DNA from: a virus
Strand: one strand, 5' to 3'
IMG/VR virus record: IMGVR_UViG_3300031951_009873
Span: 1-64,000 of that record
DNA: 64,000 nt
Below are positions 1-64,000 of the stretch, piece by piece (positions within the stretch are counted from its first letter, which is position 1; every line of letters begins with the position of its first letter). A program made the position numbers and the translations under genes. The notes under the pieces were generated by a model, which made no database searches, was not told where the DNA came from, and saw nothing but the letters and a program-made list of their open reading frames with translations.

Positions 1-2
1 CA

Positions 3-185
3 GAATTCTACAAGAAGGACATCATCATTAATGTTCTTGGTCCAGTAGGTGATAAGGTTGAAGAATGGATTCTTAAGGGCGCACAAATCACCAAAGTTGA
101 ATTCGGTGAAATGAGTTGGGAAAAGGACGACCCTATGTCCATCTCATTGACCATCCAACCAGACTACTGCATCCTCAACTACTAA
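3..185 (+). CDS. Tail tube protein, gp19-like (C-terminal end only)
   Basis: The last 60 codons of a gene that begins left of the window read in frame from base 3 to a TAA at 183-185. The peptide contains VGDKVEEWILKGAQITKVEF and ends with DDPMSISLTIQPDYCILNY, the style of C-terminus found in T4 gp19-type tail tube proteins, which stack as hexamers to form the inner tube of contractile tails. It is followed at once by a strong hairpin terminator, so it closes its transcription unit. The assignment rests on a short segment recognised by eye, and another tube-fold tail protein is possible. Confidence 0.72.
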   Translation, partial: EFYKKDIIINVLGPVGDKVEEWILKGAQITKVEFGEMSWEKDDPMSISLTIQPDYCILNY

Positions 186-200
186 TATTGTAGTAAAAGC

Positions 201-229
201 AAAAACCCCACCTAAAAAGTGGGGTTTTT
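201..229 (+). terminator. Rho-independent terminator after tail tube gene
   Basis: An 11-base perfect inverted repeat (AAAAACCCCAC at 201-211 and GTGGGGTTTTT at 219-229) encloses a 7-base loop and runs into a T stretch. It lies 16 bases after the tail tube stop codon and before the next promoter-like box, so it separates the tube gene from the fibre operon. The A-tract opposite the T-tract could let it also work for transcription from the other side, but no minus-strand gene is nearby. Confidence 0.92.
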
Positions 230-251
230 TGTTATATACCAATACTTAGTG

Positions 252-260
252 ATACTTATA
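252..260 (+). promoter_or_regulatory. Putative late promoter box (variant ATACTTATA)
   Basis: This matches the ATATTTATA box seen before several structural genes at 8 of 9 positions and sits 27 bases before the ATG of the next gene, just after the terminator. No TTGACA-like -35 is visible. The promoter role is inferred from recurrence and spacing. Confidence 0.5.
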
Positions 261-287
261 TAAAGGTGTATTTTTTCGAGGAAGACT

Positions 288-626
288 ATGGCAGAAATTA
301 CTGAATTCAACATTGGTCAAGGGGAAACTTTCAAAATATTGACCAGCCTAGAAAATATAGATACAGATTCTTACTTAGATATAACAAATTATACATTTAC
401 TGGCCAAGTTCGTGAAAATTTTAGCACGGATGAAATTGCTGCTACATTTACGATTACAAAAATAAATCCACAGACTTCGGGAAGTTTCTATATAGAATTA
501 AGCCCTTCGGATACAAGTGCATTAACACAGCGTAAGTATGTGTATGATGTCAAGATGACCAGTGGTTCCATCACTCGTCGTGTTCTTGAAGGATACTTTG
601 TCGTTCGCCCAGCTGCTACGAGATAA
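288..626 (+). CDS. Small tail/fibre-associated structural protein
   Basis: The 112-residue product starts MAEITEFNIGQGETFKI and ends in VVRPAATR. The layout (an early QGETF motif, an LTGY/ITNY-like strand near residue 40, an L-S-x-x-x-T-x-x-L segment, a YVYDVKM strand and a TR ending) is the pattern of small beta-sandwich proteins that sit beside tail fibre genes in many phages and resemble the N-terminal attachment domain of baseplate receptor-binding proteins. It is first in the fibre operon, with a purine-rich GAGGAAG ribosome site before the ATG and only three bases before the next gene. The exact position in the virion is unknown. Confidence 0.6.
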   Translation: MAEITEFNIGQGETFKILTSLENIDTDSYLDITNYTFTGQVRENFSTDEIAATFTITKINPQTSGSFYIELSPSDTSALTQRKYVYDVKMTSGSITRRVLEGYFVVRPAATR

Positions 627-629
627 TAG

Positions 630-1709
630 ATGAGTAATTTTATCGTCAATACCGATATTCCAAATCTTCGGGTTGTTGTTAGAGAAGGTGACCAATATAA
701 TATAAACATCGTCCCAGGTAGAATTACTACACAAGTCACTGGGTCGTTTACTAGTTACGCAGATATGGCCGGAATGGCAGCATCTGCTTCATATGTTAGT
801 GGTGCAGGTGTATTCGCAGAGTTTGCAACATCGGCAAGTTATGCACAAACCGCAGAAACTATAAATTTTGCAACGGTAACAGATAATAGAAGATTTCCTG
901 TTGTATTTATCAGCGGTTCCCGTATATCCACAGATACGACAGGACATTTTGGATTTAATCCGAACACGCACACAGTAACTATTAGTGGTAGCCTTGACCA
1001 AGATGGTGGAGTCGCAAGTCTATCACCACGAAGTATACTATTCTTTTCCGGTAGTAGTTCTGCAATATTAGACAAGTATGGAATGTATGCTAATTCCGAA
1101 GGTAAACTAATAGGATTAGCATCGAACCCATCACAAATAGATCCATTTTTATCGGGTAATACCGACCCTGCAATATTTCTTACATCGGGTAGTGGATTTA
1201 ACAGTGCATACATACCAGTACAATTTCAAGCATCAGGAAGTTATACCGACGGTCGGGTAACAGTAAATACTCCACTTTTAGCAAAACAAAGTGTAGAAGT
1301 CACTGGATCAGCTACAATAACGGAATTTGTAAAATCTAATGAATACAAGTTAAATGCAGGTACAGTTTCAATCATATTCACGGGTTCAATTAATCAAGGT
1401 ATATTTGGGGTAACTGAATATATCCAACCCTACATTTCTACCACAGAATACTCAGGAATGACAGTAGAATACCTCGCCCAACGACCAGGCGCATGCAGAA
1501 TGGGTATTATTATGGCATCGTGGTTAGATACAGCCAGTATTGTATTTACTGATATTTCCACTACCGATATCGGGGATACAAGTGATATAACATTTAGATT
1601 TTTAAGTAGTTCAAATGAATTACGGTTACGGGTCAATAGTGACGGGTCAGGCAGTGGAGCTTGGACTGTACAAAGTTTATTCAAATTGTTTCCAAATTTG
1701 AGTTCTTAA
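630..1709 (+). CDS. Tail fibre-like structural protein
   Basis: A 359-residue protein rich in Ser, Thr, Gly and Ala, with repeated ASASY and TGS/SGS turns typical of phage fibre shafts (SYADMAGMAASASYVSG near residues 42-60). Its last ~90 residues (AGMTVEY-like strand, FTDISTTDIGDTSDITF, closing tryptophan strand) match the end of the next fibre gene (FTDVSTNDLGNTADVVLSV), so the two share a C-terminal module. It lies three bases after the preceding small structural gene and is probably co-translated. Receptor binding or trimer-cap function of the shared end is inferred. No enzymatic motif is visible. Confidence 0.68.
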   Translation: MSNFIVNTDIPNLRVVVREGDQYNINIVPGRITTQVTGSFTSYADMAGMAASASYVSGAGVFAEFATSASYAQTAETINFATVTDNRRFPVVFISGSRISTDTTGHFGFNPNTHTVTISGSLDQDGGVASLSPRSILFFSGSSSAILDKYGMYANSEGKLIGLASNPSQIDPFLSGNTDPAIFLTSGSGFNSAYIPVQFQASGSYTDGRVTVNTPLLAKQSVEVTGSATITEFVKSNEYKLNAGTVSIIFTGSINQGIFGVTEYIQPYISTTEYSGMTVEYLAQRPGACRMGIIMASWLDTASIVFTDISTTDIGDTSDITFRFLSSSNELRLRVNSDGSGSGAWTVQSLFKLFPNLSS

Positions 1710-1720
1710 AGAAGTATTTA

Positions 1721-1729
1721 ATATTTATA
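1721..1729 (+). promoter_or_regulatory. Putative late promoter box ATATTTATA
   Basis: An exact ATATTTATA lies exactly 28 bases before the ATG of the 818-residue fibre gene. The same box and spacing recur before the genes at 9209 and 51546. A weak TTGAGT lies 17 bases upstream (1698-1703), so a degenerate sigma70-type promoter cannot be excluded. Confidence 0.6.
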
Positions 1730-1757
1730 TACAATAAAACCCCGTTGGGAGAACCGT

Positions 1758-4214
1758 ATGGCAAATGAATTTATTGCACGTAAAGGTCTGATAGTCCTTG
1801 CGAATGGCGCGAAGGTAACAGGCTCTTTAGGTGTTCAAGGTGATATTAACGCAACTGGCTACAATGTCACGGCATCAAACCTCCAGTTACTTGGAAGTGC
1901 AAGTATCAATGGTGACATTACCGTTGGCGGAAATCTTACAGTCGGTAATGCGGATATTGATGTCGTCAAGTTCCTGGCCGAAGTTAGTTCATCTATCGTA
2001 CCAGATATTAATAATTCGTTTGACCTTGGGTCTGGTTCTAAGTCATGGAAAGACTTATATGTGAGTGGAACCGCATATGTTAACAATGTTGCAGCAACAA
2101 GTATAACTGGTTCAATAACCGGTTCGTTTACTGGTAATGTAAACGCAACAACATTTAGTTTTGATATAGACGGATTTGGTAGCGACCTAACTGGTATCAC
2201 AGTTGCCGGTACAGACAAATTAATATTATCAGATGGTGGCACCGATGGTCGTATCAATGTCAGTCAACTCGCTACACCACTTGCAGGAACTGGACTTGAA
2301 GCAGATGCAGGTACCATTCGTATCGCATCATCAGCAGCAGGTTCTGGTTTAACTGGTGGGGCGGGTTCCGCACTTGCAGTTGGTGCAGGTAGTGGTATTA
2401 CAGTAAACCCAGAAGATGTCGAACTTAATACTGGATCTGCACATTTCGTAACTGGTGCAAGAGCAACCATTTCATCCACTGATACTACAGGTGCAAGTGG
2501 TATTAATCTTAGATACAATCCTGCAACTGGTGTCATCTCTGGTTCTCTTGTTAATAGTTCAGTAACAGTAAGTGCAGGTAGTGGTTTAAGTGGCGGTGGT
2601 TCAGTTAGTCTTGGTGGTACTACTACAGTCACACTTGATACATCATCTGCTCACTTTACTGGTGGTGTTAAGGCTAAATTAAACGTAGATAATGTTGTCA
2701 GTAGTTCAATACAAATTGACCACGATGCAACTACAAACTTTGTAGCAAACGAACACATCGACCACACTGCAGTCAGTATCACAGCAGGTTCTGGTTTAAG
2801 TGGTGGTGGTGACATTACCACAACTCGTACAATCACACTTGATACATCATCTTCTCACTTTAACGATGGTGTCAAGACTAAGTTAAACACAGAAGGTATA
2901 TTCAGTAGTTCTGTACAAACCGATGTTCGTAACACCACTGGTATTGCAACCATTGCAACTACTGGTTCAAACACCTTTACTGGTATTCAAACAATCAGTA
3001 ACACTACCAACAGTACAAATTTTGCAGATGGTGCATTAATTGTACAAGGTGGTGTTGGTATCACTAAGGATGTAAACATCTCTGGTAGTTTGACCGTTAC
3101 TGGATTGTTGACCGCAGTATCCAGTTCTATCCAATATGTTACATCTTCACAACTTAATATCGGTTTAAGCAGAATCACGGTAAATGACGATGACCTAGTA
3201 AGATTTGCTGGTCTATCCGTTATTGATTCTGGTTCTACATTTGGTACTGGTTCACTACTTTGGGACAGTCTGAATAATCACTGGATAGCTGAAGTTGACG
3301 ACCAAAATTATAATTCTACTATTTTAATTGGTGGTCCAAAAAATAGTGGTTCACTTGGAAGTGAAATTGGATTAACCGCAAATCGTGTTCCAGTAGCAGT
3401 AGACACAAACCACATTGATAGTAGACTAGAATCAAGTTCTATCCGTGTTGATTTCCCATCACGACTTACTCATATTGAAGCTGGACTGGTTGTAACGGGG
3501 TCAGTAACATCTTCAGTAGGATTCTCTGGTGATGGTAGTCAACTTACAGGTATCGTTACAGAACTTGCACTTACTGGTTCAGATGGTGGTACGGGTACTG
3601 TCTCACTTAAGACACAAGCACTTACTGTAGATGGTACAAATGGTCTAACCGCAACCGTTAGTGGTCAAACTATTACCATCAGTGGTAGTAATGCAACAAC
3701 AACTACAAAGGGTGTTGCATCATTTACTGGTTCAAACTTTACCGTCATTGGTGGTGAAGTAAGTTCCAATCCAATTAATTTCAACGGTGCAAATATCAAT
3801 CTTGGTGGGACGCATTCATTTGGTCTTGCAAACATTACTTCACAAGGTGCAAGTACTGCCGACCAAGTTACATTCAACGGTGGGGCAATTGTACATGGTG
3901 TTCTCTTTACTTCTGGTAGTAATCTAGATATTGATAGTGGTACAGAAGTTATTGCATCGGTATCAACTGGAAGTTTTGACGCAGCATACTTTGATTATGT
4001 TGTAAAGAAAGAAAGTAACTATAGAGCAGGTACCGTGACCGCAGTATGGGAAGCAGGTACAGGTAACGTTGAATTTACCGATGTATCTACCAACGACTTA
4101 GGAAATACTGCAGATGTAGTACTCTCAGTAGACCTAGCTTCAGCAACCGCACGGTTGAAGGCAACGGTAACCTCAGACAATTGGATAGTTAAGACCGCAG
4201 TAAGAGCATTATAA
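1758..4214 (+). CDS. Long tail fibre protein
   Basis: An 818-residue fibre. The N-terminus [17 protein letters not shown] is nearly identical to that of the following 1619-residue fibre ([16 protein letters not shown]), implying a shared attachment domain. The shaft is built from repeats such as AGSGLSGGG, TLDTSSAHF and VTGSLTV, which read as short beta strands. Near residues 455-560 is a block ([26 protein letters not shown], then SLLWDSLNNHW) also found in both large fibres downstream. The last ~90 residues share a module with the gene just upstream. A strong box at 1721 precedes it, and a GGGAG site precedes the ATG. Receptor specificity is unknown. Confidence 0.8.
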   Translation: MANEFIARKGLIVLANGAKVTGSLGVQGDINATGYNVTASNLQLLGSASINGDITVGGNLTVGNADIDVVKFLAEVSSSIVPDINNSFDLGSGSKSWKDLYVSGTAYVNNVAATSITGSITGSFTGNVNATTFSFDIDGFGSDLTGITVAGTDKLILSDGGTDGRINVSQLATPLAGTGLEADAGTIRIASSAAGSGLTGGAGSALAVGAGSGITVNPEDVELNTGSAHFVTGARATISSTDTTGASGINLRYNPATGVISGSLVNSSVTVSAGSGLSGGGSVSLGGTTTVTLDTSSAHFTGGVKAKLNVDNVVSSSIQIDHDATTNFVANEHIDHTAVSITAGSGLSGGGDITTTRTITLDTSSSHFNDGVKTKLNTEGIFSSSVQTDVRNTTGIATIATTGSNTFTGIQTISNTTNSTNFADGALIVQGGVGITKDVNISGSLTVTGLLTAVSSSIQYVTSSQLNIGLSRITVNDDDLVRFAGLSVIDSGSTFGTGSLLWDSLNNHWIAEVDDQNYNSTILIGGPKNSGSLGSEIGLTANRVPVAVDTNHIDSRLESSSIRVDFPSRLTHIEAGLVVTGSVTSSVGFSGDGSQLTGIVTELALTGSDGGTGTVSLKTQALTVDGTNGLTATVSGQTITISGSNATTTTKGVASFTGSNFTVIGGEVSSNPINFNGANINLGGTHSFGLANITSQGASTADQVTFNGGAIVHGVLFTSGSNLDIDSGTEVIASVSTGSFDAAYFDYVVKKESNYRAGTVTAVWEAGTGNVEFTDVSTNDLGNTADVVLSVDLASATARLKATVTSDNWIVKTAVRAL

Positions 4215-4278
4215 GATAATAAGTAAAAAGGTTGTAATACAATAGAAACTTACCTTTGGATAATGAAGAAGGGGAAAT

Positions 4279-7200
4279 ATGGCAAATGAATTTATAGCCA
4301 GAAAGGGACTGGTTGTCCCTACTGGTAGTATAATAGTTTCATCTGGTTCGGTTACCGCAAATGATTTCTTCGGAACTGCAAGTCGAGCAGTTACCGCATC
4401 ATTTGCGTTAAACGCAGCAGGTTCAGGATTCCCCTTCAGTGGTAGTGCAGTCATCACCGGGTCACTTAATGTAACCCAGGCGGTGACTGCATCGTTTTTT
4501 AAGGGTGACGGGTCACAAATTACAGGATTAAATACTTTAAGTAGTTCAGTAAATATTGATACACATACTTTCCAAGGTGATGGCTCTACCTCAAACTTTG
4601 TATTATCTCAAAGTTATGAACTGTCCTCATTATTTGTTTCTGTCGATGGATTATCGCAAACAAGTATCACAGACTATAGTATATCAACAAACATTCTTTC
4701 ATTTGTAGAAGCACCGCCTTCACAATCAAGTATATTAGTTAGAGCCTTAATAAATGTAACCCAAGGTGCTACGGGTTCATTTAGTGGTTCATTTCAAGGT
4801 GTAATTACAAGTGCAAGTTATGCAGAAACCGCTAGTTTTGCACTAACCCCATCAGGAACTTCTGGTAGTTCGGGAACGTCGGGTACATCGGGTAGTTCTG
4901 GAAGTACAGGCACCTCGGGTTCATCAGGTAGCACAGGAACTTCGGGTAGTTCCGGTTCAACAGGAACGTCTGGTTCATCTGGATCAAGTGGTATAGATGG
5001 TACTTCAGGAACATCAGGTTCATCAGGAACCTCTGGTAGTTCTGGTTCTACGGGAACCTCAGGTAGCTCGGGAAGTACAGGAACGTCTGGTAGTAGTGGT
5101 AGCACGGGTACCTCTGGTAGCTCGGGTTCAACCGGTACATCGGGTAGTTCAGGCACATCTGGTACTTCTGGTTCAAGTGGGACTGCTGGTTCTTCTGGAA
5201 CAAGTGGTACGCTTACATTAACGGGTACCACAGATAATGGATTGATTACTCTCAATGGTTCAGCTCCAAATGCAACCGTAGAAAGTAATCTTACCTTTGA
5301 TGGTAATTCGTTAGTAGTTACAGGAGCAATCACAGCAAGTACTATACGAGTTAATGGTACTGCATCATTACGATATTTAGAAACACAATTTGTAACCGCT
5401 TCAGTTATCTATGAAAGTGGTTCTACTAAGTTTGGTGACAGCTTTGATGATGTACATCAACGCACTGGTTCACTAGAAATTACTGGCTCACTTGTAATAA
5501 ACGGAACTTCGTATACCGCAGCAACTTCTGGAACATCAGGTACTGCAGGAAGCGCGGGCACATCAGGAAGTAGTGGTACTTCTGGAACATCTGGTTCATC
5601 AGGCAGTACCGGAACCTCAGGCAGTTCAGGAACATCAGGCAGTTCTGGTTCTTCAGGAACAACAGGAACTAGTGGAAGTAGTGGAACTTCGGGAGAAAAT
5701 GGAAGTAGCGGAACCTCTGGTAGTTCGGGCACAACAGGAACTAGTGGTAGTGCAGGAACTTCAGGTTCTTCCGGTAGTTCGGGTACTTCAGGAAGCGCCG
5801 GTACATCAGGTACCGCTGGTAGTAGCGGTAGTACGGGAACCTCTGGAAGCGCAGGAACAGCTGGTAGTAGTGGAACAAGTGGTTCTTCTGGGTCAACGGG
5901 CACCTCAGGGTCAAGCGGTTCAACTGGAACTTCTGGTAGTAGCGGCTCAACAGGAACATCCGGTAGTAGCGGTAGTACAGGAACTTCAGGTTCATCCGGA
6001 TCAACAGGTTCATCTGGAACCAGTGGAAGTTCGGGAAGTACTGGTACAAGCGGATCAGCAGGAACAAGTGGTACTACCGGTAGCTCAGGAACATCAGGTA
6101 CATTAACGCTCACAGGCACCACTGATAATGGATTAATTACATTAAATGGAACCGCACCAAACGCAACCGTAGAAAGCAACTTAACATTTGACGGCAGTAC
6201 CTTAACAGTGGTTGGTAATGAAGTTATATCCGGTTCCACTACAATTACAGGTAACCTCACAGTTCTTGGGTCATCATCAATTGGATATCTTACCCAAAGT
6301 CAATTAAATATCGGTACCAATTTAATCACAGTTAATGCACTCAATCCTGAATTCCGTTTTGGAGGATTAGCTGTTATTGATTCAGGATCATCACCAAAAG
6401 TTAGTGGTTCGTTATTATTTGATTCCATTAATGACCAATGGATATTCATTCATCAACAAGTAGCAGGGGCAGGTACTACATCATCCGTATTATTAATGGG
6501 CCCGCAAACCTTTAATGATGTTGGGAACGAAACGAATTTAAGTACAAATAGAATTCCAAAGAGTAATAACTCAGAACATCTCTCAGACTCCATCATTACG
6601 GATAATGGGTCGCAAATAACTGTTAGTGGGTCGGTATCTGCATCCTCATTTACAAGTTCTATTTCAAACGGAGTTGGCTTCTTTGGCACCGCATCTTATG
6701 CATTAACTCCTGCGGGAACTGCGGGTAGTAGTGGAACATCTGGTAGCTCTGGCACATCAGGTTCATCAGGTAGTACAGGAACCTCTGGTAGCAGTGGTAG
6801 TGCGGGAACCTCTGGCTCGTCTGGAAGTACGGGAACATCAGGAAGCTCAGGAACAACAGGTACTTCTGGAAGTTCGGGTACATCTGGAGCAGGGGGAAGT
6901 TCTGGAACCAGTGGAACAGCTGGTAGTTCGGGAACTACTGGAACTAGTGGCAGCGCAGGAACTTCTGGTTCGGCAGGAACTAGTGGTAGCGCAGGTACAT
7001 CTGGAACCGCAGGTAGTTCTGGTACTTCTGGAGCAAATGGTTCATCTGGCACTTCTGGCTCATCAGGAAGTAGTGGAACTACGGGAACCAGCGGTAGTTC
7101 GGGTACTTCTGGAGCAAACGGTAGTTCCGGTACCTCTGGTAGTTCAGGAACATCAGGCAGTTCTGGTACGTCGGGCTCATCAGGAAGTAGTGGAACTACG

Positions 7201-9138
7201 GGAACCAGTGGTAGTTCAGGCTCCACAGGAACAAGCGGTTCTTCTGGTAGTACAGGTACATCTGGAAGTAGCGGTAGTACTGGAACATCTGGATCTTCTG
7301 GAACAGCTGGTAGTTCTGGTACTTCTGGGGCAGGAACCATTAGTGGCGGAGCAGCCAACAGAGTTGCATTCTACTCAGGAGAAACATCACTCACAGGAAG
7401 TGCAAATCTTACCTATGATGGTAATTCACTAGTAGTTACTGGTCCTCTTACTGCAAGTGCTTTAAGAGTTAATGGTACAGCATCAATTAGATATTTAGAA
7501 ACACAATTCGTAACATCATCTATTATCTTTGAATCTGGTTCTACAAAATTTGGTGATAGTTTTGATGATGTTCACCAAAGAACTGGTTCGCTAGCAATTA
7601 CCGGTTCGTTAACTATAAATGGTACCTCGTATACAGCAGCAACTTCTGGAACATCGGGTACTTCTGGTAGCGCAGGTACATCAGGCACCAGCGGTAGTTC
7701 AGGTACCTCTGGTAGTTCTGGTTCTACGGGAACAAGCGGTTCATCAGGTACATCCGGATCATCTGGCACATCAGGTAGCTCAGGATCTACAGGTACCTCA
7801 GGCTCATCTGGAACCACTGGTACATCAGGTTCTTCTGGAAGCACTGGTTCATCGGGTACCTCGGGTTCTTCTGGAACTACGGGCACATCTGGAAGTTCTG
7901 GTACCAGTGGCTCTTCAGGAAGTTCTGGTACAACCGGGTCTAGTGGTACCACGGGAAGTAGTGGTACTTCGGGTACATTAACATTAACTGGTACTAAAGA
8001 TAATGGTTTAATTACCTTAAACGGGTCTGCCCCAAACGCCTCGGTCGAAAGTAATCTAACCTTTGATGGAAATTTATTAACCGCTATCGGTAGTGGTAAT
8101 TATCAAGCAGCAATTAGTGGAAGTACTGCTGCAGCATATACACAATTGTATATCAACGGTACTGGTCGTGCTTATGGCATTGGTGTTGGTAACGCAAGTG
8201 AAACTACATACGGTGTAGCAAACGAATTCTTCCTATTTGACCACAATGCAGCAGCAATGCGATTGGCAGTTGATATCAATGGTAACATTGGTGTCGGTAC
8301 AACCAGTCCAGTAAACAGATTACAAATTGCGGGTAATGTCTCAGCGTCATCATATACCAGTTCTATTTCTAACGCAGTAGGATTCTTTGGTACCAGTAGT
8401 GTAGCAGTATCTTCGTCACATGCAACCACCGCATCATTCGCACTAAATGCTGGTGGAGCTGGTTTCCCATTCAGTGGTAGTGCAGTTATTACGGGTTCAT
8501 TGTATGTATCGGGTAGTAATATCTCTGGGTCATTTGTTGGCGATGGTAGTGGATTAACCAATGTAAACGCCGCACTGAATGTAATTGAATCTTCATTTGT
8601 TGGAGATGGTACCACCACATCATATTCACTGGGAGCTAGTTATCCAGCAAAATCATTAATTGTTACAGTGGATGGATTAAGATTTAATGCTCCAGACGAT
8701 TTCACTATGTCTGGAAACAATGTAGTATTTACCTCAGCACCACCATCTTCATCAACAATATTCGTTTCGGCGCTAATAAACACCGCAACAAATGTTACGG
8801 GGTCATTTAGTGGGTCATTCTTTGGTAATATTGCTAGTGCAAGTTTCGCAACTAGTGCGTCATATGTACAACCAAGCGGGTTACCATCTGGTGTAGTCTC
8901 AGCTTCTTCACAAATTAGTATAGTGGCTGATAACCATGCATTAGTGGGGGACGGGACCACTACTATATACACACTATCCCAATCGTATTCGCCGGCAATA
9001 CTAACGGTGTCGATTGATGGATTGGTAAATACATTGACGGAAGATTATACAGTATCTACGAATCAACTCACATTCGTTTCCGCACCTCCGTCCTCGTCAA
9101 ATATCTTGGTAAAAGGTATTAGAATAGCACTAATATAG
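4279..9138 (+). CDS. Giant tail fibre with Gly-Ser-Thr repeat tracts
   Basis: A 1619-residue protein with the shared [11 protein letters not shown] attachment start and four long GTSGSSG-type tracts. Between the tracts are reused modules: [15 protein letters not shown] three times, a module around RYLETQFVT twice, and a GDGTT...VDGL...APPSSS beta domain three times (residues ~99, ~1439 and ~1555). AAGGGG just before the ATG is a strong ribosome site. No enzyme motif or S74 domain is seen; the end ([14 protein letters not shown]) is the third beta domain. The tracts resemble collagen-like G-x-y repeats but lack proline, so a true collagen helix is doubtful. They are dense in hydroxyl residues, possible O-glycosylation sites for enzymes of the downstream island (inference). 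Confidence 0.82.
4852..5208 (+). repeat. Coding Gly-Ser-Thr tract 1
   Basis: About 119 codons of [11 protein letters not shown]-type tripeptides in the 1619-residue fibre. Synonymous codons are mixed (TCA, TCT, AGT, TCG; GGT, GGA), so the DNA repeat is far less exact than the protein repeat. Confidence 0.95.
5209..5325 (+). repeat. Fibre spacer module A, copy 1
   Basis: A 39-codon block beginning [17 protein letters not shown] and ending [12 protein letters not shown] directly follows tract 1. Near-identical copies start at 6100, 7975 and, in the next gene, 9785. Confidence 0.9.
5326..5523 (+). repeat. Fibre spacer module B, copy 1
   Basis: A 66-codon block with [19 protein letters not shown] and [15 protein letters not shown]. 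It is repeated at 7441-7641 with few residue changes, and in both places leads into a Gly-Ser-Thr tract. Confidence 0.88.
5524..6099 (+). repeat. Coding Gly-Ser-Thr tract 2
   Basis: 192 codons of [10 protein letters not shown]-type repeats in the 1619-residue fibre, with occasional Ala, Glu-Asn (GENGSSG) and Thr-Thr variants. It ends at module A copy 2. Confidence 0.95.
6100..6216 (+). repeat. Fibre spacer module A, copy 2
   Basis: Begins [17 protein letters not shown] and reads [12 protein letters not shown] like copy 1, then diverges to STLTVVG. Confidence 0.88.
6253..6711 (+). repeat. Fibre spacer module C, copy 1
   Basis: About 153 codons from [21 protein letters not shown] through [19 protein letters not shown] and ending ASYALTPA. 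The next fibre gene has a close copy at 9920-10378, and a diverged version lies in the 818-residue fibre. In both close copies it leads into a Gly-Ser-Thr tract. Confidence 0.88.
6712..7335 (+). repeat. Coding Gly-Ser-Thr tract 3
   Basis: 208 codons, the longest tract, in the 1619-residue fibre. GAGG, GANG and TAGS variants interrupt the basic SGTSGSSG pattern. It ends in [18 protein letters not shown], an ending shared with tract 6 ([18 protein letters not shown]). Confidence 0.95.
7441..7641 (+). repeat. Fibre spacer module B, copy 2
   Basis: A second copy of the RYLETQFVT / [15 protein letters not shown] block, leading into tract 4. Confidence 0.88.
7642..7974 (+). repeat. Coding Gly-Ser-Thr tract 4
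   Basis: 111 codons of [12 protein letters not shown]-type repeats in the 1619-residue fibre, ending at module A copy 3. Confidence 0.95.
7975..8091 (+). repeat. Fibre spacer module A, copy 3
   Basis: Begins [17 protein letters not shown] (Thr to Lys against the other copies) and then reads [16 protein letters not shown]. Confidence 0.88.
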
Positions 9139-9171
9139 AGGTAAAAAAATGGTTTTATTAGAGGTTTCTTT

Positions 9172-9180
9172 ATATTTATA
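9172..9180 (+). promoter_or_regulatory. Putative late promoter box ATATTTATA
   Basis: An exact ATATTTATA lies 28 bases before the ATG of the S74-type fibre gene, in the 70-base gap after the previous fibre. No -35 element is visible. Confidence 0.62.
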
Positions 9181-9208
9181 TCAGATAACTCATTTTTAGA
9201 GATTATAA

Positions 9209-11410
9209 ATGGCGATAACTAGACTTACCGGTGTATTGATTAAGAGCGGAAGTATTCCTACACATGCTTTAAGTGGTGGGGTAGTTTCTAGTTCGGCGCA
9301 GATTACCAGTTTACTACCCGCGGGCGCGGTTAGTAGTTCTGCACAAATCAATACTGGTTCATTTACTGGCTCTTTTACTGGTTCACTATTTGGCACCGCG
9401 AGTTATGCAGACTTTGCATTAACTCCCGCAGGTACTGCTGGTAGTTCGGGTACATCTGGTTCTTCTGGAACCAGTGGCTCATCGGGTACAGCAGGAAGTA
9501 GTGGAAGTACAGGTACCAGTGGAACATCAGGTAGTTCTGGAACAGCCGGTAGTAGTGGAACCTCAGGATCATCTGGTACAACAGGCTCTTCAGGAAGTAC
9601 AGGTACATCAGGAAGTAGCGGTTCTACTGGCACGAGCGGCTCATCAGGTTCTACCGGAACATCTGGTAGTAGCGGAACTTCTGGTTCTTCGGGTACCAGT
9701 GGAAGTTCTGGAAGCACTGGCACAAGCGGGTCATCTGGAACCGCAGGAAGTAGTGGAACAGCCGGTAGTTCAGGTACTAGTGGAACACTCACTCTTACAG
9801 GCACCACCGACAACGGATTAATCACACTTAATGGCTCTGCACCAAACGCAACCGTAGAAAGCAACTTAACATTTGACGGAAGTACCTTACGAGTTACGGG
9901 GTCCGCAATTATTACTAGTAACTTGACGGTACTCGGTACATCTTCTATTAGTTTTGTTTCTCAAAGTACCTTAGATATTGGTACCAATGTTATTACCGTT
10001 AATACATTATCTCCTGGTACAAGATTCGGTGGTCTATCGGTAATTGACTCTGGTTCATCACCAAAAGTAAGTGGTTCAATATTCTTTGATTCTCTCAAGG
10101 ACGAATGGATATTCATTCATCAACAAGCAGCAGGTGCAGGAGTTACCTCATCTGTATTTATGATGGGCCCACAAACATTTGATAGTGTTGGTAATGAACT
10201 TACTTTAACTACAAATAGAATTCCAAAGAGTCAAAATGCAGAACATCTTAGTGATTCTATTATCACTGATAATGGGTCACAAATTACTGTCGCAGGTACC
10301 GTATCAGCTTCCTCATTCACAAGTTCGATTGTAAATGGCGTTGGATTCTTTGGTACCGCATCATTCGCATTAACTCCAGCAGGTACAGCAGGTTCCTCTG
10401 GAACATCTGGAACCGCAGGAAGTAGTGGAACCGCTGGCTCATCGGGTACAGGCGGCAGTTCTGGTACCACGGGTACATCTGGTAGTAGTGGAACAGCGGG
10501 AACATCTGGTAGTTCAGGAACATCTGGTGCAGCAGGTACATCAGGTAGTTCGGGAACCAGTGGTAGTTCAGGAACATCTGGTTCTTCTGGAACTACAGGT
10601 ACATCAGGTAGTTCGGGAACAGCCGGAACCGGCGGTAGTTCTGGTACATCAGGAGCAAACGGAGCAACAGGAGCAACGGGTGCGGCAGGAACCAGTGGTA
10701 GTTCTGGTACAGCAGGTACTTCTGGCGCTGGAACTATTAGTGGTGGTTCCGCTGACAGAGTAGCAATATTCTCTGGAGCTACAACACTCACAAGTAACAC
10801 AGGACTAACATATAGTTCACCAAGACTTACTGTATCTGGTGACAGTCCAAATATTTACTTAAACTCTGGTAATGACGATTCCAGAATATATTTCACGGGT
10901 CTAGATAGATATATCCAAGGTTCAGCTGGCTCGGCCTTAAAATTCATCACACAAGATGGTCAACGCGCCCATATGGATTCATTTGGTGTGTATGTTAATG
11001 CGGCACTTGGTGTGGGTTCTCAACCAACTACGGGATGGACTGGTGGTGAAATCCGCGCAACTAATGAAATTACCGCATACGCATCGGATGCACGATTAAA
11101 GAATTTTCATGGAACTATTCAAGATGCGGTCAAGAAAGTATTATCAATTAATGGGTACTACTTCACAGAAAACGAAGTGGCTAAGTCACTAGGATTCAAT
11201 AAAGATGCAATGCAAGTCGGTGTCAGTGCACAAGAAATACAAGAAATACTTCCAGAAGTCGTTGCACCAGCTCCTGTTAATAATGAATACCTAACCGTGC
11301 GTTACGAACGGCTTACTGCATTATTAATTGAAGCAATTAAAGAACAACAAGGCACTATTGACAAATTACAAGAAAGAATTACGATTCTTGAAACAAATAA
11401 TAAAGGTTAA
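9209..11410 (+). CDS. Tail fibre with C-terminal S74 autoprocessing chaperone
   Basis: A 733-residue fibre with two Gly-Ser-Thr tracts (residues ~74-192 and ~391-508), one copy each of the module A and C blocks used in the preceding fibre, and a C-terminal intramolecular chaperone. The chaperone (from about residue 625) shows [12 protein letters not shown], the conserved Ser-Asp of peptidase S74 domains, then [15 protein letters not shown] and the helical end [15 protein letters not shown]. In this family (phage K1F endosialidase and related spikes) the chaperone folds the trimer and cuts itself off before the Ser. Its N-terminus ([21 protein letters not shown]) differs from the [10 protein letters not shown] start, so it likely attaches elsewhere. 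A late-type box precedes it. Confidence 0.88.
9428..9784 (+). repeat. Coding Gly-Ser-Thr tract 5
   Basis: 119 codons of [11 protein letters not shown]-type repeats in the S74 fibre, followed by module A copy 4. Confidence 0.95.
9785..9901 (+). repeat. Fibre spacer module A, copy 4
   Basis: [17 protein letters not shown] followed by [16 protein letters not shown], almost identical to the copies in the preceding gene, so the module has moved between the two genes. Confidence 0.9.
9920..10378 (+). repeat. Fibre spacer module C, copy 2
   Basis: [21 protein letters not shown] through [19 protein letters not shown] and ending FALTPA, matching 6253-6711 of the preceding gene along its full length. 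Confidence 0.88.
10379..10732 (+). repeat. Coding Gly-Ser-Thr tract 6
   Basis: 118 codons in the S74 fibre, richer in Ala ([23 protein letters not shown]) than the other tracts. Confidence 0.94.
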
Positions 11411-11422
11411 CGGGAGTACGGT

Positions 11423-11599
11423 ATGGGTATAATACCAGCAACCGGTTCGGAAATTGCGATGGGGCGGGTGCGAAACGCATACGGCCTTTCGGGACAAGTC
11501 GCACTGCGTGCCAATCTAGGTGCTCAAATTGGTATTACTACTGGTCAAATTCGTTTGTCTATTGATTTCGGTGGCAGAACCACACCAAATAATTATTAA
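11423..11599 (+). CDS. Small tail-associated protein (58 aa)
   Basis: A 58-codon frame starts MGIIPATGSEIAMGRVRNAY and ends IRLSIDFGGRTTPNNY. The plan 'SG-x-I-x-M ... LG ... G-x-I-x-L-S-D/I-F-x-G' is the small motif carried by many short structural proteins or fibre ends in tailed phages. An ACGGGAG ribosome site ends seven bases before the ATG, and the gene is 12 bases after the S74 fibre, so the two are likely one operon. It is probably a minor tail or fibre-end component; no experimental role is known to me. Confidence 0.6.
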   Translation: MGIIPATGSEIAMGRVRNAYGLSGQVALRANLGAQIGITTGQIRLSIDFGGRTTPNNY

Positions 11600-11608
11600 T
11601 ACTGGGAC

Positions 11609-11637
11609 TTGACAAGTTTAGTAGTATAATATATATT
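11609..11637 (+). promoter_or_regulatory. Sigma70-type promoter at start of accessory island
   Basis: TTGACA at 11609-11614, a 17-base spacer, then TATATT at 11632-11637. An ATATTTAAA overlapping the -10 (11633-11641) lies 28 bases before the next ATG, the same distance as the late-type boxes, so it could respond to both systems. Confidence 0.68.
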
Positions 11638-11669
11638 TAAATACGGTTATCTAATAAGGGGTTACTTTT

Positions 11670-12128
11670 ATGAGTGAAATAACATTCGAAACATTATTGG
11701 CAGCAGTAAATACTAACCCATCGGAATACGAAGAAAAGTATGTCCGATGGGTTTCTATTGGGTATGACAAAAAAGTTTTGGCAGAACTATTGTATGAATT
11801 ACAATATCTGAAAGAGAAAGACGAATGGCCAGAACGAATTAAATTTTTAGAAGGTATTCTCGCCCAATATAATCCACAACATTTATTGAATTTATTAAAC
11901 GGTGAAACGCAAACGACACGATTTGCGTTAATTGAAAAGTGGTCACGTCAAGGGGCTATGGAAATACTCATCTTTGATAAGTACAGTATCGATACATTAA
12001 ATACTGTCACACAGTTTCCATTGGCAGATTATCAACTCTTTGTCAAACGAGTACAAGAAATTGTCACTATGATTCGTGAAATCACCAGCCAAGCAGCAAC
12101 ATTAGCATCCGGAGTCGCCGGGCTATGA
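11670..12128 (+). CDS. Hypothetical protein (152 aa), first gene of island
   Basis: I do not recognise a family. The product is mostly helical in appearance, with charged segments (LAELLYELQYLKEKDEWPERIKF) and a C-terminal stretch (QEIVTMIREITSQAATLASG). It has no signal peptide or membrane segment. It is the first gene after the TTGACA promoter, with a weak AAGGGG site well upstream of the ATG, and its stop overlaps the start of the glycosyltransferase gene (ATGA), so the two are translationally coupled. A structural or scaffold role is as likely as an enzymatic one. Confidence 0.55.
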   Translation: MSEITFETLLAAVNTNPSEYEEKYVRWVSIGYDKKVLAELLYELQYLKEKDEWPERIKFLEGILAQYNPQHLLNLLNGETQTTRFALIEKWSRQGAMEILIFDKYSIDTLNTVTQFPLADYQLFVKRVQEIVTMIREITSQAATLASGVAGL

Positions 12129-12823
12129 AGAACATCTACGACTTGACGATTTGGCAAACTAGACCTACAAAATTAGCGATTCTTATTCCATGCAGAGAAT
12201 CTGTATATAGTTTATTCACTGCGTCCTTAGTTGAGTTGGTCAAGACTACGACGATGGCAGGAATAGATGTTCATGTCATTTATGACCAAAGTACGATTTT
12301 ACTCACACAACGAGAAAGATTGGCACAGCAAGCATTAGCGATGAAAGCAGATTATGCTCTGTGGTTGGACTCGGATATGATGTTCCCAAGCACCACCGCG
12401 ATGCGTTTAATGGGACATAATGTTGATATCGTATGTTCCAACTATATGAAACGGTCGGTCCCACTTCAAACAGTCGCATATCCAGAACGAGGAAACTGGG
12501 AAAACTGGTTACCACTAGAGGGTGACCAAGAACTGCAAGAAGTGGAAGGTGTGGGTATGGGATGTATGATGATGAAAACCGAAGTACTGAACAAGCTGGT
12601 TCCTCCATATTTTGCCTTTGAATATAAGGACAAAGAATGGCACGGGGAAGATTTCTTTTTCCAGAGTAAATTGCGCAAAGCAGGATATAAGATACTCGTA
12701 GATATGAATCTCAGTTTCCAAGTTCGCCATGTAGGACAATGGGCGTTTGGGCCAAGTATTGCTACTAATGAAGAACAACGAATTAAGAGACATACAAAAA
12801 AGGTAAAGAAAAATGCTGAATAA
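12125..12823 (+). CDS. GT2-like glycosyltransferase
   Basis: The 232-residue product begins with a Rossmann-type strand (KLAILIPCRESVYSLF), has ADYALWLDSDMMFP around residue 80 (a DxD metal/nucleotide-sugar motif), then a possible acceptor region (EGVGMGCMMMKTEVL) and WHGEDFFFQSKLRKAGY, the E-D motif placed like the catalytic base in GT2-type enzymes. It lacks membrane segments, so it should act in the cytosol. It overlaps both neighbours. Donor and acceptor are unknown; similar short transferases occur in other large phages. Confidence 0.78.
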   Translation: MKNIYDLTIWQTRPTKLAILIPCRESVYSLFTASLVELVKTTTMAGIDVHVIYDQSTILLTQRERLAQQALAMKADYALWLDSDMMFPSTTAMRLMGHNVDIVCSNYMKRSVPLQTVAYPERGNWENWLPLEGDQELQEVEGVGMGCMMMKTEVLNKLVPPYFAFEYKDKEWHGEDFFFQSKLRKAGYKILVDMNLSFQVRHVGQWAFGPSIATNEEQRIKRHTKKVKKNAE

Positions 12824-13922
12824 TGAGTCGTGGTTAGCACATAGTGATTTATTTAAAAAATATTGGGTAGTAGAAATTAAACCGTGGGTACGTAGTTTGG
12901 GTTGGTTTACTGACTATATGGAAACTGTAAAGGACGCAGATGGTTGGGCACAAGCAGGAGAAAAAGAATTATCAGTATTTGATTATGTTCAGATTGTAGA
13001 CCAACCGTTAGCTGAAAAGAAATTATATCGTTGTATTAATAGTGTTTCTTGGGAGCACATTTCTGGTCCTGTATTATTTGTCGTTCGTAAAGATAACGAG
13101 CAAGTGTTTATTGCAGGGTGGGCGGGAGAACGGAAGATTATTGAAAAGATGAAACAAGAAAGTGATGACCCATGGCAATGGTCAGAAAAGATGATTGTCG
13201 AAGTTAATCCCGCATCTGCAATACGAACTGTGCCGACTGCAAAAAGACCAAAAGACAAAACTGTTCCTGTATTTTTCGTCAGTAATGGGGAAAGTAATGC
13301 AGATGAAAATTGGAAGCATTTAACTAACTTATATCCACATGCAATTCGTATAGATGGAATAAATGGACGAAGAAAGATGTTTCATCGTTGTGTTGATTTA
13401 GCTAGGGACGCAAAGCAATTCTTTGTAATCACTGGCAAAAATTACATAACTGATTTAAATGTATTTAATTATCCGGTTGAAACGGTTACAGATGCTCACA
13501 TTATATTTCATGCAAAGAATATGAGTAATCGTTTGGAATATGGACATATGGGTATCGTCTGTTATAATAGCAATCTTGTACTGAATACTCCAAAAAACTT
13601 TGGATTGGATTTCACACAATTTAGTAAGACCGTTACTATTCCAATGACAGTCAGTGAAGCACACTTTGCAACATCTCCGTTCGAAGCATGGAGAACTGCG
13701 TTCCGTGAAGCAGTTAAGTTATCTATGACACACACTCCAGATGCACATCTGTGGTTACAACGGTGGACTGCCTTTGCTGAAGGTCCAAACGCTAACTGGG
13801 TATTAAAGGGTACGGAAGACGGTATACAGTACGCAGAACAGTATGTAAAGAATCCAGATGAATTACAAAAAACTGTGGATTGGAATTGGTTACAAGAAAA
13901 GTTTGAAGAGTTGCATGATTGA
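12813..13922 (+). CDS. Hypothetical two-domain protein, possibly glycan-related
   Basis: A 369-residue product. Residues 1-130 are of unknown type. The C-terminal part (from about residue 150, VPVFFVSNGESNADENW) reads IRIDGINGRRKMFHRCVDLA, then FFVITGKNYITD, then NMSNRLEYGHMGIVCYNSN. That order (a G-x-x-G-R segment, a strand ending in an acidic or aspartate-like position, then N-x-L-x-YG) resembles a domain I associate with phage glycosyltransferase-like proteins, but typical DxD residues are replaced here (TGKN). It is coupled by overlap to the GT2-like gene. Function uncertain. Confidence 0.45.
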   Translation: MLNNESWLAHSDLFKKYWVVEIKPWVRSLGWFTDYMETVKDADGWAQAGEKELSVFDYVQIVDQPLAEKKLYRCINSVSWEHISGPVLFVVRKDNEQVFIAGWAGERKIIEKMKQESDDPWQWSEKMIVEVNPASAIRTVPTAKRPKDKTVPVFFVSNGESNADENWKHLTNLYPHAIRIDGINGRRKMFHRCVDLARDAKQFFVITGKNYITDLNVFNYPVETVTDAHIIFHAKNMSNRLEYGHMGIVCYNSNLVLNTPKNFGLDFTQFSKTVTIPMTVSEAHFATSPFEAWRTAFREAVKLSMTHTPDAHLWLQRWTAFAEGPNANWVLKGTEDGIQYAEQYVKNPDELQKTVDWNWLQEKFEELHD

Positions 13923-13924
13923 CA

Positions 13925-14584
13925 ATGACAATAAATCCAAACAATTTAATTCCTATATCAACTATCAACGATACGTTAATGATAAAGTCATCACGCGTTA
14001 TTCAATGGATGACAACAATACGTGAATGTCCTCCTGGTGCACGTTATAGAATACTTGAAAATTTTTGGGAAAGTCAAATACGTAGTAAATGTTGGTTAGT
14101 GAATTCTATAAAAAAGCATTTGCCTGCATTAACTGGACGAGTTTATGTAATTGGCGGATGGTATGGAATATTATCACAATTGATAGTAGATAATTTTCCT
14201 ACTATAGTATATAATGTAGATATAGATGATAGTTGTATAAAGTATGGTAAACTACTTTCAAACGATGATTCTAGAATACAATTTATAACAAATGATATGG
14301 CAAAGTTCAACAAATATGTCGATGCCAAGTTGATAATCAATACTAGTACAGAACACGTTACGGAAGAAAAATACAATGAGTGGTTTTCAGGATTACCAGA
14401 AAATGTACCTATTGTTGTTCAAGGAAATGATTTTCATGAATGCGAAGACCATATAAGAACTACAGAATCATTAGATGAGTTTAATAGAGTTAGTTTATTA
14501 AGAACTATAATATATTCAGATAAAATAGAATGTCCGGGTGTAGGTAAACCATTTCACAGATTTATGACAATAGGATATAAATAA
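13925..14584 (+). CDS. Class I SAM-dependent methyltransferase-like protein
   Basis: The product (219 residues from ATG 13925) has GRVYVIGGWYGILSQLI, which fits the SAM-binding strand-turn-helix with a relaxed glycine motif, followed by IVYNVDIDDSCIKYGKLL (acidic end of strand 2) and IQFITNDMAKF, then LIINTSTEHV. This is the strand order of class I methyltransferases. The in-frame TTG at 13919 is less likely a start because the ATG has better spacing to the preceding gene. Neighbours are glycan and radical SAM genes, so the substrate may be a sugar or amino sugar (inference). Confidence 0.62.
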   Translation: MTINPNNLIPISTINDTLMIKSSRVIQWMTTIRECPPGARYRILENFWESQIRSKCWLVNSIKKHLPALTGRVYVIGGWYGILSQLIVDNFPTIVYNVDIDDSCIKYGKLLSNDDSRIQFITNDMAKFNKYVDAKLIINTSTEHVTEEKYNEWFSGLPENVPIVVQGNDFHECEDHIRTTESLDEFNRVSLLRTIIYSDKIECPGVGKPFHRFMTIGYK

Positions 14585-14585
14585 T

Positions 14586-15998
14586 ATGAGCGCATCGGAG
14601 TTATTTAGAAGCACAAAAAGAAAACTGGACGTTATTAGTTCAACAATGTGTTTAGCAAAGTGGCAACAAGTTACAATTCATTTAGGTAACGGAACGACTC
14701 ATAGCTGCCACCATCCTAGGGTTCATTTAATTCCTTTAGAAGAATTAGAAAATAATCCATCTGCTTTACATAACACACAGTATAAAAAAGAATTAAGAAA
14801 GCAGATGTTAAATGGAGAACGTCCAGACGAATGTGATTATTGTTGGAGAGTAGAAGATAATCCACGTGGTGATACGGATGGGGATGTATATAGTGACAGA
14901 ATTGTGAAGAGTTCTGAAAATTGGGCTGCTCCGCACTATGACCAAGTTAAAAATATGCCGTGGAGCACCAATATAAATCCATCATATATGGAAGTTGATT
15001 TCGATACTACTTGTAATTTTAAGTGTGCGTACTGTTCTCCGCTGTATTCTACTACGTGGATGCAAGAAATTAAACAACACGGTCCATATAAATTACCAAC
15101 TATGGTCTTTAATAACATAGATCACTTAGAACGTGGTAAAGGATTACCTATTTTACAGTCTGAAGAAAATCCTTATATTGATGCGTTCTGGAAGTGGTGG
15201 CCTGATGCTGTACGTCACCTCCATACGTTTAGAATTACTGGTGGGGAACCACTACTAAGTAAGAATACATTTAAAGTTCTTGACTTCTTAATTGACAACC
15301 CACAACCACAGATGGAATTTAACATCAACAGTAATTTGGGTGCACCTAAGGAAATTGTAGATAAATTTATTGAAAAAATTGCAATCATACAAGACAAAAA
15401 GGCTGTCAAGGAATTTAAGCTATTTACTAGTAATGAAGCTCACGGCAAACGAGCAGAATATATTCGTTTTGGTTTAAACTACGATTACTGGTTAGGTAAT
15501 GTGGACAGAGTTTTAAGCGAAGTGCCCGATAGTAAAGTCACTATGATGAGTACGTTTAATTTATTGTCTGTTACTTCTTACTTAGATTTCTTAAAGGATA
15601 TGTTGGAATTGAAATTACGTTATTCACATCAAACAAAGAGACAAATACCATTAGCAGTAGACGTACCATACCTAAGACATCCAGACTTTTTAGCAGCATG
15701 GGTGTTAACTGAGAATTATCTTGATTATATTGGAGAGTGTGTAACTTTCATGTATAGAAATCAAGAATTTGGCAGATGGTATCCGTTGGCTACCAAGGGA
15801 TTCTTTGAACATGAAATTCACAGAATGGAACGGTTGTATTATTTAGTTTCTAAACAAATGGGAGTTAATAAACCAGAAAACATAGAACAGAGAAGAAACT
15901 TTGGCCTATTCATTGATGAATATGATAAGCGTAGAGGAACAAATTTCACACAAACCTTTCCAGAATTAGAAGATTTTTACCGTTTCTGTAAGATTTGA
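14586..15998 (+). CDS. Twitch-domain radical SAM protein
   Basis: A 470-residue radical SAM enzyme. An N-terminal Cys segment (HSCHHPR and ECDYCWRVED, residues ~38-90) is followed by the catalytic motif DTTCNFKCAYCSP (CxxxCxxC, near residue 145), which holds a 4Fe-4S cluster and cleaves SAM, and by FRITGGEPLLSK (GGEP, near residue 220). The plan matches the twitch-domain radical SAM family common in marine phages and bacteria, whose substrates are mostly unknown. It follows the methyltransferase gene with one base between and is followed by tandem GT10-like genes, so a role in modifying a sugar or peptide precursor is plausible. Confidence 0.85.
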   Translation: MSASELFRSTKRKLDVISSTMCLAKWQQVTIHLGNGTTHSCHHPRVHLIPLEELENNPSALHNTQYKKELRKQMLNGERPDECDYCWRVEDNPRGDTDGDVYSDRIVKSSENWAAPHYDQVKNMPWSTNINPSYMEVDFDTTCNFKCAYCSPLYSTTWMQEIKQHGPYKLPTMVFNNIDHLERGKGLPILQSEENPYIDAFWKWWPDAVRHLHTFRITGGEPLLSKNTFKVLDFLIDNPQPQMEFNINSNLGAPKEIVDKFIEKIAIIQDKKAVKEFKLFTSNEAHGKRAEYIRFGLNYDYWLGNVDRVLSEVPDSKVTMMSTFNLLSVTSYLDFLKDMLELKLRYSHQTKRQIPLAVDVPYLRHPDFLAAWVLTENYLDYIGECVTFMYRNQEFGRWYPLATKGFFEHEIHRMERLYYLVSKQMGVNKPENIEQRRNFGLFIDEYDKRRGTNFTQTFPELEDFYRFCKI

Positions 15999-15999
15999 G

Positions 16000-17379
16000 A
16001 TGAAGAGAATAAATTTTTTGTATGAGTTTATAACACCGAACGGCGTATTACCGCTGGGATATCAAAAAACAGATCTTCCAATAATCTTTAGTGAAATTAA
16101 TGAAGTATTAATAGGAGTAGACCACGCTACTATTAGAAGCGTGAATGCTCCTAAGTTTAGAGTGTCATCACCAGCATATGATATTTTTGATATCATATCA
16201 GATTACTTTGAACCATATAAAGATATACGTAGAGTATTACTTAAAGATTTAAGTGAAGCAGAACTTAAAAATGATTATAATATTTTTGCAATAACTAGTA
16301 CACATGACCAATCTATTGTCGAGTACATATCTGGATTAGACTTTGATGATATGTTTACTAGTTCGGCGTTTTCATTACTTAAAAAGCATGATAGAGTAAA
16401 ATTGGTGTTTATTGATAATAAAGAAGGCGGGTTTCAGTACCCAGATAAATTTTTTAAATCTATTCACACGTTTGTTGATAAGCATAAATTTAATAAAAAC
16501 AAAATAATTTTTATAACTAATACTTCTAACATAAAAGAAATTTATGAAAATTATTTAAAAAAGTCACAATTATATTCATTTATGATTTGTGAGTCCATTA
16601 ACTTTTACATTAGTGGTGAACCTGGTAAAAATATTGTACGGTATGAAAACACCACTAAAAACTATCTAGTAGATAAGATAGTAGAACATGATATGGAGTA
16701 TTCCTTGGATATGTCTCCATCAAGTAATCTACGCAATAAACACTTCTTATGTATGAACAGAAATAGTGGTAGACTGCATAGACCCAAATTAATATTAAAA
16801 TTAATACAAGAAGGAATATTTGATAAAGGATTGTCGTCTTTATTAAGGTCCGACGAATTTAATAGATTCTGCGAAAAACCAGAAAATATAGATTATAAAA
16901 CTAATATAAAAGAAAAGTATCCATTTGTGATAGATTATGAAAACGCAGATTATGTTGCGGGTATGCACAATTATTTCACAAAAAAAGAAATGTGGAATGA
17001 TACTTACTTCTCGATAGTAGCAGAAAGTTGTATAGAAACAGGTCCGGTGTTTATTACAGAAAAGGTAGTAAGACCTATGATATATTTTCATCCGTTTATA
17101 GTTTATGGTAATCCAAACACGTTGTCAGAACTACGTAAACTAGGATTTAAAACTTTCCCAGAATTTTTTGATGAAAGTTATGATTTAATTGAGAACGAAG
17201 ATGAACGTTTATCAATGATTGTAGAAAATATAAAGCGTATAAGTAATATGACATTGGAAGATGTACATAAGTTATATAACTCTGTATATCCAAAATTAGT
17301 CCACAACAGAAATTTGTTAGCTAAAATGGCAAAAGATAATTTTGTTGGTAACAAGTTTTTAGATACTATAAATTTATGA
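16000..17379 (+). CDS. GT10-like glycosyltransferase family protein, copy 1
   Basis: The 459-residue product has two landmarks shared by five island proteins: FLCMNRNSGRLHRPKL near residue 250 and, from about residue 345, VFITEKVVRPMIYFHPFIVY followed by LRKLGFKTFPEFFDESYD. The second resembles the donor-binding motif of GT10 fucosyltransferases (Y-x-T-E-K...P-x-x-x-G), so a GT-B-type transferase is my best inference. Its start (FLYEFITPNG) resembles that of the next gene (FLVHDYITPYG), so the two are tandem paralogs. Substrates are unknown. The stop overlaps the next start by four bases. Confidence 0.62.
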   Translation: MKRINFLYEFITPNGVLPLGYQKTDLPIIFSEINEVLIGVDHATIRSVNAPKFRVSSPAYDIFDIISDYFEPYKDIRRVLLKDLSEAELKNDYNIFAITSTHDQSIVEYISGLDFDDMFTSSAFSLLKKHDRVKLVFIDNKEGGFQYPDKFFKSIHTFVDKHKFNKNKIIFITNTSNIKEIYENYLKKSQLYSFMICESINFYISGEPGKNIVRYENTTKNYLVDKIVEHDMEYSLDMSPSSNLRNKHFLCMNRNSGRLHRPKLILKLIQEGIFDKGLSSLLRSDEFNRFCEKPENIDYKTNIKEKYPFVIDYENADYVAGMHNYFTKKEMWNDTYFSIVAESCIETGPVFITEKVVRPMIYFHPFIVYGNPNTLSELRKLGFKTFPEFFDESYDLIENEDERLSMIVENIKRISNMTLEDVHKLYNSVYPKLVHNRNLLAKMAKDNFVGNKFLDTINL

Positions 17380-18809
17380 AAGACATTTTTTTAGTGCATG
17401 ATTATATAACACCGTATGGTGAGTTGGAAAACGGTTTGAATTTTGATTATTTTTATTCTTATATTGAAAAGGATTTCAACAAATACCACGACATCATAGC
17501 CGATTTACAAAAAAAATATTACGATGGTGTCTCTGTATGGATTGGACAAGGTACTATCTCGTATGCAGTAAAGGAAGAACTATCCACATATGATGTATTT
17601 GCAAATAATCATAAAACCGATGGTGTGTATCTATATCCTATATCTCCATTTGGTGGAGCTAGTTGTGCGTTTGGAATAAACCATAGTTTACACCAGAACA
17701 GGTCATTTTTCTTTTTCATACCAGAGAAAACAAAATACTTAATTAGAACTTTAGAAAATTTCTACTTATTTATAAATTATTCCAACGAAGGTACGTTGGA
17801 TACTAATTTTTTTGAAGTAATATATAAAGATGCAGAAGAATTCAATATTCCGTTCGAAAAAATAATATTCTGTATATCTGATTATGATATAAAAATGAGT
17901 TTCGATGCTTGGTATCAAGGATATAAAAACAGACCAGATGTAAGTTCAAACATATCCAAAATCAAGATTTTGTATCACACATGGTCATTGAGAGACAAGG
18001 CAAAGGAGTTTAAAAAAATATTAAACAACGAGGCCACGGTATTTAATCACAATAAAAACAAATGTACAGTCGTAACAAAAGAAGAAGTTACAGACAAAAT
18101 TGTTAGACAAAAACGATTTTTAATGTTGAATAGAAGATTAAGACCGCATAGGTTATACTCTATATTACTATGCAGCCATTTGAATTTGCTAAACGAGTTT
18201 TATATTTCTTATGATTTAAACAATATGGAAGTGTTTGAATTAGAAAAATCAATGTATACAACCGACCATCTTAAAAATGAATTTCCATTTGAATTAGTAG
18301 AAGAAGAATACAAAAAATTAAAGATGACAGCTCCGGTTAGTACGCTAGATTTTAAAAATTTACAAGATGTGTGGGGATTTAATTTTGAAGATAAACGAAT
18401 TTATCAGCAATCATACATACACATAACTTCGGAAACTAATTTTTTTGAAAATGGTGGATATTTTTCTGAAAAGACATGGAAACCCATCGGCCATCTCCAA
18501 CCGTTCATTTTTCTTGGACCAGCAAATGGATTAAAAGAAATTAAAAAGTTAGGATTTAAAACATTTTCTCCATTTATAGATGAAAGTTATGATGAAGAAA
18601 GAAATAATGCAAAACGATTTAAAATGATAATAAATGAAATAGAAAGATTAGCAAAATTGCCATTAGAAGAAATTCATAATTGGTATCATTCTATTTTTGA
18701 AGATATTTTAATATATAATCAAGAGTTGTTTATACAATATGAAAATGATGACTTGATGAAAAATTTTTTCACTAAAAATCTGTTTGAGGTCTTGGATGTT
18801 AACACCTAA
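17376..18809 (+). CDS. GT10-like glycosyltransferase family protein, copy 2
   Basis: A 477-residue paralog of the preceding gene. Landmarks are FLMLNRRLRPHRLYS near residue 248, ITSETNFFENGGYFSEKTWK near residue 350, and IKKLGFKTFSPFIDESYD. The SEKTWKPI segment with the later proline and glycine (LQPFIFLGP) is the part most like a GT10 nucleotide-sugar site. The long N-terminal half (about 240 residues) is poorly conserved among the family members and may bind acceptor. It lacks a signal peptide and membrane segments. The gene overlaps both neighbours, consistent with co-translation. Confidence 0.62.
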   Translation: MKDIFLVHDYITPYGELENGLNFDYFYSYIEKDFNKYHDIIADLQKKYYDGVSVWIGQGTISYAVKEELSTYDVFANNHKTDGVYLYPISPFGGASCAFGINHSLHQNRSFFFFIPEKTKYLIRTLENFYLFINYSNEGTLDTNFFEVIYKDAEEFNIPFEKIIFCISDYDIKMSFDAWYQGYKNRPDVSSNISKIKILYHTWSLRDKAKEFKKILNNEATVFNHNKNKCTVVTKEEVTDKIVRQKRFLMLNRRLRPHRLYSILLCSHLNLLNEFYISYDLNNMEVFELEKSMYTTDHLKNEFPFELVEEEYKKLKMTAPVSTLDFKNLQDVWGFNFEDKRIYQQSYIHITSETNFFENGGYFSEKTWKPIGHLQPFIFLGPANGLKEIKKLGFKTFSPFIDESYDEERNNAKRFKMIINEIERLAKLPLEEIHNWYHSIFEDILIYNQELFIQYENDDLMKNFFTKNLFEVLDVNT

Positions 18810-19803
18810 TGTAAATAATGAATGGGGACAACTTAAAAAAATAATACTGGGAAGTTCTTTCGGTGCGCAAATTCCTACTACGAAGGATAAAGGACTGCAT
18901 TGTGTAGATTACGCTCATTATACTGATGAAGAGTTTTCTACAATACCAACTGGTTCATATCCATTACAAGTCTTAGAAGAAACACAACAAGACTTAATGC
19001 AGATAGAACAAATTTTAACTGGATTGGGAGTCGAGGTATATCGTCCACCCTCTATTCCGAAAAATAGACCATTTAATGACTCGTATTATGATTATTGTCC
19101 ACGGGATTCTATGTTGGTAATTAAAGATAAAGTTATAGCTACTCCTATGACATTACGTCAACGAAGAGATGAAGCGGACAAATACAGACAACTATTTACG
19201 CCGGAAAGTTGGGTAACCTTTCCAAAACCAGTTGCAGATGATAGCTTATATGACCGTAGTGATTTGTCGAGAAGTACGTTGATGAATACTGAGCCCGTAT
19301 TTGATGCAGCAAACGTACTTAAAGCAAACTATGATTTATTATACTTGGTATCAAATACTGGAAACAAGGCTGGAGCTGAATATTTACAAAATTGGTTACA
19401 CGACAACATATCAGAACACTATAGAGTACATCTTGCAGAGAATATATACGCATATATTCATATAGACACCACGTTTGTTTTCTTACGAGAGGGGTTGGTA
19501 TTGACAAACCCAGCTAGAGTTAATGTAAACAACATGCCAGATTTTCTAAGAAGATGGGATGTATTAAATGCATCGGAACCATATCCGACTCAAGTTATGT
19601 CAGATTGGTGTCCGGCGTCACCGTGGTTAGGTATGAATATTTTGTCTATTAATGAAAAACTGGTTATGGTAGAAGAACACCAGATTATGTTAATGAAAAT
19701 GTTAAAAAAGTTTGGAATTGAGTCAATACCAGTTAAATTACGCCACGCAAGAACATTAAGCGGCGGTCCTCACTGTATTACATTGGATATTGAAAGAGAG
19801 TAA
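18796..19803 (+). CDS. Amidinotransferase (glycine/inosamine amidinotransferase family)
   Basis: The 335-residue product (ATG 18796, GAGG seven bases upstream) has the landmarks of the AT superfamily: YDYCPRDSMLVI, TEPVFDAANV (catalytic Asp near residue 168), YAYIHIDTTF (His-x-Asp near residue 221) and LSGGPHCITLD (nucleophilic Cys near residue 327). These enzymes move an amidino group from arginine to an amine, making a guanidino compound. In the setting of glycan genes, the acceptor may be an amino sugar (as in streptomycin StrB1) rather than glycine; that is inference. An in-frame TTG at 18784 is a less likely start. It ends four bases before a strong promoter. Confidence 0.88.
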   Translation: MLTPNVNNEWGQLKKIILGSSFGAQIPTTKDKGLHCVDYAHYTDEEFSTIPTGSYPLQVLEETQQDLMQIEQILTGLGVEVYRPPSIPKNRPFNDSYYDYCPRDSMLVIKDKVIATPMTLRQRRDEADKYRQLFTPESWVTFPKPVADDSLYDRSDLSRSTLMNTEPVFDAANVLKANYDLLYLVSNTGNKAGAEYLQNWLHDNISEHYRVHLAENIYAYIHIDTTFVFLREGLVLTNPARVNVNNMPDFLRRWDVLNASEPYPTQVMSDWCPASPWLGMNILSINEKLVMVEEHQIMLMKMLKKFGIESIPVKLRHARTLSGGPHCITLDIERE

Positions 19804-19807
19804 CCCC

Positions 19808-19836
19808 TTGACATATTTACAAAAAAGTATTATAAT
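19808..19836 (+). promoter_or_regulatory. Perfect sigma70 consensus promoter
   Basis: TTGACA at 19808-19813, a 17-base spacer and TATAAT at 19831-19836, with no mismatch to the bacterial housekeeping consensus. It begins four bases after the amidinotransferase stop and drives the PhyH-like gene, whose ribosome site AAGGAGG is also near ideal. This suggests transcription by unmodified host RNA polymerase. Confidence 0.93.
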
Positions 19837-19864
19837 TAATTAACCTTTAAGGAGGGTAAGTGTT

Positions 19865-20647
19865 ATGAAAGAATGGAAGTATATAACGACAGAAGAACAA
19901 CAGCAAATGTTATTCGCATGGCGGTACATTGGTTTCGTTAATTTGGAACTTTTGACCGAAGAAGAAGTAGACGAAATAAACGAAGAAATGGATACACTTC
20001 GCCGTGCAAGAACAGGAACTACTTCACCCGATGGAAAGGTTTGGGGAGAATGGGATCCATTCTCATATCCACACAAGTTATCTCCTAAATTAGCAAAGTT
20101 GTATTCACACCCAAAGATTCTTGAAGCATCAGAATTCTTAATGGGAACAGAAATCATCGGTATGCAAAGTTGGGGATATTTCAAGCCACCCGGACAGCTC
20201 GGACGGGATATGCATCAAAACGCATTCTATACTAAGTGTGGCCCAAATGAAATCATCAATGTGGCTATTGCACTAGATAACCATGACCCTGTGAATGGTG
20301 CGGTATGGAATTACGAAGGTTCGCATCTTCTCCCAGTACTTCCAATCGAAGTTGATGAAGAACGGACAAAGACCAATCCAGCATTCTGGCACAATGAACG
20401 CGGTAAGCCTTGTGTAATGCCAGAAGGACATGGGTTCCGAAAGATTGAAGGTTTCCAACGAAAGGGAACGATGACTCTTCTTCACTCCCACGTTGTCCAT
20501 GGCTCTGAACCAAATGTATCAAATAGAATGCGCCGTAACTTCATCGGCGGTTATTTGAAGAAGGGAGCACCTTTCGCTTCTGGAAATCAAATGAAGCGTG
20601 AACCAATCGATATGTACGCAATGCGAAGGGAGCATTGGGGGTTCTAA
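19865..20647 (+). CDS. Phytanoyl-CoA dioxygenase (PhyH) family protein
   Basis: A 260-residue Fe(II)/2-oxoglutarate oxygenase-like protein. It shows the PhyH layout: MHQNAFYTKCGP (near residue 117), ALDNHDPVNGAVWNYEGSH, and HVVHGSEPNVSNRMRRNF, giving the distal His (near 213) and the 2OG-binding Arg. The usual first iron motif is H-x-D; here it reads H-Q-N, an Asp-to-Asn change at an iron ligand. In family members that are halogenases this acid is Gly or Ala, so altered chemistry or loss of activity are both possible. It heads a unit led by a perfect promoter and strong ribosome site, and is followed at once by a sugar epimerase. Confidence 0.85.
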   Translation: MKEWKYITTEEQQQMLFAWRYIGFVNLELLTEEEVDEINEEMDTLRRARTGTTSPDGKVWGEWDPFSYPHKLSPKLAKLYSHPKILEASEFLMGTEIIGMQSWGYFKPPGQLGRDMHQNAFYTKCGPNEIINVAIALDNHDPVNGAVWNYEGSHLLPVLPIEVDEERTKTNPAFWHNERGKPCVMPEGHGFRKIEGFQRKGTMTLLHSHVVHGSEPNVSNRMRRNFIGGYLKKGAPFASGNQMKREPIDMYAMRREHWGF

Positions 20648-20648
20648 A

Positions 20649-21617
20649 GTGAAAGTATTATTAACTGGTGGTGCTGGTTATTTAGGTTCTATAATCACCA
20701 ACAAGCTACTTAATGACGGATACGCGGTGACTGTGTTAGACTCTTTGGAGTTTAACCAGCTATCGCTGCTTCCGTATGTCAAAAATAAAAACTTTACTTT
20801 TATTTACGGTGATGCTAGAAATAAAACCATCCTTAAAAAATTAATAGAATCACACGATGTAATCATCCCGCTAGCAGCAAGAGTAGGATTTCCAGCGTGC
20901 GATGCTGACCCTCTTACCGCAACGCAACTGAATTACGAACAAATCGTTGATGTGGTTAAGTTTGCAGATGGTAAAGCTAAGATACTATTCCCAAATACTA
21001 ATAGTGGATATGGAGTGGCAGAGGGTGGACAGGTTTGTAAAGAAACTAGTCCACTCAATCCTATTTCTCACTATGGAGTAACTAAGGTAAACGCAGAACG
21101 ATTCTTATTACAGAATAGTGATGCTATATGCTTTAGACTCGCTACTGTATTTGGTCCATCCCCACGAATGAGAACCGATTTGCTGGTGAATGAATTCGTG
21201 TATAAAGCCATAACTGACAAATATATTGTATTGTTTGAACCACACTTCAAGAGAAATTACATTCATATTGAAGATGTGGCAAATGTATTTTCATTTATGT
21301 TAGCAAATTATGACACACATAAGAACGAAGTATTCAATGTAGGATTATCTGATGCTAACTTGTCAAAGTTGGAATTAGTTAATCTGATTAAAAAATATGT
21401 TCCAGATTTTGCTATAAGTGTTTCTGATTATTACGAAGACCCAGACAAGCGGGATTACATCGTATCTAACGAAAAGATTGAAGCAACCGGATGGCGTCCA
21501 CAATATAGTATTGATGATGGTATCGTGGAACTTATTAACACATATAGAATGATTGTTCCTAGAATGTCATCTGAATTTAGAAACGGATTTCCATTGGGAT
21601 ACGCAAACAATCTCTAA
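20649..21617 (+). CDS. NAD-dependent sugar-nucleotide epimerase/dehydratase 1
   Basis: A 322-residue extended SDR protein. It begins VKVLLTGGAGYLGSIITNKL, the Gly-rich NAD(P)-binding motif, has SHYGVTKVNAE (YxxxK catalytic pair) near residue 142, and KRNYIHIEDVA, typical of UDP-glucose 4-epimerase-like enzymes. The GTG at 20649 is chosen because the cofactor-binding strand begins there; earlier in-frame starts would lie inside the preceding gene. It likely interconverts an NDP-sugar and is followed immediately by an RmlC-like epimerase, suggesting consecutive steps. Confidence 0.86.
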   Translation: MKVLLTGGAGYLGSIITNKLLNDGYAVTVLDSLEFNQLSLLPYVKNKNFTFIYGDARNKTILKKLIESHDVIIPLAARVGFPACDADPLTATQLNYEQIVDVVKFADGKAKILFPNTNSGYGVAEGGQVCKETSPLNPISHYGVTKVNAERFLLQNSDAICFRLATVFGPSPRMRTDLLVNEFVYKAITDKYIVLFEPHFKRNYIHIEDVANVFSFMLANYDTHKNEVFNVGLSDANLSKLELVNLIKKYVPDFAISVSDYYEDPDKRDYIVSNEKIEATGWRPQYSIDDGIVELINTYRMIVPRMSSEFRNGFPLGYANNL

Positions 21618-21618
21618 T

Positions 21619-22170
21619 ATGAACTATAAATATACTCGCTGGAATGACTTTGAGGTTCGTCCATCAAAAGTATTTGGTGACGAAGTTCCTATGTTTTCTC
21701 CTACATCATATCAAGAATTTCGCGGGGAAATCTGGACCAGCTATCATTCTAAGTTCCATCCGATGAAGGATTATATTAGTTATATGACCGACCCCGTAAT
21801 ACACGATAGACATTCTCGGTCGTATAAAGGTGTATTGCGGGGACTACATTATGACCATAAAACTTGGAAAATGGTTCAGGCGCTAGTAGGTGACATTTAT
21901 TTAGTGGTACTGGATGTTCGGGAAGATTCATTTACCTACGGAAAATGGGAATCATATATAATCTCAGAAGCCAATAAAATGCAAGTACTTGTCCCACCTG
22001 GGTTCGCTAATGGCCATTATGCATTAACTGACTGTATATTTAGTTATAATTTATTTTATGACGGTGATTTTGTTGACGTAGATAAACAATTAGTTATCAA
22101 ATGGAATGACCCCAAGTTTGGTATGGAATGGCCAACCTCTACCCCAATATTACAAAAACGTGATTCATAA
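21619..22170 (+). CDS. dTDP-4-dehydrorhamnose 3,5-epimerase-like (RmlC family)
   Basis: The 183-residue cupin-type protein has KGVLRGLHYD (near residue 75), the conserved His-bearing motif of RmlC, and VLVPPGFANGHYALTD followed by FSYNLFY, the second hallmark. RmlC epimerises C3 and C5 of a 4-keto sugar nucleotide. Start ATG 21619 is one base after the preceding stop; earlier in-frame starts would overlap heavily. No RmlA or RmlB is seen in the window, so the substrate may come from the host or from genes elsewhere. It overlaps the next gene's start (TAATG). Confidence 0.88.
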   Translation: MNYKYTRWNDFEVRPSKVFGDEVPMFSPTSYQEFRGEIWTSYHSKFHPMKDYISYMTDPVIHDRHSRSYKGVLRGLHYDHKTWKMVQALVGDIYLVVLDVREDSFTYGKWESYIISEANKMQVLVPPGFANGHYALTDCIFSYNLFYDGDFVDVDKQLVIKWNDPKFGMEWPTSTPILQKRDS

Positions 22171-22880
22171 TGAAAAGGTACAATCATGTATTATCTTTCG
22201 GATGTAGTTTTACCGAAGGTGGTGGGCTGGACTCACCAGAACATTATAGATATGTAAAAGGTAATTGTAATATAGGAAAAAGTACACTAAAAACATATAT
22301 GTCGGACCACGCATATCCAGCGGTTTTAGCAAAACAATTAAAATGCGTTCACACAAATAAAAGTATTTCTCGTGCATCAAATGAATTAATTTTCAAAACT
22401 TTGTATGAAAATACAAAAAATATTTTTGATGGAACTGGATTATTAGTAACAATACAAACAACTATATTATCTAGATTACTATTATACCTTGAAGATAATA
22501 AGCAATTTCAGACGGTTAATGGATTGTATGGTCCCGATTATATTCAACAATACTATGAACTATACATAAAACATTTTTATAACGCAAAAATTGAATACGC
22601 AAAATTATTACAAAATATAGATGTGTACAGTCAGTATTTAAAAAATAAAAATATAGATTTTGTTTGGTTGTTAGGGGACACAGACGGAGAACCAGTGGTA
22701 GCAAACAAATATACGATACCATTTGAACATGAAAGTTTACTGTCATTTATCAGTAGTAATAAATTAAGAATATGCGATTTACCTAATAACCCGTTCGTTG
22801 ATTATCATATTTCTGAACGTGGCCACGAAGTAGTTTCAGAAAAAATAATAAAGCATTTAGAGGAATATTATGGTTACTAA
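22170..22880 (+). CDS. SGNH-hydrolase-like protein 1
   Basis: A 236-residue protein with the N-terminal nucleophile block FGCSFTEGGGLDSPE (the Ser of GCSFT as candidate nucleophile) and a C-terminal DYHISERGHEVVSEKI, where the D-x-x-H-type dyad of SGNH/GDSL esterases sits. The family removes or transfers acyl groups, including acetyl groups on sugars. No signal peptide is present, so it should be cytosolic. It is one of about ten such proteins in the island, each strongly diverged. Substrate unknown. Confidence 0.7.
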   Translation: MKRYNHVLSFGCSFTEGGGLDSPEHYRYVKGNCNIGKSTLKTYMSDHAYPAVLAKQLKCVHTNKSISRASNELIFKTLYENTKNIFDGTGLLVTIQTTILSRLLLYLEDNKQFQTVNGLYGPDYIQQYYELYIKHFYNAKIEYAKLLQNIDVYSQYLKNKNIDFVWLLGDTDGEPVVANKYTIPFEHESLLSFISSNKLRICDLPNNPFVDYHISERGHEVVSEKIIKHLEEYYGY

Positions 22881-23502
22881 TTTAGAAAAATATCCAGTAG
22901 TCAGAGACATTTTACATACAACCGACGATTTAATTTTATTTGAAGATAAAATTGTACAGCATTGGGAAGATGGTAAGATTCGTGGTCCTGTTCATCTTTC
23001 GAATGGAAACGAAAGTCAGCTTATAGATATTTTCAAACGTATTAAAACAACTGATTGGGTATTCTCAACATGGCGTTCACACTATCATGCCCTACTCAAA
23101 GGAATCTCACCAGAGTGGATTGAATCGGAAATTCTTCAAGGTAAATCAATTACGCTATGTAATATAGATGAAAAGTTTTATTCTTCTGCCATAGTCGGAG
23201 GAACTCTTTCTATCGCTCTAGGTGTAGCCACGGCTATCAAGCGTGACGGCGGGAATGACAAGGTGTGGTGCTTTATTGGTGATATGTCGTTTGAAAGTGG
23301 TATATTCTATGAAGTTCATAAGTACGCCAGAAACTTTGGATTACCATTATATTTTATTGTAGAAGATAATCATGTTTCTACTAATACACCAACAGAAGCC
23401 ACTTGGAATTATACCCTACGGGATATTCCAGAGGATGTTATTTATTATAATTACAAGTCAAAATATCCTCATTACGGCACTGGAAAATGGGTAGTGTTTT
23501 GA
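22870..23502 (+). CDS. Thiamine-diphosphate enzyme, E1-alpha-like half
   Basis: The 210-residue product resembles the TPP-binding half of 2-oxoacid dehydrogenase E1-alpha or transketolase. It has STWRSHYHALLKG, AIVGGTLSIALGVATAIK (Gly-rich helix) and the TPP/Mg motif region starting GDMSFESGIFYEVHKYA and ending VEDN, about 28 residues apart as in the family; the third Gly is Met, and the usual NN is DN. It is much shorter than full E1-alpha (about 330 residues). A matching beta-like half is at 29280. It may make a two-carbon transfer or decarboxylation in sugar building (inference). Confidence 0.8.
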   Translation: MVTNLEKYPVVRDILHTTDDLILFEDKIVQHWEDGKIRGPVHLSNGNESQLIDIFKRIKTTDWVFSTWRSHYHALLKGISPEWIESEILQGKSITLCNIDEKFYSSAIVGGTLSIALGVATAIKRDGGNDKVWCFIGDMSFESGIFYEVHKYARNFGLPLYFIVEDNHVSTNTPTEATWNYTLRDIPEDVIYYNYKSKYPHYGTGKWVVF

Positions 23503-23506
23503 GTTT

Positions 23507-24706
23507 ATGCGGTATAATTCTGAACAGCACAACTTTAAAAAATTTATAAAAGAGTGGGATACTGACTCCGAATATGTTTTATTTGGGGCAAGTAAAGAGT
23601 GCGTTCAGTTTATCAGAAGTTTGGATTTGTTGATGGGAGAAGGAACGCTAAAGATAAAGTATATAGTTGACCATAATCTTAAGAGTTCTACGACAGTTGA
23701 CAGTATACAAGAAATAAGTTCATTCTATCGGCAGTCCAAGAAAATAGATAACAAACGTAATAACTTAAGATTAGTTCATATAGATGACTTTAATGATTCC
23801 GAAGCAAAGGTCATTATTACAACTGACGAATTTAGAAACGAGTATAAAAAGTACTTAGGAGAAAGAAACATAAAATTTACTTGGTACAAAAATATAGCAG
23901 CTATTTGGCCGTTCGAACATAAAAACAAAGTCCACATATTTCAGACAGACATATTGGTTACGGAACGCTGTAACTTGAATTGTTCTCACTGTAATATGTT
24001 TATACCGCATTATGAAACCCCCACACATAGAGATGCGGATATTATGATAAATGATATTGATTTGTTATTTACTAAGGCAGATTATGTAAGTATACTTCAT
24101 CTGGTCGGAGGAGAACCGTTTTTATATCCTAACATAGATGCTGTGATTAAGCATATAGTGTACAATTATATCAATAGAATAGATAAGTTTATTATCACTA
24201 CCAACGGCACGGTCACTCCAAAAGATACCACTATGCAATTATTACGAAATAGTGATGTAATATTGAGTGTCAGCGACTATTCCAATAAACTAGAAAAACT
24301 TAAGACCAAAGTAACCAAAAACATAGAGAATTACCAGAACAATAATATCACACATTATGTTCGAAATAATATAGAGTGGTATGATTTTGGTGATTTACGA
24401 GTAAAGAAAAACCTACCAGAAGATGAGTTAATACAACACTTTGATAGCTGTACAGCTCCGTTCCGTGGACTAAATGAAGGTAAATTCTACTATTGTCACT
24501 TGAACACCAGCGCGGTATTAACTAAATTGTTCCCACAAAACAACAATGATTATGTAGACTTAAAGTCGGTATCTCGGGAAGATTTTCTAAAATTTGATTT
24601 GGGATATACAAATTTGGGATACATTACATTCTGTGATAACTGTAATGGATGTAATACTGGAATAAAAATACCAGTTAGCTATGAAAAACAAGGGGTACGT
24701 CAATGA
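23507..24706 (+). CDS. Radical SAM protein with N-terminal nucleotide-binding-like domain
   Basis: A 399-residue enzyme. Residues 1-125 form a Rossmann-like domain (YVLFGASKECVQFI, then KIKYIVDHNL) of the kind that fronts sugar-modifying proteins. The radical SAM core has TERCNLNCSHCNMF (CxxxCxxC near residue 150) and HLVGGEPFLYP. A C-terminal Cys set (DSCTAPFRG, FYYCHLN, FCDNCNGCNTG) could hold an auxiliary cluster as in SPASM proteins. It differs in design from the two twitch-type radical SAM genes. Overlap with the next gene is four bases. Confidence 0.84.
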   Translation: MRYNSEQHNFKKFIKEWDTDSEYVLFGASKECVQFIRSLDLLMGEGTLKIKYIVDHNLKSSTTVDSIQEISSFYRQSKKIDNKRNNLRLVHIDDFNDSEAKVIITTDEFRNEYKKYLGERNIKFTWYKNIAAIWPFEHKNKVHIFQTDILVTERCNLNCSHCNMFIPHYETPTHRDADIMINDIDLLFTKADYVSILHLVGGEPFLYPNIDAVIKHIVYNYINRIDKFIITTNGTVTPKDTTMQLLRNSDVILSVSDYSNKLEKLKTKVTKNIENYQNNNITHYVRNNIEWYDFGDLRVKKNLPEDELIQHFDSCTAPFRGLNEGKFYYCHLNTSAVLTKLFPQNNNDYVDLKSVSREDFLKFDLGYTNLGYITFCDNCNGCNTGIKIPVSYEKQGVRQ

Positions 24707-25176
24707 TTGTTATAGTTGATATTGACGGTACGGTTGGTACCCATAAGAAAAGAACTGAGCTAGCGACAGATAGTAATGGAGTATTTGATTGGGATATTTT
24801 CTATGCTCACGAAAATGTTATGTCTGATGAACCTATTTGGCAAACCATTTACAATGTTCGCCGGTATAAAAGTCAAAATTTTAAGATAGTAATGTTTACC
24901 GCTAGACCTGAATTTGTAAGGCGTTCTACTGAGGAATGGTTAAACTTGTATGATATACCATTCGATGAGTTACACATGCGGAGCGCTGAAGACCATAAGA
25001 TACCCGCGGTAGAATTAAAAAAGAAAATGTATGAAGCGTTTATTGATGATAGGGTGTTTTGTGCGTTTGATGACAGAGATGAAATAATAGAACTGTGGTC
25101 ATCATATGGGATACCAACATTTAAAGTAGATTATGAAATCGATAGATTACCAAACAAAATTATTACTGAGAAGTAA
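24703..25176 (+). CDS. HAD phosphatase resembling the Pnk 3'-phosphatase domain
   Basis: The 157-residue product starts IVIVDIDGTVGTH (HAD motif I, DxDGT), has VMFTARPEFVRR (motif II Thr), and FCAFDDRDEIIELWSSYGIP (motif IV, D-D-R). That set is close to the C-terminal 3'-phosphatase domain of T4 polynucleotide kinase, which removes 3' phosphates from nucleic acid ends. The kinase domain is absent here. In this context it could instead dephosphorylate a sugar phosphate. Its 3' end overlaps the next gene by more than 40 bases. Confidence 0.8.
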   Translation: MIVIVDIDGTVGTHKKRTELATDSNGVFDWDIFYAHENVMSDEPIWQTIYNVRRYKSQNFKIVMFTARPEFVRRSTEEWLNLYDIPFDELHMRSAEDHKIPAVELKKKMYEAFIDDRVFCAFDDRDEIIELWSSYGIPTFKVDYEIDRLPNKIITEK

Positions 25177-26134
25177 AGATTTGCGAAGCCCCAAATCATT
25201 TGAAGATTTGGGGTACATATATTTTGGACCTTTATTGTTTAATTTTTTTGTTTGGCTGAAACGTGAAGTAAATGGTTGCGATAAAATTTTGTTTAATTCC
25301 AGAGAAGGATTTTTTCTTGAACAAATGTATAAAATGTTTCAAGAAAAATACCAACTGCCAGAGTCAGTTTACTTTAAAACTTCAAGAAAACTTTCCTCTA
25401 TGGCAGCATGTTTTACTAGAGAAGATATATACAAAACATTTGAATTACATAGATATTCTGGTCATCTATCCAATTTATTGAGAGATAGGTTTGGAATCTG
25501 TCCTAAAGTTGAACATGATTATGTATTAGATACACACATTACTACTCCTTTTTTAGACAATTATATAGATGAAATTTTGGATAAGGCTAAATACTTACGT
25601 AATGAATACAGTACATACATTAGTAGTATAGTAGCTAATTCTAAAGACATTGTAATGGTTGACAGTGGATATCAAGGAACCACACAATACTATATTCAAA
25701 AGGCATATGGGTTGACATTTAAAGGTAGATATTTTACTTTTAAAGGTAACGAATATTTGAAAAATGTGTCTGGATTCTATGATTTTAAAACAACTATGTT
25801 GCCAAAAAATATTATATTTTTTGAATCAGTTTTTATAGATAATGTCGGTTCTTATATAGACATAGTAAACGGTCAATTTGTAAATGAAAAACTTGAGGAA
25901 CAAGTTCAATTCTTTGAAGAGAAAAAAGAAATAGTTCTAGGAGCACAACGGTTTATAAAAGATATGTTAGAGAATAACATAGATATTGAGTATAACTCAG
26001 CCACATACTCAGACTATCTGTTTAGTCTTATGTGTACGAAAGATTTTATCAAAAACGTAGAGTTGATGGACATTTTTTATCACGATAACTATTATACTAG
26101 AGATAGTATTAAAAAAGTAATTGCAAAGGACTAA
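25133..26134 (+). CDS. COG5610-like HAD-associated protein
   Basis: A 333-residue protein. The pattern LGYIYFGPLLFNFFVWLKRE, then KILFNSREGFFLEQMYKMF, then IVMVDSGYQGTTQYYIQKAY matches the C-terminal part of predicted hydrolases (COG5610) often found in O-antigen and capsule clusters (their L-x-R-D-G and D-x-G-x-x-G-T motifs). The HAD phosphatase itself is not within this protein but may be the preceding overlapping gene, so the two may be one split enzyme. Exact reaction is not known for the family, to my knowledge. Confidence 0.58.
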   Translation: MKSIDYQTKLLLRSKDLRSPKSFEDLGYIYFGPLLFNFFVWLKREVNGCDKILFNSREGFFLEQMYKMFQEKYQLPESVYFKTSRKLSSMAACFTREDIYKTFELHRYSGHLSNLLRDRFGICPKVEHDYVLDTHITTPFLDNYIDEILDKAKYLRNEYSTYISSIVANSKDIVMVDSGYQGTTQYYIQKAYGLTFKGRYFTFKGNEYLKNVSGFYDFKTTMLPKNIIFFESVFIDNVGSYIDIVNGQFVNEKLEEQVQFFEEKKEIVLGAQRFIKDMLENNIDIEYNSATYSDYLFSLMCTKDFIKNVELMDIFYHDNYYTRDSIKKVIAKD

Positions 26135-26135
26135 T

Positions 26136-27323
26136 ATGAATACGTCTTTAAATTTTATATTCCTCAATGACACGTTGACAGCAAATGGAGATGGGTTATT
26201 CGGCACATCTGGACCATTTTTTAATTATATACAAAAGGAAAACTTTCAGTATAGCCTCAGTGGGACAATTAAAGATGGGTGTAAAAATATACTACCGATT
26301 GAAATTTCCAAAGGCGGTATGGGAATTAAAGAAATACCTAACGAAATTTTTGATTTTGTCAATACCAATGACATAAAGTTATTAATAATAAACTTAGCGG
26401 ACCCGACTGCTAAGAATCAATATATACAGTGCCTAAATTATCTAAAGGATAGGCATTTGGATTTTGATAAATTAATTTATGTAGATAGTAATTTACAATT
26501 ATCAAAGCTTAAAACAAATTTTACCAATAAAATTTATACGTTTAATTATTTTATAGAAGAGGCAACGTGGACAAAGGATGGGTTTTATGACACCAATAAT
26601 GATCTCGGGTATGTCAGTAAACATATAGAAGTAAGTGAATTAGACAACTTCAGAAGTAAAAAGTTTTTATGTTTTAATAGAAATATAGATAGAGCACATA
26701 GATTTGTTTTGTTATATGAATACATAAAAGGTGTATTTCATAACTCATACTTTAGTTTTCTCAGGCCTATAGATTATTTTAAAGAAAATCAACACTTCAT
26801 TGAAAATTATAATCAAACCATTTTAACAGAAGAAGATATAGATTTTTATAACCAAAAGCTTCCAATTGAATTGGATACACAAAATACAGAAAAAAAGCAT
26901 GGATTTTCAGTTACAAATACTTTGAAAAAAGATTTATTTTTAGATAGTTGTATTCATCTTGTTACGGAAACCAAATATATAGATAATGAACTGTTTTTAT
27001 CGGAAAAGATACTGAAACCAATATTAGGGTATCAGCCGTTTATTGTATTCGGACCTCATGGATATTTAAAAGAGCTAAAAAAATACGGATTTAAAACTTT
27101 TTCTGATATTTGGGATGAATCATACGATGACATAAAAGACCCAGTTGAGAGAATGAAATCTCTAATTTCTCTAGTAAAACAACTAAATAATAAGAGTATA
27201 GAAGAGTTGAATGATATTTATAGAAGTACGAAAGAAATCTGCATACACAACAGAGATTTGTTTTATAGTTTAGAGTTAGATACATTAAAAGTTATTTTTG
27301 AGGAAATACAAAATGAATGGTAA
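26136..27323 (+). CDS. GT10-like glycosyltransferase family protein, copy 3
   Basis: The product (395 residues from ATG 26136) has FLCFNRNIDRAHRFVLLYEY near residue 185 and, from about residue 276, HLVTETKYIDNELFLSEKIL, then FIVFGPHGYLKELKKYGFKT and WDESYDDIK. These are the same landmarks as copies 1 and 2. The upstream TTG at 26121 is less likely as the start. An opening FIFLNDTLTANGDGLFG replaces the ITPNG start of copies 1 and 2. Donor and acceptor unknown. The 3' end overlaps the next epimerase. Confidence 0.62.
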   Translation: MNTSLNFIFLNDTLTANGDGLFGTSGPFFNYIQKENFQYSLSGTIKDGCKNILPIEISKGGMGIKEIPNEIFDFVNTNDIKLLIINLADPTAKNQYIQCLNYLKDRHLDFDKLIYVDSNLQLSKLKTNFTNKIYTFNYFIEEATWTKDGFYDTNNDLGYVSKHIEVSELDNFRSKKFLCFNRNIDRAHRFVLLYEYIKGVFHNSYFSFLRPIDYFKENQHFIENYNQTILTEEDIDFYNQKLPIELDTQNTEKKHGFSVTNTLKKDLFLDSCIHLVTETKYIDNELFLSEKILKPILGYQPFIVFGPHGYLKELKKYGFKTFSDIWDESYDDIKDPVERMKSLISLVKQLNNKSIEELNDIYRSTKEICIHNRDLFYSLELDTLKVIFEEIQNEW

Positions 27324-28296
27324 AAGGGTTCTGATTACAGGCGCCAACGGTTTAGTTGGTAACTACATGATTGCAAAATGTATAAACCGTGGGGCATTAG
27401 TTACCGCAGTAGATATTGTAGAACCAACTAATCAAATTAAACAATATAAAGAAAATTATTGGTATAAAGATAATTATAATTTCATCCAAGCCGATTTACG
27501 TGAATTTAGTCAATGTAAAGAAGTCGTAAAAGGTCAAGATATAATATTTCATATAGCCGGAGTAAAGGGTTCCCCCAAGAGAGCGATGGAACAACCCGCA
27601 GATTACTTCGTCCCAATGTTACAATTTAATACCAATATGATGGAAGCCGCTCGACTCGAAGATGTCGAGTGGTACGTTTTTACGTCTACCGTAGGCGTAT
27701 ACCAACCCGCAGAAGTATTCATTGAAGATGATGTGTGGAAGACCTTCCCATCAGAAAAAGATAAGTATGCTGGTTGGGCTAAACGTCTTGGGGAACTTCA
27801 AGCCGAAGTATACCAAGTATCCTATAATTGGAACAAAGCATCTATTGTCAGACCCGCCAACATTTATGGCAGACACGATAATTTTGGTCTAGAATCTACC
27901 GTTATCGCTTCATTAATTAAGAGATTGTTTGGCGAAAAGGAACACCCATTAGTATGTTGGGGTGATGGTTCGCCTATTCGTGATTTCATTTATGCAGGTG
28001 ACGTAGCTGATGGTATCATCCAAGCATACGAACAACGTATCACACAACCAATCAATTTGGGTAGTGGAACTGGAGTGACGATTAAGGAACTTGCAGAAAC
28101 TTTAGTGGAAATATATGAAGAAATGTACGGTGTTAAGGTTGCAATCGAATGGGATCCTACAAAACCAAATGGTGATGCCAAGAGATTGATGAGTACTGAA
28201 CGAGCAGAATCGTTTGGTATTAAACAAAAAGTATCATTAAAAGAAGGATTGAAAGAAACTATAGATTACTATCTAACACATTTTAAAGGGAAGTAA
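27313..28296 (+). CDS. NAD-dependent sugar-nucleotide epimerase/dehydratase 2
   Basis: A 327-residue extended SDR protein from ATG 27313 (GAGGA upstream). KRVLITGANGLVGNYMIAKC is the cofactor site, DKYAGWAKRLGE sits at the catalytic Tyr-x-x-x-Lys position (YAGWAK), and SIVRPANIYGR and SPIRDFIYAGDVADG are standard later motifs. Substrate cannot be read from sequence. It precedes a second epimerase by three bases, the two forming a pair with the E1-beta-like gene. Confidence 0.86.
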   Translation: MNGKRVLITGANGLVGNYMIAKCINRGALVTAVDIVEPTNQIKQYKENYWYKDNYNFIQADLREFSQCKEVVKGQDIIFHIAGVKGSPKRAMEQPADYFVPMLQFNTNMMEAARLEDVEWYVFTSTVGVYQPAEVFIEDDVWKTFPSEKDKYAGWAKRLGELQAEVYQVSYNWNKASIVRPANIYGRHDNFGLESTVIASLIKRLFGEKEHPLVCWGDGSPIRDFIYAGDVADGIIQAYEQRITQPINLGSGTGVTIKELAETLVEIYEEMYGVKVAIEWDPTKPNGDAKRLMSTERAESFGIKQKVSLKEGLKETIDYYLTHFKGK

Positions 28297-28299
28297 GTT

Positions 28300-29283
28300 A
28301 TGAATAAGACAGATAAGATTTTAGTTACTGGAGCTAGTGGATTTATTGGTTCACGTTTATTGAAGATGTTACATGAAACCGGGTATACTAATTTACGTGC
28401 TACATCTTGGAATAGAGAATTACGTGATACTTTATCAGATATAGAACATATTAAGGGTAACTTACAAGATGCAGACTTTTGTGAAGTAGTATCAAAAGAC
28501 GTTGACGTAGTATTTCATTGTGCAGCTAATACGTCGAACGCTCTTGATACCAAGTTCAATCCTCTTCTTCACGTTACTCCAAACGTTGAAATGAATGTGA
28601 ACCTTATGGAACAGAGTTGGAAGAATAAGGTTCGTAAGTTTATTTTCATCTCATCAAATACCACGTATCCAGATATGGGTGACATTCCTTGCAAAGAAGA
28701 TACAAACGTTCAAACCCCAGACATCGTTCCAGTCTATAAAGCGGTAGGTTGGATGAAACGTTATTGTGAGACTTTGTGTGATTTCTTTTCTAATCAAATC
28801 CACAATCCTATGCAATGTGTAATTATCAGACCTTCAAACGCATACGGTCCTAATGACAAGTATGATTATGAAAAGTGTCACGTAACACCAGCTAATATCC
28901 GTAAGGTAGCAGATGGACTCAACCCAATTCCAGTTTGGGGTGACGGTACAGAAGTCCGTGACGTAATTCACGTTGATGATATGGTCAGTGGATTTATTAC
29001 CGTGGCTGAAAAAGTAGACACCTATGACATTTATAACGTGTCGTATGGAGAGGGATATACTGTTATAGAAGTTTTGAATGCCATCAAGGAAATTGAAGGT
29101 AACACAAATCCAGTCAACTTTGTAAACAACAAGGCACCAATGATTCCAGTTCGATTACTTGATAACACCAAGTTAAAGAGCTTGGGATGGTCACCCAAGT
29201 ATGACTTACGTAGTGGCTTGGCAGATGCATTGCGGTGGTACAAGGAAAACAAGCACCAATTCAACCCAAATTCACAGCCATGA
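28300..29283 (+). CDS. NAD-dependent sugar-nucleotide epimerase/dehydratase 3
   Basis: A 327-residue extended SDR protein. KILVTGASGFIGSRLLKML is the Gly-rich NAD(P) motif; VFHCAANTSNALDTK and IFISSNTTYPD follow in the usual order. The catalytic YxxxK position reads VYKAVGWMKRYCE, so the usual Tyr/Lys pair is less clear and activity should be checked. VIRPSNAYGPND and EVRDVIHVDDMVSG are good family matches. Its stop overlaps the ATG of the thiamine-enzyme half (ATGA), so the two are probably translated together. Confidence 0.82.
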   Translation: MNKTDKILVTGASGFIGSRLLKMLHETGYTNLRATSWNRELRDTLSDIEHIKGNLQDADFCEVVSKDVDVVFHCAANTSNALDTKFNPLLHVTPNVEMNVNLMEQSWKNKVRKFIFISSNTTYPDMGDIPCKEDTNVQTPDIVPVYKAVGWMKRYCETLCDFFSNQIHNPMQCVIIRPSNAYGPNDKYDYEKCHVTPANIRKVADGLNPIPVWGDGTEVRDVIHVDDMVSGFITVAEKVDTYDIYNVSYGEGYTVIEVLNAIKEIEGNTNPVNFVNNKAPMIPVRLLDNTKLKSLGWSPKYDLRSGLADALRWYKENKHQFNPNSQP

Positions 29284-29795
29284 GCTACAAAGATGAATTA
29301 ACAAATGCTATGAAACTGTTGATGGATAAACCAGAAACAGTTTTCATCGGTCAACAAATCGTGTACTACGGTAATCCTATGTCAAAAACAATTGAGGGAC
29401 TACCAAAAGAACGAATGATAGAAACTCCCGTTATGGAAGAAACTCAGATGGGAATGACACTGGGTATGGCTATGGCTGGTAAATTAGTAGTAAGTTTCTA
29501 TCCACGGTGGGACTTTGTAATTTCTGCGATGAACCAATTGGTAAATCACCTTGATAAGTACACACTTATGACCGGTAAAAATGTTCATGTGATTATACGT
29601 GTTGGTAAAGGTTCGGATAAACCTCTGGACCCGGGCCATCAACATAAGGCAAATTACATAAAGCCGTTTGGTGAAATATTAAAAACGATAACCTTACTAG
29701 ATTGCACAACAGTAGAAAGTGTAAGAAAAAATTATAATACAGCAATAAACACACCAGGTATCTATATCATAAACGAATATCCTGAGGTATATTAA
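29280..29795 (+). CDS. Thiamine-diphosphate enzyme, E1-beta/transketolase-C-like half
   Basis: The 171-residue product (ATG overlapping the previous stop) shows RMIETPVMEETQMGMTLGMA, the pattern of the pyrimidine-binding domain of E1-beta and transketolase, including a conserved Glu, and VVSFYPRWDFVISAMNQLVN, the equivalent of the aromatic and dimer-contact region. It lacks the C-terminal 'transketolase C' domain. Together with the alpha-like half at 22870 it could form a small heteromeric TPP enzyme, a split arrangement with about 6 kb between the halves. Substrates are unknown. Confidence 0.76.
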   Translation: MSYKDELTNAMKLLMDKPETVFIGQQIVYYGNPMSKTIEGLPKERMIETPVMEETQMGMTLGMAMAGKLVVSFYPRWDFVISAMNQLVNHLDKYTLMTGKNVHVIIRVGKGSDKPLDPGHQHKANYIKPFGEILKTITLLDCTTVESVRKNYNTAINTPGIYIINEYPEVY

Positions 29796-29796
29796 T

Positions 29797-30666
29797 ATGC
29801 AAAATGGAATATTATTTTTAGGTGATAGTTTTACATGGGGAGAGGGATTAGAACTTTATTGTGATACACCTAAATGGATTGAAGAACGAACCCAACAAAA
29901 TGGTTGGCCAACATTATCAACTAAACAAGACGAAGATGGTATTCGTTTTCGTGAAGAAAATAGATTTTCTAGATTAGTTGCTAATCATTTTGGTAAAATT
30001 GATTGTGTTAATGACACAAATGGAGGATGTGTAGCGGGGTATATTAATGTTGCACATAAGTTTTTATTTGATCCTGATATAAGAATTGACACCATTATTA
30101 TTCAATTTTCTATACTTGACCGAGAGCCTATTCATGGAAGTTTTAGTTGTGTGTGTGACTTTTGTAAAGCAACGGGATATCATCGATATTTTGAACAAGT
30201 AGAACACGTTATAGCAGCACTTATAAATGGTAATTTAACTGATAATCAAAAAGAAGCTTTAATATTTTTCGAAAAAAAAACAAATAGAAAGGCAACTGAC
30301 AACGATTTTTTAGATGCTCTTATTAATGTAAGAGGAATCTGGTATTCCAATTTAGTACATGATTTTTATGTCAATCATATTTTACACTGGGAAGCTTCTG
30401 GGAAACGAAAAATATATTACATAGATTCATGGGATAACGAAACAAGTTATAAATTACACAATTCAATTATACCTATAGATAAAAAAGGAATTCCTTTAAT
30501 TGGAGAAGATGATAGAAAATATCAAATATGGACCAAGTGGGAGAATTCATTCGAATTTAAAAACATATCACAGCAGTTTGTGAAAACTGGAAACGGTCAC
30601 CCTACATTAAAACAACATCAACATTTAGCAAAATCTATTATACAATTTTTAGAAGAAAGACAATAG
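29797..30666 (+). CDS. SGNH-hydrolase-like protein 2
   Basis: A 289-residue protein beginning ILFLGDSFTWGEGLELYC, the GDSFTWGEG block that is the most orthodox SGNH nucleophile site in the island, and ending GNGHPTLKQHQHLAKSI, with the HP of the catalytic His block. A Cys pair (VCDFCKATGYHRYF) lies near residue 110. No signal peptide is seen. It follows the E1-beta-like gene with one base between, and precedes a tiny gene and a radical SAM gene. It probably acts on acyl or acetyl groups of a glycan (inference). Confidence 0.78.
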   Translation: MQNGILFLGDSFTWGEGLELYCDTPKWIEERTQQNGWPTLSTKQDEDGIRFREENRFSRLVANHFGKIDCVNDTNGGCVAGYINVAHKFLFDPDIRIDTIIIQFSILDREPIHGSFSCVCDFCKATGYHRYFEQVEHVIAALINGNLTDNQKEALIFFEKKTNRKATDNDFLDALINVRGIWYSNLVHDFYVNHILHWEASGKRKIYYIDSWDNETSYKLHNSIIPIDKKGIPLIGEDDRKYQIWTKWENSFEFKNISQQFVKTGNGHPTLKQHQHLAKSIIQFLEERQ

Positions 30667-30679
30667 GAGAAATAGTATT

Positions 30680-30808
30680 ATGTTTAAGTTTATTAAAAAA
30701 ATATACAATTCTTATTTAGAAAAGAAAAAAAAGAAGCAGTTAGAAAAATTATACAAAGAACGGTTAGAAGAATTAAGAAAGCGTGATCCGTTCGTGTACA
30801 AGCATTGA
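30680..30808 (+). CDS. Small Lys-rich protein (42 aa)
   Basis: A 42-codon frame with AGGAG 11 bases before the ATG. It is very basic and helical (LEKKKKKQLEKLYKERLEEL) and ends RKRDPFVYKH. It sits in the gap between an SGNH gene and a twitch radical SAM gene. It may be a short coiled-coil partner or adaptor, or, like many tiny phage proteins, of unknown function. The ribosome site, codon use like its neighbours and tight fit argue that it is real. Confidence 0.6.
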   Translation: MFKFIKKIYNSYLEKKKKKQLEKLYKERLEELRKRDPFVYKH

Positions 30809-30814
30809 TATTAC

Positions 30815-32068
30815 ATGCATAATAAAGAAACGTTTTGTATATTGCCATTCGTACATTTCTACACCCAACCAGACGGTGAGGTAAAGCCTTGCTGTATCGC
30901 AGGTGGATTTGACAATAAACAATCTTTGCGGGATAAAAATCTAGAGGATATATTTAATTCTGATGAATATAAACAACTCAGAAAAGATATGTTAACGGGA
31001 AAACGTAACAAGATGTGTGATATATGCTATAAAAAAGAGGATGCGGGGGAGTTTTCCCCTAGACATAATTATAATAACAATCTTACAATTGGTGGTCCAT
31101 GTGAATGGACTACTCCCGTGATACACGAAGATTATTCTGTACCTATCGAGTTTCAGCATATCGATATTAGATTTTCTAATCTATGTAATTTTAAGTGTAG
31201 AATGTGTAATCATTCCTTTTCTTCCCATTGGTATGAGGATTCCCAGAAAATAAAAGTGGGAAATCATCATATATATGCGACAAACGAGAACACAAAGATA
31301 ATAGAAGCAAGTAAAACAATTATCGAAGATTTACTACCGTACTTAAAAAATTTAAAGAGTGTATATTTTGCAGGTGGTGAACCATTAATTAATGAGAAGC
31401 ATTACAACTTGTTGGTTTGGTTAAGTGAAAATTTAGAGGATACCAATGACACTAATGGATTGGGTGCTCGTAAAAAGTTATCGATGCACTATAATACCAA
31501 CTTGTCAGTTTTGAAATATCGTGATTATGATTTTGTGAAGTATTGGAAGAAATTTAAACGCGTACACTTAGCTATATCATGTGACGGAATCGGTAATGTA
31601 GGAGAATACCAACGAGTTGGATTTAATCATACTACATTTATAAAAAACTTAAAAGAATTACAAACATACGCAATATCAAAGTCAACAACAGGACAAATAG
31701 ATAATATTTCGTATAGTTTTCAGTACACTACTACAATTTTTAACATAGAACACATATTTGAATTTATAAATTTTATGATGGAAAATAAATTCATTGATAG
31801 TGAAGATTGTATTAATTTTTATTATGCATGGGGTCCATTGATGTCAGTAAACAATATGTCCGATACTGATAAAAGAAGAATTACGGATATGTTTACAAAA
31901 AATATAAATAATATTTCATCAGAGATTACAAAAAGTCAGTTGACGGCGATAGTAAATTATATGAATAGTTCACCTACACATGAAATCAGTTTACTTAATG
32001 AATTGGTTACAAAACTAGATGATTTACACGGAACCGATTACAAAACTATAACTAACATACGACTATAG
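30815..32068 (+). CDS. Twitch-domain radical SAM protein 2
   Basis: A 417-residue protein. It opens FCILPFVHFYTQPDGEVKPC, a near-standard twitch N-terminus, followed by MCDICYKKED. The core reads FSNLCNFKCRMCNHSF (CxxxCxxC near residue 128) and VYFAGGEPLINE. These features fit the twitch-domain radical SAM family. It differs in the N-terminal Cys pattern from the copy at 14586, so the two may act on different substrates. It lies between a tiny gene and an SGNH gene, and no partner is obvious. Confidence 0.86.
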   Translation: MHNKETFCILPFVHFYTQPDGEVKPCCIAGGFDNKQSLRDKNLEDIFNSDEYKQLRKDMLTGKRNKMCDICYKKEDAGEFSPRHNYNNNLTIGGPCEWTTPVIHEDYSVPIEFQHIDIRFSNLCNFKCRMCNHSFSSHWYEDSQKIKVGNHHIYATNENTKIIEASKTIIEDLLPYLKNLKSVYFAGGEPLINEKHYNLLVWLSENLEDTNDTNGLGARKKLSMHYNTNLSVLKYRDYDFVKYWKKFKRVHLAISCDGIGNVGEYQRVGFNHTTFIKNLKELQTYAISKSTTGQIDNISYSFQYTTTIFNIEHIFEFINFMMENKFIDSEDCINFYYAWGPLMSVNNMSDTDKRRITDMFTKNINNISSEITKSQLTAIVNYMNSSPTHEISLLNELVTKLDDLHGTDYKTITNIRL

Positions 32069-32074
32069 AACAAA

Positions 32075-33013
32075 ATGAAATATATATTAGCTACGGGATG
32101 TTCATTTACAAACAATATAAGATTGAATCCAGATATACCGCAACAAGATACGGAACACAAAAGACGTTCTTGGCCGTATTATTTACAGCAAGAACTTGGA
32201 AATGAGTATTGTGTTTTAAATTATGGTGGAGCAACTAATGATAATGTGTCAATGTGTAGAATTATATTATATCACATAAATCGTTTGTTGAAAGAAAACA
32301 TAGACCCAAAAGATATAAAGATTATACTCCAATGGTCATCTGGTACTAGACAAGCAATTTATATGAGTAGACAGATGGATAAATATTCTCATAGTATGGG
32401 GCACACATTGGTCTATCATAATAATTGGGAAACAACACCCGGAGTGTTTTATTTGACAGGTGGGTTTGACCCCCCGATGGGACCTGGTAGTGCAATAGAA
32501 AAATTTGGTATATATAATGCGATAAAGTACTGGCAAGCGGAAATTATGTGGGATAACCATATCAATACCGTTATGCCTTGGTTAGAAATGTGGTTATTAC
32601 TAGAAAAAACTTGTAAAGAATTGGGCATTGATGCGTATTACATGAATATGTGGGATAACTTTTCCCACCAATCGGAGTCCAATTTTACAAAAAATGGTAA
32701 TAGCTTGCAGTTATATGGTAATCCAACCACAGATATTTGGATGGATAAAATTGAAGTTTTAAAACCATACCTTGACAAGTTACCAATAAAGTCTGATAGA
32801 CACTGGCATCATGAAAATTATAAGGGATTACTGGAATGGGCCATAGATACTAGAGATGATAATATACCTGTATTCCAAGAGTTCGATGAATATAAAGCAA
32901 AAACGTTTGAAGAGTATTTATATGCTACTGGTGGAAATTCGTGGGGACATCCTTCCGCTGAAATGATGGGAATATTTGTTAGAACAGAACTTCTTAAGTT
33001 GATAAAATTATGA
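32075..33013 (+). CDS. SGNH-hydrolase-like protein 3
   Basis: The 312-residue product has ILATGCSFTNNIRLNPD (GCSFT nucleophile block), a middle block LNYGGATNDNVSMCRI (the conserved Gly/Asn positions), KIILQWSSGTRQAIY and an end GGNSWGHPSAEMMGIFV with the HPS that supplies the dyad His. The IIxQWS strand recurs in the island's other SGNH-like proteins. The stop overlaps the next start by four bases, so it is coupled to the SGNH-GT fusion gene. Confidence 0.75.
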   Translation: MKYILATGCSFTNNIRLNPDIPQQDTEHKRRSWPYYLQQELGNEYCVLNYGGATNDNVSMCRIILYHINRLLKENIDPKDIKIILQWSSGTRQAIYMSRQMDKYSHSMGHTLVYHNNWETTPGVFYLTGGFDPPMGPGSAIEKFGIYNAIKYWQAEIMWDNHINTVMPWLEMWLLLEKTCKELGIDAYYMNMWDNFSHQSESNFTKNGNSLQLYGNPTTDIWMDKIEVLKPYLDKLPIKSDRHWHHENYKGLLEWAIDTRDDNIPVFQEFDEYKAKTFEEYLYATGGNSWGHPSAEMMGIFVRTELLKLIKL

Positions 33014-35121
33014 ACTTATACAAAAAGAAATATCTATATGCGAATGGTTCTTCCGTGACTGCAGGTGGTGGGTTTGAACCAATAGAAAAAAGAACGGATG
33101 TACGGCCATTTTATGAACAAAAAGGAATCAAATTGCCCGATACACAAATTGAGTGTTCTTATCCTTATTTTATCGCAAAAAAATTGAATCTTGAACTAAT
33201 AAACGAAGCTAAAAGTGGTAGTGGTATCGATAGATTGATACGAACCACCCTAGATTGGATATTAGCTAATGAAGATATAGTAGACCAAACAATCTTTATA
33301 TTAGAACCACAGGTTGGTATACGTCTAGATTGGTATGTTTTTGAATGGCAAGACTATGGTGTGTTGAACGCACATAGGAATGGACAAGGAGAGTACCCGT
33401 TTACTCTGGTCAAAGAATATTTCGAAGACGATGTAGAGGAGCAAATCGACTGGAATCTAAAATATAAGTCAGCGATAGATGGATATTTCTCTAATTTTTA
33501 TGATCCAGATGAGCAATATAAATCTGAGTTCAAGCGATTAATATTATTTTTGGAATTTTTAAACAGTAGAAAGATAGATTATCTTGTTTCAATGCCAAGT
33601 CATTTGGATTTTGGATTGTACGAACAGTTTAAAAAAGTTATTCCGAAAAAATGTAATCTATTTTATGCATTTAAAGAAGCAATAGCAAAAGCTTCTCCTA
33701 ATGGTTGGGCAACAACCGGTCCTACTTGTGTATGGGAATATGCAAGATATTCTGAAATTTTAATATATAATGAAACTGATAGTGAAGATAATCACATAGG
33801 TTACAAGGGAAATCAAATCGTAGCAGATATAATCACGGATTATATCAGATACAACAATTTCATCAAATATTATTCTGACAAACATTCGTATAATTTAGAT
33901 GGAAATATCTATGTAAAAAATTTATCAATAAAGTTTGATAGAGTAGAAAATGTTGAAGATGCAGATTTTATATATTTGGGTGATATGAACATATTCAATT
34001 ATGAGCATGTACTCAGACATTCTGGTGTATTTCACAATATCGTAGGTTATAGTGACACATTCCAAAAAATGGAAGATTATGTAAAATCAGTTGATGAAAC
34101 TTGGTCATGGTTGAGGGAAATCAATAAGAAGGGAAAAAGATTTTTTATAAAACTGTTTCATGAAAGAGTATTTACAACAACATTTATACATTTTCTTGAT
34201 TTTATGGAAAAAGAATATGGTATAAAATCTTCACAGATATGGTATCTGGACTGTAATATAACAGACTATCCATGTACTAATACTGTACCGTTGGAATTAA
34301 AACTTAGATCATTTGCTGCGTTAGATGCCTCAGAGGGTATAGTGGATGTAGATGTTTTTAATAAACCGGATGATAACTTTAGAAACAAAAAACTAATTTC
34401 GTTGAATAATAAAGTTACCTTTAATAGATTGTTGGTATTTGATAGAATATTAAAAGAATACAATGACCACAATTTACTAAGAAAAGAGAACATAATTTCT
34501 ATGAGAGAGGATGGTGGAGTAAATGTACCATCAAATGAACCTCTATTTTCTCGTAACTTGAAAAATGATATACGTAGGTATGCGGATATACAACTCCCAT
34601 GGTATATTGATTCTTGGACCAGAGAAACACAACAAGTAAACGCAAGTGAAGTGTTATTGGATATTATAAATTATCATAGACAATGCATATTTTCAATAAC
34701 AAACGAAACGGAAAGACAATTATATTATGAATATGATATGACACGTGATTATGAACTGCTAAAAGAAATACAGTTCAGTGAAAAATGTATAGTGCCTATA
34801 CTTGGGGGAGTATTTCCGTTCATCATAACCGATGGATTATTTTATAGAAATATGGAAAAAATTGGATTTGACTTTAGTTATCTTAAAAAGTTCTTTGACA
34901 TAGATTATTTAACAAATACCTTAAGTCAAAATACAGAATCGGTTTCAAAAATAGCAAAGTTTGTAGCAAACACATCTATTGAAGAATTAAACAAATTTAG
35001 AAAAGAAAACTATCACTATATTAAACATAATAGAAAATTATTATTAGATATTATGATAGGTGATTGCGGAGAAACAGAATTGAAATTTTGGGAAAGGCTT
35101 AGTGGAAAAAGCCTACGATGA
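33010..35121 (+). CDS. Fusion of SGNH-hydrolase-like and GT10-like domains
   Basis: A 703-residue two-domain protein. Residues 1 to about 295 form an SGNH-like domain: YLYANGSSVTAGGGFEP at the start, LINEAKSGSGIDRLIRTTLD, VDQTIFILEPQVGIRLD, and DNHIGYKGNQIVADIITDYI at its end. Residues ~300-703 resemble the island's GT10-like family (LISLNNKVTFNRLLVFDRI, FSITNETERQLYY, then FSEKCIVPILGGVFPFIIT and a C-terminal helix with NYHYIKHNRKLLLDI). The GT part has changes at the usual NRxxxxHR positions, so activity is uncertain. The fusion implies that acyl-group chemistry and sugar transfer act on one product. Confidence 0.62.
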   Translation: MNLYKKKYLYANGSSVTAGGGFEPIEKRTDVRPFYEQKGIKLPDTQIECSYPYFIAKKLNLELINEAKSGSGIDRLIRTTLDWILANEDIVDQTIFILEPQVGIRLDWYVFEWQDYGVLNAHRNGQGEYPFTLVKEYFEDDVEEQIDWNLKYKSAIDGYFSNFYDPDEQYKSEFKRLILFLEFLNSRKIDYLVSMPSHLDFGLYEQFKKVIPKKCNLFYAFKEAIAKASPNGWATTGPTCVWEYARYSEILIYNETDSEDNHIGYKGNQIVADIITDYIRYNNFIKYYSDKHSYNLDGNIYVKNLSIKFDRVENVEDADFIYLGDMNIFNYEHVLRHSGVFHNIVGYSDTFQKMEDYVKSVDETWSWLREINKKGKRFFIKLFHERVFTTTFIHFLDFMEKEYGIKSSQIWYLDCNITDYPCTNTVPLELKLRSFAALDASEGIVDVDVFNKPDDNFRNKKLISLNNKVTFNRLLVFDRILKEYNDHNLLRKENIISMREDGGVNVPSNEPLFSRNLKNDIRRYADIQLPWYIDSWTRETQQVNASEVLLDIINYHRQCIFSITNETERQLYYEYDMTRDYELLKEIQFSEKCIVPILGGVFPFIITDGLFYRNMEKIGFDFSYLKKFFDIDYLTNTLSQNTESVSKIAKFVANTSIEELNKFRKENYHYIKHNRKLLLDIMIGDCGETELKFWERLSGKSLR

Positions 35122-35122
35122 T

Positions 35123-35836
35123 ATGAAAGTACTATATTCCAATGGAGATTCCGTTATCTGGGGAGCAGAATTAGAAAACAAAACAGAGGAAAGATTTTCA
35201 AAGTTATTAGCAGATAAGTTGAAAATGGTTGATTGCAACAATGCTTCTGCTGGGGTGTCAAACGACTATATCTACCGACAAACGATGAGAGATGTCTCTC
35301 ATTGGTTAGACACTAAACAAATATGGAGTGAAGAATCTGATTGGGTCAGCGCAGATGAAATCCTTATAATTATTGGGTGGACCTCCCCTACCAGATTTGA
35401 ATGGTGGAACGGACAACAATACATTCAAGAAAGATTGTGGACAGGATATGATAAGTGGGGCAATCCAGACTTACATAGAACTACAGAAGATGAGTTCGTA
35501 TTGCATCAAACAGAACTTATTCCATCTTATATACGAACGCTAAACCATATTAATGCTTTACATGCATTTCTTACAGTAAATACAATTCCTCATTATTTTT
35601 TCAATGTGTTCTATGAATATGAAGACTTATACGAACCAACGGATAAAATAGACACTTTTGGTAGAAAAAATTACCAATTATCGACAAATTCTTTGTTAAA
35701 ACTCACTCCAAACTCGTTTAGAAGCAAGACGATGTATAATTATATAAAGGAGAACGGGGGTGGATTTTTACCTAGAAATCACCCCGATAAACTGTCCCAC
35801 AAGTTATGGGCGGAGTTTTTATTTAAGGAGGTTTGA
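35123..35836 (+). CDS. SGNH-hydrolase-like protein 4
   Basis: The 237-residue product (ATG 35123; the earlier in-frame GTG would overlap the previous gene more) starts VLYSNGDSVIWGAELEN with a GDS nucleophile block, and has ASAGVSNDYIYRQTM and ILIIIGWTSPTRFEWW, the third block with the island's characteristic I-x-W-[ST] strand. RNHPDKLSHKLWAEFLF at the end carries the HPD-type catalytic His. It overlaps the carbamoyltransferase start (TGATG), so the two may be translated as a pair; the TSS is probably far upstream. Confidence 0.74.
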   Translation: MKVLYSNGDSVIWGAELENKTEERFSKLLADKLKMVDCNNASAGVSNDYIYRQTMRDVSHWLDTKQIWSEESDWVSADEILIIIGWTSPTRFEWWNGQQYIQERLWTGYDKWGNPDLHRTTEDEFVLHQTELIPSYIRTLNHINALHAFLTVNTIPHYFFNVFYEYEDLYEPTDKIDTFGRKNYQLSTNSLLKLTPNSFRSKTMYNYIKENGGGFLPRNHPDKLSHKLWAEFLFKEV

Positions 35837-37467
35837 TGTACATAATTGGAATATCGTGTTTCTATCACGATTCGTCTATTTGTTTGTTCAAGGATGGTGA
35901 ATTGGTTTTTGCGTGTGAAGAAGAAAGGTTTACTGGCAAAAAACACGATTCGTCGTTCCCCCACAACGGATTGCGTTACATATTAGACACGTACAAGATA
36001 CGTTTAGATGAAATAGAAAAGTTTTGCTTCTACGAAACCCCAGCACTAAAGCTGGGCAGAATAGTCAAAAACTACATCCGACATCCTATTTCGTCGTTTT
36101 CATTTACTAAACAATCCTTGATAAACTGGTATAAGAATGCCCAAACTCTACGAAAAGAGGTTGGGAATAATGTCTATTACCAGCCACATCATCATTCCCA
36201 TCTATATTATTCGTACTATACATCTATGTTCAAAGATGCAGTAGTTGTATCGGTCGATGGTGTGGGGGAAACAGATACCGCAACCGTAGCGATTGTCAAA
36301 GACGGTAAATTTACATTCAAACCACTAATGAAATACCCACAGTCATTGGGACTATTTTACTCTGCGATGACTTCGTTCTTAGGGTTCAAACCCAACAACG
36401 GCGAATATAAGTTGATGGGGCTAGCTGGGTTTGGTAATCCTCACATATACTACGACAGAGTTAGTAGTTTAAGTATGAAACACTTTGTATGGGACAAGTC
36501 TAATGAAGTAATGTTCAATGAGAACTTATCAAAGGAATTAGGAATCCCAAATAGACTCCCAGAAGAAGAAATATTACAAGTCCATAAAGATATTGCCGCA
36601 GCAACTCAACTGGTATACGAACATAATTTGTTCTCGTTGTTAGACCAAGTAGCCAAAGAAACCGATATCAGAAACTTGTGCCTCGGTGGTGGATGTGCAT
36701 ACAACGGGGTGGCTAACGGTAAAATAAAGAACATCACTCCGTTTACAGAATTATGGATACCACCCGCTCCATCTGATGCTGGGTCGTCTGTTGGTGCCGT
36801 ACTAGGATATTTACGACACCAAAATGGATTTGAACATCGGGTAAAAGAAACCCCGTTCCTAGGACCAGAATATTCTGACGAAGATATTATCAACCAACTA
36901 CCAGGAGTAAAGCTAAAGAAAGTCAGTGATAGTAAATTATACGAACTGGTTTCCCAAGAATTACAGAAGGGGAAAGTAGTTGGGTGGCTCAGAGGTAAGT
37001 CTGAATTCGGTGCAAGAGCATTAGGGCATCGGTCAATCCTAGCAAACCCATTCATCGATGGAACCAGAGATAAGGTAAACAGTATCATTAAGAAGAGAGA
37101 AGGGTTTCGTCCGTTTGCACCTATGGTCCGCTATGATATTCAATCTGAATATTTTCACGAAGAGGACTATGTTCCGTATATGAACCAAGTGGTTAATGTC
37201 AAGGAAGAACATCGAAACTTATTGAAAGAAGTGTCAAATGTCGATGGTACGGCTAGAATACAGAGTGTGAAACGGGCTGAGAACCCTACCATCCATAAGT
37301 TACTTACGAAGTTCTCAGAAGTATCGGGTAATCCACCCATCCTATTGAATACATCATTTAATGTTCGGGGTCAAACGATGGTCTTGACACCACGCATGGC
37401 ATATGATACATTTATAAGTACCGATATTGGCGTACTAGTATTAAATAATTTTATTATAATAAAGTGA
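35836..37467 (+). CDS. O-carbamoyltransferase (NodU/TobZ family)
   Basis: The 543-residue product starts at ATG 35836 behind a perfect AAGGAGG site. It has IIGISCFYHDSSICLF and VFACEEERFTGKKHD, the N-terminal Kae1-like signature, PHHHSHLYY (metal-binding His cluster near residue 119), VVVSVDGVGETDTATVA, LGGGCAYNGVANGKI, and KSEFGARALGHRSILANP near residue 390, the YrdC-like part. This is a full-length member of the family that makes carbamoyl-adenylate from carbamoyl phosphate and ATP and moves the carbamoyl group to a hydroxyl, often on a sugar. It suits a glycan-decoration role. Confidence 0.92.
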   Translation: MYIIGISCFYHDSSICLFKDGELVFACEEERFTGKKHDSSFPHNGLRYILDTYKIRLDEIEKFCFYETPALKLGRIVKNYIRHPISSFSFTKQSLINWYKNAQTLRKEVGNNVYYQPHHHSHLYYSYYTSMFKDAVVVSVDGVGETDTATVAIVKDGKFTFKPLMKYPQSLGLFYSAMTSFLGFKPNNGEYKLMGLAGFGNPHIYYDRVSSLSMKHFVWDKSNEVMFNENLSKELGIPNRLPEEEILQVHKDIAAATQLVYEHNLFSLLDQVAKETDIRNLCLGGGCAYNGVANGKIKNITPFTELWIPPAPSDAGSSVGAVLGYLRHQNGFEHRVKETPFLGPEYSDEDIINQLPGVKLKKVSDSKLYELVSQELQKGKVVGWLRGKSEFGARALGHRSILANPFIDGTRDKVNSIIKKREGFRPFAPMVRYDIQSEYFHEEDYVPYMNQVVNVKEEHRNLLKEVSNVDGTARIQSVKRAENPTIHKLLTKFSEVSGNPPILLNTSFNVRGQTMVLTPRMAYDTFISTDIGVLVLNNFIIIK

Positions 37468-37476
37468 GGAAGTGTT

Positions 37477-37881
37477 ATGAGTGAAAGAAAGTATTTGCCC
37501 ACCTTAGCAGAGCTTGTGGATAGACTATCTATTTCGCAGCTGAAAGAAGTATTCATCCCACAACATAAGGGTGAGTATTCACAAGAAATTAAAGATATTG
37601 TTCACGATATTCAACTAGTACTGGACGAACAGCAAGGTGCGATTACCGCCGAAACTATTCGTGCTATTGTAGTATTGGCACAGATGAATCTACACATTTG
37701 GCATAACGAATCAAACTATCGTAAGGGTATCAAGGAGGGTAACAATCTTGAACTTACCCACGGTATCAATGGTATTCGTAACACCGCCAAGAACAAGATT
37801 CAAGAAATCGTTGGTGGTCGGAAGGACTACAAGATTGATTGTTTAGCGGCTGAATTTAAAGATTGGGAAATTAGCTGGTAA
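37477..37881 (+). CDS. Conserved hypothetical phage protein (134 aa)
   Basis: The product begins MSERKYLPTLAELVDRLSIS and is helical, with ITAETIRAIVVLAQMNLHIW, GNNLELTHGINGIRNTAKNK and a final GGRKDYKIDCLAAEFKDW. I recognise a resemblance to small phage proteins with the same LPTLAELVDRLSI and LTHGINGIRN motifs but know no function. The ribosome site is GTGAGGAAG. It is 10 bases after the carbamoyltransferase and 2 bases before an SGNH gene, and lacks membrane segments. It might be a sugar-pathway partner or an unrelated factor. Confidence 0.55.
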   Translation: MSERKYLPTLAELVDRLSISQLKEVFIPQHKGEYSQEIKDIVHDIQLVLDEQQGAITAETIRAIVVLAQMNLHIWHNESNYRKGIKEGNNLELTHGINGIRNTAKNKIQEIVGGRKDYKIDCLAAEFKDWEISW

Positions 37882-37882
37882 C

Positions 37883-38839
37883 ATGAAGAAATATAAATAT
37901 TTGGTAGTGTGTGGATGTTCGTTATCATACGGTCAGCACTGTCCTGCCAATCAAACTTATGCGAAATTATTAGCAGATAAGTTAGGACTGACACTAATAA
38001 ATTTGTCTACTCCAGCTACTGGTTGGTACTCGGTGGAAACAAATATAACATCATTTATACAAAATAACAAAAGTATACTTGATGAATGTTTTTTCATACT
38101 ACAAAAATCAATGTTGGATAGGCGAGTGAACTACGAAGAGGTTTCTACATGTAGAACAGATGTGTGGGAAAAATGGAACATAAAGTATATGTCACCTATC
38201 AATGTGTTATTTCATGGATTTAATGATTGGTATACATATTTTGGACAAGACAAAGCAAGGATATATACTACCAAAGATGTATCTATGTCTGAATTAGCAA
38301 TATCAATTTTTCCAGAGCATAAGCGTTCTATAGACCGACATAATCAAGGTTCATTTTACTGGAAATTGCAAGAAGGCATGTTAGATGTACAAGCAGTTTT
38401 TGAGGAAATCATGTTACATTGGGCTATGCGAATAAATTCGTTTCACTTGTTCCTTAAAAATTTAAATCTTGACCATATAATTGTTGATGGGTATTCTCCA
38501 TTTTTGTCATATAAATTAAATTTTACAAATTATTATGATACCGACGATGATTACGAAATGGTAAAAAGATTCTGGTCAACCCAACCAACCACCACTCACG
38601 CAAATACTGACTTTATTTTTGATTTTAAAAATATAAAAGCAGGATGGATATTTGATTCTATAGATACAAAATATAAGATAGATGACGTAGTACTTTGGGG
38701 ATTGTATTTATTCAAGCAAATAGGAACAGCTTGGAATATCGATGGAGGTCATGCTGGACCGCTGGGCATGCAACTGATAGCAAATACGATATATAAGAAT
38801 CTATTGAATAAAGGTTGGTTTTTGCCGGAGAATACATGA
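37883..38839 (+). CDS. SGNH-hydrolase-like protein 5
   Basis: The 318-residue product has YLVVCGCSLSYGQHCPANQ (GCSLS nucleophile block), LINLSTPATGWYSVETNI (middle block) and ILDECFFILQKSMLDRR, then a long insertion and the end GGHAGPLGMQLIANTIY, where the dyad His is in the HAGPLG motif. It contains three of the four expected blocks but is longer than a minimal SGNH fold (about 200 residues). Its stop overlaps the next start by four bases. Substrate unknown. Confidence 0.66.
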   Translation: MKKYKYLVVCGCSLSYGQHCPANQTYAKLLADKLGLTLINLSTPATGWYSVETNITSFIQNNKSILDECFFILQKSMLDRRVNYEEVSTCRTDVWEKWNIKYMSPINVLFHGFNDWYTYFGQDKARIYTTKDVSMSELAISIFPEHKRSIDRHNQGSFYWKLQEGMLDVQAVFEEIMLHWAMRINSFHLFLKNLNLDHIIVDGYSPFLSYKLNFTNYYDTDDDYEMVKRFWSTQPTTTHANTDFIFDFKNIKAGWIFDSIDTKYKIDDVVLWGLYLFKQIGTAWNIDGGHAGPLGMQLIANTIYKNLLNKGWFLPENT

Positions 38840-39561
38840 AGAAAAAATTATTAATAGGAGGATGTTCCTTCTCACAGTATCAAGGCCCTCCAACAGAAAG
38901 TCGTAAACCAAAATGGAAGCCGTGGACGGATTTTTTGATGGACGAATTTGAAGAAAAATTTAAAATCATAAACCGTGCGCAGAGTTCATTTGGCCAAGGT
39001 ATGATTGCGCAATCTATTGTCGAAGAATTAATAAGATACAATTTTGAAGTTGATTATGTAATAATACAATGGTCAGCTATAGGTAGGTCTTATTCATTGA
39101 ATAAAAAAGATTTCATCGATAGAGTAGTTCAGCATGGAGAATTACAATTCGCACCACATATGGAGGAGTACGTTACTGGTAAGCCAGAAGGGCAGGTAAC
39201 AGGTAACAATCCTCTTATGGATGTGATAAATGAAACTTCTTCACATTTTTATACAGCATCTCTAATAAAAATATTGATGACGAAGGCACTATTGGAAAAC
39301 AAAAAGATTCCATACATAATGTTCTGGGGATGGCAGCAAATTACTACGGAAATTGAATACGAAAATAAAAAGATAATAGATTCAATTTATGATGAAAATT
39401 TTTGGAGATTTAATGATAATGGTGGAATGAACGAGTACATAGTATCTAATTTAGGAAAAGAGATAGGATTGGTGGGTAAAGGTGATTTTCATCCATCTAC
39501 CACTGGGCAAAAGTTTTTTTATGATAATATAGTTAAGTCTTGGAAGTTTTTATGGGAGTAA
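38836..39561 (+). CDS. SGNH-hydrolase-like protein 6
   Basis: The 241-residue product (ATG 38836, GCCGGAG upstream) has LLIGGCSFSQYQGPPTE (GCSFS), INRAQSSFGQGMIAQSI, DYVIIQWSAIGRSYSL (I-x-Q-W-S strand) and KGDFHPSTTGQKFFYDNI at the end, which gives the DxxH-type dyad (D-F-H-P). It is tightly coupled to its neighbours. The layout is the same as SGNH 3 and 4, so these copies look like tandem duplicates that have diverged. Confidence 0.76.
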   Translation: MKKKLLIGGCSFSQYQGPPTESRKPKWKPWTDFLMDEFEEKFKIINRAQSSFGQGMIAQSIVEELIRYNFEVDYVIIQWSAIGRSYSLNKKDFIDRVVQHGELQFAPHMEEYVTGKPEGQVTGNNPLMDVINETSSHFYTASLIKILMTKALLENKKIPYIMFWGWQQITTEIEYENKKIIDSIYDENFWRFNDNGGMNEYIVSNLGKEIGLVGKGDFHPSTTGQKFFYDNIVKSWKFLWE

Positions 39562-39761
39562 TAGAAACTAAGAAAAGAACTATGTTTAAAACTATTAGTT
39601 GGAGATTGGTTGCGATATTAAATTCATTTTTAATTTTAACTATGAACCTAACTACAAACAATTTACTCAATGCGATATACATGAATATTACTGGGTTTTT
39701 TGTTTTCTATTTTTTTGAAAGAGTTTGGGCCAATATACAATATGGGAGATACATAGAGTGA
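39552..39761 (+). CDS. DUF2061-type small membrane protein 1
   Basis: The 69-residue product (ATG 39552) shows RTMFKTISWRLVAILNSF, then LILTMNLTTNNLLNAIYMN and ITGFFVFYFFERVWANI, the RT-x-x-K-T-x-S-W-R start, two membrane helices and the Y-x-x-E-R-x-W end of DUF2061. The family is of unknown function and occurs in marine bacteria and phages, sometimes near sulfate-activation genes. A second copy at 46069 lies directly beside an APS-kinase-like gene. Insertion in the host inner membrane is expected. It overlaps the preceding SGNH gene. Confidence 0.82.
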   Translation: MGVIETKKRTMFKTISWRLVAILNSFLILTMNLTTNNLLNAIYMNITGFFVFYFFERVWANIQYGRYIE

Positions 39762-40957
39762 TATATGTTTTGGATATAGATGGTTGGCCGTTCGATTCAC
39801 AGTGGCCCAGTAATAAGGAACCATTTCAATATGTAACATTAGAATACTTTATTAAAGATTTTTTGTTTAAAGGGAAACAAATTGCGGTACATAAAATAGA
39901 AGGCAATAACAAAATTTCCCCAGAGGCTGTAGATAAAATACTGACAGAAAATACAGATATTAAAGTATTTGCCTGTAATTTAGATGCATTTGAAGACAAG
40001 CAGTCATTATTATTATATGATGAACAACTTTGTCAAAAATATCCGAACGTATTTTTTATATTTTTTTACCACGAATTAGATTTTACATTTTTAGTAGACT
40101 CGACTAGCAAAGGTATAAAAAATATAAGTTATGTCGTTAATTCGTTCACTACAAATGATTATGAAGAACTTAATAAAAAGATATTTCCATACTATGTTAT
40201 AAATTCCTACCTACAGAAAAATTATGAATCGATGTACAGAATGTACCATCCGAACTATAATCTAAGAAAAATTAAGAAATTTAATTTTCTAAATGGCATA
40301 CATAAACCGCATAGATTAGCTGCGTACGAATTGATAAAAACGCATAATATGTTAGATGATGGTTTCTTTTCTTATTTAGATTACACAAAATTTTTAAAGA
40401 ATGACCAACACAAAGAAACAACAGCTAACTGGTTGGACATAACCATAGAAGAACTAGAAACCAGATTATCTAACCTTGAAGTTCCTTATTTGTTAGAAAC
40501 ATACGAACCAAAGAACCAACCTGGGGTATTTGCTGCACCGTTCTTAATTCCCTTTATATATTCTTGGCAAAGTTATATTTCGATTACATCTGAAACAAAT
40601 TATATAGAACGTACAAACGTGGTATCCTTATCAGAAAAATCATTTAAAGCATTCGCTGGGTTTAATATTCCATTGATATATGGACAACCCAATCTAGTTG
40701 AATATTTAAAAAAGTTAGGATTTGATATGTTCGATGATTTATTTGATAACACTGTTGTAAACAGCAAAGCAGAAACATTAAGTAAACTGGATAGAAATTT
40801 ACAAGTTATTAAAAATATGTCGTTAGAAGAATTACACAATTTCTATGTAAAAAATTACAATAGGGTACAAAATAATTTTTATAATCTAATTTACAAAATA
40901 AAAGATAGACACTTTAACCAAATTCAACAAAATGTTAATGAAATATTCAATAAGTGA
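39758..40957 (+). CDS. GT10-like glycosyltransferase family protein, copy 4
   Basis: The product (399 residues from GTG 39758, which overlaps the previous stop; ATG 39725 would give a long overlap) starts VIYVLDIDGWPFDSQW. It has FNFLNGIHKPHRLAAYEL near residue 177 and ITSETNYIERTNVVSLSEKS followed by LVEYLKKLGFDMFDDLFD, so it belongs to the recurrent family, but the GFKTF...DESYD end is altered to GFDMFDDLFDN, the most diverged copy outside the fusion. Activity could differ from copies 1-3. Confidence 0.6.
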   Translation: MIYVLDIDGWPFDSQWPSNKEPFQYVTLEYFIKDFLFKGKQIAVHKIEGNNKISPEAVDKILTENTDIKVFACNLDAFEDKQSLLLYDEQLCQKYPNVFFIFFYHELDFTFLVDSTSKGIKNISYVVNSFTTNDYEELNKKIFPYYVINSYLQKNYESMYRMYHPNYNLRKIKKFNFLNGIHKPHRLAAYELIKTHNMLDDGFFSYLDYTKFLKNDQHKETTANWLDITIEELETRLSNLEVPYLLETYEPKNQPGVFAAPFLIPFIYSWQSYISITSETNYIERTNVVSLSEKSFKAFAGFNIPLIYGQPNLVEYLKKLGFDMFDDLFDNTVVNSKAETLSKLDRNLQVIKNMSLEELHNFYVKNYNRVQNNFYNLIYKIKDRHFNQIQQNVNEIFNK

Positions 40958-41564
40958 TTCGTGGGACTGGGTTACACATTTTGAAAATACTATAGCAGAG
41001 TATTGTGGGTCACGGTATGCAGTTGCGTGTGATTCCAACACCAATGCAATACGACTTGTATTACACTATCTGGGTATACAAAATCAACGCATACATATTC
41101 CGGCGAGAACATATGTGTCTGTACCGAACCAAATTATACTATCAGGAAATACACCAGTATTCGTAGATATTGATTGGCAAGGGTTGTACAATATTGGAAA
41201 TACTTCTATTGTTGATGCGGCTACCGCATTTTATAAGGGAATGTACCAAGAAAAGTATACCATATTATCTTTTCATCTTAAGAAAATTTTGAACATCGGA
41301 ACGGGTGGTATGATTCTGACCAACGATAAAGAGTTTGAACAATGGGCACGCCCTATGATTTATGATGGTAGACATAAGAACAAAATGTACGTTGATGACC
41401 AATTTGAGTGTGTAGGTTGGCATATGTATATGACTCCAGAACAAGCCAAGCGTGGATTAGAAATATTTCATTCCGACAAAATTAAAGATTGGAACTCTCC
41501 GTGTGGTGGAAGTTGGTTATACAAAGATTTACGAGAACAAAATGTTTTTAAGAGTTACGTATGA
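40932..41564 (+). CDS. Short DegT/DnrJ-type aminotransferase-like protein
   Basis: The 210-residue product resembles only the large N-terminal domain of DegT/DnrJ/EryC1 PLP enzymes. FENTIAEYCGSRYAVACDSN (with the A-V-x-x-x-S-x-T-x-A start of the cofactor pocket), VFVDIDWQGLYNIG, and LSFHLKKILNIGTGGMILT (Lys of the Schiff base, SFH-x-x-K) are clear. Usual family length is about 370 residues, and the C-terminal small domain is missing, so it may be inactive, partnered or a remodelled version. It is expected to aminate keto-sugars, and overlaps the upstream GT-like gene. ATG 40938 is an alternative start. Confidence 0.75.
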   Translation: MLMKYSISDSWDWVTHFENTIAEYCGSRYAVACDSNTNAIRLVLHYLGIQNQRIHIPARTYVSVPNQIILSGNTPVFVDIDWQGLYNIGNTSIVDAATAFYKGMYQEKYTILSFHLKKILNIGTGGMILTNDKEFEQWARPMIYDGRHKNKMYVDDQFECVGWHMYMTPEQAKRGLEIFHSDKIKDWNSPCGGSWLYKDLREQNVFKSYV

Positions 41565-41908
41565 CAAATTTAGTTTATTTTTTCTATTCTCTGGGATTAT
41601 TTATTTTAGGTTCATTTGGTCACTGGTATATTATGTATTGGCAATTTAAGAATCCTAATTGGATTAAAATGCCGACGCCATACATACTAGCAGCAGCGTC
41701 CGCATTTTTCTGGATTTCCGCATCTCATTACGGGGTTAAAGCATTCAACGGTGAGATGTGGTCAAACAGATTTTTGTTTTTCGTTACTGGTATAATGGTA
41801 GCAGCAATACTTTATCCTTATCATTTTAATCAACCATTTACAGGAAAGACGTTTGTACAACTACTTCTTTCACTAACCATAATTCTTGTAAGTTTACTTT
41901 GGAAATAA
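41561..41908 (+). CDS. Small integral membrane protein (115 aa)
   Basis: The product has four hydrophobic helices: LVYFFYSLGLFILGSF, MPTPYILAAASAFFWISAS, RFLFFVTGIMVAAILYP and TFVQLLLSLTIILVSLLW. No family is recognised. It overlaps the aminotransferase-like gene by four bases and lies one base before an SGNH gene. As one of few membrane proteins in the island, it could anchor the pathway to the inner membrane or act in host-surface modification (inference). Confidence 0.62.
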   Translation: MTNLVYFFYSLGLFILGSFGHWYIMYWQFKNPNWIKMPTPYILAAASAFFWISASHYGVKAFNGEMWSNRFLFFVTGIMVAAILYPYHFNQPFTGKTFVQLLLSLTIILVSLLWK

Positions 41909-41909
41909 T

Positions 41910-42614
41910 ATGAAACAAAAACTATTTCATTATGGGTGTTCGTTCACAGAAAACATTCGTTCATTTAAACTACATAACTTGTTTACGGACAAGTATGATT
42001 ATCATAATCACGGTTTAGCTAGTTCCGGTAACGGATTGATTTTTGATACTTTTAAGAAAACCGCAGAATCAGATTCTATAGCTATTTTACAGTGGTCATC
42101 TCTTACTCGTCCTCGGGATGAAAATTATAAAATATTAGAAACGTCTGATAATCCATTGTATGATTATTTGGAAGAATGGTATGGTACCTTATCCGAAGCA
42201 AGAGAATTTTCCAATAAAAATAATATAAAACTAGTACAGTATATTGGATGGGCTGAGTGGAAGGACTCTGAGTTAAACGATTATCATAGAAATAAACTTC
42301 AATCGTTTGGTATACATTGGTTTAAGTCTAAAAAGCAGTGGGACATAATTGCATCAAATTGTTTTCAATTTGAGGATCCTTACGAATGGAGTTCTCCTCC
42401 CAGACAGTTACCAGATGGAGAATATTTCCTTTGGTCAGATATAGAATGGGGCGGCATGAGTGAATGGATTAGATCAAATATAGAGATACACGATAGATAT
42501 AGGGGATGGACGGATGACACAGTTGCGGGAACCACATATTATGACCCGCACCCATCGGAGTATGCTAGTATTCAGTTTATAAAGGAATTTTTATTAAAAA
42601 CATTGGAAATGTAA
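41910..42614 (+). CDS. SGNH-hydrolase-like protein 7
   Basis: The 234-residue product starts LFHYGCSFTENIRSFKL with the GCSFT nucleophile block, then HGLASSGNGLIFDTF (middle Gly/Asn block), DSIAILQWSSLTRPRDE (the third block with the island's LQWSS strand) and DPHPSEYASIQFIKEFL at the end (HPS catalytic block). It is short and complete with all four blocks. It lies one base after the membrane-protein gene and one base before the next SGNH gene. Confidence 0.78.
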   Translation: MKQKLFHYGCSFTENIRSFKLHNLFTDKYDYHNHGLASSGNGLIFDTFKKTAESDSIAILQWSSLTRPRDENYKILETSDNPLYDYLEEWYGTLSEAREFSNKNNIKLVQYIGWAEWKDSELNDYHRNKLQSFGIHWFKSKKQWDIIASNCFQFEDPYEWSSPPRQLPDGEYFLWSDIEWGGMSEWIRSNIEIHDRYRGWTDDTVAGTTYYDPHPSEYASIQFIKEFLLKTLEM

Positions 42615-42615
42615 G

Positions 42616-43413
42616 ATGAAAACTATACTTTCTATTGGTTGTTCTTATGCTCTTGATTTAAATCAACACTATAAAAAAACTAGTACGCTTAGATTTTCAT
42701 ATGATGGTGCCTCGATAGAAACAATACTGGAAATGGTTAAGTATTTAGAAAGTACGGAAGAGCACTCAACTGAAAATTGGGTTGTGGGTATAACTCAAAT
42801 AGGTAGATTGAATAAACAAATTCCAAAAGGATTAGAATGGCAATCTCCAACATTAATAAAACCTAGAAATTTATTTTTCGACAAAGACCATAAATGGTGT
42901 TTTTTCTCGGAAGGACAAGAAGAAAAAGAAATGTCCTCTAATTTTTCATCAGAGTGGTGGAAAACCGAACATATCTCACACGTTTCCAAGCCAATAGAAG
43001 AACACATTAGAAATTATCTGAATGCTATTGTTGAAATACAAAATATTTTGAAAGATAAAAAATTTGTAATGTTTTTGATGAATAATACATTAGATGGTTG
43101 GGTTTATAAAAAAGATGGTAGATTATCACATATATATTCTGAATATAAAGGTTTCGACATACCAGAATTTAATGACACATTCACATTAGAAAAGATATGT
43201 CCCAGAGAGTGGTCTAATATAGATTTTAGTAAATTTTGTTTGTATGAACACATGCAAAGTAAGTTTGGTGGGCTTGATGAATACACTATACACAAGTATG
43301 GAGTAAATCATTTTGGTACGTATCAATCGGCGGATAAAAATGTATTTGGACAACATCCTATACACGAAGCACAATGGAATTTTTTCAATGAGGTCATAAA
43401 ACACAGATTATGA
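42616..43413 (+). CDS. SGNH-hydrolase-like protein 8
   Basis: A 265-residue product starting TILSIGCSYALDLNQHY (GCSYA block), with NWVVGITQIGRLNKQIP as the likely third block and an end GQHPIHEAQWNFFNEVI that places the dyad His in HPIHEAQ. The middle Gly/Asn block is less clear (FSYDGASIETILEM). Divergence is greater than in SGNH 6 or 7, so a catalytic change is possible. Its stop overlaps the next gene by four bases. Confidence 0.66.
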   Translation: MKTILSIGCSYALDLNQHYKKTSTLRFSYDGASIETILEMVKYLESTEEHSTENWVVGITQIGRLNKQIPKGLEWQSPTLIKPRNLFFDKDHKWCFFSEGQEEKEMSSNFSSEWWKTEHISHVSKPIEEHIRNYLNAIVEIQNILKDKKFVMFLMNNTLDGWVYKKDGRLSHIYSEYKGFDIPEFNDTFTLEKICPREWSNIDFSKFCLYEHMQSKFGGLDEYTIHKYGVNHFGTYQSADKNVFGQHPIHEAQWNFFNEVIKHRL

Positions 43414-44195
43414 TAAATAAAAAAACAGAATGGGATTTTAATAAATCCGAATATGGATTTGGCAGAACTAAAATTGATAATTTCTTGGACGAAAACACCG
43501 TTCGGGCTTTATATGAAGAATGTGTAAACGCACCAAAGGGCGGATGGACTGTGTTTACTCGCGCGGGTTCTCGTATGGAAGAGTTTAACGACTTGATTTC
43601 TTTACCGACCGCACACAGGATTACATATGATATTATGCACTCCGGTGAGTTCTTATATGAACTAGAACAAATGACTGGTATCGTTGGATTACTACCAGAC
43701 CCACATTTAGTTGGTTCGGGATATTCGATTATCAGAAATGGTAACACACTTGGGTGCCATTACGACTTTAACTGGAATGACCGTATCCGATTACATAGAA
43801 AATTGACATCATTGTTGTACATTACCCCAGACTGGCAAGACGAATGGGGTGGACATATTCAATATTATGATGATAATATAGATGTTAATCCGAACGCAAA
43901 ACTAATTGAATCGGTGGCACCAAGATTTAATAGATTTGTTATCAACGAGAATATTAAGCACGGACCATATCACAGAGTAAGTGCGGTAAATGCACCAGAT
44001 GATATTGGTCGGTGTGCTATCAGGTTCTTCTATTATATCAGTACTTCTGATCCAGATAAAGACAATCCACCACACAGAAGTACTTATAAATCCAACGAAT
44101 ATTCACATCACAAGCTATATGAAGAAGAAACTTGGGATGGGCATTTCGTAGGAAATGGCGGGGAAGACTACGGATATAACCACACGAATAAATAA
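43410..44195 (+). CDS. Prolyl-4-hydroxylase-like 2OG-Fe(II) oxygenase
   Basis: A 261-residue protein with the double-stranded beta-helix motifs: SGYSIIRNGNTLGCHYDFN (H-x-D iron motif near residues 116-118), LTSLLYITPDWQDEWGGHIQ, the distal His in HGPYHRVSAV (near 187) and CAIRFFYYIST (2OG-binding Arg). That is the complete 2-His-1-carboxylate set of prolyl 4-hydroxylase-like enzymes, many of which hydroxylate proteins or sugars. It overlaps the neighbouring sulfotransferase-like gene. Whether it hydroxylates a glycan, phage protein or host protein is unknown. Confidence 0.86.
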   Translation: MINKKTEWDFNKSEYGFGRTKIDNFLDENTVRALYEECVNAPKGGWTVFTRAGSRMEEFNDLISLPTAHRITYDIMHSGEFLYELEQMTGIVGLLPDPHLVGSGYSIIRNGNTLGCHYDFNWNDRIRLHRKLTSLLYITPDWQDEWGGHIQYYDDNIDVNPNAKLIESVAPRFNRFVINENIKHGPYHRVSAVNAPDDIGRCAIRFFYYISTSDPDKDNPPHRSTYKSNEYSHHKLYEEETWDGHFVGNGGEDYGYNHTNK

Positions 44196-44842
44196 TGTAT
44201 TGTGTTTTCCACTTACCGAGAACAGGCTCAAGATATTTACACAGTTTAATTAATAGTAGCTTGTCATATCTTGACCCAAGACACATAGGTACACATTTAG
44301 AACCATTCAATCCTGAGTTCAACACTTTAAATGATATTGAACATAAGTTTGAAGAGTTCACTAATAACGAACCACCGACAACCGTGAAAATGGTTATCAA
44401 TCATTATCCGTGGTTAGCGGATAAATTCATACAGCACCAAAAATACACTACGATTTTTATAAAACCTTTAAATTATAGAAAACGTTTATTGAAAGCACTG
44501 GTAGAAAAACATTTCAGAACATACAGTAACGGAACGAATAGAAAGGATGTAAGAGAGCCATTTGTGGGTAAATTAAAGTTTTCTGATGAATTAATAGAAG
44601 AACGTTTTTTTCATTACAAACTTCATATGGAATATGAAACACGATGCGACTATGTTTTTTATGATGAGTATTTATTCACGCATACAACTGACGTATTAAC
44701 TAAATTGAATTTACCATTAGTTACTACAAGATATAAACGGGTGGCACCATACTATTCAGATGAAGATATGCTAGAAAATATTGATGAGTTCAACAAACAA
44801 TACGATAAACTTAGTGTAAAAATTTTTGGATATGTTGTATGA
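44195..44842 (+). CDS. Sulfotransferase-like P-loop protein 1
   Basis: The 215-residue product starts YCVFHLPRTGSRYLHSLI, where LPRTGSRYL matches the 5'-phosphosulfate loop of sulfotransferases (P-x-x-G-S/T-x-x-L). It then has VKMVINHYPWLA, where the family has its 3'-phosphate site, and YKRVAPYYSDEDMLENIDEF at the end. It is a diverged relative of the gene at 45437 (LPKTASTLTWHIID). A nearby APS-kinase-like gene (46294) could supply PAPS, the sulfate donor. Assignment is inferred; a GDP-binding or kinase-like protein is an alternative. Confidence 0.6.
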   Translation: MYCVFHLPRTGSRYLHSLINSSLSYLDPRHIGTHLEPFNPEFNTLNDIEHKFEEFTNNEPPTTVKMVINHYPWLADKFIQHQKYTTIFIKPLNYRKRLLKALVEKHFRTYSNGTNRKDVREPFVGKLKFSDELIEERFFHYKLHMEYETRCDYVFYDEYLFTHTTDVLTKLNLPLVTTRYKRVAPYYSDEDMLENIDEFNKQYDKLSVKIFGYVV

Positions 44843-45420
44843 TAACAAATGAATTGTTAAAAATAGAACGTATCAAACCTACTGATATGGTAGGTATAAT
44901 GTTGTCTGGTGGAATGGATAGTGCATTATTATTATATCTACTAGCTAAAAATTTAACTAATCAAATAATTCCGTTCACTGTTCCAAAAACAGATGGTGCG
45001 AAACATTACGTCGTACCGATTGTTACGTGGGTAAATAATAAACTAAATAAAAACATACCAGAACCACAGTTGATAGGAAATCCATCAGTATATCATTCTC
45101 AAATAATAAACCATTCTTTAAAGGAAATAGAAGAAATGTACGATGTTTTATACTTTGCAGGAAATTCATATCCAGAAAATATATTGCCTGGCGGACCCAA
45201 TCGTACTAAAAGAACAAATTCCAAACATTTACAACCATTTTTTGAGTTATATAAAACAGATATCTTACGAGGATATATAACTTATGATATAATGGATTTA
45301 ATATTACTAACTCATACGTGCACAGAATTAGAATATGGTAGATGTAATGTCTGTTGGCAATGCAAGGAAAGAGAATGGGCCTTCAAAGAACTAGATATAT
45401 TAGACAGAGGGATACAATGA
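44839..45420 (+). CDS. QueC-like PP-loop ATPase 1
   Basis: The 193-residue product has MVGIMLSGGMDSALLLYLLA (PP-loop SGGxDS at residues 23-28) and an end HTCTELEYGRCNVCWQCKER, where Cys spacing matches the zinc site of QueC-type 7-cyano-7-deazaguanine synthases (C...C-x-x-C-x-x-C-x-x-R). It is shorter than QueC (about 230 residues) and lacks other deazapurine genes (QueD, QueE, FolE) nearby. Other PP-loop enzymes (CysD/PAPS reductase, N-acetyl-sugar amidotransferases) are alternatives. It sits between two sulfotransferase-like genes. Confidence 0.72.
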   Translation: MITNELLKIERIKPTDMVGIMLSGGMDSALLLYLLAKNLTNQIIPFTVPKTDGAKHYVVPIVTWVNNKLNKNIPEPQLIGNPSVYHSQIINHSLKEIEEMYDVLYFAGNSYPENILPGGPNRTKRTNSKHLQPFFELYKTDILRGYITYDIMDLILLTHTCTELEYGRCNVCWQCKEREWAFKELDILDRGIQ

Positions 45421-45436
45421 TAATAGAGATATTAAT

Positions 45437-46072
45437 ATGTATTGTATAGTTGCATTACCTAAAACTGCTTCTACACTTACATGGCACATAATTGATGACG
45501 CACTGAAACGAAATAATTTAAACTGTGATTACGGAGATATAGAACCATTTAATCCATATAATAAAAATTATACACCTAGATTAGAAAACCAAGAAATTAT
45601 TTATCAACGTTTGTTGATTAGTAAACCGTTACCATTGATAAAATTATTAACTAACTATAACTACAATATATTTAATTGGTTTAATAATTCACCGTATCAA
45701 TTGATTTTTTTAAAACCAAAAAACATTAGAAAACAAATACTTGGTTCATTAATAGGCAACGTGACAAAAAATTATTTTGGTATAAGAGAAGAACGATTGG
45801 AGTTGAAAGGTAAGTTAAAATTTGAAAGATATAAAATAGAACAAAAAGTGTTCGCATACAAAAAACATATGAGACTAGAACGATTCTGTAAATACAGTTT
45901 TTACGATACAGAAATCATAACCAATCCAAATTATTTATTAGAAACTTTAAAGTTACACAAAACAGAAACAGTATATAATAATTACACACTACCAATTATC
46001 AGCGATGATGATATGTTAGAAGATATTGATGAGTTTAATAAACTATATGAGGAGTGTATTAATACATTATGA
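45437..46072 (+). CDS. Sulfotransferase-like P-loop protein 2
   Basis: The 211-residue product begins YCIVALPKTASTLTWHIIDD, which fits the PAPS-binding 5' loop (P-K-T-x-S-T), has NIFNWFNNSPYQLIFLKPKN and the same IDEFNKLYEECI end as the gene at 44195, so the two are paralogs split by the QueC-like gene. The IKLLTNYNY strand may carry the other nucleotide contact. The pair could sulfate the glycan made by the island. Function inferred from the loop and from the neighbouring APS-kinase-like gene. Confidence 0.6.
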   Translation: MYCIVALPKTASTLTWHIIDDALKRNNLNCDYGDIEPFNPYNKNYTPRLENQEIIYQRLLISKPLPLIKLLTNYNYNIFNWFNNSPYQLIFLKPKNIRKQILGSLIGNVTKNYFGIREERLELKGKLKFERYKIEQKVFAYKKHMRLERFCKYSFYDTEIITNPNYLLETLKLHKTETVYNNYTLPIISDDDMLEDIDEFNKLYEECINTL

Positions 46073-46290
46073 CAGTTCATATAAAAAGACATATTGCAAA
46101 AGCAATTACATATAGAATAGTAGGTACCTTGACAACATTTATTATTTCGTATATATTTACGGGTAGTATATCTCTATCATCCGCGATAGGGGCCACAGAA
46201 TTAATAGTCAAACCCGTCAATTATTTTTTACACGAACGGGCGTGGTATAAGTGGATTAAATTTGGTCTTACTAATAAGAACGAGGAATAA
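46069..46290 (+). CDS. DUF2061-type small membrane protein 2
   Basis: The 73-residue product shows RHIAKAITYRIVGTLTTFII, then SYIFTGSISLSSAIGATEL and LIVKPVNYFLHERAWYKWI: the DUF2061 plan of K-x-x-x-Y-R-x-x-G-T, two helices and a C-terminal Y-x-x-H/E-R-x-W. It lies between a sulfotransferase-like gene and the APS-kinase-like gene, three bases before the latter. It overlaps the former by four bases. This grouping suggests a role in sulfate or PAPS handling, such as membrane association. Confidence 0.84.
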   Translation: MTVHIKRHIAKAITYRIVGTLTTFIISYIFTGSISLSSAIGATELIVKPVNYFLHERAWYKWIKFGLTNKNEE

Positions 46291-46293
46291 TAT

Positions 46294-47058
46294 ATGAGAA
46301 TTTTGGTTATGGGATTGCCTGGGTCTGGAAAGACTACATTATCTAAGGTATTGGCGGAAAAGTTAGATGCCGCTTACTTCAATGCAGACGAAGTACGGAA
46401 ACAGTTCAACGATTGGGACTTTTCTGAAACTGGTCGTAAACGTCAAGCATATCGGATGCGGGAACTTTGTGATATGTCAGAAACGTATCATACGGTGGCA
46501 GATTTTGTCTGTCCCACAGAAGAAACCCGTGAACTCTTCTTACCAGATTTTATTGTGTTTATGAATACAATAGATGCTGGGAGATTTGAGGATACCAATA
46601 GAGTGTTTGAGGTACCCGAAAAGGTAAATGTATTGGTGAATGGATGGATAGACACAAATACACAAGCAGATATTATCATTGAACAAATCAAGAAAGTGGA
46701 CGTACATTTTGGTTGGCAGAATCCTACGGGACTGATGATTGGTCGGTTCCAACCATTCCACGATGGGCACTTGAAGTTATTTGAGACTATCTTGGAGAAG
46801 GAAGGTCAGGTACTTATTGCGGTCAGAGACACCTATAATACCGACGAAAAGAACCCATTCAATTATGTGGAGGTTATCGAAGGAATCCACAAGAAGCTGG
46901 AAAATAAGTACCGTGGAAAATACTATATAATGTCTGTCCCGAATATCACTGGGGTCTATTATGGTCGGGATGTGGGATATAAAGTCGAGAAAATCAATCT
47001 GGACCCACAAACTGAATCGATTTCTGCTACCCAAATTCGGAAGGAAATGGGGAAGTAA
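46294..47058 (+). CDS. APS-kinase-like / nucleotidyltransferase fusion
   Basis: A 254-residue two-domain protein. Residues 1-135 are an adenylylsulfate-kinase-like P-loop domain: LVMGLPGSGKTTLSKVLAEK, then YFNADEVRKQFNDWDFS, as in CysC. Residues 146-254 are a HxGH nucleotidyltransferase: GLMIGRFQPFHDGHLKLFE, with DTYNTDEKNPF and ISATQIRKEM as its second site. APS kinase makes PAPS from adenylylsulfate. The second domain resembles NMN-adenylyltransferase or cytidylyltransferase and could activate a sugar alcohol or NMN. An AGGA site precedes the ATG. The fusion links sulfate activation to precursor activation. Confidence 0.84.
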   Translation: MRILVMGLPGSGKTTLSKVLAEKLDAAYFNADEVRKQFNDWDFSETGRKRQAYRMRELCDMSETYHTVADFVCPTEETRELFLPDFIVFMNTIDAGRFEDTNRVFEVPEKVNVLVNGWIDTNTQADIIIEQIKKVDVHFGWQNPTGLMIGRFQPFHDGHLKLFETILEKEGQVLIAVRDTYNTDEKNPFNYVEVIEGIHKKLENKYRGKYYIMSVPNITGVYYGRDVGYKVEKINLDPQTESISATQIRKEMGK

Positions 47059-47073
47059 ACGATATTTATTAGT

Positions 47074-47640
47074 ATGCAAGTAAATGTACCTGCGAATTGT
47101 GAAAGAATAAATGTTTTGTTTTCTGGAGGGGCAGATAGTTCACTATTGGCGTATCTGTTGATAAAGCAAAATACTGATATACCGATAGTTCTTCATTTTA
47201 TGAAACATAGGCTGGATTTTCAGAGTCCACACATGACTAACTGCCACAATTGGTTAGAACGACATTTTAATAAGAAAATTTTGTTAAATGGATGGGGAAA
47301 GACATTTATTAGACAAGCAGTTGAAATGATACTCATAGACTTTCCAGGATATGTGTATAGTGGGTGTAATAAGGTTCCTGAAAACGTATTTGTTCCAACG
47401 GTTATTATTCCGTACGATACCCCGCCGGTACGTGGTACTGAATATAATGAGTTTCATAAACGTCCGTTCATAGAAATGTTAAAGCCAGAGTTATATAAAA
47501 TATACCAGAAAGAAAATATTTTAGATTTATTTAATCTATCTTTTTCTTGCGGGGCTCCTGTAAAAAATGAAGATGGAGTAAATGTTCCGTGTGGGGGTTG
47601 TTTTTTCTGTATGGAACGCGTATGGGGAATGCAAAGTTAA
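47074..47640 (+). CDS. QueC-like PP-loop ATPase 2
   Basis: The 188-residue product has INVLFSGGADSSLLAYLLIK (PP-loop SGGADS at residues 17-22) and an end LSFSCGAPVKNE followed by PCGGCFFCMERVWG, again the QueC-like Cys pattern. The central substrate-binding region is not that of typical QueC (PENVFVPTVIIPYDTPPVRG). It is 15 bases after the APS-kinase-like gene. It may modify a nucleobase, a sugar or sulfur carrier; the pair with the gene at 44839 suggests sequential or heteromeric use. Confidence 0.7.
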   Translation: MQVNVPANCERINVLFSGGADSSLLAYLLIKQNTDIPIVLHFMKHRLDFQSPHMTNCHNWLERHFNKKILLNGWGKTFIRQAVEMILIDFPGYVYSGCNKVPENVFVPTVIIPYDTPPVRGTEYNEFHKRPFIEMLKPELYKIYQKENILDLFNLSFSCGAPVKNEDGVNVPCGGCFFCMERVWGMQS

Positions 47641-47663
47641 TTATACACTAGTTTGGAGATTTT

Positions 47664-49163
47664 ATGTCTGTATATAATGTAGTTTACACCGGAGACACAT
47701 CAAATCTTGTTACCAGTCTTACCTCCGCAGGTATCACTGTTAACAAAACATTTGAAGCTCTTAAGGTTTTAAATGTTACCTCGGATAGTTCTGATTTTTC
47801 TCAATTTGCACAAATACTTGTAGTTGAGGAAGATATAGAAACCACGCCTGTGTTGGGTGCTTGGGCATTAAATAGAGTAAACAGTAAGATGTTACCTATG
47901 AGAAATGTATATACCCCAAGAAATTATGGCGATAACGTGGTTGTGTATGTTGTGGACTCCGGTATCGACTGGACACATCCAGAACTAACACATCTTACTC
48001 CAAACAATTTATATTCATATGATGAAAATTTCCAAGACATTATAGGTCACGGAACTGCTATTGCTAGTTTAGTTGCGGGAATGGTAGTGGGTGCATCTAA
48101 GTACGCCGTCTTAAAATCAGTAAAAATTCAAAGTGGAGTTCCCATACCAGTTAGTGATTTATTAACTGCGTTCAATGTAATACTTACTGACCACAATGTA
48201 ACTCCAACAGTTGTAAAAGTTGTAAACTGTTCGTGGTCAGTTGCAAAAAGTCAAATTCTTGATTTAAAAATTCAAGAATTGAAGGACGCGGGATTGGTAG
48301 TAGTTGCGTCGGCAGGTAATACTGTGTCAGATGCAAACTTACTGTCTCCTGTGGGATTAAACACCGTAATAGGTGTTGGTGCATGTGATGCATACGACAG
48401 AGTAATTAACTGGGGTCCAGCTGCAGGGTCAAACTGGGGGCCTGATGTAGATATTACTGCGCCAGGAATAGATGTAGAATATGCAAATGTTTCCGGTGGA
48501 CTTATGTTGGGGTCAGGTACATCATTTGCGGCAGCTCTAGTTAGTGGATTAATCTGTCAATATATCTCCGCATATCCAACAAAAACAGCAGCAGAAATAC
48601 AAAGTGAATTCCTTGCCGCAGGTTTGCCGGATATGTTGTTTAGAAACGAAACAATATATGGTACTACCCCCAATCTTTTAGCACAAGCTCTAGCACACGA
48701 AGAATTATTCACTTCACCGACACAAGTTTATTACAAAATACAACGTGGAACGGAATTGATTATTCCTATAACCGTGTTATCTCCTGCAGTAGCCGTACGT
48801 ATCGATGATATTTTATTTGGTACACACGTACGAGATTGTTTACCGTGGGTGACTAGAAATAGTAATGGTGAGTTGGTAGTTTCACCACCAGCAGATTTGT
48901 TAGTTGGTGGGTATCGTATGTTTTTAGAAGCATTAGATGAAAACAATCAATCGTTAGAGATACGAGGAATTCGTTTTGGTGTGTACAATATAGACCCTAA
49001 TGAAGTGGATTCAAGTGAACCAGATCAATATTATAGTCATCAAGAAGATGGTACAGTTGTAGTTCGTTTGGACGCATGTGTGTCTAGTTGTTTTGATACG
49101 TGTTCTGAAAGTTTCAAAGAAGGTCAATGTGCTTGTATTGGTGGTGGATGTAGTACTTTTTAA
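47664..49163 (+). CDS. Subtilisin-like (S8) serine protease with Cys-rich tail
   Basis: The 499-residue product has a short N-terminal inhibitor-like part (residues 1-75), then the S8 triad: VVVYVVDSGIDWTHP (Asp near 98), IIGHGTAIASLVAG (His near 128) and LGSGTSFAAALVSGL (Ser near 288), with VVASAGNT near the oxyanion Asn. Residues ~360-460 form an extra beta-like domain, and the C-terminus DACVSSCFDTCSESFKEGQC ends in a Cys-rich tail. No signal peptide is seen. It may cut phage structural proteins, host proteins, or act after assembly. Subtilases are unusual in tailed phages. Confidence 0.88.
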   Translation: MSVYNVVYTGDTSNLVTSLTSAGITVNKTFEALKVLNVTSDSSDFSQFAQILVVEEDIETTPVLGAWALNRVNSKMLPMRNVYTPRNYGDNVVVYVVDSGIDWTHPELTHLTPNNLYSYDENFQDIIGHGTAIASLVAGMVVGASKYAVLKSVKIQSGVPIPVSDLLTAFNVILTDHNVTPTVVKVVNCSWSVAKSQILDLKIQELKDAGLVVVASAGNTVSDANLLSPVGLNTVIGVGACDAYDRVINWGPAAGSNWGPDVDITAPGIDVEYANVSGGLMLGSGTSFAAALVSGLICQYISAYPTKTAAEIQSEFLAAGLPDMLFRNETIYGTTPNLLAQALAHEELFTSPTQVYYKIQRGTELIIPITVLSPAVAVRIDDILFGTHVRDCLPWVTRNSNGELVVSPPADLLVGGYRMFLEALDENNQSLEIRGIRFGVYNIDPNEVDSSEPDQYYSHQEDGTVVVRLDACVSSCFDTCSESFKEGQCACIGGGCSTF

Positions 49164-49189
49164 AATATGTATAATATAACAGTTATTAT

Positions 49190-49615
49190 ATGATACGAGT
49201 GTATACCGGAGGAACATTTGATTTATTTCACTATGGTCATATGAACTTCCTCCGGCAGTGTTCTGAGTTAGGTGATGAGGTGATAGTGGCATTAAACACT
49301 GACGAGTTCATAGAAAAATATAAAAATCAGAAACCTATACTGTCATACGCAGAACGTTATGAGAGTTTAATGGGTTGCAAATATGTCACTCGTATAGTAA
49401 AAAATTTGTCAAGTGAGGATAGTAAGCCCACCATCTTGTCAGTACAACCTGATATCATTGCAATTGGAGATGATTGGAAACATAAAAACTATTATAAACA
49501 AATGATGTTTACTGAAGAATGGCTTCGAGAACATTACATTGAATTGGTGTATTTGCCATACACCTCTATTATTTCTACCACTATTTTGAAAGAACGTATT
49601 AGGTATGGAAAATAA
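49190..49615 (+). CDS. TagD-like cytidylyltransferase
   Basis: The 141-residue product starts YTGGTFDLFHYGHMNFLRQC (H-x-G-H at residues 14-17) and ends YTSIISTTILKERI, the second nucleotide site. LNTDEFIEKYKN and YAERYESLMGCKYV complete the picture of glycerol-3-phosphate cytidylyltransferase (TagD). It would make a CDP-activated polyol for glycan building. The ribosome site is weak. It overlaps the next gene by 11 bases. Choline- or ethanolamine-phosphate transferase activity is possible too. Confidence 0.88.
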   Translation: MIRVYTGGTFDLFHYGHMNFLRQCSELGDEVIVALNTDEFIEKYKNQKPILSYAERYESLMGCKYVTRIVKNLSSEDSKPTILSVQPDIIAIGDDWKHKNYYKQMMFTEEWLREHYIELVYLPYTSIISTTILKERIRYGK

Positions 49616-50354
49616 AATTGCAGTTGTTATTCGTGGACAGTTCAGAACTTGGAATTTTTGTAAACATCAAACATTTCACGTATTTGAATCTCGCTATCCA
49701 GAAGTTGACTGGTATTTTATGTCCTGGGAAGATAGTGTCACAGACTCACAATTAGAAACACTGCAAGAAGATTTCAAAGACAGAAATGCCACAATAAAAA
49801 TACTTGTTCGTGATGAAACTGGAAATAATTCTTGGAATTCTCAACGTCGGTTAGGTTATGAATTACTAGGTAAAATGGATGCCTACACACAAATATTTGA
49901 AATGCGCCCAGATGTTTATTTGGAGATATCTGACACTCAACAATTTCCAAGTAACAACACACAATGGTATGTTACTGGCCTGAGAACTAGAGAAGAAGTG
50001 TGTAGGGAATCTGATAGATACATTCGACGAGTAAAGACCAGCATCAACGATTGGTTCTATGTGCAAAATCCTCTCATGTTCCAAAAATTCACTGAGTCAT
50101 ATACAGAGTCCATGAAATTGGAAGGACCACGGGCACAACTAGTTGATGTGGCTCTAGGAAACAACATAGAGATTACTGACATCTCTGATGTAGTGACCCC
50201 ATGGGTGCTTCGTCCCACATACACGCCCAACGCACTATTTGGTCATGAAAAATTATGGATGGGGATGGCCAGCAAAGAAAAAATAAAATTGTTGGAATCT
50301 TTGAATATTCAGATACAAGATTATAAAACTAATAACAGGTTTATTAGTATATGA
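49605..50354 (+). CDS. Glycosyltransferase-like hypothetical protein
   Basis: The 249-residue product starts IAVVIRGQFRTWNFCKHQTF, reads DAYTQIFEMRPDVYLEISDT near residue 90, where R-P-D fits a nucleotide-sugar site, and later NDWFYVQNPLMFQKF. The IRGxxRTW start and the RPD strand are features I associate with a viral and capsule-locus glycosyltransferase-like family. No signal peptide is seen. It overlaps the genes on both sides. Donor unknown; confidence is moderate. Confidence 0.55.
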   Translation: MENKIAVVIRGQFRTWNFCKHQTFHVFESRYPEVDWYFMSWEDSVTDSQLETLQEDFKDRNATIKILVRDETGNNSWNSQRRLGYELLGKMDAYTQIFEMRPDVYLEISDTQQFPSNNTQWYVTGLRTREEVCRESDRYIRRVKTSINDWFYVQNPLMFQKFTESYTESMKLEGPRAQLVDVALGNNIEITDISDVVTPWVLRPTYTPNALFGHEKLWMGMASKEKIKLLESLNIQIQDYKTNNRFISI

Positions 50355-51262
50355 AATATGAAAGAAGCATTTTGATAAGAAGAACTTTACCAACTGTTGA
50401 GTTTGCACCAAGCTATTTTGGGCAGGTGTTGAAATTTCCACACCAAGGTGTTAGAAAATTTCACAATAACTATGATAGTGAACGCTATCAGGATGTTGTA
50501 AAATTAGTTAGTGATTTGGAGATTTCTGAAGAGATATGGCCATATTATCACCTCGAAGAAGACTTTTACAAATACAACTCTTTTGGTTATCGTACTTATG
50601 AATTGGATGAACTACAAAAATCTTTTGATATTGCTATAGGTTGTTGTTGTGTGGAGGGGTTAGGGTTAAGGCAGGAAGAAACCTGGGTACACCATTATGA
50701 AAAAAATACTGGCAGACAACTTGTTAACTTAGGAAAAGGTGGTACTGGATCAAACTACATTAATATAAACTTAACTGCCTGGTTGAGTCATCGCCGGCGT
50801 CCAGACAGAGTTATCATTTTTTGGTCAGATCCAACCTCTAAAACAGTGTTTCGTGATAATGGTGATTTTACTACACTGCAATTTGGAAACCAACGTATAC
50901 ATCCAGTGGTTACTGATGGTGATGAGAACATAAATAAATGGTACAAAGCTGAACTACAAGACCGAGGCATTTCCAGTAATGAATTTGTCTTGACATATAT
51001 GAGCACAAATGTTATGTTACACAGTAGTGGTATAGATGTTAGAAACTTTTTTCCTAGCATTTATTGGAAAGAAGAAGATGTAAGAAGTATAGAACAGTTC
51101 ACCAACACCCAAGCTCACTATCTGGATTACAACAATGTTAGTGGCGGGTGGTCCTCTTTTCGTGATTATCAATATTTTCCTTCATCTGACATGACTCATC
51201 ATGGTTGGCAGCATCAAAAACCAATAGCAACTAAAATAGGTGAAATTTATGAAAATACCTGA
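50351..51262 (+). CDS. SGNH-like protein with Cys in place of the nucleophilic Ser
   Basis: The 303-residue product has IAIGCCCVEGLGLRQEETW, which aligns with GCSFTEG-x-GL blocks of the island's SGNH proteins, but the Ser is Cys. It also has LVNLGKGGTGSNYININL (Gly/Asn block), VIIFWSDPTSKT (third block) and DMTHHGWQHQKPIATKI (catalytic Asp/His block with H-G). All other blocks are intact. Cys may work as a thiol nucleophile (acyltransferase-like) or the protein may be inactive. Overlap with the preceding gene is four bases. Confidence 0.66.
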   Translation: MKYERSILIRRTLPTVEFAPSYFGQVLKFPHQGVRKFHNNYDSERYQDVVKLVSDLEISEEIWPYYHLEEDFYKYNSFGYRTYELDELQKSFDIAIGCCCVEGLGLRQEETWVHHYEKNTGRQLVNLGKGGTGSNYININLTAWLSHRRRPDRVIIFWSDPTSKTVFRDNGDFTTLQFGNQRIHPVVTDGDENINKWYKAELQDRGISSNEFVLTYMSTNVMLHSSGIDVRNFFPSIYWKEEDVRSIEQFTNTQAHYLDYNNVSGGWSSFRDYQYFPSSDMTHHGWQHQKPIATKIGEIYENT

Positions 51263-51488
51263 TATTAAAGAAATCATTACCGCTTGGCATCATGCAGCCA
51301 ACCCTACACCAGAACAACGAGAATTGGCTGAGTATCGTGGTTCTATTTGTGAGAGATGTGAACATAAAGAGTTCCGAACACTTATCAGATTCTATGTGTG
51401 TGGAGCATGTGGGTGTCCAATATCAAAGAAAATATACAGTCCCAAACCAGGCCCAGAAGCTTGTCCTAAAGAGAAGTGGGATAAATAA
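51249..51488 (+). CDS. Small zinc-ribbon-like protein (79 aa)
   Basis: The product from ATG 51249 has two CxxC pairs, ICERCEHKEF and YVCGACGCPISKK, and a further Cys in GPEACPKEKW, so it may bind a metal ion. It starts PDIKEIITAWHHAANPTPEQ. Proteins of this design occur beside structural genes in tailed phages, but I cannot name the function. It overlaps the end of the SGNH-like gene and closes the island; the following gap holds the late-type box for the structural operon. Confidence 0.6.
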   Translation: MKIPDIKEIITAWHHAANPTPEQRELAEYRGSICERCEHKEFRTLIRFYVCGACGCPISKKIYSPKPGPEACPKEKWDK

Positions 51489-51508
51489 CGTAATTTATTA
51501 GTATTGCG

Positions 51509-51517
51509 ATATTTATA
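51509..51517 (+). promoter_or_regulatory. Putative late promoter box ATATTTATA
   Basis: An exact ATATTTATA, again 28 bases before the ATG, in the 57-base gap between the island and the structural genes. A similar TAATTTATTAGTA lies just upstream but has no matching spacing. Confidence 0.65.
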
Positions 51518-51545
51518 CTAGTACACTTTAAGAGTAAACCACAGT

Positions 51546-52982
51546 ATGGGATTCATAAACCAATTCTCACGCAACGTAAATACACGGACAGAAACCGTCA
51601 TCTCTAAAGATGCGGGGTCACCTGATATTGCAAGTTCCTCGCTCCAAACAATGGGTGGGGCATTTGTGTTATTGGATGCCAAGGTGTCCACAAACCCACC
51701 AGTACGACTTAGATTATATACAGATTCATCCAGTATGGTTATAGATGCTAACCGTGCAGCTGGAAACTTTAATCTTTCCCAATCTGTAGGATTAATTGCA
51801 GATATCAATCTCACCACAACAGAAAAACTAGTATTTGCACCGCCGGTAATCGGACACACCAACGCTGGTGGGGAGGTGTGGTATAATCTAAGTGGGTCAG
51901 GGTTACAAAATGTTACCCTCACTACCTACGCTTTAAGTAATATAGGTGACAGTGAAGATAACAAAGAGGCTATTCATATCAGTGGGTCACAAGTATTGGT
52001 CACAGGTGGGTCGATATACGGAGTTAGTGGAAGTATTACCACCCCAAAGAGTTTTGCAATCTTGAAGGCTAAGGGTACTTATAATTTCAATGTAGACCAA
52101 CAATGGGAACGTGGGCTCGCATCGTTTGATCTTGATGGTTGGGAATTTTGGCAAACTCGTTCTCTAACAAGTGAATTACACACAACCACTGACCCAACAA
52201 AAGTAACCCAACAATTCCCAGAAATTCCAGTCGGGTCTACATTATATGCTGGACAAATTGCAACACGTACCGGAACATTCTGGAAAGATGGTAATTTCTA
52301 CTACTTACCGGTAGACGTAGGAAATGTGTATAGAATTTCTGGTTGGGTATATGGCACGTATGATGGTACTGCTAACGATACATTATTTGGTAACTATGAT
52401 ATTGGATTTTTAGTCATCGGCGCAGATGCTGGAAATAATCTAATACCCGATTATACCTTTGCACGAACCGCTCCTGCTCCTCGTTGGCAATATGTATCTG
52501 CCGACTTTACCGTTGGAGCAGGTACTTCATCTTTGGTTGTTGGAACATTTATTGATGGACCATATCCAGCAGGTTATGGATACGGTGCACCAGTATGTAC
52601 CTCCCCAACGTATGATTTTCAACCAATGGTATGTCCTGGATACGCTTGGTATACTGGATTTACCGTAGAAAATGTAACTGATTTTGCTAGTAGATTACGA
52701 CTATATTCTACGGATATTGAAGATGTACCTTTAGCAGAACAAATCAGACCGTTCGGAAATGTTCCAAACTCTGGGTCAAAACTTATCGCTGATATGATGT
52801 TTGATTCTGCAAGTTATCATTATCCGTTAGTTCCTGTATTGGAAGGATTTACTTGGGAAGACCCTAATTATAGTCCTGGTGTCAACCGTACCAGTTACAT
52901 ACTAGAAAATTTATCTGCGGTAGCCACAGTATATTCTGGTTCATTAAACGCAGACCTTACCATTTATAACTTAGAAGATTAA
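51546..52982 (+). CDS. Structural protein, tail/fibre-related (478 aa)
   Basis: The product begins MGFINQFSRNVNTRTETVIS and is a beta-rich protein without catalytic motif. FTVENVTDFASRLRLYSTDI and WVYGTYDGTANDTLFG recall carbohydrate-binding or jelly-roll modules, and short SGSQVLVTGGSIYGVSGS turns recall the fibres. A few Cys (VCTSPTYDFQPMVCPGYAW) are notable. It opens the structural operon behind a late-type box and has no close ribosome site in its leader. A baseplate or fibre-adaptor role is likely but not proven. Confidence 0.6.
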   Translation: MGFINQFSRNVNTRTETVISKDAGSPDIASSSLQTMGGAFVLLDAKVSTNPPVRLRLYTDSSSMVIDANRAAGNFNLSQSVGLIADINLTTTEKLVFAPPVIGHTNAGGEVWYNLSGSGLQNVTLTTYALSNIGDSEDNKEAIHISGSQVLVTGGSIYGVSGSITTPKSFAILKAKGTYNFNVDQQWERGLASFDLDGWEFWQTRSLTSELHTTTDPTKVTQQFPEIPVGSTLYAGQIATRTGTFWKDGNFYYLPVDVGNVYRISGWVYGTYDGTANDTLFGNYDIGFLVIGADAGNNLIPDYTFARTAPAPRWQYVSADFTVGAGTSSLVVGTFIDGPYPAGYGYGAPVCTSPTYDFQPMVCPGYAWYTGFTVENVTDFASRLRLYSTDIEDVPLAEQIRPFGNVPNSGSKLIADMMFDSASYHYPLVPVLEGFTWEDPNYSPGVNRTSYILENLSAVATVYSGSLNADLTIYNLED

Positions 52983-52985
52983 CCT

Positions 52986-53249
52986 ATGCGTTTTTATCCA
53001 TTTGGGTCCAGTTCGCTAAACCAGATATATAATACTACACTTGCGACCACTGCCTCGTTGTCAACTTATGCAGCATCTGCGAGTTTCGCAACACGCATAC
53101 TCAGTGCATCGTTTGCAATTTCTGGTTCACGTGGAATTGCTGGTACAGACGGTAGTTGTAGTTTCACCCCAGGACTTACAGGCGACATAGGAATTCAAGG
53201 AATTGGTGGTTCGGCTGGTGGGGTATCCTTAGCAGTAGGAGTACCATAA
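52986..53249 (+). CDS. Small fibre-like protein, FYPFG family copy 1
   Basis: The 87-residue product starts MRFYPFGSSSLNQIYNTTLA, has an Ala/Ser stretch (ASASFATRILSASFAIS) like the fibre shafts, and ends in a Gly-rich collagen-like segment (GIAGTDGSCSFTPGLTGDIG). Copies 2 and 3 follow and share the plan (aromatic-Pro-containing start, ASAS stretch, Gly-rich segment). It is likely a small virion component or fibre accessory, but no annotated family is known to me. Confidence 0.6.
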   Translation: MRFYPFGSSSLNQIYNTTLATTASLSTYAASASFATRILSASFAISGSRGIAGTDGSCSFTPGLTGDIGIQGIGGSAGGVSLAVGVP

Positions 53250-53250
53250 C

Positions 53251-53805
53251 ATGCAATTTTATCCGAATACTATCTCCGTAAATGAAGTAGCATTTGCTGT
53301 AAGTGCTAGTATCGCTAGATCCGGCTCACTTATTGAAAAGTTTGCTGCTGTACCTATAACCGCAAGTTTGGCATTAAATATAAGAGGGTCAACTGGAACT
53401 GCGGGCACTAACGCAGGACCAATATCTGGGCCAAAGGGGGCACAAGGACAACGAGGTGTAACTGGTCTGCGTGGAGATAGCGTATATCTTCTCTCCAGTT
53501 CATGGCATGATGAAAGTAAAGGTGGGGCTTCTTGTTCATCAGCACCAGCAAATTGTTATCCGTATGATTTCTGGCCATCCTATAGAGTAGGAGGAGTCAG
53601 ATTCTGCGACTACAGTGGTGTTTATATTACGTATTATAGTACAGATCTTACTTTGGGAGCAGGAAGTCCAATGTTCTATAATGAGGTGTGTACGAATCCT
53701 GCGCTTGACCAGAAACTTGGTGCATATCAGATTGAACAAACAGTATACAACACAGATGCAAACGGCGACTTAGTAATAGTAGGTTCATGCGAGCAATCAC
53801 TATAA
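53251..53805 (+). CDS. Small fibre-like protein, FYPFG family copy 2
   Basis: The 184-residue product starts MQFYPNTISVNEVAFAVSAS, followed by SASIARSGSLIEKFAAVPIT and a collagen-like run (GSTGTAGTNAGPISGPKGAQ and GQRGVTGLRGD) that, unlike the Gly-Ser-Thr fibres, contains Pro and charged residues as in true G-x-y repeats. The C-terminal part has several Cys (GGASCSSAPANCYPYDFWPS, RFCDYSG, NEVCTNP). It begins one base after copy 1. It may form a small trimer with a Cys-bridged head. Confidence 0.6.
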   Translation: MQFYPNTISVNEVAFAVSASIARSGSLIEKFAAVPITASLALNIRGSTGTAGTNAGPISGPKGAQGQRGVTGLRGDSVYLLSSSWHDESKGGASCSSAPANCYPYDFWPSYRVGGVRFCDYSGVYITYYSTDLTLGAGSPMFYNEVCTNPALDQKLGAYQIEQTVYNTDANGDLVIVGSCEQSL

Positions 53806-53817
53806 AATAATTTAAAT

Positions 53818-54318
53818 ATGTCATACTATTTTCCATTCGGTGGTAGTCAAGCAACTACAACACAGAACATAAGTCATTCATTATCAGCAGCAACCGCTAG
53901 TGCACCAACGTCAAACAGTACCACAGCAATTACTGCATCTTGGGCAGCAACAACTAAATTTACACCAGAATCGGGGTTTGCTGGGTTAAATGTAACTTTG
54001 GAAGGATGTCAAACCGCTTCAGCTGCAAATCCGTCATTACTGGTATCTGGTGCTACTGGAAATCAAGGACCATCGGGGTCAAACGGAACTAATATACTAA
54101 CGTGTCCAGATGGTACTGTTCGGTGTATGGCGTTAGAACCTTCATTATCCGCACAGTTTTTTATTGGTGGTATACGAGGTGCGAACTATAATGTCCCATC
54201 GGGGTCACAGTATAGTATTGTCTGTATGCAAATTCCAACCACCTGTAGCGCAGCACAAGCATTAGCTGGTTGTCCAGATTCCTTGTATATACCTACTCCA
54301 CGACCAAGCATCCCTTGA
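53818..54318 (+). CDS. Small fibre-like protein, FYPFG family copy 3
   Basis: The 166-residue product starts MSYYFPFGGSQATTTQNISH, with AATASAPTSNSTTAITASWA, a short Gly-rich linker (GATGNQGPSGSNGTN) and a Cys-bearing end (CPDGTVRCMALEP, VCMQIPTTCSAAQALAGCPD). The order of parts matches copies 1 and 2. Its stop codon overlaps the -35 box of the next promoter, so it ends the structural operon. Function as a virion component is inferred. Confidence 0.6.
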   Translation: MSYYFPFGGSQATTTQNISHSLSAATASAPTSNSTTAITASWAATTKFTPESGFAGLNVTLEGCQTASAANPSLLVSGATGNQGPSGSNGTNILTCPDGTVRCMALEPSLSAQFFIGGIRGANYNVPSGSQYSIVCMQIPTTCSAAQALAGCPDSLYIPTPRPSIP

Positions 54319-54343
54319 CAAATAATAAACTATATTTTAAATT
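54315..54343 (+). promoter_or_regulatory. Sigma70-type promoter before helicase genes
   Basis: TTGACA at 54315-54320 overlaps the stop codon of the preceding gene; a 17-base spacer leads to TAAATT at 54338-54343. It lies 27 bases before the ATG at 54371 and would drive the small gene and the helicase apart from the late structural genes. Confidence 0.7.
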
Positions 54344-54370
54344 TAATTAAACACCAACAAAAGGTAATTT

Positions 54371-54595
54371 ATGGCACAAACGGTTCCACTACCAACAGCA
54401 TTACGTAGTTTAATTGAAAGTAATAATCAATTATTAAAAATGTATCAATCTGATTTGACTAAGCAAGTTATGCAAGCAAATGAAGAAATGATGCGAATGT
54501 TGAATCTTAACCCAAGTGAGGGGTGGAGATTAGATTTAGATAGTCTCACATATGTCAAGGTAGAAAATACTGATGCTACATCAGTCAGCGAATAA
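54371..54595 (+). CDS. Small hypothetical protein (74 aa)
   Basis: The product starts MAQTVPLPTALRSLIESNNQ and is helical (LLKMYQSDLTKQVMQANEEM). LNLNPSEGWRLDLDSLTY ends the folded part. No family recognised. It has a ribosome site AAAGGT nine bases before the ATG and overlaps the helicase start by 23 bases, so it is likely co-translated with it. It could be a small partner of the helicase or a regulatory protein, but no direct evidence was seen. Confidence 0.55.
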   Translation: MAQTVPLPTALRSLIESNNQLLKMYQSDLTKQVMQANEEMMRMLNLNPSEGWRLDLDSLTYVKVENTDATSVSE

Positions 54596-56459
54596 CGCGA
54601 TACTGACATTCGGGAAGTTCAGAGGACACTCACTCGCCCACATATATTATAATAATCAGTCATACCTAACTTGGATGACGCAGACTGTCGGGATTCCCGA
54701 AGTCTGGAAAGAAGCGGCGACATTGACTCTTAAAGGTGAAGATATCTCGCACTTAAAGATAGCGAGAACCAATAATCCGACTGTCACCAATACACCACAA
54801 ACATCTACAGATACCACAGTTACTATTCATTTAAAGGATAGTAAAACTGCGGTTGTTGTTATGCCATATAATCCCAACTTGATGGCAAAGTTCAAGTATG
54901 AAGTGGATGGTCGGAAATGGAACGGGGAAGAAAAGTGGTGGGAGTTTCCTGCGGTACATCTCCCCAAAGCATTTAATGTATTCGGTCCAACCAATATCAA
55001 ATGTGATGACAAGGTATTGAACTTACTGGAGAAACTCAAAGACCGCCGTGAGGATTTAGACGAAATACGTGTGAAAGAAGATGTAGAATTTGACATTAAG
55101 GGGATGCAACTCCAACTCTATCCATACCAGAAAGTCGGTGTCAAGTTCGTCGAACGAGCAGATGGTCGTTGCTTGATTGCCGATGCGCCTGGGTTGGGTA
55201 AGACTGCACAAGCTATTGGATTTGCCCAACACAAGAAACTCAAAACCATTATCGTCTGTCCTTTATCAGTCGTGGTCAATTGGAAGCGTGAAATCAAAAA
55301 GTTCACGGGCAAAGATGCCACCATCTGGGATAGTAAGAGTTATGATGGAAAGCTGTCGAATCAGTTCCACATCGTCCATTATGATGCGGTCGGTAAGGTG
55401 GTCAATGATTTACGAAAGCAAGAGTTTGACCTGCTGGTATGTGACGAGGCTACCTATCTAAAAAACAGACAAACCATCAGAGCAAAGTCTATTTTAGGTT
55501 CTTATAAAGAACGACGAAAATATCCCGGCATTAAAACGAAGTACTGCTTATTCCTCACTGGTACTCCCGTGATGTCTCGTCCAATCGAAGCGTTCGCTTT
55601 GTTGAACTTCCTTGACAAAGAGCGTTTCAATAATTTCTTCCACTTCACCCAACGATACGGTGGATGGAAAGGAGAAGCCCCCCGTAATCTCCAAGACTTG
55701 CATGACCGTACAAAGGATTTGGTTATCCGCAGAAAGAAAGAACAAATATTGACGGAACTTCCAGCAAAACAACGCAATGACTTGTATGTGGAATTGACGA
55801 AGGACGAACAAAAGCAGTACAAGGAATTATTAAGAGAAGTCTTTGGTCGTTGGAAGGTGGAGAAACCTACCATTGGTCACATGCCAAAGATTCAAAGTTT
55901 CTTGATTGAAAAGAAGATTCCACGGTTGGTGGAGATGGTGGATGAATTCTTAGATAACGATAAACCTATCCTCATTTTCAGTAATTATCTTGCTCCATTG
56001 AAGTTCTTGGCTGAACAATACGGAGATAAGGCGGCAATGTTGACGGGTGAGATGAATAGTAAGGAACGTCAACATACTATTGACCGATTAACCAAGGGTG
56101 AAGCAAAAGTCGGACTATTCAGTTTGATGGCAGCAGGTATGGGTATTGACGGACTCCAACATCAGATAGATACAGTTGTTTTTCTCAATTGTGATTGGGT
56201 TCCCGCAAACCACGAACAAGCAGAGGACAGAACCCACCGCATCGGTCAAAAGGGTCAAGTTCAAGTCTATTATATGTTATGCGCCGATACCATTGACGAA
56301 TATATGCGGGATATCCTTAAAGAGAAGCAGCAGGTGGCAGACTTGGTGGTGGACGGGGCGTTGGTCACCCCAGAACGGTCAAAATCGTATTTTAAGGAGT
56401 TTGTCAGTAAAATAAATCAGGTTTATAAGCAGGATATTTCTACTAAAAACGTGGAGTAA
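54573..56459 (+). CDS. SNF2-family helicase/annealing protein (HARP-like)
   Basis: A 628-residue motor. Residues 9-45 (TFGKFRGHSLAHIYYNNQSY) resemble the small domain found near exodeoxyribonuclease X. Residues 80-150 (VMPYNPNLMAKFKYEVDGRK, then WWEFPAVHLPKAF) resemble the HARP domain of SMARCAL1. The SNF2 ATPase follows: ADAPGLGKTAQAIGF (Walker A near 203), LLVCDEATYLKNRQ (Walker B near 290), LFLTGTPVMSRPIEAF and AEDRTHRIGQKGQVQVYYM (motif VI near 555). The protein likely remodels or anneals DNA at forks, as T4 UvsW does. It has its own sigma70-type promoter, unlike the flanking late genes. Confidence 0.9.
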   Translation: MLHQSANNAILTFGKFRGHSLAHIYYNNQSYLTWMTQTVGIPEVWKEAATLTLKGEDISHLKIARTNNPTVTNTPQTSTDTTVTIHLKDSKTAVVVMPYNPNLMAKFKYEVDGRKWNGEEKWWEFPAVHLPKAFNVFGPTNIKCDDKVLNLLEKLKDRREDLDEIRVKEDVEFDIKGMQLQLYPYQKVGVKFVERADGRCLIADAPGLGKTAQAIGFAQHKKLKTIIVCPLSVVVNWKREIKKFTGKDATIWDSKSYDGKLSNQFHIVHYDAVGKVVNDLRKQEFDLLVCDEATYLKNRQTIRAKSILGSYKERRKYPGIKTKYCLFLTGTPVMSRPIEAFALLNFLDKERFNNFFHFTQRYGGWKGEAPRNLQDLHDRTKDLVIRRKKEQILTELPAKQRNDLYVELTKDEQKQYKELLREVFGRWKVEKPTIGHMPKIQSFLIEKKIPRLVEMVDEFLDNDKPILIFSNYLAPLKFLAEQYGDKAAMLTGEMNSKERQHTIDRLTKGEAKVGLFSLMAAGMGIDGLQHQIDTVVFLNCDWVPANHEQAEDRTHRIGQKGQVQVYYMLCADTIDEYMRDILKEKQQVADLVVDGALVTPERSKSYFKEFVSKINQVYKQDISTKNVE

Positions 56460-56461
56460 GG

Positions 56462-56470
56462 ATATTTATA
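56462..56470 (+). promoter_or_regulatory. Putative late promoter box ATATTTATA
   Basis: An exact ATATTTATA lies 34 bases before the ATG of the baseplate operon, three bases after the helicase stop. A ribosome site AAGGAG follows nearby. Confidence 0.6.
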
Positions 56471-56504
56471 TAGGTGGTAAAACCAAATAGTTTAAGGAGT
56501 TATT

Positions 56505-57257
56505 ATGGCAGAATACAATTTCCCGACAGAAACGATAGACCTTCCAAGTGGTGGGAAGTTCTATTCTGAGGGGAGTCCGTTACGAAGTGGAAAAGTCGAT
56601 GTCAAGTATATGACCGCTAAGGAAGAAGATATCTTGACCTCGACCAATTTGATTCAAAAGGGTGTGGTCATTGACAAATTGATGGAAAGTTTGATTGTCA
56701 CACCAGGCGTCAAACCAGATGATTTATTGATTGGGGATTTAAATGCAGTAATGGTTGCCGCTCGTATTTTAGCATACGGGAAGGAGTATCCAATTCAGTT
56801 GGTCTGTGGTACCTGCGTAACCAAGGTTGACCATAACGTTGACTTATCGAAGTTGGAAACCATTACCCCAGATATACCAGCAGAAAACAGTGAGTATCAA
56901 GTCACTTTACCAACTGGTGTTGTAATTACATTTAAGTTATTGACTCGCGGTGATGAAAAGGATATTCAAGCAGAAGTTGAAGGAATGAAGAAGTTTAACA
57001 AGTCAATTGAAGGAGATTCCACTACCCGATTGAAGTATATGATTACTTCGGTTAATGGAAACAGTGACCGTAAAGTAGTTCGAGAATTTGTTGATGCAAT
57101 GATTATTCGTGATGTACGAGCATTTCGTGAACACTATAAGAAGGTTTCTCCAGATGTCAACTTTGATTTAGATATACAATGTTCTAACTGCGACGGTACA
57201 ATTAAAGCGAGGATGCCCTTTGGGGCAAACTTTTTTTGGCCTGACTTCGGAACATAA
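56505..57257 (+). CDS. gp26-like baseplate/tail assembly protein
   Basis: The 250-residue product has IDLPSGGKFYSEGSPLRSGK, MTAKEEDILTSTNLIQKGVV and ILAYGKEYPIQLVCGTCVTK, the pattern of T4 gp26-type baseplate proteins (Pfam T4_baseplate). It is slightly longer than T4 gp26 (208 residues). Two CxxC pairs (VCGTC, QCSNCDG) could bind zinc. It comes just before a small overlapping frame and the tape measure candidate, the place where long-tailed phages keep tail assembly chaperones, so a chaperone-type role is worth testing. The gene ends in GANFFWPDFGT and runs through a T7 tract. Confidence 0.82.
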   Translation: MAEYNFPTETIDLPSGGKFYSEGSPLRSGKVDVKYMTAKEEDILTSTNLIQKGVVIDKLMESLIVTPGVKPDDLLIGDLNAVMVAARILAYGKEYPIQLVCGTCVTKVDHNVDLSKLETITPDIPAENSEYQVTLPTGVVITFKLLTRGDEKDIQAEVEGMKKFNKSIEGDSTTRLKYMITSVNGNSDRKVVREFVDAMIIRDVRAFREHYKKVSPDVNFDLDIQCSNCDGTIKARMPFGANFFWPDFGT

Positions 57258-57441
57258 GGTCGATATCCACAAGACGTTGTTTACAATGGCGTATTATAGT
57301 AATGGAGCGTTTGATTTCCAACAAGTGTATAATATGCCGGTCTATTTACGAACCTTCCATATGAAACAATTGGAAGATGCAAAAACCAAAGAAGCAGAAG
57401 CGGTAAAGTCGGCACAAAAAAGTAGACCTTCAAAGAGATAG
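57220..57441 (+). CDS. Small tail-assembly frame overlapping gp26-like gene (gp51-like?)
   Basis: A 73-residue frame from TTG 57220 reads GLTSEHKVDIHKTLFTMAYY and NGAFDFQQVYNMPVYLRTFH, then MKQLEDAKTKEAEAVKSAQK. The 'H...LF...Y/N-G-x-F...VYNMP-x-Y-L-R-x-F' pattern resembles a small protein found after the gp26 gene in T4-like phages. Its conserved part begins before the first ATG (57286), and the frame runs 38 bases into the preceding gene, through a T7 run. A programmed frameshift from the preceding gene could produce a longer fused protein. Start is uncertain. Confidence 0.55.
   Translation: MGQTFFGLTSEHKVDIHKTLFTMAYYSNGAFDFQQVYNMPVYLRTFHMKQLEDAKTKEAEAVKSAQKSRPSKR
57231..57237 (+). other. 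Candidate programmed frameshift site (T7 run)
   Basis: Seven T (57231-57237) follow AAAC near the end of the gp26-like frame, read as TTT TTT TGG. A +1 or -2 shift here would give ...NFF then GLTSEHK and continue into the following 73-residue frame, which is open through the site. Confidence 0.45.
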
Positions 57442-57444
57442 CAC

Positions 57445-59151
57445 ATGGAAGAAGATTTTGAACAAGGTAGTTCTGCTATACAAAAATTAACAGACAGTAT
57501 TCTTGCACTGATGAACGCAAATAAGGAAGCTGAACAAGCTGCATTAGACCGTGCCAAAGAAGATAAAGAAGCCTCAGAAAGAAAAAAGAAAGAAAAAGAA
57601 GTTGATGATAAGTCTAAAGCTACTAAAAAAGAGTTAATTGAAGCAACTAAACGATTGGGATCAGAGTTTCTAAAAATCGGTGAAGCTGGTATTAAGTTTG
57701 CATCCACAATAGGAACCAGCGCAACCCGTGGTATAGAATTAGAATTCCGAAACAGAGCAGCGGTTGTCGCCCAAATATTAAAGTTGGATGCAGACCGAGC
57801 AGTATCTCTTGCACAACAACAAGCAGCTCAACAAGCACTGACCGATACCTTTATCAGTACCCGTGAAGGATTTCAACTTAGTGCAGACGGTACTAAAGCA
57901 TTCGCTGCAAATCTTAAGGGTGGGTTCAAATCAGAATTCCAACTTACCAATGAATCTCTTCGTGCCTTAGTTACCACGGGAATGGCAACGGAAGCACAAT
58001 TTGAAAACTTCCGTAAAGCAAGTGGTCGAGCAAGTCTATCCTCTGGTCAATTCGCCAATATTGTTAACAAGAATACATTATCATTCTTATTATATGGACC
58101 TAAGTTCGCAAAAGCAGCTACCGATGCAGAACGCTTAGGAATTAGTTTAGCAGGAGTTCAAGCCGCTCAAGAAGGATTGGTCACCAATCTTGATGGTACG
58201 ATTGATACCGTTGCACAACTTAATCAGCTTGGAGCACAAGTAGATTTTGGTACATTAGTCAGAGTTGCTGAACAAGAAGGACCAGATGCGTTGATGGCAT
58301 ATGCTAGAGCAACCATTCCAGCAAATCTCCTACAAAGTACCAGTACTCGTGCGCTCTTCAAACAATTAGGTATTTCCGCTGAAGATTTCTTAAAAGCTGG
58401 AGGTCAACAAAAGAGTGCAGCAGAATCTATTGAAGAACAAATGACAGAAGCAGCAAAGAAAACTAATAACTTTGGTGCAACACTAGTAGCGATTGGTACT
58501 AGAGCCTTTAGTCTATTGACTACCACATTTGGAGGAGTTGCTATTGCTGGATTCGCAGCAGCTAAAGCACTGTTGGCAGTGGCTCGCTCTGGTGGATTAA
58601 GTTCACTTGGTAGGTCTATGGGTTTCGTTTCTCCTATGGGTGGACTAGGAAGAGTTGGAGCTATGTATAGAGCTACTGGGATGTTGGGCACCTTAGGTGC
58701 AGCCGGTGTTGGTATAGGTGGTGGAGCAATGCTAGGAAATGCTTTGGGGGGAACCACAACAGGTAGTACTATTGGTTCATTAATCGGTACAGGTCTTGGT
58801 GCATTCTTTGGTCCAGCAGGTATGATGGTTGGTGGTGCATTAGGTGGAGCAGTAGGAGGATATTTAACTAAAGCAAACGACATGTTCTCCGCTGGGTATG
58901 GTAAACGAATGTTGGTCACCCCAACCGGCGCATTTGCAATGAATAACGCAGATGATATTATCGCCGGTACTAATCTTTTCCCGAAGGGATCACTAAACGC
59001 TGGTTCCAATAACTCTGATTTGGTTCTCAAGGTTGATAGTCTTATTACCGCATTATCGAACGCAACTACGACAATTAATGTTGGTGGTAGTACACAAACG
59101 GTTCCTCGTATGCAATTGGTTGGTGTGTACTCTCGTAACGAAGTGAGATAA
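57445..59151 (+). CDS. Tape measure-like tail protein (gp29-like)
   Basis: A 568-residue product. The N-terminus is charged and helical (EQAALDRAKEDKEASERKKK), then long helices, and at about residues 355-475 a hydrophobic Gly-Ala-rich region (GAAGVGIGGGAMLGNALGG, then FFGPAGMMVGGALGGAVGGY) typical of tape measure proteins. The end (PTGAFAMNNADDIIAGTNLF) is the kind of short motif seen at the C-terminal part of tape measure proteins. Its length is like T4 gp29 (590). The position after the gp26-like and small overlapping frames fits. Tail length would be set by this protein. Confidence 0.72.
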   Translation: MEEDFEQGSSAIQKLTDSILALMNANKEAEQAALDRAKEDKEASERKKKEKEVDDKSKATKKELIEATKRLGSEFLKIGEAGIKFASTIGTSATRGIELEFRNRAAVVAQILKLDADRAVSLAQQQAAQQALTDTFISTREGFQLSADGTKAFAANLKGGFKSEFQLTNESLRALVTTGMATEAQFENFRKASGRASLSSGQFANIVNKNTLSFLLYGPKFAKAATDAERLGISLAGVQAAQEGLVTNLDGTIDTVAQLNQLGAQVDFGTLVRVAEQEGPDALMAYARATIPANLLQSTSTRALFKQLGISAEDFLKAGGQQKSAAESIEEQMTEAAKKTNNFGATLVAIGTRAFSLLTTTFGGVAIAGFAAAKALLAVARSGGLSSLGRSMGFVSPMGGLGRVGAMYRATGMLGTLGAAGVGIGGGAMLGNALGGTTTGSTIGSLIGTGLGAFFGPAGMMVGGALGGAVGGYLTKANDMFSAGYGKRMLVTPTGAFAMNNADDIIAGTNLFPKGSLNAGSNNSDLVLKVDSLITALSNATTTINVGGSTQTVPRMQLVGVYSRNEVR

Positions 59152-59154
59152 TCT

Positions 59155-60948
59155 ATGGCAACCTTAGCAGACCTATTTAACGAAAAATCTCAGGACATCT
59201 ATAAAAGATTTTCTCCAAGTTCTGACCAGTTCGTAAGAGTCAAACCAGATACCGAAGGAGTCTTTGGTAGTCGTAGTCGTATCAAGAATGACAATCGTTC
59301 GGTCCCTACTATATCTGTACTGCGTGACACTCAACGAGTCAGTAAATTTTTGGCGTCTGCCGAGGGTGTGTTATTTTTAACTAAGCAGGCTTTACTACAA
59401 ACTGGAAATACTTTCGTTAATACAAAACTGTACAATCCAGCATCTCCATTATTAAATGTTGTGCCGTTCTTACATACTAGACGACACATACCAACACAAG
59501 AAGTCACCGGAGCTGCATCTGGACTACTACAGAATACTACAGTAAATAATGTAACTAGTAAGTTTATTATTAGTGGTCAACTTCAAGCATTGTCTACTGG
59601 CGGCCGCGGATTACTACCTACGATTGGAAGTATAGCAAAAACTTATGTAGCAACACAATTAAAAAACGCAGCTAATACCATAGTCCCCTTACCACAGACT
59701 TTCTTAGGTTCTAGACCAGAATATAAAGTATTTACCGATGCAATTGGACCTATGGTGTTCGCTCCTCAACCGTTAGAACAACGAGGTAAAGTATTAACCA
59801 GTTTAACTGCTAATGTTAAAGATGTGGTGGTATCAGCCGCGCGTAAAAAAATAGTATCTGTTGCTACTGCAGCGTTAAATCGTGCATTACCAAAATCATT
59901 AAGAAATAATATTCCTTTACCAATACCACTTTCAAGCGAACCACAAAAAATCCCCACATTTGTAAAGGCTGCCAAGGACTTTAGAAAAAACTTTTATGAT
60001 AGACAACTAAGAAAATTTAGAGGAGACTCTACAAATAGTAGACTAAAAAACAAATATTTTTATGAAAGTGATAATGGTTTTGCTGATACGGACGAAAATC
60101 CAAGTACCAAAACATTTGGTACTGCAAAACCTACATCATATTATCCAACTGATAACGGTTTAAAATCAACATTAAAAGACCCATATAATATTGCTCCATT
60201 CGTACCTGCCTCTGAAGAAAATACCATTAGTTACAGAAAAATAATAAAAGAGCAAGATAAAAATACAGATATTATACGATTTATATTTTCTGATGTAGAT
60301 GGTAACAATCCCGTATACTTTCGTGCATTACTATCATCTATTAAAGAGTCAATCAAGCCTGAATTCAATGAACAACGATATGTCGGTCGTACCGAACGAT
60401 TTGTAACTTATGGTGGTGTAAAGCGTGGTGTGAATTTAACATTCAATATCGTGGCGTTTTCACCAGACGAACGAGATGGTATGTGGACCAAAGTAAATTA
60501 TCTATCCGGTTTAACTTTTCCAAAAGAAATAAAAAATGGATTTATGGTTCCGCCTTTGTTTAAAATTACTATCGGTGGTATTTACGATAACCAACCATGT
60601 TATATTGAATCTTTAGACTATGATTTCTTGGATGAAAGTATTACATTTGATATTGATAAAGAAGTACCATTTGCAATTAATGTTACAATGCAACTGAGTA
60701 TTCTTGAAAAACGTAGTAAATTCTCAGACAGTCCATTCTATAAGATTACAGAAGATGCTAGTAAACTAGGGATAGAACGATTGGGGTCTGCCGCCACTAC
60801 AACTGCTATAGCTGCACGACCAAATACCGCAGTGGCCCCACCTAAAAGTTTGGGTTCGTTGATTACTCCAACTAAGTTTCCTACCACTGGACCGACTACT
60901 GGAGAAGGGTTTGTATTACTAGATGAAAGTGGTCAACCTATTCCTTAA
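59155..60948 (+). CDS. gp48/gp54-like tail tube/baseplate protein
   Basis: A 597-residue product. Residues 1-100 contain RVKPDTEGVFGSRSRIKNDN; residues 360-520 (QRYVGRTERFVTYGGVKRGV, SGLTFPKEIKNGFMVPPLFK and CYIESLDYDFLDESITFDID) form a tube-like or baseplate-cap domain like that in T4 gp48/gp54-related proteins. T4 gp48 and gp54 are shorter (about 360 and 320), so an N-terminal extension of about 200 residues is present. The C-terminal part is Pro/Thr rich and probably flexible. It would cap or start the tail tube at the baseplate. Confidence 0.62.
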   Translation: MATLADLFNEKSQDIYKRFSPSSDQFVRVKPDTEGVFGSRSRIKNDNRSVPTISVLRDTQRVSKFLASAEGVLFLTKQALLQTGNTFVNTKLYNPASPLLNVVPFLHTRRHIPTQEVTGAASGLLQNTTVNNVTSKFIISGQLQALSTGGRGLLPTIGSIAKTYVATQLKNAANTIVPLPQTFLGSRPEYKVFTDAIGPMVFAPQPLEQRGKVLTSLTANVKDVVVSAARKKIVSVATAALNRALPKSLRNNIPLPIPLSSEPQKIPTFVKAAKDFRKNFYDRQLRKFRGDSTNSRLKNKYFYESDNGFADTDENPSTKTFGTAKPTSYYPTDNGLKSTLKDPYNIAPFVPASEENTISYRKIIKEQDKNTDIIRFIFSDVDGNNPVYFRALLSSIKESIKPEFNEQRYVGRTERFVTYGGVKRGVNLTFNIVAFSPDERDGMWTKVNYLSGLTFPKEIKNGFMVPPLFKITIGGIYDNQPCYIESLDYDFLDESITFDIDKEVPFAINVTMQLSILEKRSKFSDSPFYKITEDASKLGIERLGSAATTTAIAARPNTAVAPPKSLGSLITPTKFPTTGPTTGEGFVLLDESGQPIP

Positions 60949-60960
60949 CTAGACTCATAT

Positions 60961-61218
60961 ATGGAACGATATACTACACCATTAGAAACAGATACTACTA
61001 AAAAGATTCCATACTATAAGACGGTGTTACCAACCTCAATTCCGTCTGAAGATATTCCATTCTATTATGTCGTTCAAGACGGTGATAGATTGGATACTTT
61101 ATCTTATAAGTTTTACAACACCACAGAAAATTGGTGGATGTTGGCAAAGGCTAATAACTTAGCAAACGGTAGTATGGCAGTACCTATTGGTACCAGACTT
61201 TTTATTCCAAATATCTAA
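60961..61218 (+). CDS. LysM-like small baseplate protein (gp53-like)
   Basis: The 85-residue product starts MERYTTPLETDTTKKIPYYK and carries a LysM-type end: GDRLDTLSYKFYNTTENWWM followed by LAKANNLANGSMAVPIGTRL and FIPNI. This is the layout of the small LysM-like module found in phage tail proteins such as T4 gp53 and phage 'protein X' types. It is 12 bases after the gp48/gp54-like gene and one base before the hub gene. It may bind peptidoglycan or act as a structural spacer. Confidence 0.72.
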   Translation: MERYTTPLETDTTKKIPYYKTVLPTSIPSEDIPFYYVVQDGDRLDTLSYKFYNTTENWWMLAKANNLANGSMAVPIGTRLFIPNI

Positions 61219-61219
61219 T

Positions 61220-64000
61220 ATGGCACAAGTTAATGATGCACCGTGGAGTGCTGCGTTTATCGTTTGGGTGGTAAATGAAGCAGCAAGAAAAGAAGGTGTA
61301 ACCGGACTTACATTCCCAACTGGACCAAACTTTGTTGCTCACGTTGAATACGCTAATGCAATTCGTCGTGGAGGATTTCCATGGAAAGCCCTCAAACCAA
61401 CAAACTTTGGTGTACCTATTAAATTACAACCTGGCGACATCGTAGTAATCAATCGTGCGAACAACAATTTAACATTTGATGGGTGGGATAGAACTACTGG
61501 ATGGGGCGGGTTTAGTCATGGAGATGTTGTAATAGAAGATAACGACGGTCCAGGTTTTACAATAATTGGTGGTAACTTAAGCAATAGAGTACGGTCTGAC
61601 ACTAAATACGGACTAGGAAAAGCATTCGTTGTACTGCGGCCAAATAATATAGCACACGGTAATATTATACGAGATGTTGCGAAAGCAGAATTAAAACTTT
61701 GGGAAGATAACAAATGGATAAGTGAAAACCAAGCAGGCGCTCGTGAACGTGTAGCATTATATTGGAACACTTCCGGATTACCATACATCCCATCTTCTGC
61801 GTTTACTAACCCAGGAGGAGTAACCCCACGACAAGCACCAGAGTCACCAGCCGCTATCTCACCATTTATTGAATCACTTGAATCATTTCATCCAAATATT
61901 CAATACGAACTAACACGGCGCAGAGTATCGGCAGAAACGGCGAATACATATATGCCGTTTGTCAAACTAACATCGTTGTCAAGAGTATTGCCCGACAATT
62001 TACCAGACGGACAAACTTCGGCATACTGCCCTTCACTTGGTATACATGGTCAAGATAATATATCTTTCGATGATATTTACCTACCAAAAAGTAATAAAAG
62101 TATTATAGGATACGCAAGAGCTGGTGCTAATGGGGAAACTACCGTACCCGTGGTTGTGTCTGATTCAACAAGAGATGCAGCAAATATTCCTATACCTGGA
62201 ATTACTCAATTCACTGTTGAGCGCAGTACTGCGGGTCCAATGGGAGTACGTGGTGGATTGGTAAAAGCTGATTTAAAAATAGTTGCATATTCTATTGGAC
62301 AAGTAGATACACTACTTAGATATTATTTACGCCCTGCTACTAGATTAGTTCTTGAAGTAGGTAGAATGTCGGCTAATCAAAAAGAAAAACAAATAAAACA
62401 GTTTGACTGGAATTTACCAGAATCATTCATTAGTGATTACTTCAGTAAATTTATTAAAAGTCAGCGTCTACAAAACGCCTTTATCAAAGAATATATTTAC
62501 AACAATAATGGTAATTATGAAGCCTTTATTACTTATGTAGTGAAATTTAATCTTAAGTATAATAAAAACAATACTTTTGAAATAGACTTAACATTACACT
62601 CGGTTCAACAATTTGAAGTAACAACAAAACACACCGCGGTACAATCTAGTTGCCCAAGTCCAACGAAGGCATGCGATGTAATGGACATTCAAGAGTATTT
62701 TAATGGTGCATATGATTGGAAAAACAATTCGTTTAGTAAACTGATGTCACGATATCAAAATGATATAGATTGGGGTGCTCAAATTGTACCAATAAAAAAT
62801 AAAGATACTAATGAAGTTGGTGCGCAAAGTACTCAGGCGGGAACTAGAGAAAATGAGTATTATGTATCGTGGACATTTTTTGTAGAAAAAATATTAAACG
62901 ATAGAGAATACGGTATTGCTGCTATGTTGGGAGATAGTACATCTGTGGGAGCACTATCAGACTTAGCATTATTACGACCTGTAGCAAATCCAACTGGATC
63001 GTTTGAATCTGGACTAATTTCAAATCAATGTGGATACCATCCAAATTTAAGATCGGTAAACCCAGGCGTAATGATTATTTACAATCCAGAAGCACAAATA
63101 AGATATGAAAAATCAAAAGATAAAGGCATATTTGAAAGTGTTAAAAATGCGGCCGCATCCGGCTCAAAAGAAGTAAGCGATGCGTTAAAAGTTAGTTCCT
63201 TAGCACAACAAATCAGTGGGTCATCTGTCCCATTTACCAACACACTAAATAAAGTAAATACTGTAGCGGGTGCAAGTTCATTAACAAATGGTGTGTGGTT
63301 AAATACCCAAGCAATTAAGCAAGCATTTACATCCACCGATACAATTTCATCCGCAATAAGTTCATTGTTAAGTATGATGAATTCGGCAACAGAAGGTTAC
63401 TGGAATCTTCAATTATACTCTACTGATGTGAAGAACCCAGGCCTCCATGTGATTGATATGGGACTGTCGAAAGAACCAAAATTACTTTCCAAGCCTTCAC
63501 TTGGTATTGATAGAGAAGAAGCAGAAACAAGTAATATTCTGAATAGTATTACTGGTATAACTCCCGCTCGTTATCGCGGTGACAAAGAAGATGAACCTAA
63601 ATACATCTACATGTTTAATCGAGGTACAAAATTATTTGACGATGGGGAACTTGGTAGTGAATTAATTGACTTAAATGTAGAATTTAATTTACCACAAGTA
63701 ATCGCAGTACAAGCTATTGCTAACATTGGTGGCCCTGCACAAAAACCACTGTTGTCATCTATTAATGTAAAAGAATTACAAGAAATTAGTCTTATCAAAG
63801 GATTATATACATCATGTGGTGATTCGGCAGACGATGCTAGCTGCGAAAGTGACGAAATAAGAAAGCTCCGTGCACAAATAAGCGAAGCTGAAAGTGCCAA
63901 TCAACGTGCACAGGGGCTTCGAGCCCCTAGTATATTCGCGGGAGATGTTAGTACTCAACTTGCGTTAGCAATAAATCGTGATATAGCATCAACAAATCTT
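61220..64000 (+). CDS. Giant hub-like protein with N-terminal DUF2272-like domain (partial)
   Basis: An open frame of 927 codons runs from ATG 61220 to the window edge, where it stays open. Residues 1-145 resemble DUF2272 (APWSAAFIVWVVNEAARKEG, then IKLQPGDIVVINRAN and FSHGDVVIEDNDGPGFTIIG), a predicted papain-like/NlpC-like domain with His in FSHGD. A baseplate-hub-like region with tube-fold features follows (RRRVSAETANTYMPFVKLTS, then YARAGANGETTVPVVVSDST), with a C-terminal coiled-coil-like stretch (ISEAESANQRAQGLR) at the edge. It may join cell-wall degrading and hub roles like T4 gp5/gp27 in one chain; this is inference. Confidence 0.68.
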   Translation, partial: MAQVNDAPWSAAFIVWVVNEAARKEGVTGLTFPTGPNFVAHVEYANAIRRGGFPWKALKPTNFGVPIKLQPGDIVVINRANNNLTFDGWDRTTGWGGFSHGDVVIEDNDGPGFTIIGGNLSNRVRSDTKYGLGKAFVVLRPNNIAHGNIIRDVAKAELKLWEDNKWISENQAGARERVALYWNTSGLPYIPSSAFTNPGGVTPRQAPESPAAISPFIESLESFHPNIQYELTRRRVSAETANTYMPFVKLTSLSRVLPDNLPDGQTSAYCPSLGIHGQDNISFDDIYLPKSNKSIIGYARAGANGETTVPVVVSDSTRDAANIPIPGITQFTVERSTAGPMGVRGGLVKADLKIVAYSIGQVDTLLRYYLRPATRLVLEVGRMSANQKEKQIKQFDWNLPESFISDYFSKFIKSQRLQNAFIKEYIYNNNGNYEAFITYVVKFNLKYNKNNTFEIDLTLHSVQQFEVTTKHTAVQSSCPSPTKACDVMDIQEYFNGAYDWKNNSFSKLMSRYQNDIDWGAQIVPIKNKDTNEVGAQSTQAGTRENEYYVSWTFFVEKILNDREYGIAAMLGDSTSVGALSDLALLRPVANPTGSFESGLISNQCGYHPNLRSVNPGVMIIYNPEAQIRYEKSKDKGIFESVKNAAASGSKEVSDALKVSSLAQQISGSSVPFTNTLNKVNTVAGASSLTNGVWLNTQAIKQAFTSTDTISSAISSLLSMMNSATEGYWNLQLYSTDVKNPGLHVIDMGLSKEPKLLSKPSLGIDREEAETSNILNSITGITPARYRGDKEDEPKYIYMFNRGTKLFDDGELGSELIDLNVEFNLPQVIAVQAIANIGGPAQKPLLSSINVKELQEISLIKGLYTSCGDSADDASCESDEIRKLRAQISEAESANQRAQGLRAPSIFAGDVSTQLALAINRDIASTNL

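Follow-up and report, generated by a model that had tools for sequence, protein, structure and literature searches.

Does the tail hub of a phage carry its own cell-wall hydrolase, and if so, which active site would such an enzyme use? This question is raised by a hub-like gene at the end of the stretch of DNA analysed here (the window, 64,000 nucleotides), which is the 1-64000 section of an 80,474-base virus record. An earlier examination of the letters alone (the sequence-only reading) had placed a DUF2272-like, papain-like wall hydrolase at the start of a hub-like protein, directly behind a LysM-like gene, and had proposed a possible new tail-tip lysin. The ORF runs past the window end; completed from the window's own record, as had been recommended there, it encodes 1130 amino acids. 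Its ATG at 61220 directly follows the stop codon of the upstream gene ending at 61218, whose product is indeed LysM / Phage_tail_X-like (E about 3e-4) and also matches baseplate PHROGs (E 5e-8). The features of this region are listed in Table 1.

Table 1. Positions of the hub-like gene, its predicted parts and the neighbouring tail genes in the window.
Feature	Coordinates	Strand	Basis
T4_baseplate family protein (PF12322; PHROG baseplate hub)	56505..57257	+	E 1.2e-15 and 5.7e-19
Tape-measure-like protein	57445..59151	+	phrog_167, E 4e-6
LysM / Phage_tail_X-like baseplate protein, just upstream of the hub gene	60961..61218	+	Pfam and PHROG matches
Hub-like protein	61220..64000 in the window; gene end at record position 64612 (L002:3713)	+	ATG start
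DUF2272 core, CHAP/papain-like (residues 4-143)	61229..61648	+	Pfam, AlphaFold, Foldseek
Ser10, predicted nucleophile (Cys place of CHAP)	61247..61249	+	hhalign to SKML-39 gp5 CHAP; 27/27 members
His41 of HxxY, invariant	61340..61342	+	alignments
His100, predicted catalytic His (HxDxV)	61517..61519	+	invariant in alignment A5; 27/27; aligned with CHAP His
Asn119 of GGN, predicted third catalytic residue	61574..61576	+	invariant in alignment A5; 27/27; aligned with CHAP GGN
Displaced N-terminal helical unit of DUF2272 (residues 144-190; helices 144-163, 174-184)	61649..61789	+	HMM, AlphaFold
Hub body, from about residue 205, beginning shortly before ..ESLESFHPNIQYELTRRR	61832..64000	+	alignment; conserved in all slot variants

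Collagen-like tail fibres are also encoded within the window, and three adjoining small proteins at 52986-54318, judged by eye from their translations, resemble one another at their starts (M.FYPF-like) and contain short G-x-y runs of collagen-like type. A Nol-like carbamoyltransferase (35833-37467; PHROG 1601, E 2e-108) is present as an auxiliary gene amid a long series of metabolism-like genes. Outside the window, the record breaks off early in a protein (L002:19155-19574) that opens with a signal-peptide-like segment and has a CarboxypepD_reg domain (E 3e-19); its gene comes immediately after the phage DNA polymerase gene. Such a front is usual for TonB-dependent receptors, and the piece could stem from the host or from a chimeric assembly.

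The family assignment of the N-terminal domain was borne out by Pfam: residues 4-125 match DUF2272 (PF10030) at profile positions 43-159 of 191 with an E-value of 2.5e-9 and a score of 37.7 bits against a gathering cut-off of 27, and the match is therefore not due to chance. DUF2272 occurs in bacteria, archaea and phages. An AlphaFold model of the domain, for which the input alignment contained the bacterial sequences as core only together with the phage domains, had a pLDDT of 86 and a pTM of 0.85 and was CHAP-like, with the helical unit included; its core elements are the alpha1 helix (residues 10-24) and five strands (55-58, 74-78, 99-107, 113-117 and 135-141). In a Foldseek comparison with the PDB, this model matched two CHAP lysins best, 4olk, the CHAP domain of LysGH15 (prob 1.00), and 5udm (prob 0.96), although with E-values of no better than 4e-3 and 1e-2, respectively. 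In BFVD, the top match was a DUF2272 protein from Caulobacter phage Ccr34, with lysin-type, CHAP and tail-lysozyme proteins ranking next. Searches of the PDB by sequence found neither a DUF2272 nor a hub relative. The confident model and a profile alignment to a phage CHAP domain (hhalign E 7.9e-8) together identify the fold as CHAP-like, and the domain is under purifying selection (dN 0.25 and dS 1.43 for the pair L017/L024). BLAST with DUF2272 additionally matched gp5 proteins of Dickeya and Salmonella phages and Streptomyces lysins; the three of these proteins that were checked have Cys-bearing CHAP domains and were rejected as DUF2272 members.

The predicted active site departs from that of the enzymes of this fold. 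At the N-terminus of the core helix, where CHAP and NlpC/P60 enzymes have their catalytic Cys, the window domain has Ser10, and the number of Cys in residues 1-214 is zero, as had been suspected when no catalytic Cys was apparent. In papain folds, the exchange of Cys for Ser often kills or weakens the activity. When the DUF2272 profile was aligned to the gp5 CHAP of Salmonella phage SKML-39 (hhalign prob 94.5), Ser10 stood opposite the Cys of SWCAAF, His100 opposite the His and Asn119 opposite the Asn of GGN. The conservation of Ser in 80 genome loci was biased by the WSAAFI search pattern with which they were found, and it was re-measured on sequences collected without motif bias, namely Pfam-based matches from three phyla together with two phage proteins of canonical order. 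All 27 of these family sequences that cover the columns have the Ser, the His and the Asn. Judging from these alignments, we infer that Ser10, His100 and Asn119 would form a catalytic triad in which Ser10 acts as the nucleophile. The sequence-only reading had taken a missing Cys/His pair as grounds against a papain-like enzyme. The pair is literally missing, but through a replacement by Ser across the whole family and not through decay; thus the papain-like domain stands as a fold, not as a Cys/His enzyme. That DUF2272 throughout conserves a Ser where the papain-like fold otherwise has Cys was published in 2023, and the function of the family was there described as speculative (PMC10318531).

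The order of the parts within the domain is also unusual. In the 80 bacterial and archaeal loci, a helical unit (A..E..W, then E..RV..YW..G) precedes the core, which shows the motif series WSAAFIS .. HxxY .. GD .. R .. HxDxV .. GGN .. FVV. In every phage-hub copy, by contrast, the core lies at the protein start and the helical unit comes only after its last strand; we therefore term this form the permuted DUF2272 variant. Accordingly, the window domain does have the unit, but C-terminal to the core instead of N-terminal to it. An HMM built from 27 compact bacterial N-segments detected the unit in all seven phage domains (13.5-27.3 bits), and in the window it scored 24.0 bits at residues 150-184, compared with 10.7 for the best of 3500 shuffles. 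An HMM that drew on all 80 bacterial N-segments lacked the sharpness to reveal the permutation in each of the phages: it gave 12.8 bits for the window versus 11.3 for the best shuffle and left L006 and L007 inside the shuffle range. In the AlphaFold model, the two C-terminal helices are packed with a pLDDT above 90. Because the order of the papain-like core is unchanged, the permutation concerns the DUF2272 domain and differs from the helix permutation that is known from other NlpC/P60 relatives (PMC10318531).

This circular permutation was seen only in these phage hubs, and the seven permuted copies form one side of a branch in the core tree (95/85). The permutation probably arose once in phages and was then passed between hubs by recombination. 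Six-frame Pfam matches of L007 and L008 starting at profile position 9 were considered as canonical order and rejected, since their translation runs across the TAA stop of the LysM gene upstream; in the protein itself the DUF2272 match starts at profile position 45. Canonical-order DUF2272 is found in two other phage proteins. One of them (L041:872-5629, 1585 aa) has a hub-like front by eye, the canonical DUF2272 and an endolysin-like domain (PHROG 90, E 1e-12), and its C-terminal part is SGNH-like by eye. The other (L048:3068-4456, 462 aa) ends in DUF2272. Its front part had been considered as a gp5-like OB domain by eye, a candidate that was dropped, with PHROGs and Pfam giving no match there; the next gene has spike-like repeats and no profile match.

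What, then, is known of the place in which this domain sits? Scanning viral contigs with the hub-body alignment gave 30 hub loci, several of them near-copies of each other. From about 'SLESFHPNIQYELTRRR' onward their ORFs have the hub in common, and the sequence in front of this point is entirely different among them. As assigned by motif, this N-terminal slot holds DUF2272 in 12 loci, an M23-type domain in 14, Amidase_2 in one, a PHROG 3000-type domain in two and another unassigned domain in one; a Pfam check found M23 in the six proteins examined (E 1e-15 to 7e-24) and Amidase_2 in L012 (E 3e-18). The upstream LysM-like gene is 91-98% identical in sister phages with M23 in the slot. Compared with one of these (L022), the window shows 98% identity in this gene and 63% in the hub, whereas the slot scores below shuffles. 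The hub-body tree, in which several branches are long, requires eight changes among the five slot types. Counting well-supported branches alone, DUF2272 must have changed at least 3 times and M23 at least 4 times, and the window hub groups with M23-bearing hubs (98/98). Given these changes and the dissimilarity of the slot sequences, the slot has been repeatedly exchanged. DUF2272 thus takes the same position as M23 and Amidase_2, two well-known families of peptidoglycan hydrolases, and since sister phages hold these enzymes in the same slot, DUF2272 probably cuts cell walls too.

The three remaining slot domains have no enzyme assignment and were not counted as hydrolases. In L010 and L011 the domain, from base 4260, is PHROG 3000 (tested on L010), which is shared with crAss-like and Bacteroides phages, and its motif GINIHR..SAGCQVF is reminiscent of L,D-transpeptidase-type sites. 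Provided that the logic of the slot holds, it would be another uncharacterised wall enzyme. The domain of L029, from base 4281, has no Pfam, PHROG or PDB match, and by eye its motif EQGYAT..NFNFGG resembles those of glucosaminidases or transglycosylases.

The chain on which the slot sits was examined in the same way. The sequence of the hub body had no match in PHROG, Pfam or PDB searches, tblastn of the whole protein against INPHARED found no relatives, and hhalign detected no sequence similarity to T4 gp27 (E 0.38). A structural model of the hub, of low confidence (pLDDT 54), placed T4 gp27 and VgrG chains near the top of its Foldseek matches (prob 0.77-0.94, E about 0.1), with gp27 itself at prob 0.77-0.87. 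The hub-like identity is moderately supported by the neighbouring genes and these weak fold matches, and we picture the hub as a putative trimeric, gp27-like assembly. It is unlikely that the protein is instead some other component of the baseplate or fibre base that carries an enzyme at its N-terminus. Such a reading would fit a body with neither a profile match nor a confident model, but the gene follows T4_baseplate, tape-measure-like and LysM genes in the operon, and most of the top fold matches with prob above 0.7 are gp27 and VgrG chains. At the other end of the chain from the enzyme slot, in the far C-terminal part, the hubs of L006, L025 and L031 bear a match to the peptidoglycan-binding domain PG_binding_1, that of L031 lying just under the curated cut-off; binding is therefore handled on the hub chain in these phages.

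Taking the hub-like identity as the preferred one, we consider it probable that the N-terminal domain is a virion-borne tail-tip peptidoglycan hydrolase on the hub chain. Upon tail contraction, the hub-borne DUF2272 domain would be carried into the envelope, where it would open the cell-wall mesh locally so that the tube could pass; peptidoglycan as its substrate is suggested by analogy with the enzymes of the sister slots. A lysin role is also supported by the L041 protein, in which DUF2272 lies beside the endolysin-like domain, and by L048, in which it ends a 462-aa protein. No measured activity for any DUF2272 member was found. It is rather improbable that the domain only binds peptidoglycan without cutting it, as a dead CHAP relative that docks the tail tip while another protein cuts. 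The Ser in place of Cys in a Cys-free domain is what such a binder might show, DUF1175 of the same clan has been described as an inactive peptidoglycan binder (PMC10318531), and the PG_binding_1 matches at the far hub end lend this reading some weight; however, the triad His and Asn are invariant beside Ser in bacteria, archaea and phages, although a pure binder needs neither, and the slot alternates with active enzyme families. Least probable of all is that the domain is active as a hydrolase or transferase but has a different target, for example as an esterase or amidase of polysaccharides or proteins in the envelope: a Ser-His-Asn site could serve acyl transfer or ester cleavage, and the published proposals for DUF2272, called speculative, span from peptidase-like to cell-wall amidase (PMC10318531), but M23 and Amidase_2, with which it alternates in the slot, are peptidoglycan enzymes, and among its phage relatives with a Cys the closest are CHAP tail lysozymes and endolysins.

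Returning to the tail-tip hydrolase, the window protein was compared with known systems. Bacterial and archaeal DUF2272 proteins share with it the core WSAAFI..HxxY..GD..R..HxDxV..GGN, the Ser in the Cys place and the helical unit (A..E..W / RV..YW), but the bacterial proteins carry this unit before the core and the window after it. They also have a covarying Cys pair (both Cys in 67/80) that is absent from the window. In the bacterial loci (L049-L128) these two Cys, in GDLxC and HCD, occur singly in only four, as expected for a disulfide, and the phage-hub copies are without both. The Ackermannviridae gp5 (Salmonella phage SKML-39 gp098, annotated as baseplate hub subunit and tail lysozyme) resembles the window domain in its CHAP-like core and in its aligned nucleophile, His and GGN, and both domains are on a baseplate hub chain, by prediction in the case of the window. 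Unlike the window domain, the SKML-39 CHAP has a catalytic Cys and the canonical order, and it follows Gp5_OB in a spike protein instead of standing at the N-terminus of a hub body.

In T4, gp27/gp5 has the same tail place and presumed role, with a weak fold resemblance of the hub body, but hub and lysozyme are separate chains, the enzyme has another fold, and the hub has no sequence similarity to that of the window. In tail-associated lysins (Tal), for example those of enterococcal phages, modular M23, CHAP or amidase wall enzymes are carried on tail-tip proteins; in the enterococcal proteins the PF06605 endopeptidase comes first and the M23 and amidase domains towards the C-terminus, while the window has an N-terminal slot whose contents include DUF2272 (PMC10194240). 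The sequence-only claim of a tail-tip lysin on a hub chain is thus well supported by the DUF2272 match, the CHAP-like model and M23 or Amidase_2 in the sister slots, but not its novelty as such, because the tail-associated lysins of other phages already combine hub and lysin on one chain (PMC10194240) and because Ackermannviridae have T4 gp5-type chains with CHAP. The exchangeable slot, the permutation and the replacement of Cys by Ser go beyond that claim.

The serine of DUF2272 was flagged as a puzzle in the 2023 survey (PMC10318531). Beyond that survey, the present analysis contributes the setting in a tail hub, the exchange of enzymes, the clade of permuted phage copies and a direct alignment to the CHAP tail lysozymes of phages. 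The wider proposition is that DUF2272 proteins may be natural serine-nucleophile, CHAP-like peptidoglycan hydrolases, with a Ser-His-Asn site that needs no Cys, and that phages would use the permuted form as an exchangeable tail-tip lysin; we regard its chances as evenly balanced. The exchange of enzymes within one hub slot makes the function of DUF2272 a sharp and testable prediction, and the Cys-free phage DUF2272 offers a clean protein for asking whether a papain-like fold works with serine. The slot itself provides matched natural chimeras, in which one hub is combined with different enzymes.
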